NCBI GenBank assembly: GCA_016098155.1
Contig: JAAAJB010000094.1
Coordinates: forward strand, 1 to 64,000
Direction of reading: 5' to 3'
Length of the DNA: 64,000 bases
From: Actinomortierella ambigua
Taxonomy: Eukaryota; Mortierellomycota; Mortierellomycetes; Mortierellales; Mortierellaceae
The notes beneath the pieces are model-generated. The model worked only from the letters and a program-made list of their open reading frames with translations. It was not told the origin of the DNA and searched no databases. The first letter of the stretch is position 1; each line of letters starts with the position of its first letter. The position numbers and the translations under genes are program-made. Below are positions 1-64,000 of the stretch, one piece after another.

Positions 1-1374
1 GTGCCGTGCCACACAATGTCGGGAGGTTTCGGCTCTTCAGGCTCCGTAGGCGTCAACTCCGGGAGAAGGAGTGAAATGCCGGAATCCTTGCCAGGGACAG
101 GCCACATGTCTCCAAAGGTCACCTCCTCTGTGGTCACGACAATGTGTGGCGGACGGTGCCAGATCCTGCGCATCCGCTGGTATGAAAGGTCTGAGGTTCC
201 GGTTGAGTCTGCTTCTGTGGGTCGTCTCCTTGCGTCTTTGAGTTTGGCTTGGTTGGTCGAGTAGCTGAGCAAATCATTTGAACCATCTAAGCGAGGCAGC
301 CAAATGCTTCGAATCAAGAAGTAGCTCATGTTAAGGACCCCCGGACGTTGAGAAACGTAACGGGGCCTTTTTTCCCTAAAGAGAAGACCAAGGCTGATGG
401 CGCTTAAGTCTGACCATCTTCCAAATTGAGTTTTCGCTAAAACGTTTCGCTATTCTGTTCATTCTTAATCTCAATTCACCATAACAAACTTGGTTTGTCT
501 CGATTTGGGGTTTTCACGAAACGTTTTGCCCTTCTGGTCGTTCTTGAAAGCATTTCGTGAGACGACCGCTCTTGGACAGAGCATCCATGGGGTCTAACGA
601 TAGGCTAGAGTGGCGAGAGTAATAGATCAACTCTGTGTTCTCGCAATATACTAGTTTTAATAGCTGCTGGACAGGCTCCCCCTCCTCCAGTACCTAGAAA
701 GAAAAGGACGTTTCTAAGTGGACGATACTGTGCACGAATGCTACATAGGATGTCACGAAAGGCACATGGATGCAAAGGCCAAGAAAGAAATGGAGCTCAT
801 AGAGCTAGTCTTGTATGGGTCGACAAGTAGAGACTAGGTGGGGCGATAAATAGACACCACAAAAATATCGGAGGGGGTCGACAAGTAGATAGTCTTGATA
901 GCTTACAGCGGGCAGGCGCGCTTGCAGAAGTAGGTAGGGACACATGTTGACCCTTCAAAATATTCGTAACACAGCAAAAGGGGAATGACGAAGTCGAGGG
1001 ATCGCCTTTTTCTACGGGCCTTTTTTTTTTTTTTTGGCTAGACTATGGAGTTACTGTTGTTGAGGGAAAACTGGATGTACAAGATAGGCCTTCGTAGTAA
1101 TCGATGAAAGCAGAATGGTCAACTTCAAGTCGCTCCAATGTTTCGGGGAAGCAGGCTAGCCATTCGTCAAGGGGGGTGTGGCGCAGAGCAAGACGATGTT
1201 ACTTCCTTTAGTCGATCAAAAAGATAAGGGGGGTAGGAGTAATGCAGCGAGCCAGGGAGGAGACTCCTTAACTGACATTGAATCCTAAAGGGAGTCCAGC
1301 ACCTGATCGCACCATCCACAAGGAGTACGTTTTTGCAGTTCGGAAACTCTTATTTATATTCTGCACTTTTCATA
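1..1374. other. Left-edge non-coding stretch
   Basis: I see no convincing gene. Two imperfect direct duplications are visible. One pair is a block around 425-470 resembling a block around 503-550 (both contain TTTTC..AAACGTTT.GC..TTCTG.TC.TTCTT). The other is GGGTCGACAAGTAGA, present near 818-832 and again near 877-891. A poly-T run lies at about 1021-1036. The open frame touching the left edge has no recognisable protein. The last part presumably holds the promoter and 5'UTR of the MFS gene. Confidence 0.5.
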
Positions 1375-3289
1375 ATGGCACGATTGTGGTCAAAATCAAC
1401 TGTACCAAACCCCATTGCTATTAAAGTGGGAGACCCTGACGACACTGGGAGCTCCTGTACCACCACCAGTGACTCGAGTGCTTCGACAGATGATCACATT
1501 GAAATACTCCAGGAGCAGATCACTCAACCTCTTTCCGACTCTGCTCAACCATGTCGAGAACCGTCCAGTCCAGACGACAACCCATTTGGTCTCAGGACCC
1601 CATTGACATCTTGGCGCAAAGTAGTTGTCTTTGTTAGCTTATTAGCATGCACTTTCTTGCATGCCGCCGACCAGACCATTGTCTCGACAACACTCGTTGC
1701 CACCGCTAAAGACTTCAACAACTTGGGAGACATTTCATGGGTCGGCACAATCTACTTGTTGACATCCACAGCCGTCCTGCCCATCTATGGAACTGCATCA
1801 GATTTATTTGGTCGCAAGCGAATATTGTAAGATCTAACCCCTCCGCTACCTCCCACTCGCTTATCGCTCTTCGCACGCTCCTACCCCACTTGCTAATGCA
1901 CATTGAATTGTTATGCTTTGATTCTTTTTGAACAAACAAACAAACAAAAATGCCCGCTTAACTAGACTCTTTGCCACTATCCTATTCCTATGCGGAAGTA
2001 TACTCGCTGGTGCAGCACAGTCGATGATCATGCTCATCCTTGGCCGTGTTATTCAAGGTGCTGGCGGTGGAGGCATATTTGGCACGGCCAAGACTCTCGT
2101 GTCGGACATCGTTCCGCGTGAGAAGATGGGTACTTACCATGGTTATATTGGCTTCACCTATATCTTTTCTTCGACCATCGGGCCGATAGCGGGAGGGCTC
2201 ATCTCGGACGGGGCGAGCTGGCGTTGGGCCTACTTTATCAATCTGCCGATTGGCAGTCTGGCCTTTGTCTTTGTTGCCATCTTCCTGCACGTCAAACAGC
2301 CCCAGACACGGACGTTCCGTCAAAGCATGGCCAAAGTGGACTACCTTGGCATAGTCTTGCTCGTCTCATCGGTCATGATGGTCCTCCTGGCCCTGAACTG
2401 GGCGGCTGACGCCAAGTACGCTTGGGATTCGCCCATGATCCTGTCTTTGCTCATTTTGGGCACCTTCATTGGCTGCCTCTTCTTGATCAATGAATGGAGG
2501 GTCGGTCTCGCCAGTAACAACAACAAGCAACCCGTCATCCCTTTACATTTATTTGGCACACTTTCCTTGGCGGCGAACCAGATGTGCAACCTTTTTCAAT
2601 CGGCGGTTTATTTAGGCCTCATCTACTCCATCCCGCTTTACTTCCAGGCCACAGCCGGTCTCTCAAGTACGCAGGCCGGTCTCAGCTTGATTCCTCTGGT
2701 CGCGACTGCAGCGTCATCGTCACTCGTATCAGGCATCCTCATGAACAAGTTCAACACCACCAAGGAGTCGACAGTACTGGGCTCCATCTTTGGTGTACTT
2801 GCTTGTGGATGTTTAACACTGCTACTCAACGAGCATACGTCCCGCTGGGTAGTGACAGTGATATTGATCCTGCAAGGCCTGAGCTTGGGGTTAACCGCTA
2901 ACGCCAATCTCCTCAATATCTATTCCGAGTTGGATAGTTATCGTGATATCGCGACCTCGACAGCATTGTGGGCCTTTCTACGGACCTCTGGTGGGACCAT
3001 GGGCATCGCGGCGGTGCTGGCTTCGATCCAAAGCAGCCTCTCCTCGGCAGGCGTGGGCGAGGACACCAGGAACATTGGTGCCATCCGTGAATTGTCGCCA
3101 GAGATCCGAGGTCCGATCGTTCGTGCCTTTGTTGTGGGCATGCACCGGTTTGCAATCCTCGGTACGGTCCTGTGCAGCATTGTGTTGTTTTCTACAGTAT
3201 TTATCCGCAGGCTTCCTCTCTGTCGCCCAGCTCCTCCTAGCCAGGGAGTAGTACAGGATTCTGTGCAGCGTGAAAAGGAGGCCGCGTAG
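1375..3289 (+). CDS. MFS drug:H+ antiporter, DHA2 (14-TM) type
   Basis: Exons 1375-1826 and 1966-3289 join in frame to 591 aa, a normal size for the 14-helix DHA2 group. The first ATG in frame is used. A hydrophilic Ser/Thr/Asp-rich N-terminus of about 75 residues is followed by the first helix with the family signature AADQTIV, then a short loop with DLFGRKR (the MFS motif A region), LGRVIQGAGGGG and GPIAGGLISDGASWRWAFYI-like motifs (sequence here reads SWRWAYFINLP), and further hydrophobic segments to a short hydrophilic tail. The intron (GTAAGA...CTAG) splits the codon after KRI. The family exports drugs, toxins or siderophores across the plasma or vacuolar membrane; the substrate cannot be read from the sequence. 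It has no neighbouring biosynthetic genes. Confidence 0.88.
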
Positions 3290-3516
3290 CAGCGCAGCGA
3301 GACTATATATGGGAGGGGGGGGGGAAGATGTAATAGAGACTGTCCTGCGGATGGGGCGACACCCTATTATGGGTGGTACGCCTATAAACCCTTCACATTT
3401 TGCCAGATCAAGATCACCCCTGCAGCCAAAGCGCCCTTCAGAGGGAGGGGAGAAGCTGCAAGCACCTTTAAAAATTGGTGGCGTACCTGGACAAAAACTG
3501 GCCATTTTGGTCTCCC

Positions 3517-5845
3517 ATGTCTTTTCTCAATCGTCCCGAGACCCTTTTCTGCATGGACCTTGACGAAGAGCTGGCTCGTCGGCTACAGGAGGAGGAATAT
3601 CAGGACCTTCAGCAGGAGCAGGCTGCCGCCCCAGACGATATCCATGTGACCGATGCACCATTCAAAGACCTGCATGGGTTGTTCCTTGCATTCAATGACC
3701 TCTACTTTGATTCCAGACTCTCAGCATGTGAAGTGAAATGGAGTCCACGTATGACTCGATGGTAAGAGGGGAGAGACCTTTCATCAGCTCGTTATTCTTG
3801 AAAGCGATAGGTTTTGTGGGTGCAGTGTTCTTCTTCTGACGTGTTTCTTTGGTCTAGTGCGGGCCTGTGTGTCTATCAACCCAAGGCACATTTCTGCTCC
3901 ATTCGACTGTCAGAGCCTTTGCTCAAGTTTCGACCCGAGTCTGATTACATCGACACCCTTCTGCATGAAATGATTCAGTAAGTGCGCAGGGAAGAAAAGG
4001 CCGTATTTTAGGAGGTCTTTCTCAGATCAGCATCTTGACGTTTTTTTTTTTTCTTGGGTCGATGTCCATTCGCTATGTAGCGCATACCTGTTCATTACCA
4101 AGGCTATTCAGGACCATGATGGCCATGGAGAAGATGTAAAGTTGATCCCAAAAGATTCAAAGTGATATTTTTGAGTGATGTGTGCGATCGTGGACATTGT
4201 TGGGCCCGATAGGGAGGACTAACCAGAGTTTGAATTATCTCCGCTATAGTTCCTCTCGCATGCCAAACGGATCAATGACGCGGCAGGGACCAACATCACG
4301 GTATTCCATACTTTCCACGATGAAGTGCGGCACTACCAAAATCATGTGTGGCAGTGTAATGGGCCTTGTCGGACCAAACCGCCTTATTTTGGCACCGTGC
4401 GTCGATCTATGAATCGGTATGTAACCAATACCAGGCGAGGCGAAAGGATTGGATGTATGGGTTGTGCATGTATCTTGACCCTCCTTCTGAGGGAGAGTTG
4501 TGGTGATTGGAGCCAGTGCTCTAACAGCCCTCCTTTTCTTTCTTTCTTTCTTTCTTTCTTTCTTTTTTCTTCAACATATAGACCTCCACAGCCAGCAGAT
4601 CGGTGGTGGGCCGAACACCAACTCAACTGTGGTGGCACCTACACCAAAATCTCAGAACCAGAACCAACTGCCAAGAAGAAGCACAAGAAGAACAGCGACA
4701 GTAGCAACAAGGGAAAAGGGAGCGCAGAGTCGAGTTCAAAGCCCACATCCACCACACCGAGACCAAGGACAATGTTGGATGACTTTGTCATCGCGCAGCC
4801 ATCTCCCAACAAGGATAAAAAGGAGCGTCCCCCAGCAGACGTACAGTCTTCAACGCCCATCACGACATCCAATCAAGGCTATCGGCTAGGGGGTAGCGAT
4901 CGGACCATGGCATCAACGACGACAACCGCGCCATCACCATCATCACCATTACCACAATCTTCGTCGCCGACAGCATCCACACCGCAAGCCTCTCCGTCCC
5001 CGCGCGAAGCAGCAGCGCTGGCCGCCATAGCAAGACAGGAGCGGTTCCTGAAGGAACGGGGAAAGACGAGTGGCAGCGGTCTAGCACATGCATTTCCATT
5101 GCCATCTTCTTCCACACCAGCCTCGTCTTCCTCCTCCTGCCTTTCAAGCCCGGCTCTTACCAACAGACCCAGCTCAGCCTTGTCTAATGTCAGCACGAGC
5201 ACCACCAGTCGCGGCAGCAGCAACAGCAACAGCAAGCGGGACAGGAGCCCTTCTTTATCACCATCAACCTCATTGTCGTCGTCACGACCGCCATCACCAT
5301 CTCCACCTCCACGACCACGACGACCACCACCACCGCCACCGCTGCTACAACCTCCTCAGGTGATTGACCTCGAGGCTGATGAGCCGAGTCCGAGGGGAGG
5401 AAAGGCAGTGTTGGCCTTGAATAAGAAGAGGAGGCGCGGAAAGGGTGAACAAGGTGCACACCTTTCCTCCTCCTCGGGAACAGCAGCAGCAGCAGCAACA
5501 GCAGCCGTAGATCTGGTTGATCTCACGCTTGATACTCCTGCCCCTCTCCGAATGAGTACCACCACTGCCAACAACAACAACAACAACAGCCCACCTAAGC
5601 CTGCAGCAGCATCTACTGCAGCAGCATTGACTTTTGGTGCTGCAAGTCTATCAACAATGGTGCATGCAGGTGATGATGCACAAGAAATTGCGCCCTTGCC
5701 GGATGCGACCACCGCCATTTCGGCGACGACGACGACAGCCACAACAACATCGATCGTGACTTGTCCAGTCTGTTCGAACCGGGTCCTCGGAGCGGAGATC
5801 AACGATCATATCGACCTTTGCATCTGGCGCTCGAGTGGGCAATGA
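3517..5845 (+). CDS. SPRTN: Spartan/SprT-like DNA-dependent metalloprotease
   Basis: Five exons (3517-3761, 3858-3977, 4081-4135, 4250-4416, 4582-5845) give 616 aa. The alternative ATG at 3553 starts directly at MDLDEELARRLQEEE, which matches the N-terminus of animal Spartan and may be the true start. The SprT domain (about residues 55-215) has the zinc site HEMIH (His118, Glu119, His122) and a third ligand in DGHG (His137); the CNGPC and NCGGTY cysteines of the Zn-ribbon follow. A long Ser/Pro/Thr-rich disordered tail holds a degenerate PIP-like motif (RTMLDDFV) and ends in a UBZ4-type CPVC...H...C zinc finger that binds ubiquitin. Spartan degrades DNA-protein crosslinks at replication forks. 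The intron before exon 5 contains a (TTTC)n microsatellite. Confidence 0.92.
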
Positions 5846-6380
5846 GGAAGAGGGAGGAGGGGGGAAGAGCTTGGGGACCAGGAAAGGATTGGAGAGATTG
5901 GGGGAGAGAATGAGAGAGCCGTTGGCTATTAGTCTCCGACTTTTTGTCCCCCCTTCTTCGTTCTATTGTGTATTTGTAGAGAGTGTACTTTTATTGTAGC
6001 TTTATTGTTTTTTCGTTGCTAAAAAAATATGTCGTGCAACATTAGAATTACGGAGGATTTACATACAGTGAAAGGCGGGAAAGGAGAAAGGCGGGACAGG
6101 GGTTGATGGGGTGCTGCTGGAGGAGGAAGGAGGGTGGGTGGGGGGTAAACCGTTAAATGAGTGGTATCATGGGTTGGTGGTACAAAGGCGGAGAGAGAAC
6201 AAGGGTAAACATGAGATAGAAGAGGAGGACGGGGACTAAAGGTACCCCTCAGGGTTGGTGCTCGTGCAAGGTTGGTCAAACACAGGGCAACACCCCCACC
6301 CTCTCTCTCTCCACCTCTCCCTTTTCGGAAAGAATGTTCAATGCTAGGGGGGAGGAAACGAATGGGGTCGTTGGACAGAC
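5846..6380. other. Convergent 3' region (SPRTN / DUF4112)
   Basis: The 3' ends of two convergent genes meet here. I see no further gene. The right half is rich in pyrimidine on the minus strand and contains long CTC/CCT runs. No RNA gene was recognised. Confidence 0.5.
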
Positions 6381-7261
6381 TTAGGGCTGGGGTGTTGCTA
6401 GCTGTTGCTGTTGCTGTTGCTGCTGCTGTTTGAGTCTCTGTTGCTGATCATATCTATCCTGGGCTTGGTCGTTCTCTGCGCGGCGGGCGGCGCGCTCGTA
6501 CAGGAACTCTTCAAAGAGGCGAGCGTTGCGAGCATTGGCCTTGAACATAAAGTCGCCAATGTCGCCGATGACCGGGACAAAGCCCATGCCGAAATCAATC
6601 GCCACATTCAACAGCATCTTGCGCACCAGCCAGTCGGGGATATCTGCCTGCTTCGCCGTCCGCACCACGTTCAGGCCCATGGCCGTCGTCACCACATCAC
6701 CGGCCACTGGGATCAGACCTATATTCGTGAACGGAGGACAATAGAAACCCCGGGATTAGTGTCTTTGGGAAAAAAAAATGACAAGAGTCGCGCCCTTCCC
6801 TATTACTGCCTGGACCCCTTGCTCCACTTCGCGCCTCTTTCCCCTCACTTTTTTTTTTCTTTTGGCAAAAGGGAGGCAGTGGTGGTGGTGGTGGTGGTTC
6901 TGGTGGTAGGGGGGAGAGAGAAGAAGAAAGAGGGAGGGGGGTATGATTTGGGTTGCTTACCAATGATGGGATCCAGACCAATCTTTGCAAAGCCAAGGTC
7001 GATGGCCGTGTCCAGGGCCTTGGCGCGTCTCTTGACCTTCGCAAGGATCTCGACTTCGTGAGGAGTCAAGTGGATGGGTTCCTTCTTGCCACGCTTGAAG
7101 AAGCCCTTGATCTTGGACCCAAAGCCCTTCGAGTCGCCTCCTGCTCCTCCGTTGCGATCCTGAACGACGACGATGGCTTCTTCACGGTCGGTTGAGTCGA
7201 TCCTCCGCACCTCTGGTGGGATTGCTACGGCGACTTCGTGTTGGCCGGGTCTTGATGCCAT
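6381..7261 (-). CDS. DUF4112 family protein
   Basis: Two exons, 6961-7261 then 6381-6718 (minus strand), give 212 aa. The donor ATTG|GTAAGC and acceptor ATAG keep the frame, producing LDPIIGLIPVAGDVVTTAMGLNVV, the hallmark of DUF4112. The order is: an N-terminal charged region with a Lys/Gly-rich stretch (residues about 45-65), the DUF4112 core with two Gly/Pro-containing hydrophobic segments (LDPIIGLIPVAGD and MLLNVAIDFGMGFVPVIGDIGD), the conserved FKANARN motif, and a C-terminal Gln-rich tail encoded by CAG/CAA repeats. The family is small, found in bacteria and fungi, probably membrane-associated, and of unknown biochemical function. Upstream of the start lies a long GA-rich stretch and a TATAAA-like site near 7454. 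Confidence 0.85.
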
Positions 7262-9006
7262 GTTGTCCTGTGCGTTGCGAAGGTATGGGTGTGGGTGAGG
7301 GTGAGGAGACTGAGGAAGGGGGGGTTGGTGATTAGAGTTGTTGTTGTGCGGGTTGTTGGGAGAGGAGAGAAAGAGAGAAAGAGAGGATTGAAAGAGAAAA
7401 AGAGAAGAAAAGAGAGAGAGAGAGCAAAGCCAAAAAAGCTTGTACTACCCCGGTATAAATGAGAAGGGAGGCGGGGGGGGGGTACAGGCGGGAAACAACT
7501 GACGATATAGTGCGGTCAGGGCAACGTCAGCGATGATGGTGGGGCCTTGCTGTGGAATGAGCTAGGGGTGTCTGTGGAGTGATGATGAGTGAGTAATGCA
7601 AGCCGGCCTTGATTGCTGAGACCTGAGGAATGAAGGTGAGCTCTGGGAGATGAGGACGGAGGAAGGCGGTGATGCGAGGCGAGGGGACACTTTATAGCGT
7701 TTTGGACAAGGAAGAGAGAGCATGTGCTAATCCGCTGTCTTTGTTGGGGGTGGGGGCGAAAAGCTTCCAACGGTCAAGCCAACGTAGGTCCCACCACCAT
7801 AACTACACAAGTGTTCGCCGAGGAAAAAGAAAAAGAGAAAAGGTGCCAGATAGACAAGACTTCTTGGCACAGAACGACCCAATCAAAGAAACAAGGGGGG
7901 GTAAGGGGGGGAAAGGGCCCTTGTTTTTGCATGAGACAATCGATCAACGAACGTCCTGTGCTGGAGACACGCACCGCAACACCCAATAATAAGAACTTTA
8001 GGCTCAAACGGCCACCGCCACCAAATCAGTCCCAAAACTCCAAAAGGCTAATTTTTGTCAACAAATGCCAAGAGGAAAAAATAGAATCCCTTCCCAATCC
8101 CTTCCCTCTGACTTTTGTCTCACCTCATGGGCAGTAAGCAACCAAAAAAATAGAAGCTGACAGGGCCATGCCATGGTACAAAAGAAAAGGGAGGAGGAAA
8201 AAGGTGGGAAATATTGCTTTTCTCGTAGACTACTCAAATCACGGGTATTCCTTGGTAGTGAGTATAGAAGCAATTCTCTTTGCCGCGAAAAAAAACATTT
8301 GCCGACGGGAAAGCAACAGCAAACATAAGAGTTGATCGGCAATCAAAAAATATTCTTTCTTTTCGTGGCATGTCGCAAGCACGACCACCAGCGAAAACAA
8401 GAGTCAAGGACAATAGAGTGTAATACAGAAAAAAAAATGGAGGTCAAAGGGGGACAACAAGATGACAGGACAAGAAGGCTATGCGCCTTCCTGCCATGTC
8501 AAACTTATCGTTGGACTTTACCTCACCCTGCCAAAGAAACAACCTCGATTATTCCACTCACCTAAAGTCAATGTAGAGAAGGCAAAAAAAGGGTCAGCAT
8601 ACGTTGGTCCTTCCTTCTCCCTTGCTTATTCTCTCACAAGAATAGAGTGTTTGGTATTCAAGTCAGGTAGCTAATTTTAATCGATGAATACATGGAAAAG
8701 CCAAGCTGGAACACCAAAAGCTGGATTCACCATAGGACGAGACTCAAAAAGGCGAAAAGCGGAAGCACAAAAAACCAGACTTTACGAAAACAAGAGCGCA
8801 AGTGTTACCAATGTGGAAGATCACGATGGATCAGAAAGAAAAGCAAAAATGAATGTCAACCAGGTCTAGAGACCTAGCAATCAGGCAGGCACCAAGGTGC
8901 CCCATCCGATCCATCCATGCTTGACGAGAAACGACAGTTTCCCCAGAGAGCAGGATCTGGCATCCACATAAATTGCCCTAAAACTCCTTCTTTTGCCCTC
9001 AGCTAC
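7262..9006. other. No protein gene; tail of the snoRNA transcript and DUF4112 promoter
   Basis: The first 250 bases are the GA/purine-rich promoter of the DUF4112 gene. After that no reading frame looks like a protein. Two near-perfect hairpins stand out: GAAGGC-TATGC-GCCTTC at 8475-8491 (extended by CAGG...CCTG) and the palindrome GGCACCAAGGTGCC at 8887-8900. The right part (8640-9006) probably still belongs to the minus-strand snoRNA host transcript. It has splice-like motifs but no snoRNA I can name. Confidence 0.4.
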
Positions 9007-9151
9007 TTTCCGTGGTGAACACAGGTCTCCCAAATGCCTTCTGCCTGATTTGATACCCCGACATCTCAATCCTCGAGCATGTTCATCCTAAAAAGGTGGC
9101 CATACTTTAGACGCCAGACAAGACTCCCACCTCCTCTTCAGAAACACCAAC

Positions 9152-9254
9152 GCGGCAGTCAGGAAAACCCCAAAAGCTTTGCCAATGTCCCATCCAAGAG
9201 AGATGTAGCATCCTCATAGAATGGATATAACTAAATTTCATCACATGGCTGCCA
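9152..9254 (-). ncRNA. C/D box snoRNA, target unassigned
   Basis: It lies in the sixth intron. C box GTGATGA is at 9244-9238 and D box CTGA at 9162-9159. Flanking GGCAG (9253-9249) and CTGCC (9158-9154) form a perfect 5-bp terminal stem, so the unit looks functional. The D guide (AAAGCTTTTGGGGTTTTC) matches no rRNA or snRNA site that I can recall. ATCCATTC upstream of a D'-like ATGA could pair with GAAUGGAU in 25S, but the register is unclear. It is longer (about 90 bases between boxes) than its neighbours. Confidence 0.65.
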
Positions 9255-9464
9255 AACACTGGCAAGCGGAGGAAAAAGAAAAAGGGGCAATGACAATTAC
9301 CTTTAAAGAACTTGATGAATGCTCTGATCTGATTGACGCTTCAAGCAATTGCTCGGATTCTACAAGCAAAATCACAAAATCATTGATTTGCACAAGGTTA
9401 GCAAAGTGTGAATCAACATGAGTGATTGCGAGCCATATCACCATTTGGTGGTGTGAAAAGGAGG

Positions 9465-9537
9465 GAATCAGGGATCGGTATGTTGTCTTCAATGAGAAAC
9501 TGCAGATGAAACACGGATGATCATAAACATCATATTG
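9465..9537 (-). ncRNA. snR18: C/D box snoRNA, probable U18 ortholog (25S A649)
   Basis: It lies in the fifth intron. The C box is ATGATGT (9533-9527, last base off consensus) and D box CTGA is at 9471-9468. An internal TCCGTGTTTCA is a perfect 11-base complement of 25S UGAAACACGGA, the site of U18, and the register places the target on A649 (yeast numbering) if the D' box is the degenerate CATC that follows. The D-box guide (CATACCGATCC) has no target I recognise. It is called U18-like because of the guide; the degenerate D' box keeps confidence moderate. Confidence 0.65.
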
Positions 9538-9728
9538 CGCCACAACAGGAAAAGAATAAGAAGGCAAATGGATGTCATACACATACCACTTAGCAATGTC
9601 GAGCACAGGCCTTGTTGTATGAGCACCATGAAAATAGTGGGTACATCTAAAGTCAACAACAATCATCATTGGTTAGTTTCCGATCATTGTGATTATGATG
9701 CCCCAACAAGCGTTGGTGTAGATCGAAT

Positions 9729-9810
9729 ATTATCAGAGGTTGTTTTGGTATATTGGTTATCCGCCATGGCATTTGTCGGAAGCAGAACTGAAATTTGTTG
9801 TCATCAGAAA
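9729..9810 (-). ncRNA. snR61: C/D box snoRNA, snR61/U38 ortholog, copy 2
   Basis: It lies in the fourth intron. C box CTGATGA is at 9807-9801 and D box CTGA at 9736-9733. The internal guide CAGTTCTGCTT is followed by CCGA, a one-base variant of a D' box (9779-9776), so the predicted target is the same adenosine as copy 1 (25S AAGC-A-GAACUG). It also shares TACCAAAAC.ACCTCTGAT with copy 1, showing that the two are paralogs from a duplication of the intron unit, while the sequence between them has diverged. Its D' box is weaker than that of copy 1. Confidence 0.82.
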
Positions 9811-10032
9811 AAAAAAGGTGATCTGTACGGTAGAGACAATTTCAATCAAGACTTACTCATGGATGCGCGGGGAAATGTCCTTGACGGCCATTAAAACAAT
9901 GCGAGGAACACACAGGATCCAATCTGAAAAAAAATTAAAGAATATCAAACATTGATGAGCATCTCATGAAATCCAGCACATGGATCAAGACCCGTGGATA
10001 TACACAAAGGATGCGTGTGTCTTTAAAAGGAA

Positions 10033-10112
10033 GGATCAGAGGTCGTTTTGGTATTTTTTGTTATCTTCACTGGTTCTCAGTAGCAGAACTGGAAAAATTT
10101 GTTTCATCACAC
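10033..10112 (-). ncRNA. snR61: C/D box snoRNA, snR61/U38 ortholog, copy 1 (25S A1133)
   Basis: It lies in the third intron. C box GTGATGA is at 10110-10104, D' box CTGA at 10080-10077, a C'-like GTGAAGAT follows, and D box CTGA is at 10039-10036. The D' guide CCAGTTCTGCTA is identical to that of human U38 and complementary to 25S AGCAGAACUGG; the fifth position faces the A corresponding to yeast Am1133 (human A1858). The stretch GTGAAGATAA after D' is also shared with human U38. Just before the D box, ATACCAAAAC complements UUUUGGUA, which in yeast and human lies directly 5' of the same target. Confidence 0.9.
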
Positions 10113-10362
10113 ACAATCTTTTATCACACGCATCCATATCCCACAGTAACCGGGGATGTAATTGTGGATGACATACCATCATTCAGAACGACAAGGGCCT
10201 GCTGACCGCCAGCTACCCCTCGATCAACGTCATCTCAATCGAGTCAATATGGATGTACCATGATCTAAAAAGAAGATGATAACGACAAAGGTGATTAGAA
10301 CCTCATTCACCTCTGTTTTCAGCTGAAAACGTTCAAAGAAACAAAGGATGCGTGTTTCGATG

Positions 10363-10440
10363 AATCGTCAGATGGTAGTGCATGTTTCTTTGGATCAGGT
10401 GCTCACACGGAAACGGTATGGATTTTTCCTCATTCGAATG
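10363..10440 (-). ncRNA. snR55: C/D box snoRNA, snR55/U33 ortholog (18S U1269)
   Basis: It lies in the second intron. D box CTGA is at 10371-10368, preceded by CATGCACTACCAT, the same guide block I recall from human U33. It pairs with 18S GUGGUGGUGCAUG over 13 bases including G-U pairs, and the fifth position faces the U corresponding to yeast Um1269 (human U1326). The C box is degenerate (AATGAGG at 10434-10428), but TCG before it can pair with CGA after the D box to close the molecule. The degenerate C box is the only weak point. Confidence 0.8.
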
Positions 10441-10677
10441 GTGGATCGTAAAAAGACGCGTGTTACAAGATGAAGAACAGGAGCAAGAGTATTTACCTTT
10501 TGAGATGACGTTGATCAACAGATCAAGTTGGAGGTAACAAGGCACTTGCCAGAAAGCCTGAGCGTTGAACATTGAACAAGAGTAGTTTGATTAGTTGGGG
10601 CTATCCACGCTAGATGTTGCCATTGTATACGCTTTGGAGGGCAGCAAGAGGGAAAGAGGTGGGGAAGGTGGAAGGGG

Positions 10678-10766
10678 GATCAGAAACGAGGAATTCCATT
10701 TGTAGTTTACGTAAGTCCACATGATATATTCGGGATATCATTTATCGTAAAGGTGCTCATCAGATT
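10678..10766 (-). ncRNA. snR57: C/D box snoRNA, snR57 ortholog (18S G1572)
   Basis: It lies in the first intron of the host gene. C box CTGATGA is at 10763-10757 and D box CTGA at 10683-10680. The bases directly before the D box read GGAATTCCTCGTTT, complementary to AACGAGGAATTCC near the 3' end of 18S rRNA as I remember it. The fifth base before the D box faces the G of AACGAGG. Counting back from the 3' end of the yeast 18S sequence, this is G1572, the known target of yeast snR57. No strong terminal stem is visible. Identity rests on C and D boxes at the right distance plus a 13-base antisense match in the right register. Confidence 0.85.
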
Positions 10767-10887
10767 GGGTTGAGAGAATGCTGATCGAGTTCATCAAGAG
10801 TAACTGATGATCAGAATGGCGACTTACACAAAGATCGGGATGGTTAGAGGAGAAAGAAGTGTGCCCCAAACACAGTGCCTCGAAAAA

Positions 10888-10894
10888 TTTTATA
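10888..10894 (-). promoter_or_regulatory. TATA box of the snoRNA host gene
   Basis: TATAAAA on the minus strand, about 30 bases upstream of a pyrimidine-rich start region (around 10860) and about 60 bases before the first donor site GTAAGT at 10827. Position and sequence fit a polymerase II core promoter. The exact transcription start is inferred. Confidence 0.55.
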
Positions 10895-12510
10895 GGCCTC
10901 GATGCGCCACAAACACAAAATAAAAAAAAGGTCGACGTCATCATTTTTTTTTTTGGCCGCGGATTTTTCGTGCTACCTGGGGAGCCATGAAAGTTGTAAC
11001 CCCCTCTCTATCCTCCCTATATCGAATCCAGGGGAAAGGGAGGCGGCGGCGAGAAGGGGGCAGGTGAGAGGGGGTGGAAAGAGAACATGTGGTATGTATT
11101 TTGTTCCCCCTTGATGGGGTCGCCTGGACGCGTGGGCTCATCACGTTACTACACGAGGGTCACGCTGGAGAAGAAAGAGTATGGCAAGGAAAGGAGGTGG
11201 GGGAGGGGGCAGATACAATAGAAAATGCCACATCTCTCTCTTCTCTTCACATATATACACACACACACCCTCTCTCTTTCTCTCTCCTCACTTTACGCTT
11301 GTTCTCTCTCCCCTAGCAGGGGTGCATACGGTATCCTAAATCACCATGTCCATGCAAAGCCAGACCTCAGAGGAGAGGCAGAAGTCAAAGTAGTAAAGTG
11401 GTTTGGGAGGGGGGAAGGAGTTTGATGGTTCGTCAATAAACAGAATATTGTCTCCACATTTGATCTCGTCAAAGATGCTCCCTCCTTGCATCAAAAAAGG
11501 AAGCCTTGTTTTTTTTCTGGTTTGTTTGTCGCGGCAAACGTCGGATTCGCTGAAGGTGATGTGATTGCTTGTGAACGCTAAGCATGCGTGAGGGATGGCC
11601 CACAATAACACAGTGAGGCGAGAAGGGGGTAGGGGCGAGTGGTTAAACAGAGAAAGAAAGGAGAGTGTGTTCTATATCGACCATGTTTGGCTTCTGAACG
11701 CATGTTACGCCCGGTGACCATGACAAGTTGACCCCGTAGTTTAAAATAGGGCATCATCGCTTACCACTCGACTCCCCCTTTAATGGGGTTGAAGAGAGCC
11801 TGATATGGCAACGCGAGAGACAAAAGCTGGGAGCAGCAAAGCCAGTAAACAGTGGATAGTGTGGGCAGAGACGTGAGTGTACAGTACTTTGCGTTTTGGT
11901 GTGAATGTTTTCTTGTCCTTGTGATCCACCGTCAGATAGAGGAAGAGGACGTATACCTCGATGAATACTGTTGTTTGTGTTCACGGCAATCAGGGGTGGT
12001 GTTGTGTGTACATGGTGTGCATGGACAATCCGCCTGCCCATTGTCTATAAACCTTACCTTACCTGTCAGCTCGGTTTTGAGGAGCAGCCTTTTTTTTTTT
12101 TTCTGACGCGCGTGTACTCATCATTCTAGTTTGCATATCTCCACCACCAACACGAATCACGCCAGCACGCCCGAGGGAAAAAAAAAGGTGGGGTGTTTCG
12201 TATGCTTGCAAGTCATTCACCCATCCTTCTAACCCCTTTTCTCTTCCATACAACCTGTTTATAAACAAAGTACCAAAGTGGTCATTGTCTCTTCCTCTTT
12301 CTTTTCTTTCCCTCTTTGACAACACTTCGTCCTTTTCCTCCCCCTCCTACCTCCTACGTTCCATCTTTCCCCACCAGCCAATCTCCTTTCTACTCCCTCC
12401 CTCCTCTATCTGCCTTCCCGCGCAAAAAAAAAGTACCATCCTTTTCTAACGGAAACCCAAATCTTCGCATTCAACATTTTCCTCTGTCAGTGTCACAAAA
12501 AAATAAAAAC
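10895..12510. other. Intergenic, no protein gene; possible further minus-strand spliced RNA
   Basis: No reading frame with protein-like content. On the minus strand, good donor sites occur at GACAG|GTAAGG (about 12061) and GAGTG|GTAAGC (about 11764). A weak C/D-like unit lies at 11925-12001, with a CCACC/GGTGG terminal stem, D box CTGA at 11935-11932 and a C-like CTGATTG at 11993-11987. (CT)n runs occur near 11267-11310. The right end (about 12290-12510) is the pyrimidine-rich promoter and 5'UTR of the PH-domain gene. Confidence 0.35.
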
Positions 12511-15391
12511 ATGACAGACAAAGGCGTTACTGCTTCGGTCGAGGTCAGCGTTGAGGTGACCCACCACGACGCGCCTCACGATGATCCACCCAAGGCCGAC
12601 GAGGCCAAGAAGGACGCTGCTCCTGCTGCTGCTGCGGATGGTGAGGCTGACACCGCCTCCGCTGGTGGTGGTGCTGCTGCCGACAACGAGAGCGAGGGAT
12701 CGCTTTCAGATATCGAATCCGGCTACCTCCACAAGAAGGGAACCAACCCCATCAACCCTTGGAACAAGCGCTTCTTTGTCTTTGGTGATGAGCCTGTCGC
12801 CATCACCCAACTTCAGTCACTCCACAAGCGCAACGAGCGCCGTCCCGTCGTCAAGGCCTCTTCTCCCGCTCCTGCTGCGCCGGCTGCTGCTGCTGCCGAA
12901 GGCAGTGAGACGGCGACGACGACGGCTGTTGACAAGCCTGCCGCCGCCGCCGCCGAAGGTGCCACTTCAGGCGAGGTATCGGCGACCGCGTCCGACGCAG
13001 GCAAGGATGCAAAGGACAAGGGTAAGAAGGTGACAGTCGTCGACCCGCCCAAGGAAAAGACCAAGGACGTCTATGAGACGGCCAACAAGGACCTGTTGAT
13101 GAACATTGCGCATGCAACACAGACGGGCAAGGGCTTGCTGTTCTACCACAAGTCGGACAATGCGACCCATGTGGCCAACCCCTTGGGCGTCATTAATCTG
13201 AGGGATGTCAATGCAGTCGAGAAGATTGAAAAGTCGTCCAAGGGCCACTCGTTCGTCGTCAAGACCAAGTCGCGCGACTACCACTTTGCCGCTGGCTCGG
13301 ATAGGGAGGCCAAGGGCTGGGTCAGGGCCATTCAGGACAAATCCGACTCTGCAAAGTCGTCGAGTGATCCTTATGACAGTCCGCAGTTCCAGCAAGTGTA
13401 TCAGAAACTAGGTAAAGGGGGCAAAAAAGCCAACCCATCTGGGGATTACGGGGACGGGGTGGGGAGGGAAGGGGGGGGGGCGTGGATGGAGAGACAGACA
13501 GGGGAGGAAAGGGGTGGAATCTCCCATCCCACTACACTCCAACCCATTCTTCCATCCCTTGCCCTTTGTCTCCTTCTTCTCCTCTCTTTTACTCTCTTGT
13601 TATTTTTTTTTTTTTGCACCGGTCGGTTTTTTTTTCTTCCCCTGAAGCATGATCACTTTCGTCTTTGCTAGCCCCTGTATTTCATTATCACTTGATCTGT
13701 TCTACACTTCCCCTGGTTGTTCAACCAGCGACCTGTTCACACACAACACACACACCCCTTTGTCATTTTTCTCCCATGTTGTGTCACCGTTCTTTTTTTC
13801 CTAGTCTTTGTGCGACAACTACCTTGCCATCTACCAAACTACACACATTACTTTATCACTCCCTCCCACCCCCCCTCACTTCCCTCCTTGTGGTTGATTA
13901 CTGTTCTAACCGTAGGCATTGGTGGTTTTTCAAAACACACAAAACACACACACAAAAAAAAAAAACTATTCTAGTTGCCCGCGAAGCCTTTGAACACGCC
14001 AAGAACTCTGCCAGCATCCTTTCCGACAACGAGCCGCTGTCGGACGGCGAGCCCGAGGACATTGAAGTCGACAAGGAAGGTAAACCACTCGTCAAGAAGC
14101 GCAAGTCCTTCTTCAACTTCTCCGTCGCGGCCACATCGAACGAGAGGCGCAAGGCCGAGGGCGTGACGACCGAGGTCAAGACCGAGGAGAAGAAGGATCT
14201 CATGCACGTCGAGGACGACGGCATCGACGCCTTCAAGGCCGCAGAGTCCAGCAAGGCCGTCTCCCACTCCACAGACGCCCCCACTACCGCCAAGGGTGAC
14301 CCCTTGCCTGCTCCGCCGACACCCCCGAAATCGCCGGCTGGCGGTTCCAAGGCCAACGGTGCCGGCTTTAAATTGTTTGGTGGCAAGAAGAAGGAGGAGG
14401 CTGCGGCGCCCCCTTCCCCACCGGCTGAGAAGCCTCAGCCGCTCAGCGTAGAAGGCGCCAAGGCCGAGGCCCTCAAGGCTGTCGACGAGGCCGTCGAGGC
14501 TAGCAAGGCCAAGACGGAGGAGGTCACGAACGGTGTCGCTCCCGCACCTCCGCCTCCAGAGAGGAAGCTTTCCTTCTTTGAGAAGCTCTTTGCCAAGAAG
14601 CCTGTAAGTTTTTGGAAGGGGAGTTGGGGAGGAGGAGAATGTTGGTTGGGGGGTCTGTTGACCATTTTTTTTTTAACTCTTGCTATTTTGATTTTCTCCA
14701 TTGTCAACTGGATAATATAGGTTGCTCCCCCACCCCCACCACCACCCGTCCATGAGGAGACGGTGGTCGTCTCGACCGAGAACCGAGTGGCGGATGTGGT
14801 GACAGAGACTGGTGTGGCGCACACGCAGGCTTCGGCCGGCTTCTTCTCCAAGCTGACGCAGACCGGCGAAAAGAAGGAGGTCGAGGTCAAGAGTGCCGAG
14901 ATCGCCAGCGAGGATCTGCAGACCACAGACGGCGAGGCCAGCCACATCCAGCGGATCCAGGGCACCGACGCCAACGCCAAGGAGGGCGAGGTCAACCTCT
15001 CCACCGTCGACGAGACCGTCGAGAGCTCTGACAAGCCCGAAAAGGTCGTCCAGCGGAAGCCCTCGGTTCTGAAGCGGTAGGTTCCTACCTCCTCTTTTTC
15101 ACGATGTCTTTACTTTTGTTGTTGTCGTTGATAGCGTGAGAAACTAATCTCGAGTTCTAATCTTTTTTTCTTAGACTGGGTGATGCTGTCGGTCTGACCA
15201 AGGCTGTAGAGGCTCCCAAGACCGAGGGTGAGGCTTCGACCAAGGTAGAGGAAGCACCTGCCAAGGCAGAGGCCGCCGATACCAAAGCAGAAGCCAAGAC
15301 GGAGACCCCTACCGTTGCCGAAGAGACTGAGGACAAGGTGAAGGACACTGCCGTAGCCGAGGCTCCCAAGGAGGAAGTCGCCGCCGCCTAA
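12511..15391 (+). CDS. PH-domain protein with split PH domain and charged tail
   Basis: Four exons (12511-13411, 13975-14603, 14721-15076, 15175-15391) give 700 aa. The start is the first ATG after a pyrimidine-rich leader. Residues about 70-107 (SGYLHKKGTNPINPWNKRFFVF) and about 193-290 (GLLFYHKSDNATHVANPLGVINL...FAAGSDREAKGWVRAIQ) together form a pleckstrin-homology fold that should bind phosphoinositides. Between the halves lies an Ala/Pro/Thr-rich insert of about 85 residues. The rest is Lys/Glu/Ala-rich and disordered with repeated short basic-aromatic blocks (RKSFFNF, RKLSFFEKLFAKKP, GFFSKLTQ). I recognise it as a fungal PH-domain family but no specific function. Intron 1 (562 bp) is unusually long and pyrimidine-rich. 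Confidence 0.82.
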
Positions 15392-15697
15392 ACCCCTTCT
15401 TTCCTAACCCTACCCTCTTTTTTTTTGTTGTTCCCCGCCCTCTTCTTCCAATCATCCTGTGTACATTCTTGTAAAGTCCTCCCAGTCGAGGGGGGATGGG
15501 TCTTTTTCGATTTGATTTCGTTTTCTCTCCTCTCTTTCTTTCTTCTTTTCCTTAATAAACCTTTTTTCACAACGATTGCATACATAGTTCCTGCAGGGGT
15601 GAGGTTTCATTTCCGCCACAATAGCTGTTTTAAAAAAGAAAAAGGCCTGCTAGACAATAGTCGGATGAGCATACCAATAGTCGGATGAGCATACCAC
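15392..15697. repeat. Convergent 3' ends with a tandem 20-bp duplication
   Basis: This is the 3' flanking sequence of the PH-domain gene (AATAAA near 15554) and of PARN. CAATAGTCGGATGAGCATAC occurs twice back to back (about 15655-15694), close to the PARN stop codon, a recent local duplication. Confidence 0.7.
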
Positions 15698-18481
15698 TTA
15701 ACGAGTCAGGCATAGATTCCCATGCGACGACCTTCCCCAGTACAGGAAATTCTCATACTGGCTCATCACCGAGCCCTGCAGCGTAAACAGTGGCTCGTGC
15801 GTCGCCGGCTCGGGCTCTCGTACAAACTCGTAGTCCGACTCAGAGCTCGGTGCGTCTTCCTCCTCTCCCTCCTCTTCTTCCTTCTCCTCCTCCTCCTCCT
15901 TCTTCTCTTCTACTACAGCCTCTTCTTCCTTCTTGTCAGCCACTTGCATTTCTTCCACCGCCTTGGAGAGCTCCGTCGTCGTGTCATTGCTTGCAGCTGT
16001 CGCTGTCGTCGACGATGTTGGTGACGACGCTGATGCTGGTGTCGCGGCAGGGCTGGCTGGCTGAAGGGTGCGGTTTAACATGGCTGCGTAGGAGGGCTTG
16101 GCAGGTCGAGCTGGCACAGGTGCAGGTGCCGGGGCTGGGGCCGGAACCGGAGCAGGGGTGGACTTGGCAGGAGGCGCAGCAACTGGATTGGATGCGTCTA
16201 CGCCACCACTGTTTGCGTGATTGGTTCGTCTAGCCCTGCCATTATTATGGTTGTTGTTGTTATTGCTGTTGTTGTTGTAGCTGTTGTTGTTGTTGTTGTT
16301 GTTGTAGACATTGTTGTACTGGTTGTTATTGTATTTGTTGTAGTGATTGCGATTGTTCACGTTGCCAGGAGGGTGACTGAAGCTATGCGGGGAAGTTGGC
16401 AGCGGTGAAGCCCAGCGTCCTCCTCCGTTGACGCCCGAAGGCGTGTGCGGCCATGACCGATCGGCCTTGGGTGACTGAGAAGCTCCTTTGGCTTCTGTTG
16501 TCTTGGCAGCGGCTGGCACAAACGGAGTAGCTGCTTTGGCGGCGGCGAGGAGGCGAGCTCTTTCTTTGCGCCCTAGAGAGTGAAAATAATAATAAAAGGC
16601 CAAGAATAAGCTGGCGTTAGCAATGCGTTATTTTTTTCGCGATGTGTTGAGCGCCCTTTTGGCTCACAAAATTCAAATCCACACAGCCAACTACTGCATT
16701 TACCAATAAAGGCCATCAGCTTGATGAATATGGATCCGGTCATGTAGGCATCGTAGCCAGCTTCGTGCTCCCGTCCATTGCGATGGTAGTTTGGATGACG
16801 GTAGTGAAGATCTAGGGTAGTAGTAGAGAGAGAGGTTGTGTGGAGGGGCATTGTCAGGGTCCGAAAAAACAATATCCTCCGCATGGACGATCGTCCATAG
16901 TTTTTTTTGACACCATACATTTGACGCTAAAGAGGTTCCTTACTGACGCGAGGTTCTACAAAGTCTGAACCCAAGACAACGTCGCCCAGGCCCTGCAAGG
17001 TCGTGTCAAATACAATGCCCTAGAAGTGGTTCGTACAAAAAAAAGTCAAAAATGTTGGTTGCTCATTAGACTTTGTACACAATCGAGATTTTCCTATCCA
17101 GCCAACTACTTTTTGTTTTCTCATTTTACCTTTAAGTCATTCGCTGCGGCACCGAGGTATTTGGTGTCAATGACGGTTGGAAAGGTGGCGTGAATCATCT
17201 GCTTGTACCCTTCCATGGAATCCGGCAGAGGTCCGACAAATTGGGCGAGAATGTATGCCAAGTCAATGACAATATTGTGGCCTACAATCGGCTTCTTAGA
17301 CTCGGACAGGATGTCGATCACCTCCCGAAAGCCGCCTGCAATCTTGAGATCCTTTTCCAAGTCGGCCATCCGCTGTTTCTGCTGCTTCTCCATCTGCGCT
17401 GGCGATGATCGCGAGACAATGATCACTCGATCCTGGCCTCTTGTCTCCAGTTGGTTGGGCCACCTATTTTCATTTTTTCACGGGGATGCAAAATGAAAAA
17501 GAAAGAGAAACACCAGCATGTCGATGATAAGCATATTAAAGCTTTCTATGGATTCACCTCTCTGTTAAAGATCAGCAGTTTGTTGATTCCAACCACGAAA
17601 ACAAAACAAAAATAATGGATCGTTACCGGCGACGAACTTCCTGGTGGATCAAGCGGCGCTGATAGGCTGTGAAGGTGGGGATGTAAATGGTCGGGATACC
17701 CGAGTTCTCGATGTGCCAAGCATGGATCCGTTCCCTATGTTGGCCAAAAGTGCACGGTGGAGAAGTTTTCTTTTGTCAGTACAACAGTAAGCAAGGCAGA
17801 ACAGAGGCAGAGAGAAAGAGTCTATCTGATATTTAAAAAAGGCTCTTACAGCGATTCGTTCAACCAGGCTTTGCTCTGTTCATCGACGGCAATGTCTTCG
17901 ACGCCGTAATTGAGCTGCCTCAGTCTCTCGGCTTTGTAGTTGTTCACGTCCTCTTTGGTCATGTAGTGGATACCCTCGCCAATCCATTTGTTAAAGTCGA
18001 ACCGGTTCTTTGCTAAAAAGTCAAGACTCGACGCCTCGGTCAGGAAGCAGCGGTGTGGTGGTGCAAAGCCGGCAAGGGTGGTGGGGAAGATGTAAAAGTT
18101 GAACGGCTTGGCCACATAGTTGCCCGTTGTAGGGTCAAACTTGAAGGTCGACAATCCGATCTGGACCGTCAGAAACTGTGTTGCTGCTGCTCGAAGTTCC
18201 CCGTATGACTGTTCAAGGGTCTTGGTGGCATTGCGACGATTCAGAGTCGTGTGGAGTCCTAGGGGGAGGGGAGGGTGGTAATGAATGAGGGGAGGAATGA
18301 GTGTGCTGTCTGGAGAGAGGAGGAAAAGGAAGAGCTAAGCTATATTGATGGTGGGTTGTTTTGCATCTTTGACCAAACACATACCGGAGAACTCGGCATC
18401 GATGGCAACAAAGTCGCATTCGTGGATGGCCTCACGGATCCATGGCAGCTCTTTTTGGAAGTTTTCACGGACAACCTCCAT
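15698..18481 (-). CDS. PARN: Poly(A)-specific ribonuclease PARN
   Basis: Seven exons on the minus strand (18481-18385, 18258-17850, 17734-17627, 17463-17130, 17019-16944, 16811-16704, 16572-15698) give 668 aa. The start MEVVRENFQKELPWIREAI aligns with human PARN residue 1. All DEDD catalytic acids are visible: Asp28 and Glu30 in AIDAEFSG, Asp272 in GHNIVID, and Asp362 with His357 in HEAGYDAY. The R3H-like segment sits between the two halves of the nuclease (about residues 155-235). PARN trims poly(A) tails and matures small RNAs, including H/ACA snoRNAs in animals. The last exon replaces the animal RRM/C-terminus with a disordered tail that is Asn/Tyr-rich, then Pro/Ala-rich, then Glu-rich, ending in an ordered-looking LFTLQGSVMSQYENFLYWGR. 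It is divergently oriented to IMP1. Confidence 0.93.
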
Positions 18482-19181
18482 TTGCTGTCTGTGGTCTGGT
18501 CTGAGGGAGGGAGGGGGGTACAAAGAGAAGCGTTTGGGCCAGCCAAAGCAGTGGGAAAGTAGAATCTCCGAGAGGAACGACAAGGTGGCGTGCTGAACAA
18601 GTCACACCCACATGTTCGCAGTGCGCACCCTCTTTGCTGCATCCCTCGACAGATATGATTCCGCCACCAATTGCTGCGTCTACCATCTTTTCTTTGCCTG
18701 TGTACCATCTCGAGTTTGATATTTAGGGTGGCAGGCACGGGTAACCGCATTCAAAACTGCATGGAGGTTCAAATGTGGATGGGTTGCGGCTTCAGGATAG
18801 GGTGTAGTTCATGATGTCTGCCAGGCACGAGCAAGGCACTTGTTGCCATGCCACGAAGTGCCATGCCGCGCGGAGAAGAAAAGCTCATATGGGCCTCTCC
18901 CAAAGAGATCGAGTGGAAAGAACAATGGGAGGAAGAGTTCATTCCTTGGAGGGTACCCTGAGATACTTTTATTCAGATATCATCATATCATGGAGGAGTG
19001 ATGAACTGATGGTTCCTGAATGGATGTGGCTTGGCCAGCAGCATTCCTCGCTCCGATCACTCCACCCCCCAAGCTCGCGTGAGAACAGAACAGAGCAGAC
19101 CAGACAAACGACGACTTTGTGTGCGCCTACACGCTTGGGCTCCTGCATTTCCTTCCCTTTCCCTTTCATTCATTTCCTGGC
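18482..19181. other. Divergent promoter region PARN / IMP1
   Basis: Seven hundred bases between two start codons facing apart. I see no additional gene, tRNA or snoRNA in it. Confidence 0.5.
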
Positions 19182-19955
19182 ATGTCCTTCTTCTTCAGTC
19201 GCTTCCTTCGCAATTCGGCCATTGTCCTTCAAGTAGCCTGTGGCTACCAGGTCTTTAACGACTATGTTGCCGAATGGACCTTTGTAAATGCCTTTTTTTT
19301 CAATTGTCAATTGTAGCAAAGGTACATTTGTGCATGGCATGTCCAGGACCAACAGTTGGCTGATCCATTGCATTGCTCTTGTCTTGCTTGTCTCCTTCTC
19401 TGTCTGGTATGCTTCCATGATAACCATGCTAGTGCTCCGGCCCGTCCATGCTGCCTACATTGAACGTGACCGGTGATCTGGTGGTCTTTGAGCGCTTGAC
19501 GACAAGGTTCTCCGAGTTTAAGACGGGGGATGTGGTGGTAGCAGTGTCGCCATTCGACCCTACAAAGTCGATCTGCAAGCGTGTCATCGGCGTGGTATGT
19601 TTTCCTCGTGAGGGCGGGGAGGCGGTATTAATTCATGGGAAACAACATGTGCCTATATACAGATGGAGAGAAATGCCCTGTTGACCCCCCCTTTTTTCTT
19701 TCTTCTTCATCTTGTTCAATGTCATTATAGCCGGGTGACAAGGTGTGCATCGATCCAGTCTCGGAGCATCGGCAGTACATTACTGTCCCTCCTGGCCATT
19801 TCTGGTTAACGGGTGATAACCTCAAGCATTCGTTGGATTCGCGCGAGTATGGTCCCGTAGCGGCTGGGTTGGTCCTAGGCAAGGTTGTTGCACGCCTCTA
19901 TCCAAACCGCAAGTGGATCCGCAACAATCTCGAGAAGATCGAGGAGTTTGCCTAA
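19182..19955 (+). CDS. IMP1: Mitochondrial inner membrane peptidase subunit 1
   Basis: Three exons (19182-19283, 19433-19594, 19731-19955) give 162 aa, close to yeast Imp1 (190) and human IMMP1L (166). A short N-terminal hydrophobic anchor (residues about 10-28) is followed by the signal-peptidase I catalytic pair: Ser39 in CSGPSMLPT and Lys83 in ICKRVIG. The conserved GHFWLTGDN...DSR-YGPV box lies near residues 115-140. The enzyme removes sorting signals from intermembrane-space proteins together with Imp2. All introns are phase 0. Confidence 0.95.
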
Positions 19956-21550
19956 GGAGCAACGAAGGGGGGGAGATTAGGAAGAAGATTATTTTCCTGA
20001 ACATTCTCTGATTTCCATGCCAAGGGAGAGAGGGAGGAGTGGGGACGGAAGAACCCAGGTGAAGCAGTGGTGGGAGACGGTGAGATGTAATGGTGCATTT
20101 GCACATAGAATTGTGCAGCCTACTACACTTTTGTCTTCCTTCCATTACGCCATGTCTTCTTTGTTTTTTGGACAAGAGTCGACTTGCTTCGCTGAGCCCG
20201 TCCCTTTTTATTTTTTCCCAGGATCGATCCAGCTCTTGGGCCAAAGGTTAGAGCAAGGAGGGGATTGATGGATGGTTCGAGCCCACAGAACCTTTACGAC
20301 GCCAACTGTAGAACGACATCCCCTCCAGTAGACTCATGTTTCCATAGCTTCAAGAAAGAGCATTTGTTTGGGGGTTTTCCTTATGAAAGGGAGATGGAAG
20401 GTTTGTGGAGTGCAAAGGAAGATGCAACAATGTGGCTTTCTCCCTTCCCGCTCGATCCTGCTGTCTGTGAACCACGGTCCATTCAATGTCGTTGTTTGTA
20501 AGAAAACAAAATGTTTGTTCGCATTGTTCACTGAGCCGAGAGGAGGAAAAAAAAATAGTCTATTCGACTAAGGGAGCAGGTGTCAACTGTGTGGATTGTA
20601 GGGAGTAAGTGACCAATCTTTTTCTCTCGCTTCCCGAGCAACTGTCCTACCATCTCTTTTCAATCTTGATGAATAAGAGCTATTTTGTTGTTGTTGTGGT
20701 GCTGGATGTCAAGGCGCATAGAGGAGGAGCAAGGCACCCAAAAAAAAAAGTTTATGAGATGTGGCAAGTGCTGTTCGCAGTGCTCATCAAAGGAGTGAGG
20801 TTGAGGCGCGAAAGAGAGAGAGAGAGGGAAAGAGAGAGAGAGGGAGAAACAGAGGGATGCAGAGCAAAGGCCTGTGTTTGAATGTTTATGCTCGTGTGAA
20901 CGTGTGTGGAGAAGGCAAGCTTCTTTTTTTTTGTCTCTCATACACAGCACACTCGTTTGCTCTGCTGCTCTGTCAAAGGTCCCCCCCCCCTTCCCTTCCC
21001 CCGCTCAGGCGGGATTTGAGTTGATCAGAGATAATCCCCACAATTGATACAATTGATGGTGCCTGAAATAAAAAAAATGACGGCTGTGTGATGTGGTGTG
21101 AAAACATTTTCCCGGGTCCGGGCGTGGATTCTGGTTGTCGAATCCACACGCACACATCCTCACACTCTCTTTCTCTCACACTCTTTTCTCCTCTTCTCCC
21201 CCAAGGATGGAGTGTCAACTGTGTTGTGGGAGCGTACAGGGCACACAAGATGGGAAGAATTTTAAATTTCGTTGGGGTTCAGTGCCTCTAAACTTGCATG
21301 TGAGCGGGCCACTGATTTCGATTATCGAGGAGGGGGAGAGTTGCTGTAGCCCCTTTTAAAGTCTCTCCGACTTCTTGCTTCCTCTCTTTTTTTTTCCCTC
21401 TTCTTCTTTTCTTCTTCTTCATCCAGACTTTGCATCAGGCACATTCCTTCCCTTTTTATTCAAGTCTGCCACTCCTTCTCGCCTCCTGCTCATCCGTGGT
21501 GCATCTCTAATTCCGTCCAGCAAACCTCTCTGTGTCTAATTTCTACAATC
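19956..21550. other. Intergenic, no gene recognised
   Basis: About 1.6 kb between IMP1 and the phosphotransferase gene. There is a GA microsatellite at about 20811-20852, poly-C and poly-T runs, and a pyrimidine-rich block (21150-21200, 21360-21420) probably belonging to the downstream promoter and leader. A TTCGA loop near 20276 was checked and does not fold as a tRNA. Confidence 0.45.
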
Positions 21551-23719
21551 ATGTTTGGATTCATCAGTCGTCTGCAGGAATCCGAATACGTGAGCGATGC
21601 TGGCCTGGCCAACCTGAGACTCTACAAGTATGGTTGTGTCGACAAGTCGCCTGTCACCAAGTACATTCTCAGCCATTACTGGAACTGGGCCGTGACCCTG
21701 TTCCCCATGTGGATGGCGTAAGTAGCTTTTGTCATGCAACCATGATCACCCTCCCTCTTGTGATCCCTTTCCTCCCCCCCATCTTTTTTCTTTTTGCTTG
21801 AGAGCAGCAAAAAAACTAGCCCGCTTTAGGTCTGTCCCCACTCTATTTCCTGTGCTCTCTGGTCCCCATCGCCCTCCCACTTTCCCTTACCGGAATAGAG
21901 TGAAGGCTGAAGCAGGCACGCAGGGGTGCTCAATGGGCTTTAGCCAAGATGCCATCTACTACCTACTTCTTGGCAGGCAATAGAGGAAGTACATGCATGG
22001 ATGATCAAGTACGAACCACTGGACGTAATTGCACAACTGGCAGGATAGACAGCCTCCTCTCACACACACACCGACAGAGGGAGTCGACCGTTTTTTTTTT
22101 ACTTTATTATTCAGGCACAAATCACTCGGCTTGTTGAATGGATTGGAGCGCGGTTACACCAGACAATGTTATTTTCCTCCTCGCTCAACACTGGCACAAA
22201 ATGGACTAGTTTGTGCCTGGAAATGATGCCCTTCTCGCTTGTTAGGTCATCGCAACACGGACAGACCATGGCTGGATGAGCGATTGGTTCGTTATTTTGG
22301 TGCTTCAACCCTATCGTATCTCCTTCACCCCTAGTCGTGCTATACCCCTCCTTTCTCTCTTTCTCTTTCTCTTCTCCCCTCTTTTGTTGCACGGAAAGAT
22401 TATGCAAAGTAGTGGTTCCTCGGCGAACGTTGTGTCTCACCCCCCCTCCTCTCTTCTCTCTCTCTCTCTCTCTCCTTGGCATGTTTGTCTATTTTTTTGC
22501 CGACTTAGCCCCAACCTGATCACGCTGATTGGATTTGGATTCGTGGTGCTCAACATGTTTGTGGTGATCTACTACATCCCGGACATGTACACGCCAGGAC
22601 CGACGTGGGTGTACTTTAGCTGTGCGATTGGTCTGTGGCTGTACTCGACCTTTGACAATGTGGATGGCAAGCAGGCGCGCCGCACGGGCTCGTCGTCGCC
22701 GCTGGGCGAGCTGTTTGACCACGGCTGTGACTCGCTCAACTGCTGCATCGGAGCTGTCAACCAGGCTGCCTGCATGTCCATGGGCCACTCTTGGTACGCG
22801 GCCTTTTTGCTGCTGCTGACGACGCTGCCGTTCTTCCTGTCGACGTGGGAGGAGTACCACACGGGTGTGCTGTACCTGGGCTACATCAACGGACCGACCG
22901 AGGGCCTTATCATTGCTTGCCTGGTGATGCTCATCTCTGGCTTTGCTGGTCCTATGGTCTGGCGCAGTCTGTCCAAGGATGTCTTTGGCACGACCTTTGG
23001 TGGTTTGATCCCGGAGAACTGGATGCTGTTGGACTTGATGGTGCTCGGTATGACGCTGTTGATGGTCCTTGGCCACATCCCCCCATGCATGATCTCGGTG
23101 TACAAGGCCTGCAAGCAGCAGAACAAGTCTGTTGTCGCCGCCTACTCGGAGCTGCTGCCCATCTCGCTCTTCCTCGTCAGTGCCTATGCCTGGCTGTCCT
23201 CGCCTTACTCGCACGTCTTTTCCGACCAGCACTTTATTCTCTTTGCCGTCACTGTCGGCATTGTCTTTGGCCGCATGGCGACCAAGATCATCCTCGCCCA
23301 CGTGACCAAGATGCCCTTCCCTTACTTTACCGTCCAGCTCATCCCACTCGTCCTTGGCGCCTTCCTCACCAACGTCCCCGTCATGTTTGGTCTGGAGCCT
23401 ATCCTGTCCTCCCAGGGCGAGTACTACTACCTGTGGGCTTACTTCCTGTTTGTCGCTGTCGCCTATGTCCAGTGGGCTCTCCTGGTCATCGACCGCTTCT
23501 GCACCTATCTCGGCATCAAGTGCCTGTCTATTCCTCGTCCCAAAGGTGTGTTTTCTATCCTTTGTCTTTAACGTGATGTTGTTCACAGTTGTGTCTGGGG
23601 AGGTTTATTATTATTTTTTTTTTTTTTGCTCACGGAACTTTTCTTTTTCTCACTTTATTCTAGTGCAGCAATCTGAGGAAGAGGAGGGTCTCATCAATCC
23701 TCGCACTCACCAGGACTAG
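21551..23719 (+). CDS. EPT1: CDP-choline/CDP-ethanolamine:diacylglycerol phosphotransferase
   Basis: Exons 21551-21717, 22509-23545 and 23664-23719 give 419 aa. The CDP-alcohol phosphotransferase signature is complete: DG(108-109)..AR(112-113)........G122...D126...D130 in DNVDGKQARRTG...LGELFDHGCD. About eight to ten hydrophobic helices follow, as in yeast Cpt1/Ept1 (393 and 391 aa). It makes phosphatidylcholine or phosphatidylethanolamine from diacylglycerol in the ER/Golgi; which of the two cannot be told from the motif. The short last exon adds an acidic tail. Intron 1 (791 bp) is exceptionally long for this window and contains (CT)n runs but no gene I can recognise. The coding part uses GC-ending codons strongly, suggesting high expression. 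Confidence 0.93.
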
Positions 23720-24471
23720 ACACAATTGAAGACGTGGCGCCCACCTCCCCTCTCAAAAAAACATAATAGACATCCTCCCTCCCTCTTTTTTCTTCTGTAC
23801 CCAAGCACCCCGAAACCAACCCGATCCCGACAAGAAAGGCTCTCACCCTACCTTCAATGGAAGGCTTGTAGAAAAGGCGCTGCTAAGGGAGGATAGGAAA
23901 AAATGATGGGGGGAACTCGTCTTTATTCCTTCCCTTCTCTCGCTCACCCTGGATACCCCACCCTACCCTATCATTTCTCCCCTCCCTCAGCCAGTCTCCT
24001 AACGAGGTCGTAACTCTCTGCTCTCCACAAAAAATGATCCCTCGTTTTTGAATGTCGTGGTTTCGTTCGTTGGTTGAGTGTCCTTGTCTCGACCCATCAG
24101 GTTGCTGCACATGGTGTACTCGTCGGAAAAAAAAAGAGACCATATTTTGTATCTTGATTTCATAGTCCTATTTCTGTATTTTCTCAGCCTTATAAAAAAA
24201 AAGCACCATCCCCTACGCTCAAACTTTTGCAATGAAGCTAAAAAAGAACAATGTTTCATTGGGAGGCAACGTCTATTCTATGAAACAGAGACGTCGTGCT
24301 CCTTTGTTAGGGGTCAAGACAACAAAAGAACGCTATGACAAGATGGCGAGCTAAAAAAAAAAAAAATCATTATCAAAAGCTCTAAGGGCAGATAAGTCTG
24401 CCTTGAATCTGTAGGAGAGCATGTTTATGAAAAAATAGTTTATGTAGTGTACATTTAAATCCGATCTTCGT
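23720..24471. other. Convergent 3' region, no gene seen
   Basis: This holds the 3' ends of the phosphotransferase (+) and carrier (-) genes with A-rich and pyrimidine-rich runs. Nothing else is supported. Confidence 0.45.
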
Positions 24472-26570
24472 TTATGCAGTGCTGGACGCTTGGGCACGAT
24501 CGCGCATCAGCACCCAACTGCCAGGCGCCGGGTCCTGAGAGCCTGGGCTTCCAGAAGCAGTGCCTGACGACAAACTACCGCCATCACCACCACTACCACC
24601 GCCACCATCGCCATTGCCATTGCCACCTTCTCTCCTGCCCTGCTGGGACGACGATGCTGATGATGATGTCTTGCCGTCGCCGTCACCACTGCCGCCCAGG
24701 CCCCACCAATGTTCAGACAGGGCCTTCTTCCCGACCTCGTACGACGAGATCATGATCGCACAGCTCGGCGCGACCTTGGCCACTCTGGCCGTGAGGCCGC
24801 GCCAGAGGCCCGCAAACCCTTCTTCACGGACAATGGCCCGCATCAGCGGCCACATTCGATGATGTGCTGGTTCGTTCAGGTCGACCTGCCGACGCGTCTT
24901 GGCCACATCAAACGGCGTCGTCAGGATCGCGGCGTTCATGCCCGACAGTGCGCCCGAAAGGAACGCAATCTCGAAATCGTTGAGACGGCGCCAGTCGTTC
25001 AATCCCAAGATCGCCAGCATTGATGGTGATGACTGTATTTGTTGTTGTTGTTGCTTTTGTTGTTGAATCAGTAGCTCCCGTTTGATCGCTTCATAGCCAA
25101 ACCAATAAATCGCACTGAACGGCACATCGCGCCACAACGTCGGCGCCAAGCCTCGCCACAACGACAAGACGCCCTCCGTCCGGACCATGGATACTACACC
25201 CTGAAAGACTCCCCGGAGCAAACCCGAGTTGCCCTTGGTCGACGTGTGCACGGACTGCATCCGTGTCCGGAACAGCTCCAGTGGCGAGATGATCGTCGCC
25301 GCCACCGTCCTCGCAAACCCTCCGGCCAACAGCGGGCCCAGTGCCTCGCGGTTCTCCGAGAGAAACCATTTGACGCCGTCGGTGGATCGAGTCAGCAGCC
25401 CATAATGATGACCTTGTAGCAGCAGAGCCCTCCGCCGCCGACCATCATCGTCCAGTCGCTGCATTTGGTCCGCCAGCACAACCTTGAGGTAGTCGTACCC
25501 GACAAAGTAGATCACCGTCGCTGGCACCGACATTAGCAACGTCGGCGACAGGCCGCGCCATAACGACGACACGCCTTCATACTTGACAATCTTTTTCACT
25601 CCATCCTATTAAAAAAAAAAAAAAAAAAAAGCGTACACGACGTTTAGCCATATTTCTCGTTTCTTCTCGCTTTCTTTGGATGGTCTCAGAAGCAATAATC
25701 AAGCAATAATCATTTTTCAAGGAACTATATCGACATCGGCATTGATATCCGCAGTTACTTCTGCTTCTTCTTCTTCTTTTTCTCTTACCCAAGTGCCATG
25801 AAAGTATCGCTCTTGAGCATGGTGATGCACATGTCCGCTCTCGACACAATGTGCCGCTATCCGCTCCAGGCGCTGCTGCTGGACTTGAGACGCCTTCATA
25901 CCAACCACCGTGCCCTCCTGATGCACTTGACTGATGCTCGGTCCACATCCATCACTGGCGGCTATTACTGCCGCTGCTCCTGCTCCTGCTCCTGCTGGTG
26001 ATGTACGAGGTTGAATCTTGGTCAAGCTAGGTCGTATCCGTCGCGAAATGGAAGCGGCCAAGGAAGGTGAGGACGAGGAGGTCGATGATGATGATGATGA
26101 TGATGATGCGAATGCCATCACGTTGGCCATGTTTTGTCGCACTCCAGCCGAGGAGGCGGCAGCTGCCTCTGGTGCAGCAAACACCTCACGACAGCACTGA
26201 CACAGCTTCTCATAGGCGGAGGCGTTGCTGGAGAAGGTGAAGGGTTGGGCACATGTTGGGGTGGCGATGACCGTCTGAGACTGTAGTCGTGTCTTGACAA
26301 CGTCCAATGGAGTCACTAATAACAAAATAAAAAATGTATAGATCAGTATTTTTTTTTTTTCGTGTCCGTTAGGGGTTTCAATCCCTTGAACAATAAACGA
26401 TATAGTCTGATTAGAGCCCTCATACCGAGAAGTGAGGTGACAAGCGATCCTGCACATGCCGAGATCATGCGGTGGGCAGCAGAAGGCTCGATCGAGACGG
26501 TGGTGGTGGTGGTGGTTGTTAGTGCCTCTGTGACGGGGGATGGAGCAGTGGCTCCTTGTGGTGGCGACAT
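24472..26570 (-). CDS. MTM1: Mitochondrial carrier, SLC25A39/40-Mtm1 type
   Basis: Exons 26570-26426, 26315-25789 and 25605-24472 (minus) give 601 aa, about twice a standard carrier. Three solcar repeats are seen: PLDVVKTRLQ (residues 51-60), PLELFRTRMQ and PFDVAKTRRQ, each followed by EG..SLWRGL-type motifs. VKKIVKYEG..SLWRGLSPTLLMSVPATVIYF is diagnostic of the SLC25A39/Mtm1 group. Members import glutathione into mitochondria and support Mn/Fe homeostasis. The extra length comes from an about 155-residue insert in matrix loop 1 (Cys70, Cys87, Cys89, Cys90, further Cys and His clusters, poly-Ser) and a Gly/Ser/Asp-rich C-terminal tail. The human protein senses iron-sulfur status through cysteines in this same loop, so the Cys cluster may be meaningful. 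Confidence 0.88.
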
Positions 26571-28473
26571 TTGGGTGGGGTGGGGGAGAAGAAGGTGATA
26601 AATGTTGGTGTGGGGGGAGGAGCGAAAATCCAACGCTATATGGAGTGACGGGATAGAGAAAGTTCAAGTCCCCCTTCCGGCAAGTGGCGAAGATTGTGGT
26701 TCACAACGGAGAACTCTGTGGAGATCAATGGGGCAAACAGGACTAGTAGGAAACAAAAAGAGGGACATGCAATTGTCCGTTAGTCGTTGTTCGGTGTGTG
26801 TTGGATAGAGCGCACAGGGGGGGGGGGAGACAGACATGAAGCAAAGCTAGTGTGTGCTGCCCTTTAGTTTTGCCTCCTTTTTTTTTCCTTGGTTGGATCG
26901 ATCGAGGGTGAGTATCGGTGACTAATCAATTTGTATGCACATACACGCAACTAGGAGCTAATCAACCAACCCACAAAATAAGCGAATGAAGGAAAACAAG
27001 AGAAAGAGACCAGATCAACGCAATGTCAATCGATGAGGAGAGAAGGGAGGCTTTGCCATTTGTATTGAGAATGAACTCGAGACGAGTGAAATTGGCTTTC
27101 CGCTCGTCGTTGTAGAAGTGATTCGAAGGGTCAGGGTTGGAAATGAACGTTGTACCTCTGAATGTGCAAGGTATGGGGTGGCAGACACACCACCAAGAAG
27201 AGAGAGTGAGGGAGAAGTAGAGAGAGAGAGGTGGAGAGAGAGAGGTGGAGAGAGAGAGAGGAAGGGCCAGGGGTGTCTGGGCGTGTGTCTGGCAACAAGC
27301 CTGGGAAAGAAAGAGAGAGAGAGAGAGAAGGAAGGACAAGGAAAAAAAAAAAAAAGATGTGATCGAAAGGGGAGTGATTGATTGTTGTGTCGACATCCCA
27401 ATAAGGCAAAATGGCATCATCGGAAAGGTTGTCAACTCTTCAATCATCCACACACTTATTTTTGACACATAGACTCATATCTTCTTGGGAAGCAAGAGAG
27501 TAATAATACAGGTACGGACACACACCCTCGTCATGGACGCAGGCATGGTGCAATTCTGTCGCCATCATCCAACAGTGGGTTTATCCGCATGTTACATCGC
27601 CTGTACAGAGTAGCCTACTGCGCTCACTCTCTGTCGGGTGTGAGAGAAAGAATTGTACCCAGAAGGGAGTACCGCTCGGGGTTCTATTTGAGCACCACTT
27701 GTGACTCTACACGTTGGAAATCTCCACCTCGCTGCTGCATGCGCCGCTGCGCCCCTCTCCTCCTCAACAGACAAAAGTCTTTCTGCAAGGGACCACCCCA
27801 CCTAACCCTGACATTTGGATAAAAAATAAAGGCTGCAGGTCGAAAAAAATGACAGATGACATGAGTACCCTGCCGAGGTTAAATGCAGGTACTCTACATG
27901 CATACGTTTGACCTATTCTCATTGGCCATTGATCTCTTCTCCAACCCCCACTTCTCCACTTCATTTCTCCACTACCCCAACCCTCTCACGTCTCCAGACT
28001 ACACCGATTCGGGAACCAACTCTGACACATGCGACGAGGTGTAGTTGGCAAGGAGAACCTTGGTTCCACCAAGCGTCAACAGGACCAAAAGAATAAAGAA
28101 AAAAGAGGTGTCAGGCCAATAGCCGGAAAGTGTTGTAAACGACAAAGACAGACGGAAAGAACTGAAAAAAAAATATGCAATGAACGAGGAAAAAGACATC
28201 ACAGCAAAACAATCGAAACAATAACTGCTTGATTTTTTTGGATGTGTGCTGAACTACGACATTCGCAAGCTCTTCTTGTTGGCGTACAATGATAACTTTT
28301 TTCTTCAAGATGAACGAGTATCGAGGGGCTATGTATACTAACAAAAAAGTAACAAAGAGAGGAGGGACATAAGAAAAATCGAACGAGTTAGCCACAGCTG
28401 TTCCCAAACGTTTGTGCTCATCTCATCCCATAGACTTGCTTCATTTGATCGCGTAAAAATTGCTTACCATCGT
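26571..28473. other. Intergenic, no gene recognised
   Basis: About 1.9 kb between the carrier start and the RPS24 stop. GA-rich microsatellite blocks occur at 27198-27262 and 27314-27350, with a poly-G run at 26820 and poly-A runs. No reading frame resembles a known protein. It should hold the carrier promoter on the left and the RPS24 3'UTR on the right. Confidence 0.45.
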
Positions 28474-30434
28474 TTACTTCTTGGCGGCAGAAGCCTTGGC
28501 CTTCTTGGTGCCACGGAGCTTCTTGGCGCGGTTCTTGCGCTCCTTACGCTGCTTGCGGGAGATCTTCTTGATCTCGACAAGGCCGTGCTATAATGCAAAG
28601 ATGATACAACCAAAAGAATATTGATTAGTCACCATGGTCTTGCAAGCGAGAGGATAAAAGGGTTCTCCACCATATACGGTGAGGGGGAAGGAGAGGGGGG
28701 AACAACAGATAGCGAGAAAGAGAGACAATGTCGACTGGTATCCCTATTGTTGCTGATAACTGGTGATTGCCCTGAGTGGTGATGGGAGGTGGCGAGGTTC
28801 TTGACTCCCGCCCGCACACACCATACAAGGCTTTTGGTGTTGAAATGTGCTCTTCTTCTGGATGAATGGTCGTAAAAGTGATGAGCCAACCAGTTGATGT
28901 CATCTCGCTGAGGGCGATTCATTCTGAATGCACTGGCGCTGATCTTGTTCATTCGCGTCCCTGTCCTTCCAAGTCTTGCTGCTGCGGATGGTGCTCTGTT
29001 CCCAGAGCCCTTGCCCCTCCGCTGCTCGGGCCAAAAATAGTCCGTGCGTGACAAAATGCTGCTGTCGGAAAAATGCCGTTGTTTTCCACAGGTGAGCAGA
29101 GCCAAAGAGTCAAAAAGACAGCCATTCTCCCGTGAGAAGTTCAAGAGCATCGCAGAGTTGCACTAGAAAGCACGCCTCTTAAGCGACATGGCATGTCCTT
29201 TTCCTCTCGTTGCTCCTGTGTGTAGTCGTTCCGTGATGGTCAAAGTGTTGATCCTGTACAAACAAAAAAGATTCCCTTCTCTTTCTCTCTGTGTAGGGCC
29301 TTCCTGTCGTTGCCCTCCTCTTGAAACTTCCATGTTGGACGGAAAAAAGGAATCTAAGAAAAAGGTCCCTCCGGGGAGGAATACATACACGAGCAAGGCG
29401 GTAGGCAGGCTCGAACTTCTTGGCGGACTCCAGGTTGTCGTAGATCAGGGCGAAGCCAGTGGACTTTCCGCCACCGAACTGAGTACGGAAGCCGAAGCAG
29501 AAGACAACCTCCTTGTCGACCTTGTACATCTTGGCGAGCTTATCGCGGAGCTCATCCTTGGAGATGTTGGCACGAGCAGGGTGGATGATGTCCACAACCT
29601 AGAAAAAAAGGTGATGAGCGACGGAGGGAAGGGGCAGAACAGGGTTGGATGTTTGAGTTGTCTTTGCCGCCTTCAAAGTTTCCCTTCGGATTGCAGATGT
29701 CCTCCCCCTGCTAGTCAGTGCTTGTCCGTCCATCTTACCATTTGCTTGCGGGCCAAGAGGCGGTTGGTCAAGAACTTGCGGGTTCTGATGGTAGCAGTGG
29801 AATCAGCCTGTTGAGTTGCATACGTTGGAGGATGAAGGTGAAGAAAAGACAAGGGTCAGCCTCGCTGTTGACTCGATGTGTCCAAAAGCTTAATAGTCAT
29901 CCATCCAAAGTGCCGTGATGTTTCCTCCGCCCTGTAGTTGGTGATGAAGTCGAGTTGATGATAGTTTCCCCATGAATGCCAGGCTCTGACAGTATGTTGC
30001 TAGGGTGGTGGTGGTCCCTGGGTGCAGTGTTCTCTGGTCCCTCCTATCTTGCTTTGGACACTTGAAGAATAATAACGCCTGTAGGGACAGAGGGGGAGCA
30101 CACTGTTGTTGCTGCTGCGAAAGGTTGAACCCAGAAGTCCCTTTCCCCCTCATCTCGCTCTTCCTTCCTTCGTTCCCCTGCTTCCGTGCTTCTTGTGCCA
30201 TGCATGCATGGACCTGATGGTTGAACTGGGTGCCTTGTACATCCTTTCTTCCTCCGTCACGACACAATAATCCAGGGTGGTTGAATACGACGACGGCGAG
30301 GTATTGATAACGAGCTGGCGACATGCATAGTTGTCTGTCGATATGCTGTTCCCGATAGATGGATGGATGAATGGATCACGGCACTGGATGGATGCACTCA
30401 AAATCATATTCTCTGTAGTAGCTGTCAGCACCAT
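28474..30434 (-). CDS. RPS24: 40S ribosomal protein S24 (eS24)
   Basis: Coding exons on the minus strand are 30434-30432 (ATG only, provisional), 29808-29740, 29598-29389 and 28587-28474, giving 131 aa, the usual length (human 133, yeast 135). All internal introns are phase 0. The protein reads [23 protein letters not shown], then [26 protein letters not shown]...[20 protein letters not shown], then a Lys/Arg-rich tail [20 protein letters not shown], matching eS24 throughout. Since exon 2 begins directly at Ala2, exon 1 should contribute only the ATG, as in animal RPS24. The best candidate is ATG at 30434 after a pyrimidine-rich leader, although its donor GTGCTG is weak. Introns 1 and 3 are long (about 620 and 800 bp); I found no convincing snoRNA in them. 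Confidence 0.9.
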
Positions 30435-30725
30435 GGTGATCGAAGAGAGGAGGAATCGAGGGCAGCAGAGCGGGAATCCAATAAATTGCCCTCTGGCAGA
30501 GGCCCTCTCAGCCAACTCTGGCCGTCGTGACTGTTGATTGAATTTCAAAAGCGCCCTTTCAAACTTGCCATATGTGCACATATTGCCACCAATCATTCCC
30601 GTTCTTTCTATATTCGACGATTCGATAGTGTTTTCCAGGTAGCGCGTTCTTCTTCGTCGTCTTCTCGTTCATTCAATAGACAAGAGAGATATGGTAGGAA
30701 TATTTACAGCTACGACTCTTATTGC
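30435..30725. promoter_or_regulatory. Putative RPS24 promoter region
   Basis: Under 300 bases between the TXNDC17 stop and the proposed RPS24 start, both genes on the minus strand. It is pyrimidine-rich on the coding strand near the start, typical of ribosomal protein leaders. No specific factor site is recognised. Confidence 0.35.
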
Positions 30726-31732
30726 CTATTGCTTGAAGAAGGCATCCAGCTTCGCAGCATCCTCGCACTCGTTCTCAACCAGGCGAGCCTTGGGACCATC
30801 CTATCATTGGTTTGATAAGAGGGAGCAACAACAGCAATCACTCGCACATGGTGAGCAGGCCATTTTCCCCTACAGTTTTTTTCGTTCCAAAAAAGTATGC
30901 ATGGTAAAGCGGATCATTTCACTTCTATACCTGTGTCCATTGGATCAGAGTAGGGACGGCAGTGAGAGCAATAACCTCGTCGGTGCGGTAAATGTTGGCA
31001 GGGTCCTTCCAGCTATACGAGGAAGAAGAGCAAAGGAAAAAAAAAAGCCAGGATTCGTGTCAGCTGTCGACTGTTTACATGGAAATCTTTTGTTTGTTCA
31101 TCGATGCGAAGGGGGTGACCCATGTCGAGCGCGCACTTGCTGTCAAGGCGTTTTTTTTTTCATTCCGAAGGAGTCGGGTATGTTGTGATGATGCTTCAGG
31201 GAGGGGAATAGGGGGGGGGGTTAAACACGAAGGAATCAATCAGCAAACATACGTGGGGCGATCACCTGTGGCAGCCTCGAGAACAACAGCGTTCTCCAGC
31301 TTCTGGAAGCGCTCGTGAACAATAGGACCAGCTATTCGAGTCGTGGGAAGAAACGTTGCAGGAGTGAGTGAGTACATCTTGCTCATGGGCGAGACATTGC
31401 CGTTGTGTAACCTTTGAGAGGAATCGAGGACATGGTCGTGCAAGCACAGCAGGAGAAATTGGACAGGTTACCGAGAAGAGAGGGGGGGGGGAAGAGGGGG
31501 AAAAGGAAAGCACAAAAGAATAGTGGGCAATCAATGGAGAGGAGGGTCAGTCCATCGTAAGAGATTGCAATGCATTACCTCGGACGCAATCAGGGCACCA
31601 CGACACGCATGTGGCAGGGTCATTCGAGGCGTAGGCGTAGACATACACCTTCTTGGTGGGGTTCTCGGCAAGAGTCTTTGCAACGAGGGAGCGGAGCTCA
31701 CCAAAAGGAACGTTGACAAGGGAGGCAGGCAT
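30726..31732 (-). CDS. TXNDC17: Thioredoxin domain-containing protein 17 (TRP14-like)
   Basis: Four exons (31732-31579, 31331-31253, 31012-30931, 30800-30726, minus) give 129 aa against 123 in human TXNDC17. The active site WCPDC (Cys46, Cys49) is exactly that of the TRP14/DUF953 family, preceded by VYAYASNDPATCVSW and followed by the cis-Pro segment LTAVPTLIQW. The family reduces disulfides of specific partners and cystine in the cytosol using thioredoxin reductase. Phases of all introns agree with the protein alignment. It is tandem with RPS24 (downstream) and WDR55 (upstream), all transcribed leftward. Confidence 0.93.
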
Positions 31733-31999
31733 AATGAGCAGGTGTAAGGAATCAGGTGAAAAAAAAAGAATGGTGGTTTTGGAATGAATTGAAGCTCCCT
31801 TCTCCGCCCTTTTGTTCCTTGTTGTGGGAAACTCTCTTGGTTTTGATTCGCCCGTTTTTTTTTCTTTACGTTTTTTTTCTCAACCCAATGCATCCTGAGC
31901 GCAAGCTCTCTTTGTTGGGTGGAGAGCACGCCATCCTTTCAATGGTTCAGGTCAACGGGTTCTCTACCAGGGGGGATCTTTCTTTACTCGCAGCAAATA

Positions 32000-33978
32000 T
32001 TACAAATCATCAAAGAAATTAGGGTCCTCCTTCGGAGGAGCGGCCTTTTTAGGACGCCTGTTAGCGTTGGCGTTCTTCTTCTTGGATGCTTGGTCAGAAT
32101 CATCGTCGGACGAATCGTTCATTTCCTTGCGCTTGGACCCGGCGGTAGGTTTCGAGCTCGAAGACGACGATGAGGCAGCACCTGTCGGTTTCTTTTCCAA
32201 CCCTTTCTCATCCTCTTCATCCTTCTCCTCATCACTATCATCACTGTTATCACTATCATCATCATCCTCGTCATCCTCTTCATCCTTGTCATCATCCTTG
32301 TCATCCTCCTCGTCCTCCTCCTCATCGTCATCTTTGTCACCAGTCTCCTCCTTGGCTTCTTCGCTATCGTCGTCCTCGTCGCCATCTCCACGCTCCGTCG
32401 TGAGGTAACGGATATCCCAGAACCGGACAGTGTCATCGTGCGACGAGCTTGCAAGGAAGGTGCGATCGTGGGACAATCGAAGGCACTCGATAGGATAGTT
32501 TTCATGTTCGCCCACGATGCCCTGAAACTTGTTGGGCAGGATATCAATGACTCTAATGGTCGCAGAAAACAAAGCAAAAAGAGGACAGCACATCACTGGG
32601 TCAGTTTCCCTGTTTGTTTTCTTCTGGCCCTTCCCTTTGCCCCTTGACAGAAAAGAAAAATGAATGCAGCCTAGTTTCTTACCGGATCAGTCCATCACTC
32701 GATCCAGTCACAACGGTATCTTCATCAATCTTGCAAATGGTATCGATCGAGTTGGGGTGGCCAAGGAAGCGATCTGTGCAATCGCCCCAGTCGCCCCAGG
32801 AGTAGATGTTAAGGATGCCTTCTTGAGAGCCTGCAAGAACCTTCCTCCGATCTTTGATAATGCAGATCGACAGCAGTTCGTCGTCCTGGGTGGCCGACAT
32901 GTCCAGCATCTTGGGTTTGCGAATGTCAAAGACCGAGACAGTGCCCTGACCACTGGACGCGACAAGTGTTTTGGATGCAGGATCATAGTCCATGTCTGAG
33001 ATAAAGTCTGAATTGTCTGTGTACTCCATCGTCTCGTTGCCAGTGCGCACATCCCACAGTTTGATAACACCATTGTCATCGCCTGTGGCCAAAACAGTCT
33101 CTGTCAGCAAACGGACAGCATTGATAGGAGCCCTAATATAAAAAAAAAAGGGGGGGGGGGAGGTTCAATTCGCCAGATCGTTGAAATTTGTCATATTCAA
33201 AAAGGTGACCAGAGAAAGTGAATCCTCAGCAAGTGTTGCAACATACTCATGAGCATCCGGCTTCTTGATGAGAACATTGCCAGTGTTGACGTCCAATGCT
33301 CCGATAGATCCATCCTTTGTCACAGTAAACAGTCCTATAAGACCAAAAGCATTGGTAAACAGCATGAGTAGGATGTGTATGTGTGTTGCTGTAGATTGTC
33401 TCTCTGAACAGCATGGACTGTAGCACGACACGCGCTATTGCTATTAATGAAGTGGTGTGGTGGTGCTTCTGTATTACCTGCACCATCATGACTAAAAGCA
33501 AGGCCACGGACCGACTTTTTGGAGGGGCGGGTGCTCCACATGACCTCATTGTTGCCCTTTCCTGGTGCATACTTGACGCTAGTTGTGTGTTTGGGCGAAA
33601 GCAAAGGCTAGTGAGTTAGCTTCAAGGTCCCATTGTCATTTGTTCCTCTTCCTTCTCTGTTTGTTCTGCACTAGGTGTGGGGAGGGGATAAGGTAAGGGT
33701 TACCAGTTGATGTGGCCGGTAATCAACCCTGTGGCGATAATGTCTTGCGAGGGATGGAAGGCAAAGTCAAAGACAGTGCTCTTGTACGCCAGAGTGTCTG
33801 GCTCCTTATTGCGCTTGCTTGCCTAACCCAGATCAGATCCACAACATGTTAGTCGACTGTGGAACAAAAGATAAGTACAAGGAGCTCTTGTACTTTTTTT
33901 CTCAAGTGTTGTCATTCCTGTTTTCGGCAGTGCTCTCCAAGGAATCATTGCTGTTATGGAGTAGGCTGAAATTACCAT
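32000..33978 (-). CDS. JIP5: WD-repeat protein WDR55/Jip5, ribosome biogenesis
   Basis: Six exons on the minus strand (33978-33976 carrying only the ATG, 33822-33704, 33578-33478, 33334-33247, 33132-32683, 32552-32000) give 437 aa. Seven WD-like blades are visible, e.g. VFDFAFHPSQDIIATGLITGHINC, VLATGDDNGVIKLWDVR, VSVFDIRKP and FLASSSHDDTVRFWDIRYL. After the propeller comes an acidic Asp/Glu stretch of about 90 residues, then Ser-rich and basic segments, ending PKKAAPPKEDPNFFDDL, which matches the conserved end of WDR55/Jip5. The family works in the nucleolus on pre-rRNA processing for the large subunit. The ATG-only first exon (CGACATG|GTAATT) is inferred because exon 2 opens with ASKRNKEPD in frame and no closer ATG exists. 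Confidence 0.88.
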
Positions 33979-34276
33979 GTCGCACGAGGGGGGAATTCAA
34001 CATTGAACACCATTGCTGATCACCCAAGATATAGAAAAAAAAAAAAAAGTGGAGTGACTCGCAAAAAGTTGCCACCACTCGTTGGTCCCCTCGTTCTTCA
34101 ACCCGCCTACGCACCCAGTTCCCTTTTTTTTATGTTCCTTCTTCTCTCTTTTCTTTTTCATTCTCATTTCCTTCATTTCAATCATCCACATTGCCCAGCC
34201 CTGCTTCTGTCTCACCTTGACAGCCCCAGACATCCCCCCCTCCGCACTCTACAAGTCTTGCACAACCAGAAGCTTG

Positions 34277-36634
34277 ATGGACAAGACGACCAACTCTGCA
34301 TACCGCACGTCGTCGACCAACGGCGGATCGGCCATCTCTGCTGCTGCTGCAGATATCCAGAAGCTGCCAGCGCCGAGGCCCTCCCCGCCCCTTGAGATGA
34401 GCGGACCACCCGGTAGCATCGCAGCAGCACCAGCACCAACACCACCACCAGCACCGTCGTCGTCTTCTCTCTTTGGCGTGATGCACAACCAGTACCATCC
34501 GTCGACGATGACGGCCTCGCCGTACGACTACGATGCCTACCGCATGGCCATCAATGACCTCAGCGGCTATCGCAGCAGCAGCAGCCGCACGCCGACAACG
34601 ACGTACAAAAACTCCATCACCCACCCGATCAACGTCAGCTGGATGATCCCGTCGTGGCTCAATGTGCTTCTGCAGGAGGACATGCGCCTGCCCAAGGGCG
34701 TGCGGGACCTGAACGATCTGGCCGACCGAGAGCGCCTCCCAGACCTGATGACGCCCTCGTTGGAGGAGGCCCTGGCCAGAGCCCAACAGCGGTACCCTAA
34801 TTGGCGGCCTCGCGGCAACATGGGCTTGTGTTCTTGCCCCGGCAAGAAGGTGCGCCTGGATGGTCCCGTCAATGGACGTGCCAAGATTGAACGCGATCTC
34901 GATCTGGACTTTGCGCGCTTACAGCAACTCGGTTGCAAGCGTGTGATCTGGTAAGAAGGAGGAGAAGGAGGAGTCAAAATCGTGTGTGTGTGTGTGTGTG
35001 TGGGGTGGAGCTGGGAGGCGATGCATTCTCACTTTCTACTCTTTTTTTTTTTTTTTTTTTTTTTNNNNNNNNNNTGGGGTGGGGGGTGGAGGCGGGGGGT
35101 TTTCTTTTTTTATTATTTTTTTTTTTTTTTTTTTTGTCTTTCTGTACAAAAAGAATAAGGAGTAGAGTGGTTTTTCTCCTCTGGTTCTCTCTTCTCCCGG
35201 CTTTCCTATTGCGTACCCATTCCTTCCCATTTTTTTTCTTGGGGAGGAGGGAGAAGGAGAGAGAGAGAGAAGGAGATGACGGACATTGGTGTCCATCTCG
35301 TACTTTTTGGAGAAATGGGTACTAACGTGTGACAACTTTAAATCGTTTCGGACCCTTCCTCGATGGCTCCATTTTTGTGTTTTGTTTGTCTTTTTTAGTT
35401 GCCTGTTTGATGAAGAACTAGCCTTTCTGGGGTCCCCGTTCCCACAGTACTTGCAGGCAGCCACAAACCATGGCATCGATGTCGTTAGGTAACAAAGACC
35501 TGAACTGGGCCTGATGGCGCCATCGTGAAAGGCGAGGATGAGGACCCATGACCTTTTTTGTTGTGTTGTTGTCGTCCAAGGACTAGCAAGTTGGGCGAAG
35601 CATTGGCATCGGCTCTCACACCACTTTAATATTTTTTTTTCCTCCTCTCTTCTCTCCTCTCTTCTCCTCGTCTCTCGTCTCTCCCCTCGTCTCCTCGTTT
35701 CTCGCTCTCCCCCTCGCCCTCCCGCTTCCTCCCTCCCCTTTGCTTCTCCCTTTTCTTCCCCTGCATGCGATGATCAACAACCTTTTTTTGCATTTTTTTT
35801 TCTAGAATCCCGATGGTCGAGGGATCGACACCCGAGACATTTATAGAGATGGAGGCAGTGCTAGACAAGATCGACGAGACAACCAAGGCTGGAGATAGTG
35901 TCATTGCTCATTGCAGAGGAGGTAAGATAAACCATTTCTTCTTTAATTCACCGGCACAGCAAAAAGGAATGATGCCCTTTGATCCAATACTAAAGCATCC
36001 TTGTTTGTCTTATCCAATCCCTTTTGTGTTACATGAAAATCTCTGATCGACTACTACTATCTTCGCCCCCTCGTCTTCGATCTCTTTGTTTTGTTTTTTT
36101 TTCTTTTTATTTTTAGGTGTCGGGCGAGCAGCAGTAGTAGCATGTTGCTGGATGTTGCGTCAGGGACTGATCCAAGATAATCGGTCGGTCATTGCATGGG
36201 TTCGTCGGTATCGGACATCCAAGGCGATCGAGACGGACGAGCAAGAGTTTTATCTCGAAGGGTATCACATATGGAAGACCACCAACGGCCACCCGGCTTT
36301 TGCAAAACATTTCGAGGACGAGCTCATGTTGCGACGGAGACGTAAGGAAGACTTTCAATTACGCGCACGCCAGGCCCAGGAGCTCGATATTGCGAGGGCA
36401 CAGCGGAAAGCCTTTCAGGAAGAGGAGGACGTTGAACAGCGTGAGCGTGAGTTGCGTGTCGAGGCTGCTCTGGAGGAGAAAAGGTTAGCTGCTACTGCTC
36501 CTTTGCCAGGTCAGGCCTTTTCTGCCTCCTCCTTACCCCCGCCCAGAGAATCCATGGTTCCGGACAATGAGTTTGACTTCTCCTTGGCGGCGTCACCTGT
36601 GCCTACCTCACTTCAACGCCAGCCAGGGCAATAA
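34277..36634 (+). CDS. CDKN3-type dual-specificity protein phosphatase
   Basis: Four exons (34277-34950, 35399-35488, 35806-35921, 36117-36634) give 465 aa. After a disordered Ser/Pro/Ala-rich N-terminus (about 110 residues) comes NVSWMIPSWLNV..., LCSCPGKKVRLDGPVNGRAKIERDLDLDFARLQQLGCKRVICCLFDEEL, and the P-loop HCRGGVGR (nucleophile Cys291, Arg297), which assign it to the CDKN3/DSP group. The residue after the P-loop Arg is Ala instead of the usual Ser/Thr, and the general-acid position (ADG in human CDKN3) is Glu260 (VEG). The C-terminal 110 residues form a charged coiled coil (RRRRKEDFQLRARQAQELDIARAQRKAFQEEED). The phosphatase may be slow or have unusual substrates. Intron 1 contains the assembly gap. 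Confidence 0.82.
35065..35074. other. Assembly gap (10 N)
   Basis: Ten N inside intron 1 of the phosphatase gene, preceded by a run of about 23 T and followed by a G-rich run and another poly-T. The true length is unknown; homopolymers probably broke the assembly. The coding frame is unaffected. A (GT)n microsatellite lies just upstream at about 34983-35001. Confidence 0.98.
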
Positions 36635-36854
36635 AAGTAGGCGCCTCCAGCTTTATCTCCCTCTTCTCTTAATTTCGTTTTGGTTTCGTCCCTCTCTCTC
36701 TCCTTTCGTCTCCTTCGCTATAAATCATGTCTGGCACTGGACGAGCCAGCAACAAAGGCAACCATCGAAGACAGAGCGGTGACGATTATTGAGAGTCTGG
36801 GTTTATTGCCAAAAAAAAAAAAAAAAAAGACACTAGAGCACGCACATTTCTCTT

Positions 36855-38736
36855 TCACCTCCGGCACTGTGGATGGAAAGCGGATGAGGGTAATGATGTA
36901 TAGGTATACAGTGTTGCTGGCAGGTGCTTGAATTGTTGAGAATCAAAGTAGAGGTGCTTTCCACAGCCCACGCATGGCGTAGAGAAGAGCTTGTCGTATC
37001 CAGCCAGCCATTCCTATAAAGATGAACAAAGGATGGCAGGAGATAGTGCAAAGGTAAATTAAACTGAGCATAGTAATGGAGAGACGTTTCCTCCTCTTCC
37101 TCCTCTTCCTCCTCTTCCTCCTCTCTTCCCCTTCTGGTCATAAGCGAGTCCCCCATACCAGTATGCATCCCAGCAATGCTTGAGGCGCCTCTTCTGAGAA
37201 ATGATCCACGGCGCCCACGGCAATCTGTGTAATCTTTTTAAACACAAAGTGGCTCGACTCCTCCCAGCCATCAATCTATTTCCAAAAAAAAAGATATAAA
37301 TGTGGAGGTTGAAGTGAGAACATGGATGATCCTTGCCATGCAGCAAACTGTACTGCCATGCAGTGTCCAAGAACAACGACAACAGTAACAGATCTTACCA
37401 TCTCCTCTAGCCCATGGACAACCAGTCGAGTAATCGACATGCTCTGTAGCGCACTATTTGTCTCTGTCACGATCTGTACCCTAAACACTCCTGCAAGCGC
37501 CATCTATCATTGTTGCATCGCGTGATAAAACATCGCCGAACATCGGGATGAGTTTCGTATTTTCCAAAGTAATCCGACGAGCTACTCCCTAATTCCATGT
37601 TGTCATTCGTGTAATTACCTTGAGAGTCACCACGGGGAGGAGTGCCTGCTCCGCCTCCAGCTTGGAAACTCGTACTTGCTTGCCGCTCTTTTTCATCCGC
37701 TTGTTGAACTTTCGTAACGTGGCGTCAATATTGAGTCTATTTGGCATTGATAAGCGCAATGTGAGTGAGTCGATAGCTTTTCCTCTTTACAAGAAAGGAT
37801 GGAAAAAAAAAGTAGGGTCTCATTGCTCCCAGCCTTACCCGGCATACAATCCCGCAACAGTTTTCCATCCCTTGTCTTTCTCTCCCTCTGCTTCCTTGGC
37901 TACTATCCTATCCTCTGTGATCCGAGATTGTTTGCGGTTGTTGGCGAGTTCCCTATGATATGATATGATATGATATGAAAACAAAAACAGCAACTATCAT
38001 TAGTATGCTTGCGGACCGCGGCGCTAAAAGCAAAGACATGTGCTTTGAGAGGATCACACACTTACAGCCGTTGTTGGTCGTCTAGCTTTGGAAGCTGCAG
38101 AGTCTGAGTCTCATTGAGGAGAGCTATATCGTCGGGAAGGGAGAAGCGAGTCAGATCCAGAAGAGGGGGGGGGGAGCCGACCGTTTTTGTTTTGTTCGCC
38201 GATAGATTTCTCAGAGTGCACTTACCATCCGAATTCAGTGCGAGCTTGGCAAGACACTCCAACGAGCTGTAGGTGAACTTTGCTCCTGCCCAAAAGTCAG
38301 ATGCCGTCTCGAGCTCTATAGGATAATGAAAGCGACACACACACACGCACAGTGTATTGTTCTTTGGAGTCAGCCAACAGTGATCCATTTTTTCTTTTTT
38401 GCGGATCGTCCCATTTCCAAGTCTTCTATTGGCGCGCAATACGTTACGTGATCGTCCTTGCAGAACGTGAAATGTGTGGTGGACAGACGAACGGACATCG
38501 TTCAGCTAATAATGGAGTAGACAATAGCAAGAGCAATAACGCGAGGTCAGCGATTCTTTCGTTGCAGCCTTGATTATCCGTTTGTTTTGCCAAAGTGGAG
38601 ACAAAAAAAAAGTGATGCATTATGTTTCCCATACAGCGTTCTGCATGTGCTCAATCTCCTGCAAGCCCTTCTTGTTGCGCTCCAATGCCTCCAGGATGGC
38701 CTGGCGATTGCTGTCGTCTTGGTCCTGCTCTGTCAT
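36855..38736 (-). CDS. MED27: Mediator complex subunit 27
   Basis: Eight exons on the minus strand (38736-38635, 38505-38448, 38315-38066, 37952-37839, 37736-37619, 37503-37399, 37275-37159, 37013-36855) give 340 aa (human 311). Every junction keeps frame. The N-terminus is helical (ILEALERNKKGLQEIEHMQ, LNDVRSSVHHTFHVLQGRS). The C-terminal domain shows SHFVFKKITQIAVGAVDHF, then WLAGYDKLFSTPCVGCGKHL and ends HPQCRR, aligning with human MED27 (LRSYIKLFQAPCQRCGKFL...FHDTCRQ); the CxxC plus final Cys form its zinc-binding-like end. MED27 sits in the Mediator tail/head junction and links activators to RNA polymerase II. The 58-bp second exon was found from phase requirements and is the least certain. 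Its start lies only about 140 bases from that of ECO1. Confidence 0.85.
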
Positions 38737-38879
38737 GTCGCTCTGTGTTATTGAAAGAAACGCCTTTTGAAAGGAACCTGTTCAGGTACCTCAGTGCCCT
38801 TTGTGACCGTCTACCCTTTCTCGCTTTAAAGTATGCTTATGCCTCGATTCAAATACAACCTTTTTTTTGTCTCCATTCA
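38737..38879. promoter_or_regulatory. Short bidirectional promoter MED27 / ECO1
   Basis: Only 143 bases separate the two start codons, which face apart. The stretch contains a T-rich/A-rich block (TTTAAAGTATGC near 38825; poly-T at 38861-38868). Both genes must share control elements here or start inside each other's 5' region. Confidence 0.5.
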
Positions 38880-41546
38880 ATGGACCCTTTGCATGGAGCT
38901 GCAGGGTCATCGTCCCTCGCCGGCCCTGACACGCCAAAGAGGTGAGGCAGAAAGTGAATGACCCGATGCAAAGTCCAGACTGTAGAGTGGGGGAGAGAGA
39001 AGAACTAAACCAAAGAAGAAAGGACCCGTCCTGAAGACATCCAGAGAAGAGTGCTAACAGTCAAGGGGGTCGATGATCGCTGGTGGACAAACTTTGTTCA
39101 TAATAGGGAGATGGACTACAAGTTTCACAAAGTCGTCAAGCGCACTTACGGGAGCCGGCGATCCGAGTCGCAGCAGAGCTCTTCGCCATCGGATCGTTGG
39201 AGTTTTGAAGATTCGATCACTTGCACGTCATTATCCTCTCCTGGAACGCCAACAAAAACAAGGCGGCTCGTCGCCGATCTGCAACGATCGAGTTTGAACG
39301 ACGACGACAGCGACAACGGTGAGGATCGCAAGTGTGACAAAGGAGTGTGCGGAGGAAACTCTCATCTTTTGACCAAGGAGAAGGAGGAGGACAAGGGTGC
39401 GTTTGAAGATTCCGACACTCCAGAAACACCCTCCAAAAGGCGACGGAGCGGGCGGCTCGGAAAGCGTGTATTGTTAGCGGAGCGGAACCAAGGGTCATGG
39501 ACGACCGCAACACCACTCTCATCTGCCTCGTCCACGCCCACTTCCAGGAAGAGCCATACGCTAGTGGTCGAGGTATCGGCTGTAACGAAAAATCCAGCAG
39601 GTACTGCAGACACACAGGAGCGATGTGAGCCACTGACATCAATACCGTCGACTTTGACACCCGTTGGGTCGTTGTCGGGGCGGTTAGCTACCACCACCAC
39701 TACCACTACCGTGGCTCGAGACAATGGCAGCAACTCGGCAGGTCAGAGAAGCATCTCGTCCTTTTTCACAGCCAAGACGCCGAGCAAGGGCACCGGTCTG
39801 CTTGCAAAGCTCAGCCAGCACAAGAAACCACCAGTCGACCTCCCCTCAACACCACCCCGATCCACTACCGCCGACATGATATGGAGGACAAATACACCAT
39901 CCCATGATGGTACGATACCCAGCAGCAGCAGCAGCATCAACGACAACAGCAGTCCATTTTTGGATACCACCAGCTCGTCGAAAAGCACTCTGTTCTCCTC
40001 ATCGTCAACCCCGCCATCCGTCGAGTCGTCAAACACCAGTTCGAAAAGGTTGGAGCAACTCTTTTTGGCCTTTACACCTGATCGGACGAAACGCTCCTCA
40101 TTGTTCGCCTCTTCCTCGCCCTCCTCCTCCTCCTCATCCAAGAGACCGCACCCTGTCAAGGCGGGCGTCGCAGGGAGACAGCCCAACAGGCGATATCAAT
40201 GCCCGCAATGTGGTATGCCGTACGTCCGTGGCCAGCCTGAAGACGAGACCATCCATGACCGTTATCATCGCACTGTAGTAGGAGGCATCGACTATCCTGT
40301 AAGACATCCCCTTTTTGTACTTTTTTTTTCTCTCTCTCTTGACTTGATATAGGGACATTATTCTTCAAGCTGTAGCATCTCGCATGGTTGCGTTTTTTCC
40401 GCTCCTCTCTCACTCTCACGCACACTCTCTTTTTAAACTCCATTTTAGGGATACAAGAATGAAGTGGTAGTAGCACGGTTTGACGAGAGCGAGTCTATCG
40501 AGACCAACAGACGACTCTCGGCCAATTTTGGTGCACAAGATTCAGAGGCGCGGATCGTGGTCATTTCCATGTCGGACACTGCTACGGGCGGCAGCTCGAG
40601 TTTTGAGAAGAAGAAGGTATGTGTCATCGAAAGAGAAGATTGCTACATTTTTTCTTTGATGATGGCTAAGACTAGCTGGAGGCAAAGCAAACTTGTGCGT
40701 GCGTGTTTTTTACTAAGAAGCATCGTTCCTTTCACACTCTAGGTCAAGGAAACGATGCAGGTGGTGAACGAGGAGCTTGGGTCGATTGACCTTCACTGGG
40801 ACCAACTCCAAGCATGCAAAGTAATGTCTCGATGGAAGAACAGAGAAGGCTTGCCTTTCCCCCTCCCTCTAGTTTTGTTTTTTCAAGTGGCATGATGGAC
40901 CGAGATATCTAACAGCGTGTTGATTCCTTCGATCTGTACATCCGCATAGGTGTTTTTGTACATCAGCGGCAAGAAGAAAGTAGTCGGATGCGTGGTGGCC
41001 GAGCGCATCGAGCAGGCCTACGAGGTCGTTTTGGACCCATCGACGCCAGCGCTATCTTCATCTTCATCTTCATCATCTACATCATCAACAACATCAACTC
41101 TTGGCGGCAAGCATTTGTCCATGTCCAGCCGACGGGATGCTGCTTCAGCCTCAAAGACCTTGTTGACATCCACAAAGTCTTCTTCTTCATCATCATTCTC
41201 CTCCTCCTCTTCCTCAACCCCATGTCCTTCATCAGCTTCTTCGACATTGTCTCCTTCTTCTCGCTCAATGTCCCTGTCATCGTCGTCGTCGTCTGGGTCC
41301 AGTTCAGCCATCTTTTGCAGCACAGAGCCCCGAAAGGCCGTTTGTGGGATCAACCGTATCTGGGTGAACGCGAGCCATAGGCGACGTGGGGTGGCAACAC
41401 GGCTGCTGGATGCAGTGCGGGAATCGTTTGTGTATGCGTGTCGGTTGCAGCGTGAGGACCTGGCGTTTTCACAGCCGACGGGGGATGGACGTGCACTTGC
41501 TCAGCAGTATTTGCAGACTGAAAAGTTTCTTGTATATGTAGAGTAA
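38880..41546 (+). CDS. ECO1: Sister chromatid cohesion acetyltransferase Eco1/ESCO
   Basis: Five exons (38880-38941, 39107-40298, 40449-40616, 40743-40820, 40950-41546) give 698 aa. A long disordered N-terminus carries a perfect PCNA-binding PIP box, QRSISSFF (residues 234-241). Then follow the C2H2 zinc finger YQCPQCGMPY...HDRYH (Cys386, Cys389, His404, His408) and the acetyltransferase domain: KKKVVGCVVAERIEQA, then AVCGINRIWVNASHRRRGVATRLLDAVR (acetyl-CoA loop RRRGVA) and the end DLAFSQPTGDGRALAQQYLQTEKFLVYVE. Eco1 acetylates cohesin Smc3 at replication forks. A Ser/Thr-rich insert of about 95 residues interrupts the catalytic domain between the first strand pair and the GINRIWV strand, longer than in yeast. 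Confidence 0.95.
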
Positions 41547-41790
41547 CAGAACATTTTGCAAAAAAAAAAAAAAAGCGATCCACTGTATTTGTGTTTGTGT
41601 GTGTTTGTGTGCATGCGGTGTGTATGGAGCGTGGCAGGAAAGGTGGGACTCCGAAATCATATTTTTATTTACAGGAGGGAGCATTTACCAACGGACAGTG
41701 GTCCCTGGAGCGGTGTGTTATATTTTGCTCATCATCAGAGCATTGCTTGCCACTACTCTTCATCCTCTTCTCCATCTCCATTTTTCCACC

Positions 41791-44080
41791 ATGACCATCG
41801 CTGAACCTACAAAGCAAGAGTCTCTGGACTTTCTGAAGCGTCTCAAGGCCCAGCATGCTAACAAGGCATGTTCTTATCATCCCAACACACCACCACTCTC
41901 TCGCTCCTCTACTGCGACAAAGAGGGGGAATGAGAGTCTACCCATCTCCCTTTCTCTCTCTTTGTTGCAATGTTGTCCATCCATCCCGCTGACAGTTTGC
42001 CGTACTCCATCCACCCATGCTTGTTCTCTGTTTTCTAGATGTGCTTCGACTGCCATTCCAAGGACCCCACTTGGGCCTCGGTGACCTTTGGCATCTACAT
42101 TTGTCAAGATTGCTCAGCTGTGCATCGTAACATGGGTGTCCATATTTCCTTTGTTCGGTAAGAGCGAATCCCCCCTTCGGCAGGCAGGCAGGCGTACCCA
42201 TTAGTATTGTGGTCGCACTCTCACAGAGAAAGCATTGACCTCCGCGGCAACAAAGGGGTAGGGGAGGGTAGGTTGTTAGCAAAAAAACGATCGGACCTCC
42301 CCTTGACCCATTGGCCAATTGGTCTAGTAGTTCATTTGCTCTCTCTCCTGTCTAACCGCAACGTGGAGGCCTCAATGGTCTCTGATCAGGCTGTGCTTGT
42401 GCTTGTTGTTGTGGGGTTTTCTTCTTTTTACACGTTGTTTTGTGTTCATGCGTGGTGTACAATGCATACTGACTCCCCCCCCCCTCTCAATAAACTATTT
42501 TTACCTTCTAGATCGACCCTGTTGGATTCATGGTCGTGGGATCAGCTCCGGACAATGAAGGTCGGTGGCAACACCGCAGCCAAGGAGTTCTTTTCAAAGT
42601 CGCCGATCAGCATGGCTTCCAAGGATGCCAAAACCAAGTACACCTCCAAGGTCGCCATTTCCTACAAGGAGAAGCTCGAGCAGCGTCGTGCCGAAGATGC
42701 AGCCAAGTAATTATTTGCGGTTCATTTTTTCATTTATGAACGACTACTTTGAGGGGACATGAATCTAACGATCAAATCTTGTTGTTATTGCTACTCCCCA
42801 AACAACCATCCCCCCTCCTTCCCCATCCAGGAACCCTGGTCGCTTGATTCCAGACCCTTCAGCCGCAGCAGCAGCACCTACCCAGTCGGTTGCCGATGAG
42901 GACGATTTCTTCAACACCTGGAACCAGCCCAAGAAGCCCGCCTCCGCCACCACTTCCTCCTCCACAAACTCGACCCGCTCCTCCACGCCTACCTCCTCCA
43001 CCCTCCCCGGCATCGGTCTCGGCATGCGTGCCGGATCCCCCAACACCACCACCACATCCACCACCACATCCACAACAACAACAGCATCATCATCAACATC
43101 ACAAGCAGCACCATCATCAACAACGTCCGCACCTCTCACCAGCACCACCTCCCGCACTGCCCTCTCCCGCCCACAGCGTTCCACGATCCTCAAACCCTCC
43201 GGCAGCGGCAGCTCTGGCGGCAGCGGTCTTGGTGGCGGCGCCAGCAAGCCCATGAAGCTGGGCGTCAAGCGCGTGGGCACGACGTCGTTCGAGGCCGCCG
43301 AGGCACGCGCACGCGCCGAAGCCGAGCGGATTGCACAGTTGGGAGCCGAAGCGGCCGAGGCCGAGCGGATGGCGCAAAAGCAGGCGGCGGAACGGGCGGC
43401 GGAGCAGGAGAGGATGCGACAGGAGCAAGGATATCAACAGCAGCAACAGCAATCTTCTTCTTCACAGCAAAAGATGAGTTATTATCAGGCAAACAAGTAC
43501 CAGAGTGCGAATGGTGCGAATGGACAAGGTGGGGAGGAGGATGGATTGGCTCGATTGGGCATGGGCATGTCCCGTATGACCTTTGGCGCCGTGCCGACTG
43601 GCCAGGGTAGTGGTGGTGGCGCGAATGGCTCGCGGTACTCGAACCAGCGTAAGTGTCCCCCCCCCCCCAAAGAGTGACCTTTTTTTTTATCTCGTTGTAG
43701 TTGGTGCTTTTGTCTGTTCATTTTCTCATACAATGCGACCTATTTTTTTTTTTCCCTTAGCTGAATCGACGGCAGCGCGTGACAAGTTTGGCAGCCAAAA
43801 GGCCATCTCCTCGGACCAGTACTTTGGCCGCAACAACTACGACTCGCGCGCTCAGGCCGAGGCCAACCAGCGTCTGCAGGCCTTCTCGGGCGCGACCTCC
43901 ATCAGCAGCAACCAGTACTTTGGCCGCAATGAGGAAGAGGTCCATGATATGGATGACCGAGGCGCAAGCGTCGGCGACCAGCTCGGTAACGAGTTTGCTG
44001 CCCTGGGCGATGTGGTCAAGCAAGGCGCCAATATTCTGAGCAACATTCTGAACGACATGTCTTCTCAGTACAACTACTAA
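41791..44080 (+). CDS. GLO3: ArfGAP of the Glo3/ArfGAP2-3 family
   Basis: Five exons (41791-41865, 42039-42157, 42512-42706, 42831-43648, 43761-44080) give 508 aa. The ArfGAP zinc finger CFDC-x16-CQDC (Cys27, Cys30, Cys47, Cys50) with arginine finger Arg55 ([16 protein letters not shown]) is intact. The linker is Ser/Thr-rich, then comes an Ala/Glu/Arg-rich coiled coil (residues about 285-345), then two copies of the Glo3 motif: [11 protein letters not shown] and [11 protein letters not shown]. Glo3 stimulates GTP hydrolysis by Arf1 on COPI vesicles. Intron 1 uses a GC donor (AACAAG|GCATGT ... TTTCTAG), because only this joins NK to MCFDC in frame. The last three phases agree with the protein alignment. 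Confidence 0.95.
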
Positions 44081-44654
44081 GGAGGAGAGGGAGAGATCGA
44101 CTCTTTCTTTCTTTTTTTTTTTTTGCTTTTTTTCGCCACTCGCCACTCTCCGCTTTTTCTTCTATTTATCCTAGTTTTTTATTCTTCTTTGTCTGATATT
44201 TTTTCTTTTGTCGGCTTTATGGGACGTGAGGAGGTAAAGCATGTCTCGTTCTTCTCCGTTTCAAGACCCCGCCAAAAAGCATTCTTAGACCATCGATTAC
44301 TCTGATAGATGAACCCTTTCTTTTGATATTTCAATTTTGTTAGAGAATATTTTTTTTTGTCAAGTTGACAGAATTTTCAATTAAAGCGCATCATAGTCCT
44401 ACATTTGGTTCCAATGCACATGTCGAGACAAAAAGTTGCAGTTCTTGCTCGTTAGGCGCATTGGATATTATTCATGTATGAACACCCCTCTCATGGCATT
44501 TTCTTAATAGTCCTTCCGATGAAAAAATTAAAATAGACACGTGTAGATGGATCTGAAAGTTTTTTAAAGGAGGATTTCTTTGGTGGGATGTGTTTATTCT
44601 GTCGCTCAAAAGACACACAAAAAAAAAAACTTGTGAAAATTTTTAATTCTGCAC
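44081..44654. other. Convergent 3' region GLO3 / RPL17
   Basis: T-rich and A-rich 3' flanks of two convergent genes. No additional gene or RNA is recognised. Confidence 0.5.
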
Positions 44655-45884
44655 TTAAGCGCGGCGAGCACGAGCAGCCAGCTGGCGGGCGTTGAGCTTG
44701 GGCTTCTTGGCCTCGACCTCACGCTTGACACCCTCGGTCTCCTCGGAAACAATGACCTCAACGTGGCAGGGCGAGGACATGTAAGGGTTGATACGACCGT
44801 GAGCACGGTAGGTGCGGCGGCGCTGGCGGGGAGCCTGGTTGACCTGGATGTGCTTGATGACAAGAGCGTCCTGGTCCAAACCCTTGACCTAATAGGAGGT
44901 GCGCGTAATTATAATATGGCAAAGAGCGTTAAACAAAGGGTCTCCAAGGTATGGGGAAGATTAAAAAAGGGGTTGGGAGGATGTTGAATAGAAGATAGCC
45001 ACTAAAATATGACAAATCTGCTAGGTCATCTCGAAACGTTGAAAGTTGGTGGAACAGCGAAGAGTGTGTTTGACAAGGTCATGGCGGCATGCGCATGTTG
45101 ATGTGGTTGTTGTTGAAGGACGACGTGTTTCTTTTGGCCGGTGTCGAAACGTGGTCAACGTTATCATGCTAACCCCCATTTTGGTTGGCGATGGTGTCTC
45201 CCCCTTCACTCTCTTGGTTGTTTATCCTGCAAGTAATGCCTCGACATCGCCTTCTGTATGTGTTCCACAGTCCCTTTTCCAATCGCTTGCGTCCTTGGTA
45301 ATGTGTGCGCGTGTGTCGACCGAGGAATTGTGAAGTTGACTGTAGCAAAAGAAAAAAAAAAAGAAAAGAGCAAACGGGAGCAAACATGACAAGGCATCAA
45401 AAAATTTACCTCGGCGTTGGACTTGGCGTTCTTCAGCAAGTCCAGGACGAACTCGCAGGACTTGACGGGCCAGCGACCCATGGTCATGCCGAAAGCCTTG
45501 GCCTGGGCAGTGCGACCAATACCGCCGTTGAAGCGACGGAAAGGAACGACCTGCTTGTGGGCCTTGACATCATCGAGGTAGATGAGGGCCTTGTTCAGCT
45601 TCATGCCCGAGATGGCAGCGGCGACCTCACGGGTGTTCTTGAAGTGAACACGGAGGTAGGAGCCACGAGACATGGCAGCTGAGTTGATGACAAGACAACA
45701 GAAGGGGGTGCGTGCTGATTAGTCTTCCTGATGGATGCAGAGACAGAGGTTCCTCCCCCATCCTCCCCTTCTTTCTTCCTCCTCCTCCTGATGCCGAGTC
45801 TTATTCTCCCGTGTCCGTCCCACTTGTTCCTGCGATCAACTTACTCTTGGAGCTGTTGGCGGGGGTAGCAGCGTATCTCACCAT
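44655..45884 (-). CDS. RPL17: 60S ribosomal protein L17 (uL22)
   Basis: Coding exons 45884-45845, 45678-45410 and 44888-44655 (minus) give 180 aa (human 184, yeast 184). [31 protein letters not shown] and the conserved [19 protein letters not shown] and [25 protein letters not shown] blocks identify uL22, which lines the peptide exit tunnel. The ATG follows an acceptor (CTATTAG|GACAACATG), so there is also an intron in the 5'UTR whose first exon lies further right and was not located. Intron 2 (521 bp) was searched for a C/D snoRNA and none was found. Confidence 0.95.
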
Positions 45885-47322
45885 GTTGTCCTAATAGGCG
45901 TGAGAGGGAAGGTTGAGGAGATAGCAAAACAAAAAAAAAGGTTAGGTTCTGTTGTTGCTTCCTCTCATAGCGCCGAGCCTCCCTACTCATCGAGGCGATC
46001 TCCTAGCTCCACGACCAAGTCTCTGCCTCCGTCATTGCTGCTCCAGTAGGGGGCGGGTGGGGTTGATTGCTGTTCCTGCTAGACTGATCAAAGTGACGTT
46101 GGTGTTGAATCGTTTGGACGAACAAGGTGTTGATGCAGAGGCGTTGGAGGAAGTAGTAAGAGTCATCAAGGTGCTTGTCTTGTTTGGGAGACAAGATCAG
46201 CCCCCCTCGACAAAGACAGATTCCATCCTCGGCCTACTTGCTAGACATCCGTCCTGCCAAAGTTCTCCCTCGACAAAGGTCTCTCCCTTTTTGCTGGGCC
46301 AAGAAAACGATCGGGCAGAGTGTCGGCATGCCTAGGCAAGTGTCTGAGCCATCCACGCCTCATCCAAACGATGTTGGTGGTGCCTTGGTTCTGTCCTTTT
46401 GGTGGCCAGCAAAACGATGGGTGATGCCCTATGTTTCCCTCCTCTTGTTCCTCCTTGGTAGTGAGTGGATGAGCAGGCCGACAAACAAGTGCGCTTCACT
46501 CTTGCCAAAAAGATGTTGGGTTTGGCATGGCATCGCCCTGCTTCGCTTCTTCCTGCCATTGCTTCATAGGAATGGGATGTCGGTGAGAGATGACTCTCTC
46601 TCTCTATCGGTGGATACTGGTCGGAAGGGCTGATCCTGACGTAGTTGGTGGAGAGCAGCAATGCGGTATCGGCTAGAGTATGGCGATGGATGGATCTCGC
46701 CACGGATGGATAGACGCAGGTGTCTCTGCCCCCTCGATTATTTTTTTTTGGATCGCCTCATACCAAATGGTTAAAGGAAGAGAGGGAACTCAAATTTCGC
46801 CTGTCTCTCCGCAACTTGACTTCTTGCGCCCCCCCTCTCTCCCTCTTCTCGCTGCACTCTTTCGAAAGTCAAATTCAATCTCACGCACGTGATGCACGCC
46901 ACCAATACACACACACCCACGCACATGCACACACACCAGACAGACCCACTTCGCGTTAGACAAGGCGGTCCTCTCTCTCTATCATTGACTCCCATACAAT
47001 GCAGTGGGGCTGTTTTTTGGATGCGCATGCTACACCGAGAGCCTTGGGCTAAAGCTATGGAGGTAGTGTCCCTCAATCATCGTGTTGTTTCTACATAAAA
47101 ACTGTCTACTTTCCCCCCTTTGACCATGATGGTAAGTGTCGAGGTGGTATGAATAACAAAGTGTTGAGGTGGTCAACTATTATTGTCGAGAAATGGTGTT
47201 GGGACTCCCAAATACCATTTGGCTCACGGTGCTGATAGCGTCAAGCTTATAAATATAAAGGTCTACAATAAACTTGAACACATTCAAATTTTCCATTTGT
47301 TTCTGACCCCCCCACTCCAGAC
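45885..47322. other. RPL17 5'UTR intron/promoter and AKR promoter
   Basis: No independent gene recognised. The left part must include the untranslated first exon and 5'UTR intron of RPL17. The right end, just before the AKR start, has an acceptor-like CTCCAG immediately upstream of the ATG and may also be a leader intron. (CA)n repeats occur near 46903-46934. Confidence 0.4.
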
Positions 47323-48669
47323 ATGAGTACCATTCGTGCAGTGACACTCCGCAATGGAGTCAAGATGCCTTTGGTTGGATGTAAGCCTGAAGAAGGAGGA
47401 ATGAGCTTCTACGTAGTTTGGAAAAATAGGCTATTCCAACTCAACCTCGCCCCCCCCACACACACCCCTTTGTCTCCAATAGTGGGCACCTATCGCGTCA
47501 GAGACCAGGCTCTTGTTGATACATGCGTTCTAGAAGGTCTCCGTGCTGGATACCGCCTAATCGGTAAGAATAATAATAATAAAAAAAGATAAAGGCCTCG
47601 GCAGTGGCTCTGTTAGTTTGCGCTTCTCTTTTCCCCGCTGATCCTCTAACGAGAACAAATTATGAGTAGACACGGCCACGGTCTACCGCAACGAACACAT
47701 GATCGGCAACGCACTCAAGCGAATCTTTGCCGAGAACCTGATCCCGGGCCTGAAGCGCGAGGATATCTTTATTACGAGCAAACTAGGTTGGTTTCTCATA
47801 TCTCCCACACAATGCTCATTGCTTGGAGGGGTATCGATGTTCACCAAAAGATCATCACTGATTGATTGTCGTGGCTATTGTCTTTAGCGCCTATTGATCA
47901 GGGATACGATGCATGCTATAAAGGTAATGAAACAAGCACCCCAACCCTTTTCTTTTTCTCATTGTTCTCGTGTTATTTTCGCGATTTCCTTTCGTATAGC
48001 TGACTTTTCCCCTTTTCCTTCGCCTTCATGTTAGCTGTCATGAAATCTATAAACGCCCTACAAGTGGACTATATCGACTGCTACCTGATCCATTGGCCAG
48101 GGTAAAATGACGAAAGATTGCGAAAAATCAAGCATTGTCTGTCATTCTGCCCACCTTACCCAGCGACTAACTCAAGTGTTACTCTCCAAACATCAACTAC
48201 AACAATATGAAATCATAAAATAGGACTCAAAGAGTCAAGCCCTCCAGCCCCCAAAACGCGGTCAACCGTGCCGAATCCTGGCGGGCACTAGAGGACCATT
48301 ACCACGCCAAGCGGCTGCGAGCCATCGGTGTCAGCAACTATACCACCACCCACCTGCTCGCCATGGAGCGCCGTGCGCAAGGTGAGGGCGGCACGAGCAC
48401 GAGCACGAGCAATGCCGTCCTCCCTCATGTCCACCAGTTTGAAATGCACCCTCGGCTGCTGCAAAACGACCTCATGGCGCTCTGCCAGCGTCTCGGCATC
48501 CAGGTTCAGGCCTATTCGTCCTTGGGAGAGGGGCGACTGGTGATTCCGGCCGCGGCCTTGCAGGAGCATGTGCACAAGCTTGGCCAGAACAATAATCCGG
48601 ATGGACGGGGCGCGTTGCCGATCATGGGGGATTTGATCCGCAAGTATTTCCCGACAGATGTCTCTTCTT

Positions 48670-48700
<31 letters not shown>

Positions 48701-49087
48701 TGGTGCTATGGGGGTGGGTGAGATAACAGCAGCAGAGTATGGAAAGCGCGCGGCTCAGATCCTGTTAAGGTGGGGCATCCAGCATGGTGCTGTCGTCATC
48801 CCGAAATCGACGAACCGGCAAAGGATTTGGGACAACTTTGACCTCTTTGGGTTTGAGCTCGATCCTCAGGTAAATCAGTTGCGCATAACAAAAAAAAAAC
48901 AAACCCCTCCTTCTTAAAGGCATGAAAGAGCTGAGCACACACTCACTTGACTGACTCTCATTTTCTTCTCTTCCTTTTTGTCTGTTGAACAAAATGATCA
49001 AACGTATAGGACATGGCTGCGTTGGACGCCTACTCGGAAGGCGAGGAACGGACTCGGTACTGCTGGGACCCGACATTGATCCAGTAG
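47323..49087 (+). CDS. Aldo/keto reductase
   Basis: Seven exons (47323-47380, 47483-47563, 47670-47786, 47888-47923, 48035-48101, 48224-48869, 49010-49087) give 360 aa. The AKR catalytic tetrad is complete: Asp47 and Tyr52 in DTATVYRNE, Lys84 in ITSKL, His117 in YLIHWPG. The NADPH-binding end AVVIPKSTNRQRIWDN and the signature VSNY are present. It reduces carbonyls to alcohols with NADPH; substrate unknown. An Ala/Gly-rich insertion (SSSAAAGAAGAAAGAMG, residues about 265-281) enlarges a loop before helix 7. One exon is only 36 bases long. Convergent with the allantoicase gene, 129 bases apart. Confidence 0.92.
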
Positions 49088-49216
49088 ACAGCATGTGTAA
49101 TTTTTTTTCGTAGTCATGTACCTCTTTTCTCAAGTAACTTGTTCTTATCAAATGCACGACAGCCAAAGTTACCTTTGTGAAAAAAAACAACAATTTATTT
49201 GTATGAAACACTCGCA

Positions 49217-51238
49217 TTACTTCAGGAGAATCATGGCAGCCGAGCCGCCTTCCTTGCCAGACTCCTTGGTGAACCAATACTCCTCACAGTCCTCGAGGGC
49301 CACGCCGCTCTCGTGTGTAAAAGTCATAAACTGGACGGGCTTCTCAATGACGATCATGGGATGGTGCCAGACATTGGGGCGATAGTTGATGCCCAGCGTG
49401 TTATCACAACGGAACGCCTGCATGGTCGCCAGGATCGGCTTGTCATCCTCGCCATTCTCGGCACAGACGACCACATACGATCCATTGCCGTCGCCGCCCA
49501 TCGGCAGGAACATTTGCGACGAGTACGGGTGGCGCTCCAACAACCGGATCCCAAACATCGCCGTCTCGACCGGCTTGTAGCATTTAAAGATGGCCACATT
49601 GGCCTCGGCGGGCTTCAGCCCATGCTTCTCCACGGCCTCGGCCGATCGTGTGTTGACAATCTTGGCCAGGTGTGAAAACTTTTGGGCCGTGCCCTGGTTC
49701 ACCTGCACCGCATTCGGGTCCGCATCGGGCAGGCGGACCACTTGACCCCAGCGCTCGAAATTCTCGTTGGTGATCGGGACCGGGGTCACATGCAACAACT
49801 GCCACGTCTCCTCGTCCGGCAGCAACTGACGCTGACCGCCGACGGACGGCGACAATGGGTGGGCGGGCCAGGCTTGGGCGCCAAAGACACGGACACGCTT
49901 GATGCCGCCGTCGGGGATCATGGTGACCTTGATCGAGGCAATCTTTTGTTGCGAGATGGCCTCGGGCAGCTGGAAAAAGTGTTGTCGGTGCGGTTGGACG
50001 GCCTCGTTCTGGATCAGCGGGATCGCTGTGGTTGGGTCCGACTCGGAGAAGCCCTCGATCGTCACCGCCTTGGGAGGGTTGCCCTTGTAGTGTGCCGTGT
50101 CGACCTCGATCAGCGATGCATGACCAGCGACACCCAATCTAACAATCAGGGGTAGATTTGAACAAAAAAACAAAACGGGATTGCGTGTTAGCTCCCATCC
50201 CCTTTTCTTTCTTTCTCTGACAAAAAACATTCCTCGACAACGTTGAACAAAAACACATGTTGGGCACCAGGGAGAAAACCCCCCCCCCCTCGTCTTATCC
50301 TCCTCTTTCCTTACTTGATAGTGCACCAGTCCAGATGTCCAGGCGATCGCGACCGCTTGGTCTCCCAACCATCCGACATATCCTTGCCTCTGCCGGGCAG
50401 GAGCATATTCGACGGATGTCCATAATGCGCATCCGAAAACGCCTCCACGACGCCGCCGGCACCGACTGCCGCCAGATCAAAGACCTCCTGTTTGTCCAGA
50501 GGCACCTTCTTGGCCACCGATCCATACACGCGCAGGCGCGCCACGCCTCCATCGGGGATCATGCGGAACCGCACATGTGTATAGGCTTTGGTTGTTGTTG
50601 CTTCTGTTTGGCTCAGCAGGAACCCATGTCGAGCACTCGGCGTCAACGCGACGGCCGGCAGCAGATCCTCCCAAGCCAAAGCCTCCCACAGCGAGGCACT
50701 GACGGCAAATGGCGACGACGACAACAGCTTTGCAGCAGACTCCTCCAGGAACAAACCCTCGACGGCGACCTGGGGAGCATGGTTGCCCGTAAAGTAGGCG
50801 GTGTCGACCTCAAAGCCAGCAATCGTGCCCGGATACCCGAGCTGGATCACACACCAGTCATCCTTGGGGTTGTGACGCCGGGTCTCCCATCCGTCGTACC
50901 AGGCCCCGTTGGCCGTGAAAACGCCCGGACGCGAGACTGGTGCCGCGGCCGTCACGAGGTTCTTGGCCTCGGCAAACCATTCGTCTGTCTGGAAGAGGAC
51001 CTGCCCGCCCCGAGTCGCCACCGCGAGATCTAAGAAGATGGGGCGAGGGGAGAAGTGATTGGGAGGGGGGGGGGGAGGTTAGAACATGGATCAAGATCAC
51101 AATGTTCCTGACTTTTTTTTTCTCTCTTTCTCTCTCTCGCGCGGTGAGAATTGGGTTCCAATATATACCGATATAGTCGCGGAAGGTGTCGTCGATCTTG
51201 GCTGCTTCGACGGTGGTGTATCCAATGGTTGGGCTCAT
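49217..51238 (-). CDS. DAL2-DAL3: Fused allantoicase-ureidoglycolate lyase
   Basis: Three exons on the minus strand (51238-51169, 51029-50315, 50138-49217) give 568 aa. Residues about 24-190 and 205-362 are the two homologous allantoicase halves, each with a DGWE(T)(K/R)R...DWC.I..L.......EVDTA...GN block and MIPDGG..R.RV(Y/F)G. Without a stop, residues about 372-568 continue as a ureidoglycolate lyase domain (VPITNENFERWGQVV, LERHPYSSQMFLPMGGD, NYRPNVWHHPMIVIEK, DCEEYWF). The two enzymes catalyse consecutive steps: allantoate to ureidoglycolate plus urea, then to glyoxylate plus urea. In yeast they are separate genes (DAL2, DAL3). The join lies inside a single exon, so the fusion does not depend on a splice choice. 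Role: use of purines/allantoin as nitrogen source. Confidence 0.93.
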
Positions 51239-52538
51239 TTTTTGTTCTTTTTCAAAGGGACCCTTGGAGGATGTTTGGGCAATGTTGGTAGGATTGGATT
51301 ATATTATATATTTCTTTCTTTCTTGGTTAGACGGATACCCAGAGAAGAGAGAAAAGAAGAGGTGGGAAGTGGATTACACAAAAGTAGGAATGGGGTAATG
51401 AATGGAAAAAAAAGGAGGAATGAATGTTGATGAAGAAGAGGAAAAAAAGGAGAGGGTTTCCGTTCTGCGCTGTTTTCTACTCTCAATAGCTCGCGCTCGG
51501 CGCGAGGCACAATGGGTCACTCACTTCTCCCCCCCCCCCCACAAAAATGCGGGCAAACAACCCACTTTTTTTTCATGCGGGCACTTCGGAGGACATCTAC
51601 TTGTGGGAGACACCCCCCAGATGCACCTTGTACATCATCCATCTCTCCTCTCCTCTAAGCGAGCACCTACCACCCACACACACATACAGAGAGATGAGCA
51701 CAGCCTCTGTTTTGATGTGTTTGTGTGCGTGTATCTGTCTGTTCACACCGGCGCAGCTCCCTCTCCTCCAAACGTGTTCCTGAGCTCGTCCCCGTTACCC
51801 CATTTCACTACTTCCACCAATGCCTATTTCGTAACCACACTATACAGTGTAGGACTAGCACCCACAATTTGTTTGTTGATCTTTCTCGTTTTGTTTTTGT
51901 GCAACAAAAACGACTCTATAGCGGGCAACTCTTCTGGCCCGCGTCAACGGTGCGCTCATCGATTCTCAATCCTCTTGACAATCATAGCACATGAAAGACA
52001 TATCATACCATAACAACGGACAAATGCAATGAAAATAATAATGGATGTCTATTCTTCATGATGTTTTTTTAATCTTGTTTTCCTTTTTTTTCTTTTTCCT
52101 TTTTTTTGTTTTGTAATGTCTGCTTGTTTCCCCCAGATCTTGGTTCATCGTCTTGACTTTTTTTTTTTGTTTGGGTTGTGTTTATGTGAAAAAAGGTGAG
52201 TGTGTGAATGTGAGTGTTGTTGTTGTTGTTGTTAATGTTGTTGTTGTTGTTGTCTTGTTGCTCTGTTGTGAAAAAAATAATGTCTTGCTGAAGAAGAAAG
52301 AAAGAAAATGTTGCTGAGTGAAAGAGAAAAAAAAATAGTGCGGTGATAGGAAGTGAGAGACGGCAGGTAGAAAGGGAGGGGAAAAGGGGACCAGAAAGTG
52401 AGAGATCAAAATGCAGGAAACGGAAAAAAAGAAAAAGAAAAAGAAAAAGCCCTCCCTTTTGATCACCCTCCTTTCTGCTCTCTCCTGTAGGGGTTGTTGG
52501 TTGACGGTTTTGCCGAATAAAAGAGTCATTCTCCTTTT
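51239..52538. other. Intergenic, allantoicase promoter and transportin 3' flank
   Basis: No gene recognised. A GTT/TTG microsatellite lies at about 52216-52258, with poly-T and poly-A runs at 52080-52165 and 52329-52449. I did not identify a clear GATA-factor cluster upstream of the nitrogen-catabolism gene, though single GATA cores exist by chance. Confidence 0.45.
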
Positions 52539-55500
52539 CTACAGGCCATAGCGCTGACCCAAGCGCACCCGGGTCTCGGGTGCCAACGTCGCTGCAAAGC
52601 TATCCCACTGGGCGCCCATCATGTTCTTGTACCCGGCCAGGATCTTGCCAAACTGAACATCCAACTCTGGCGGCACCTCGCTCCACTGCGCAACAGCATC
52701 GCAGAACGGCGCCAACGACTTGATCAGTCCCTGAGGGTTCACCTGGATCATCGCGCACAGACCACGGAAGGCCGAGTCCTTCTCATCATTGTCGCGGATC
52801 GTGCGGCACGTCTGGCACCAAGCCTCGGCAAAGATCTCCAGGTGTGGGCCCACCAGCTGAGGGCACACCAGTCCCAAACGTCCAATCGTGATCGCCGAGT
52901 TGTCCAACAACGTCCGCGCCGTACGCTCGCTCGTCAGCAGCGGGATCAGACGCTCCAACAGCGGCTGCACCCACACGCCCATGCCCTCGCCATACTGCAG
53001 CGCAATCTCACCAGCTGCCCATGCAGCATTGTTGCACACCGAGATAAACTCTGTGTCGGGTTGGATCTGACCAATCAGCTCCTGCATAAACGCATTCAGG
53101 TACGGCTTCACATGCATAAAGCACGAAATCGCCAAATCACCCAACAGCGCATACGACGACTGACGCACCTCGGGCGACGAATCCGCAAGACACACGCTCA
53201 GGATCTGAAGCACCGAAGGCTGGCTCGCCGCCACCAGGCTCTCCACCGACGTGTTCAAGCCCTGTGTCAGGCCGCTCAGCAGATCCAGCGCCACAATCAT
53301 AAAGTCCTTGTCCGGCAGAGGATACATGTCGGGGTTCTGCGTGTGCAACTGCGACTCCATCAGGTTCTGGTGGACAATCTTGACGCAACGCTCAAAGACT
53401 GGGGGTGCAAACGGCAGGAATCCTTGGCCGAGCGCCGTCGTCACCGAGGACAAGCACTCAAACAGAGGGAACAGATCCCGATCGTCGTCCTTCAGCAGCT
53501 GCCACTTTTCAATCAGGCATGGCATCAACAGATCAATGTACTCCTTCTTGTTCAGCGCGCCACCAACACTGTCCGCCAACGTGCCAATGGCATCGTACAG
53601 AATGAGCAGGTTCTTTTGCTGGTACGTCTGGAACGCGTTGACCAGCGTCTGAAGAATGTGGTACAGGTAAGGCACCAGGTGCTCGCACGCCTCCTCTTCC
53701 AACGTGGCAAAGGCACTGCAACCAGCCTCCTGAACACGCTTGTTGGTGTCGCTGACCATAGCCAAGAGCTATTGTATTTGTGTGTATAGAATAGAGAGAA
53801 TATAAATTAGAATCAACATAAAAACAAAAGACCAATTGGAAAAGGCAATATCTTTTTGAAAGCGTTCACCTCCATTTCACTTACACCTTCAATCAGAGGA
53901 ACAAGGTACTGAGGGCGCTCCTCAGGGTTGGTGGGGTACACGCACCAGCGAGCATAGCGGCCAAGAGTCCAGCAAGTGATGGCACGAACGAGAGACTATG
54001 CGTACACAATACAGATGCACAACGAGTACAATGAGATGGGAATAAGAAAAAGATGGGCAATTGAGTCAACAAGCCTGACAAACGGATTTTCCATAACCAA
54101 AAAAAAAGACAACAGAGCCACATCGGTTCCTGAAGAAGCAAACAAAAGATTCATACCTTAGTATCCTTGAGGGTCTGAATGAGATAGGGAACAAGGGTGG
54201 GAAGATGGGGCTCAATGCCAGTCATGCAGCCCTCGGCAACAGCGCCAAGGGCCAGAATACCGCACTCGCGGTGCTTCCACTCTGCATGGAACAGCTCCGT
54301 CTGGAGCAAGGGCAGCAAAATGTCGAGCATCGAGTTGCCATAGACAGACGACAAGACATCCAGAGCCGATGCCGAGCACTTGCGCAGGTTCCACTCCATG
54401 TAGATATCATCATCATCGTCATCATCATCATCATCATCGTCATCCTCATCGTCGTCATCCAGATGAGCCTCCTCGCTGCCGCCAGCCTGGCCGCCGCTGC
54501 TGCTGCTCCCTGTCGTGTGGAGCTTGGCTGTGTGGAAGCGGGGCTTGAGGTTCTCGGCACGATCGGGGACAGTGGTGTCCTCGTCGTCAATGTCCAGCGC
54601 AATGATGTCCATCTCGCTGTAAACCATGCCCTGCAGCAGGACAGGGATGACGCGGGGCAAGAAGGGGCGCAGATGCTCCTTCAGGTCGTCATTCTCGGCA
54701 AAGGCCAGCCAGAACTCGCAAGCCTCCAGAGCGACCTGGTCGTCGTCGTCCTTGGTCGAATACAGCATGTACTCGACCACGTTGTTGATCTGGGGAATCA
54801 GCTTCTCGGGGCAGACCTCCAGCAGCATCACCATGGCGCGGCAGACGTGCTTGCGCACATCGGGGTGGGTATCGCCCGACAACTGGCCCAAGCCCTCGAC
54901 AAACGCATCAATGTTGATCAGGAACGACTGCGACTTGTGGGTGATGAACTGGTTGATGCAGTTCAGCGCGCACACACGGATCGCAGGCACAGGTGACTGG
55001 AAGAAAGTGATAAACTTGGGAATCATAAAGTTGAGAGGCCGTTCGCCGTTGATCTCCATCTCCAGCTCATCAGAACTGTCCTCGCAGATCTTGGACAGCG
55101 CCTTGAACGCACCCTGTGTTATAGAGCGACAAAGTCAACAAGAATCCCGCAGTTGTTAGTTTCGAAACCCCTCTTGACGATCTATCCCGTCTCTGATTTT
55201 TTTGTTTCGATGAACCAGGTCATTTTTGTTTTTCTTTGTCTCTTTTTACCTCTTGAACGTTGGGATCCTGAGCATCCAAAAGACCCATCAGAGTGGGAAG
55301 AACCTCGGGCCAGCTCATGATAGAGTTGCGCGAGAGGATGGTGGTGATAACCGTACCAAGCGTGTTGCGAACATCGGGATCAGGGTCGCCGAGGTGGCGC
55401 AGCGACAAGGCCTTGACATAATCGTAAACCTCTGGCCGGATGTCCTGCGAGTGGTATTGGATGTTGGTCTTGAGCAGCAGACCGGCGACAGCACGCGTGG

Positions 55501-56577
55501 TTGACAACTCCTGAGGCATCTGCGTCAAGATATAGATGAGATAGCTGTTGTAGTCGGGAACATTCCTGAACGACTCGAGTTGCTACGAATAATGATGTGT
55601 GAGAAGCAAACAAGTGTGGTGTGAGTCAGTCAAAAATGTGATCATGCCATGTGGAAATTTTCGCGTTATCGGCTCAGTTGTTCCATGGCGCTCTGCTCAA
55701 GGAGAGCATACGCGCGTGCGAACATCTGTACAGCCCTCCCCCCACCCCCTCTCACCCTGTCCAAGACTAGGAATGTTTGATGCGGTTGCCTCTTTACTGC
55801 AAGATCCATCAAGTTTACATCCCCTTCCTCTCTCCCCACTATCCATATCACTGGGAGGACGAGGGGGATCCAAAGAAAACAGCGTTGGGAGGGGGGGGGA
55901 TAAAAAGTAATTGCTTGAAATACAAACACGCCTCTAAGCGACTACCCAGTCCACCACCCAGACCAAACGCCCGAGATGACATTTGCAATCGAAAAAGGAG
56001 TGGTAGATCGTAAATCGCTCTCTTCCCGTTGCTGGTCGAAGCGGTCATCCTCATCACTTGATGGGGGAGGGGAGGGGGTCCGTCAATCCAGTTTGGTGTC
56101 GTTCAAAAACTGATTCGCAATGATATTCCATCCTTCGTCCTCTGATTGGTGAGAATTACCCGCCCATCAGTACCACACATTCTCAGAGATGGAGACGCCA
56201 ACTCTTTGACCACCTCACTTAACTCTCACCCAAAAAAGAAAGAGAAGACGATACATATAGTCCAAAAAGCGCGTGCGCACGCCCACCCAATGTCTTCCCT
56301 TCTCTCTCTCCCACCCAACACTACCAATCACCCACGCATTGGATTGTTGTCGTTGTCGTTGTTGTTGTTGTTTTTTTTTGGGTCTCCAAATACCAAAGAG
56401 AACCGATTGTGCTCTCATCCACAAAGATTAATCACAGCAACAAAAAACAATGAAGCTTGAATCTGGTAATCTTACCTCATGGACCTGGGCCTGGACGTTG
56501 TTGTTGCCAGACATGGAATCACGCAGGAGCTGCGTCAGCTGGTTAAGACCCTCGGGTTGTGGTTGCCAGTTCTGCAT
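52539..56577 (-). CDS. KAP104: Transportin (karyopherin beta-2)
   Basis: Five exons on the minus strand (56577-56476, 55582-55250, 55113-54157, 53995-53885, 53768-52539), all phase 0, give 910 aa (human TNPO1 898, yeast Kap104 918). It begins MQNWQPQPEGLNQLTQLL and consists of HEAT repeats throughout. An acidic loop (Asp-rich, residues about 345-380, encoded by GAT/GAC repeats) corresponds to the H8 loop that releases cargo on Ran-GTP binding, and EWNLRKCSASALDVLSSVYG directly after it is the conserved continuation. The C-terminus FGKILAGYKNMMGAQWDSF...LGQRYGL matches transportin. It imports PY-NLS cargoes such as hnRNP-like proteins. Intron 1 (893 bp) is the longest in this gene and has no recognisable RNA gene. 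Confidence 0.95.
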
Positions 56578-58266
56578 GGTGGTGGTGGTGGGAGAGGGGG
56601 GTCTACTTTTTTTTTCGTCTCGGTGTGGGAAGGTGTGATTGGGGGTGATACGTGCAGCACGTCCAAATTATACTCCTGACGAACTGCTATTGAAAAAATA
56701 AGAAAAAAAAAAGAAGCGCCGAGTTTGATGATGGTGTTAGAAAGACATGAAGAGAGGGGAAAGGGAGGAAATGAACCATGGTAGTAGTGGGAGACAGAAA
56801 GGATGACATGCGAGGGGAGGGGGGGTAACGTAGTGGGTACATAGGGGCGGGAAGGAGGGGGGGGAGTGAAAAAGATAGACCCGTGGGTAACGGACATGGA
56901 TGCGCTCATTCCCTCGAGAACCAACTTGTCTTACATCTCCGCAGAGATGGCAGTAGCATGACATCAACAAGAGTAGGTTGGGGGAGGGAGAGAGGGTAAT
57001 TGGCACATGTCAACTGAATTGAAGTTGGCAAGACGACACAGCCTGTCTGACTAGTCCACCAGGGGGGGGAAGTGCCAAGAGAGAGGGGGGGGGCAGGGAA
57101 GGGGAAGGTGGGTGGTGGTGGTGGTGCTCGGTGTCTTACGTAGAATGAACAGGGTTTGACGGAGGGGGAGGAAGGAGAGGAGAGGAGAAGGGGCACACAC
57201 AATACGATATGCCCACAAGAAAAGAGAGGGAGTGAGTGAAAAGAGGATGGGTGTTTGGGTGTTGGTGGGTTTGGGGGTGAGATGGAGGAAGGAAGAAAGA
57301 GAAAGAAAAGAAAAAGAGAAGAACTGGAAAAGAGGGGTGGGTCAGTGGGGGGGGGGGGGGGGGAGGACGAAAGAAGGAATAAGTTAAAAAAAAAAAAAAA
57401 AAAAAAAGGGAAGGAGGGGGGGGGGGGGGGGGGGCGGGGGGGGGGGGGGAGAGGGAGGGACGAAGGAGTGATGAGGTGAAAAAAAAAAAAATTGGCCGCA
57501 GAAACAAGTCCTCTTTCTGCTGCTGCTGCAGTCTCGTCTACAACAAACATAACACAACATCTCTCTCTCTCTCTTTTCTCTCACTGTTCAGGGACTGTGG
57601 TTCACGTATGGCCCCCTCTCCCCCTCTCTCTCTCTCTTTCTGCCTCTCTCTCTCTCTGTCTCTCTCTCACTCACTCTGTCTCGTTTCTCTCTTTCCCCCC
57701 AAGAAAAAAAAAAAAAAAATCAATGTTTGGGCCATATCTGCTAAGCCACATGGTTGCGTTGCGCGTTGGATGAGGCTGTGAGCTCAAATTTCAATATCTC
57801 CGCAAAACACAGAATCCATCATCCATCAACGTCTTTTGGGTGTGTGTGGTGATAGGCTTACTCAGATGTCATGCCTTTTCATCCACCAGTGACTAACGGC
57901 TGGCTGGAGTTTTACGCGTTCTACCCATGAAGACGCCTTCTGCGACTTGTGCAGTAAAAATGACTTTCTTTTCTTTTCTTTCTTGCAAACAAAGCAAAAC
58001 AAAGCATCATCATGGTGCGCAGGGGGAATGCAAACGCACACCATGGACTCGCTTGGGAAAGCATGGTGGAGGTGGGGGGGGGTATGGAGGGAGGGAAGAC
58101 TTCTATCTCCTTTGACCTGCAAAACATACACACACACAACAACAACAACAAAAAAAAGATACCACCAAAGCAAACCACCAAAAATAATAAATAAAGCAAA
58201 AACGTCCTTCTCCTCCTCCTCCTTCTCGATCGACTCCCTCCTCCTTCTCCCTTTCATCCATGACTC
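56578..58266. other. Intergenic low-complexity region with G-runs
   Basis: About 1.7 kb without a gene. Very long G-runs (57347-57363 and 57417-57450, only a few interruptions) alternate with A-runs; on the right are (CT)n repeats at 57560-57690. The G-runs could form quadruplexes and may also be prone to sequencing error. The left part should include the transportin promoter and the right part the sirtuin 3'UTR. Confidence 0.55.
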
Positions 58267-61047
58267 TTACTTTGCCTTGCCCACCGCCAACCGACGAACA
58301 TGAGGCTTGCTGATCTGTGTATACGACAGCCTTTCTTGCACTCCCGCGCTCTCGCCACGTGCCGTCATCATTCGTTTCTTGGGAGGAGCCATCGACAATC
58401 CCGCTGCTACTGCTGCTGCTACTGCTGCTACTGCTGCTGCAGATCGAGAACGCGTCGTCGTCGTCGTCGTCGTTCTGGCTGCTGTCATCCTCTTCCTGCT
58501 CTGAGATCGCGTCGTGGTACGCACTGCCGCCGCCTCCTCCTGAGGAACCGGCGACGATGAACGACTGCCATTCTTGCTGCGCAGCTGAAGCTTGGCCAAT
58601 GTACCATAGATTGCATCTGACGATGGTGATGGCTGTTGATGTTGATGATGCTGTGGTGGTTGATGCTGTTGTTGTTGTTGTTGTTGTTCTTGATCCTGGA
58701 GTCCTGGCATCGTCATGCAGCTAGGAAGCACTGGTGCAAAGACAGGTGTCGATGGAACAACCACCACCGAAGATGAGGCAGAAAGTGTCGGTGAAGACAC
58801 GGGAGTGTTGCTTCCACTCTTGATGGATGCAAACGGACGCTTCTTGCCTGCCACTGATCGTTTCCGTGCTGGCTGCTGGTTCTCCTTGTCTGAGACATTT
58901 CCTTGCTCGACCTCCCTTGCCTGCTGATGTGTTGGTTGTGATGCTTGTGATGCTTGTGATGCCTGCTGCTGTTGTTGTTGTTGGTGGCGATGGTGATGAT
59001 GATGATGGTGTTTGAGCGTGTCCTGCAACTCTAGCGTCGATTCGATATCCACATCTGACCCTGCTCCATCCTCCATGACCACCTTCTTCTTCTTCTTCAC
59101 CATCTTCTTTGCTGTTGTGCTGCTACTGCTGCTGCTGCTACCGCCGTTCTTGGCCTTGGCCTCGGCTGCCCGCTGAGCCTCGACCTCCTCCTTGGTCAGG
59201 GCCTTGAACGGCAGCTTGGTTTGCACCTTGACCTGGCGCATCGCCTCCTCGACATGGTGGCACCATGCATCGCACTCGCCCTCGATAAAGTAGTCAAAGA
59301 CGCCCTGCCATTCCTTGCCGACCACCGGTGTCTTGTTGACCAGAATCACACACCCACCACGCTTGTTGGCATGCACCGCCTTGGCCGCCTTGCGCACCAA
59401 CAGTCGCAGACCATGCACCTTCAAAGACGTACCCATCACCAACAGCACATCGGGTGACTTTGCCAGGTCGCTCACTTGGATCGTTCCAATCGCGTCTCCG
59501 AACGGATGGTTCTCATTATATAATACAATATCCGGTCGAAGCGTACCTGTCGCCGTCCTCCTCTTGCCCATTGCATTGCGAATCATATCTATGATGATGA
59601 TGATGATGATGATAAAAAAAAACAAGTAGACGCGTGACGTTAGAGAGTGTGGGGTCTTTTCAGTCATTTCTCCCCACAACAAAAAAAAACAAAAAACAAA
59701 TCAACAAGGGTCCGGGCTCTTTTTTCATCCTTTACCATTCTCGAGGCACTTTGGACAATCAGGTGCCTCGCCCTCCTTAAAGACATCCTCATACTCCTTG
59801 TTGAACGGATAGGGGTTGCAACAGATCGTGCACTTGAGCTTCTTGAGCGATCCATGCAGCTGCACAACCTTGACATCCTTTTGGATCTTCCCTTGCTCAC
59901 AGACCAGATCCGTGTTCATGTCCAGTCGCTCCTCCAGACAATCAATGTTTTGGGTATAGCACCGCAACAGCTTGCCCTTGTCCGCCAAAAACTTGATAAA
60001 CCGATGCGTTGCTGATGGCTTGGCCTCCAACGTCTGCCGGTACAGCTCGGAAATAAACGTGTAAAACACCGCCGTCGACGCACAGTCGCGAAACAGGTTC
60101 GCGTCAAACAGATCCTTGCCCTTCAACACCGTCTTGGGGTACTTGGCCTTGACTAGATTGTAAAGTCCATCGGCCGATCGAAAGTCCTAGTTGATGAATT
60201 AGTTGAAGAAGGGAAAGAGGAAGTTGAGCGGGAGAGAAATAACAAACAACAACAACAAAACACGCATACAAAAAGGTTTCCCGCGTGTATTGGGTATGTT
60301 AGTATGTAAGATTCATCATATCAATGATGAGAAACATTGCTTGACCCTTCGGTTGCAAAAACAACTACCCAACAGAACCGAAGGGATGAGGACGGGTGGG
60401 GTGCACATAAGAGGGAGAGAGACTTGTGCGATAGAAGCAACAAAATAGAACAAGGCGTTCGCAACCACCACGCCCCCCATCCACAACATCCATCTGTCAT
60501 GACGACAAAGCAACATAGCAGCAACAAATAAAACGCGTCCTCATCCAAGGTTGAAAGAGTGCAGGAGATAAACATATAGCGCGGAGAAGGGAGGAGGGGG
60601 GAGAGGGAGGGGGGAACGCTAAAATAAAAAAGAACGAGCATGAAAGACATGACGCGACTTGCCACATCTTGGACGAAGAGAGGAGGTGTTGTTCATACCA
60701 CGACCAAGGGAAAAGGCAAGGAAAAGGGGAAAAGGGAAGGGGGGGACGGATGAGGATGGGAAACCCATGCAGCGTTGCACGCTCCTCTCCACCTTTGGGT
60801 ATATCGGGGTCAATGGGACAAAGTGGACAAAGGTGAGGGGGGAAAAGTAGGGCTGTGTATAGACAAGAGGGTGATGAGAGAAAAACACGAACAATCAACT
60901 TACGGGAATACCACTGCTACACGAGATTCCAGCGCCAGTGATGACAATCGTCTTTTTGGCCTTGAGCATCTTGTCCGTTACTGTCTGCAGGTGCTTGTCC
61001 ATCACGGGCGAGAGCATATCCTCGCGATTCAACTCTACCGTCAGCAT
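58267..61047 (-). CDS. HST4: Sirtuin deacetylase, Hst3/Hst4-like
   Basis: Three exons on the minus strand (61047-60904, 60186-59736, 59588-58267) give 638 aa. Sirtuin motifs are all present: GAGIS (38-42), GIPDFRS, TQNID (126-130), catalytic His159 in QLHGS, zinc cysteines 167/170 and 192/195, LRPDIVLYNE, MGTSLKVHG and VILVN. The spacing and the RPDIVLYNE/KTPV sequence resemble the Hst3/Hst4 group, which deacetylates histone H3 Lys56 after replication, rather than Sir2/Hst2. After the core (about residue 345) comes a disordered tail with Lys/Arg nuclear-localisation-like stretches (KKMVKKKKKVV, PARKRSVAGKKRP), poly-His/Gln and Ser/Ala tracts. Intron 1 (717 bp) is long. Assignment to Hst3 versus Hst4 is not attempted. 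Confidence 0.88.
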
Positions 61048-61934
61048 TGTGTCGTCTCAGCTGTTTTCCTTATTATGGGTTGGTTGGAATGGTGGAGTGT
61101 TGGTGGGGGGGGGAGGGGAAGGTATGAGTGGAGTGTCACTCTCTTTCTCGTTATGTTGTTTGGTTGCTTCCGTCTTCAAGCCGCGGTAAGGTTCTGCAAT
61201 GGTAAAACAAATCAACCAAGCCCAAGAAACTTGAAAGAGCCGAGACCTCTCCGTGTTTAGACCAAAGGGAAAAGATGAAAGGAGTGAATGGAGAAAGAAC
61301 AAGAAAAAAAAAGAAAACAGTCTGAAAAGAATTTAAAAATATAAAATTAAAGCCAGAATGGGATTCACGTCCTGCATGAAAAGGACTGAATGAGAGAAAT
61401 GAATGAATGAAGGGGGGGGGGGGGAAGGAGAAAGAAAGAAGGGATTTGAATGAATGAATCTGCCTGTTGCATGCACGCGGGGAGGATCACAGGACAAGGT
61501 AGCAGAGAAGGGGAGCGGGTGGGAAAGAGAGAAATGGTGAGGGTGGATGGGGAAGGAGGACAGTGGGGAGGTAGGAGAGAGAGAGGGGGGGAAGACAAAA
61601 GGTGTGTTGATGTGCACTCTTTTTTGGCTCAGAATCCCACCACACTCACTCTTTCTATCGCACTTGCTCTCAATTTTTTGTGTTCCCTTTCTCCAATCAT
61701 TAAGGGTCACAATTGGCAGAATCTGTGCAGCCATTGCACCGTAGATGCCACCATATAAAAAATGCATGGCAGGTACACCACCACCATGACGTGTATATAC
61801 ACCCCTCTGAAAATACTCTTTCTTTTTTTTTATTTATTTATTTATTTGTCCAGTGGATCGATAGAATTACAACAAAATATGAAAAATACGAATATGTGTG
61901 TATGTATGTATGTGTATGTGTGTGTGTTTTTGGA
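61048..61934. other. Intergenic, sirtuin promoter and malic enzyme 3' flank
   Basis: No gene recognised. A GA-rich block with a 12-G run lies at 61411-61440, (TTTA)n at about 61829-61847, and a (GT/GTAT)n microsatellite at 61893-61927 immediately beyond the malic enzyme stop. Confidence 0.5.
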
Positions 61935-63716
61935 TTACAAGTGAGAAGCAAAGCTCTTGACGTCGTCCTCGACACCGTCAACAGTCCACATGTTGCTCTT
62001 GACATAGTCCAGCAGCGCAACACGGTCGCTCTTCTTGACAAGCTCAATCACCTCCTGGTTCGTGGCCGAGCCCTCCAGGACAGACTCTTGAGCCACCGAA
62101 GCAGCAACCTCCACCGACACCTGGCGGATACGAGGCAGCACCGGGTACAGCAGACCCTGCTCACGCTCCTCCACCGTCAGCGCATTGGCGCAGGCACGAG
62201 CAGCCGCAAAGATGAGGCGATCGCTGATCGTCTTGGGCTGGGCCAAGATGCCACCGAGACCCAGACCAGGGAAGATGTACATGTTGTTGCCCTGACCAGG
62301 CGCGCTGATCAGGCCCGTCTCCGGGTTGGTGTACTTGGGGAACGCCGTGCCCGAGGCAAAGATCACCTTGCCCTTGGTATGGACCATGGCCTGCTCAAAC
62401 GTGCACTCGGCCTGGAAGGCCGGGTTCGAGAGGGGGAAGACAATCGGTCGCTCGTTCAGCTCTGCCATCCGCTTCAACACCTGCTCGTTGAACGCGCCCG
62501 ACTGCGACGCCAGACCAAACAGCGCCGTCGGCTTCACATACTCAATCACCGACGCAATATCGGGGAACTGTGCGCCACCATTGTCCTTGCGAGCAAAGTA
62601 CAGCTTGTGCTCCGCCAACTTGTCGCCACGGTCCAGCGTCACCAGACCCTTGGAATCCACCAACCACACGTTCTCACGCGCCTGGTCCGGTGTCAGACCG
62701 TGCGCGTGCACAAAGTAGTCGGCCAGCTGCTTGGCCACACCAACAGCGGCCGAACCAGCTCCAAAGAACAGGATCTTGTGGTCCTTGGCCTTGATGCCGG
62801 CCAGGTTGATCGCGTTCATGAAACCAGCAAGGATAACGGCACCCGTGCCCTGGATATCGTCGTTGAAGCAGAACATCTTGGGCTGGTACTTTTCCAAAAG
62901 CGCAAATGCGTGCTCAGACGAAAAGTCTTCAAACTGGATCAGCAGGTTGGGGTACACCGTCGTCAGCTTGTTGACCACCGCATCGACAAAAGGGAAGAAC
63001 TGATCGTCGCCAACGCGCTTCTGGCGCAGACCAAGGTAGAATTCGTCGTTGAGCTTCGATTCGTTGTTGGTGCCGAGATCAAGGGTGATGGGGATCGTTC
63101 TCCGGGGGTCGACACCAGCGCCGGCGACGTACAGCTGCAGCTTGCCGACAGGAATGCCCATACCGCCCACACCAAGATCACCGAGACCGAGGATACGAGA
63201 GCCGTCCGTGATGACGGCGATCTGGGGGGTCAGCGAGGGGTCTTGGGGGTATGGCTTGTAGTTCCGGATGATCTCGTCCAGGTTGGGAAGGTCATTGATG
63301 GAGATGAAGAGACCGTCGGGTGTACCCGGGGGAGCAAGGAAGGGGTAGATGCTGGAGTAGTTTTGGCAGGCAGCGCCAACCGTAGGTGTGTAGATCAAGG
63401 GGAGAGTTTCCTAATAGTCATTGAGCCGAGGAATAAAAAGAAGATGAGTTCATCCGAGTCTCGAGAGAGGGAGGGAGAGATGGTGATATGGAGAAGATAA
63501 GATTTCGTACCTCAAGCTGATCATTGACAAGGCCATAGAAGAGGCGAACGTTGGTATTCCGGAGCCACGCGAGGAAGATGTACTTCTCGAGATCGGAGTG
63601 CTTGGAACGCAGCTGGGCCAAAGCACGCTTCTTCTGGACTTCAAAGGACTCGACGCGGCAAGGTGACAAACCCTGGAGGTGAAGAGCAGAGCGCAGCTCA
63701 GCAGAGGTGGCCGTGC
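61935..63716 (-). CDS. NAD(P)-dependent malic enzyme (5' part not resolved)
   Basis: Two coding exons on the minus strand are clear: 63716-63511 and 63410-61935 (561 codons including the stop). The upstream one starts with a split codon after a CAG acceptor, so at least one further exon lies to the right, probably beyond the window. Malic enzyme motifs: IYTPTVG (catalytic Tyr), GLGDLGVGGMGIPVGK, LDLGTNN, IQFEDFSSEHAF and NDDIQGTGAV (metal and substrate site), dinucleotide fold GAGSAAVGVA, and LSNPAFQAECT. It oxidatively decarboxylates malate to pyruvate, giving NADPH or NADH; in oleaginous fungi the NADP form supports lipid synthesis. Cofactor choice and cell location cannot be decided without the N-terminus. 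Confidence 0.92.
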
Positions 63717-64000
63717 CTGAAGAAGAGGAAGGGGAGAGATTAGGGAGTCAGCACAATATGAAGATGACTGATCAATCAATTATGGTGGCAAGCGCGTGAT
63801 AATGCAGATGGGAACAAAGAATAACAACTCTGATGGCGTGTGTTTATGTTTGTATGTGTCTGCCCACGGAGCAGCAGCAGCAGCAACAGTAGCAGCAAGC
63901 CTCGATTTATGACACACATTACTGAGTTCAAGAGATCTTCTTCTTTCCCCACGGATACACATTTTTTTTTGACCCACAGAGACACTGGCCAAGGGACTGC

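Follow-up and report, generated by a model that had tools for sequence, protein, structure and literature searches.

A predicted non-coding host gene with six intronic box C/D snoRNA units, including the snR57-snR55-snR61 cluster, in Actinomortierella ambigua

Here we describe a locus on the minus strand of the 64-kb window (the whole stretch of Actinomortierella ambigua DNA that was analysed) that is very probably a non-coding host gene of six intronic C/D snoRNAs. The predicted guides are those of snR57, snR55/U33, snR61 (twice) and a guide for A646, and one unit has no assigned target. Since the snR57-snR55-snR61 cluster, intronic in non-coding hosts, was published in 2013 (PMC3596301), our main claim is one of a known kind, to which this gene would add a further member. 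The gene anatomy and the complementarity of the guides to the rRNA of other eukaryotes are observed directly, and no protein is supported. From this anatomy and known pathways we infer transcription, splicing, trimming and methylation: RNA polymerase II would transcribe the non-coding gene on the minus strand from about position 10860, the six introns would be spliced out and then debranched, and each debranched intron would be trimmed to a box C/D snoRNP guiding 2'-O-methylation of rRNA, with the exons as carrier sequence. The first three units would correspond to fungal cluster II, which introns 4-6 would extend. The host model is favored by the concentration in this gene of guide-plus-box sites (four of the six in the window). 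Counting against it are C boxes that are imperfect in introns 1, 2 and 5, the fact that only two of the six units pass the Rfam cut-off, the lack in intron 6 of a consensus branch point and of an assignable rRNA target, the use of rRNA from other eukaryotes in judging the guides, and a 109-codon open reading frame (ORF) in exons 4-7.

From about 10860 to 9000, short exons alternate with six introns. All six junction pairs named in the earlier note were confirmed, each intron having GT...AG ends at the coordinates below. Introns were delimited by their splice signals, exons 2 to 6 as the intervals between GT...AG introns, and exon 7 by the acceptor of intron 6; transcription is expected to start near 10860.

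10888-10894, minus strand: TATA-like box TATAAAA, read from the sequence, putative function
10828-10857, minus strand: exon 1, approximate 5' end, start presumed
10558-10827, minus strand: intron 1, 270 nt, GTAAGT...CAG
10497-10557, minus strand: exon 2, 61 nt
10265-10496, minus strand: intron 2, 232 nt, GTAAAT...TAG
10177-10264, minus strand: exon 3, 88 nt
9924-10176, minus strand: intron 3, 253 nt, GTATGT...CAG
9857-9923, minus strand: exon 4, 67 nt
9647-9856, minus strand: intron 4, 210 nt, GTAAGT...TAG
9587-9646, minus strand: exon 5, 60 nt
9360-9586, minus strand: intron 5, 227 nt, GTATGT...TAG
9301-9359, minus strand: exon 6, 59 nt
9088-9300, minus strand: intron 6, 213 nt, GTAATT...TAG, without consensus branch point
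8990-9087, minus strand: exon 7, arbitrary 3' end

To compare these signals with background, C and D boxes were placed by hand, the C box of intron 1 being uncertain, and 20,000 random placements were drawn from both strands of the window. In all six units a donor motif precedes the C box by 20-70 nt, as against 3.7% of the random placements, and the combination of donor, branch-point consensus and acceptor is present in five of the six units, as against 0.73% of the background. Each snoRNA candidate thus appears to sit within an intron of its own. The proposed arrangement of one C/D-type unit in each of six introns holds at the level of the sequence, with evidence that is uneven among the units. 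A DNA search of the 33.8-Mb assembly returned the locus itself and no second copy of it, and ARAGORN found no tRNA in the window. A protein encoded elsewhere in the window, at a distance of about 12 kb, has its closest named match in Actinomortierella ambigua (94% identity across 91% of the length), followed by other Mortierella-type fungi with 81-82%; this single protein would place the fungus in or close to Mortierellaceae.

The joined exons contain stops in all frames, as had been claimed. Alternatively, the host might be a protein gene that codes through the 109-codon ORF, like the ribosomal-protein genes that host snoRNAs; this ORF crosses exons 4-7 and stays open across three predicted junctions. 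We regard this alternative as very improbable. Firstly, an ORF of this length is within chance, because 69 of 1000 dinucleotide shuffles contain one as long. Secondly, a search with the ORF against about 5.8 billion proteins revealed no homologue at E<=1, though only five candidates shared words with it and could be scored. Thirdly, long ORFs are absent from the hosts that have been published for this cluster (PMC3596301). Protein-coding exons therefore receive no support from either ORF length or protein matches, and the host appears to be without protein-coding potential.

Guide complementarity was assessed on the rDNA of other eukaryotes, present in contigs filed under bacterial assemblies, which replaced the fungus's own; a 5.8S search for the latter came back empty. 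This reference set comprises five LSU stretches, four SSU stretches and one 5.8S, most of them partial, and one contains group I introns that were left in place. For the 3' third of the LSU there is a single stretch, and a target in that part may have escaped notice. The scan took in both strands of the window and asked for 11 nt or more that are complementary to three or more of the ten rRNA stretches and located beside a D-like box (one mismatch allowed); target bases were assigned by the D+5 rule, as those that pair with the fifth base upstream of the box. The scan gave seven rows that represent six sites, those within the gene being in introns 1, 3, 4 and 5. At the remaining two, 20666 and 42603 on the plus strand, no C/D unit was seen on reading the sequence, and one of them falls in apparent coding sequence. 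The six units, and the external stem of intron 3, are as follows.

10680-10697, minus strand: intron 1, snR57-like guide GGAATTCCTCGTT (10697-10685) and D box CTGA (10683-10680), from rRNA complementarity
10362-10440, minus strand: intron 2, snR55/SNORD33-like snoRNA, predicted target 18S U1269, from Rfam RF00133 below cut-off and rRNA pairing
10033-10115, minus strand: intron 3, snR61 copy 1, predicted target 25S A1133, Rfam RF00476 at 64.6 bits
10125-10135, minus strand: intron 3, 5' arm of external stem, from comparison with shuffles
10009-10019, minus strand: intron 3, 3' arm of external stem, from comparison with shuffles
9730-9812, minus strand: intron 4, snR61 copy 2, predicted target 25S A1133, Rfam RF00476 at 57.6 bits in the window scan
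9468-9533, minus strand: intron 5, C/D-type unit, predicted target 25S A646, from an 11-nt guide complementary to LSU
9159-9244, minus strand: intron 6, C/D-type unit with GGCAG/CTGCC terminal stem, from boxes and stem

At the families' own cut-offs, Rfam yielded two matches in the 64-kb window, both to snR61 and located in introns 3 and 4. The Rfam check that had been suggested for the snoRNA models consequently came out divided: snR61 was found twice above its cut-off, SNORD33 (one of the six units) fell below it in intron 2, and no model matched intron 1. A relaxed search (E<=5) that covered positions 8400-11400 gave 11 matches, with no family over introns 1, 5 and 6; apart from those to snR61 and SNORD33, the matches (8 of the 11) were weak (E 0.12 to 3.6) and fell in introns 2/3, in exon 3 or upstream. 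In the 33.8-Mb assembly, where the search scores the best candidates only, the snR61 model matched introns 3 and 4 at E<=0.001, the second copy scoring 44.3 bits and hence below cut-off, and the SNORD33 model matched the intron 2 locus at E<=0.1. Matches to snoR38 were discarded, as they belong to a different gene, that of eEF1B-gamma. A search for SNORD43 (RF00221), which is part of cluster III, produced no match here, and the control genomes were likewise without a match.

The two snR61/U38 assignments (25S A1133) stand on Rfam matches above cut-off in the window together with the guides, the 11-nt guides of introns 3 and 4 being complementary to all five LSU stretches. In intron 3 the snoRNA is furthermore enclosed by an 11-bp external stem, and none of 200 shuffles is as stable. 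When flank stems were compared with mononucleotide shuffles, introns 3 and 6 stood out (0/200 and 5/200), and those of introns 1, 2, 4 and 5 were unremarkable (93, 56, 66 and 174 of 200). In the case of intron 2, RF00133 scores 38.7 bits (cut-off 44, E 1e-4), and the unit forms 12 bp, including one G-U, at the U33 site in two of the four SSU stretches; in a third SSU stretch (L015), a pairing of this length is found at a site that is unrelated. We therefore retain the proposed snR55/U33 identity (18S U1269) as a prediction, with its Rfam score below cut-off. The guide in intron 1, GGAATTCCTCGTT, is exactly complementary over 13 nt to 18S in three of the four SSU stretches and ends one base before the D box. 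Its D+5 site would be what we take to be yeast 18S G1572, which agrees with the snR57 assigned to this intron; the agreement comes from guide and D box, Rfam having no match. Because the C box of intron 1 is tentative (TGATGA at 10796), it is uncertain where this snoRNA begins, and the unit measures 117 nt if the chosen C box is used.

The unit in intron 5 consists of the guide TCCGTGTTTCA (9517-9507), a D'-like CTGC (9505-9502) and a D box CTGA (9471-9468). The 11-nt complement of the guide is present in all five LSU stretches; the weak points of the unit are its C box (ATGATGT), the D' sequence CTGC, and the lack of a terminal stem and of an Rfam match. The guide ends one base before CTGC, and the D+5 base is therefore A646 and not A649, that is, an adenosine three bases 5' of the U18 site. 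It follows that the earlier note's identification of this unit as U18 (25S A649) is not supported by the register of the guide, which is shifted by three bases, and that intron 5 is probably not U18. With CTGC as the D' box, the guide would be in register for the base corresponding to human Am1310 and Dictyostelium Am841, and on balance we favor replacing the U18 assignment by an A646 (human Am1310) guide. The guide of human SNORD126 presumably has the same register.

If the rest of our explanation is kept, the unit could still be a U18 paralogue that methylates A649 through a non-standard spacing. D' boxes are often degenerate, the intron 5 guide covers the U18 target region, and a C/D-like candidate for U18 on another contig (C131) obtains an Rfam score of 24 bits (cut-off 41, E 0.575), which is at chance level, sub-cut-off matches of the U18 model being present in 4 of 14 control genomes in the same search. 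The support for the C131 candidate is therefore its guide, TTGGTCCGTGTTT, whose 13 nt have the usual U18 register and are matched in all five LSU stretches, and this argues against a U18 paralogue in intron 5, as does the position of the box one base downstream of the guide, as in introns 1 and 3, which gives A646 as the D+5 base. All in all we consider such a paralogue doubtful, and A646 is kept as the predicted target.

Methylation of the corresponding base has been listed in other eukaryotes. A table of Dictyostelium LSU sites lists Am841 (CD12) and Am844 (CD24), of which the latter is equated with yeast Am649 and human Am1313, and has no yeast, human or Arabidopsis entry for Am841 (PMC8817022). 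Human 28S Am1310 is tabled with SNORD126 (PMC9941101) and is among six newly identified sites in PMC8393311; as a counterpoint, SNORD126 is still called an orphan in PMC10682241 and PMC8148486. SNORD126 and CD12 would thus share their target base with the intron 5 unit, a likeness in target base as distinct from a demonstrated homology of the snoRNAs. If the intron 5 unit is confirmed, the base of human Am1310 has guides in an amoeba, in an early fungal branch and in humans, and the lack of a yeast or Arabidopsis counterpart in the table of PMC8817022 would fit loss and not a recent gain in animals.

The unit in intron 6 has the C box (GTGATGA), the D box (CTGA) and the terminal stem (GGCAG/CTGCC) expected of a box C/D snoRNA. 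It is the only one in the window, among 65 RTGATGA motifs on both strands, that combines RTGATGA, CTGA and at least five Watson-Crick pairs in the terminal stem, a strict test that introns 1-5 fail. For the guide at its D box no conserved rRNA complement was found, the pairing being 11-12 bp with one of the five LSU stretches (L012). A stretch of 13 nt at 9276-9264 is complementary to the 5' part of the LSU (13 nt in two of the five stretches, 11 nt in one more); this stretch precedes the C box and is not followed by a D box. It could be argued that introns 5 and 6 hold C/D snoRNAs that have decayed, or sequences that resemble them by chance, and that the gene makes four snoRNAs, namely snR57, snR55 and snR61 twice. 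On the one hand, Rfam has no match for either intron, intron 5 combines a weak C box with the lack of a terminal stem, and intron 6 is without both an assigned target and a branch-point consensus. On the other hand, the intron 5 guide is one of only six guide-plus-box sites in the window and its predicted target base is listed as methylated in other eukaryotes, and no other unit in the window shares the terminal-stem structure of intron 6. We consider the four-snoRNA version unlikely, while giving it some weight, and prefer a host with six snoRNAs.

A 17-bp perfect inverted repeat with one arm in exon 2 and the other in exon 3 brackets the snR55 intron; both arms were found by repeat search and folding.

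10500-10516, minus strand: exon 2 arm of the 17-bp perfect inverted repeat
10222-10238, minus strand: exon 3 arm of the 17-bp perfect inverted repeat

The joined exons have a predicted fold of -65.8 kcal/mol, 7.0 standard deviations below 100 dinucleotide shuffles, in which the exon 2/3 stem has 45 pairs below its loop; the predicted fold of the whole precursor keeps this stem, with the snR55 intron looped out. A search of the assembly with the repeat arms, at up to three mismatches, returned the two arms themselves and three places with three mismatches. We think it likely that this inverted duplication is neutral and has no function, because beyond its perfect core the stem improves only slightly on shuffles (51/1000); exons 4-7, moreover, fold like shuffles (z -0.2). 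Against neutrality it can be said that, simple sequence set aside, the window has no longer inverted repeat within 600 bp, and that the arms of this one flank one snoRNA intron. The stem might instead be a processing element at which a double-strand RNase releases the looped-out snR55 intron without splicing, which we consider improbable. If true, a single gene would combine the intronic pathway found in most fungi with a yeast-like pathway of the RNase III type, and the host gene would stand midway in the intron loss that has been published. In the spliced RNA, the exon 2/3 stem would become a long hairpin whose loop contains the exon junction, possibly a Dicer substrate. The exon stem may serve as a test case for a splicing-dependent cluster turning into an RNase-processed one.

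The proposal that this is a UHG/GAS5-like non-coding host is supported by its sequence. Mammalian UHG/GAS5 hosts carry one C/D snoRNA per intron, and their exons have no conserved protein-coding function. The gene described here, as read from its sequence alone, resembles them in having one C/D unit per intron and non-coding exons, a likeness of layout as opposed to a shown common descent. These mammalian snoRNA host genes are named in PMC3596301 and PMC2780460. Among fungi, Neurospora crassa has UHG-like spliced hosts of intronic C/D clusters that contain short ORFs only (PMC2780460), in agreement with what is predicted here; the Neurospora hosts were verified by RT-PCR, whereas the present gene is known from sequence, and phylum and gene content differ. 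Spliced non-coding hosts of such clusters are also reported for Candida (PMC5033589). Judged by titles or the beginnings of abstracts, no relevant literature was found on Mortierella and snoRNAs.

The closest known system is cluster II, which links snR57, snR55 and snR61 in nearly all fungi analysed by Luo et al. 2013 (PMC3596301). The cluster is intronic in Euascomycetes (with loss of the snR57 intron), Basidiomycota and Rhizopus oryzae, in hosts that are poorly conserved and without long ORFs, and it is unspliced in S. cerevisiae and its close relatives (PMC3596301). The change in the mode of expression that the earlier note had pointed out was thus already published, as a contrast between most fungi, where the cluster is spliced, and Saccharomyces, where it is not. 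Its observation that the order of the three snoRNAs equals that of the yeast cluster is upheld, by Rfam for snR61 and SNORD33 and by guide plus D box for snR57. As in cluster II, the predicted snR57, snR55 and snR61 follow one another in this order in the present gene, each in its own intron, and the host has no long ORF; here, however, a second snR61 and two C/D-type introns follow, of which the parts of PMC3596301 that were consulted make no mention. The three-unit extension, the A646 guide and the 17-bp inverted repeat are possible additions to the published cluster. With respect to the cluster itself, this Mortierella-like example adds to the evidence for an old origin, within fungi, both of the snR57-snR55-snR61 linkage and of its expression from introns.

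Two of the host-gene introns, intron 2 (with the snR55/SNORD33-like unit) and intron 3 (with the first snR61 copy), have a stretch in common downstream of their snoRNAs, and one arm of the external stem of intron 3 comes from this stretch. A further short sequence, complementary to rRNA, lies in intron 6:

Window 9993-10021 and 10330-10358: 29-nt stretch of introns 2 and 3, 79% identity
Window 9264-9276, minus strand: 13 nt, TTTTCCTCCGCTT, complement of a sequence in LSU rRNA, within the conserved 5' part

The latter sits upstream of the intron 6 C box and is followed by no D box, and its complementarity may be due to chance.

The contigs used as a source of stand-in rRNA (L012 and L014-L017) are rDNA contigs of eukaryotes placed in bacterial metagenome-assembled genomes, a contamination of public assemblies; one of them, L015, contains three group I introns. 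The rDNA seems to be absent from the assembly of the fungus itself, because a search of all 33.8 Mb for 5.8S rRNA gave no match.

Elsewhere in this assembly, two other contigs carry C/D-type sequences:

Contig C131:7454-7546 (L007, around 1506-1590), plus strand: U18 candidate
Contig C443 (L004 3545-3625 and 3212-3290), minus strand: two copies of snR38 (Rfam RF00213)

The U18 candidate has ATGATGA as C box, a U18 guide of 13 nt and then CTGA, although its Rfam score is only 24 bits, against a cut-off of 41. The snR38 copies score 49.2 and 46.3 bits (cut-off 45), and both are flanked by coding parts of an eEF1B-gamma gene, identified by Pfam EF1G. Since yeast snR38 is located in the TEF4 intron, according to an excerpt of PMC3454408, and the copies found here lie within the eEF1B-gamma gene, both the guest and its host gene appear to have been kept between yeast and this fungus.
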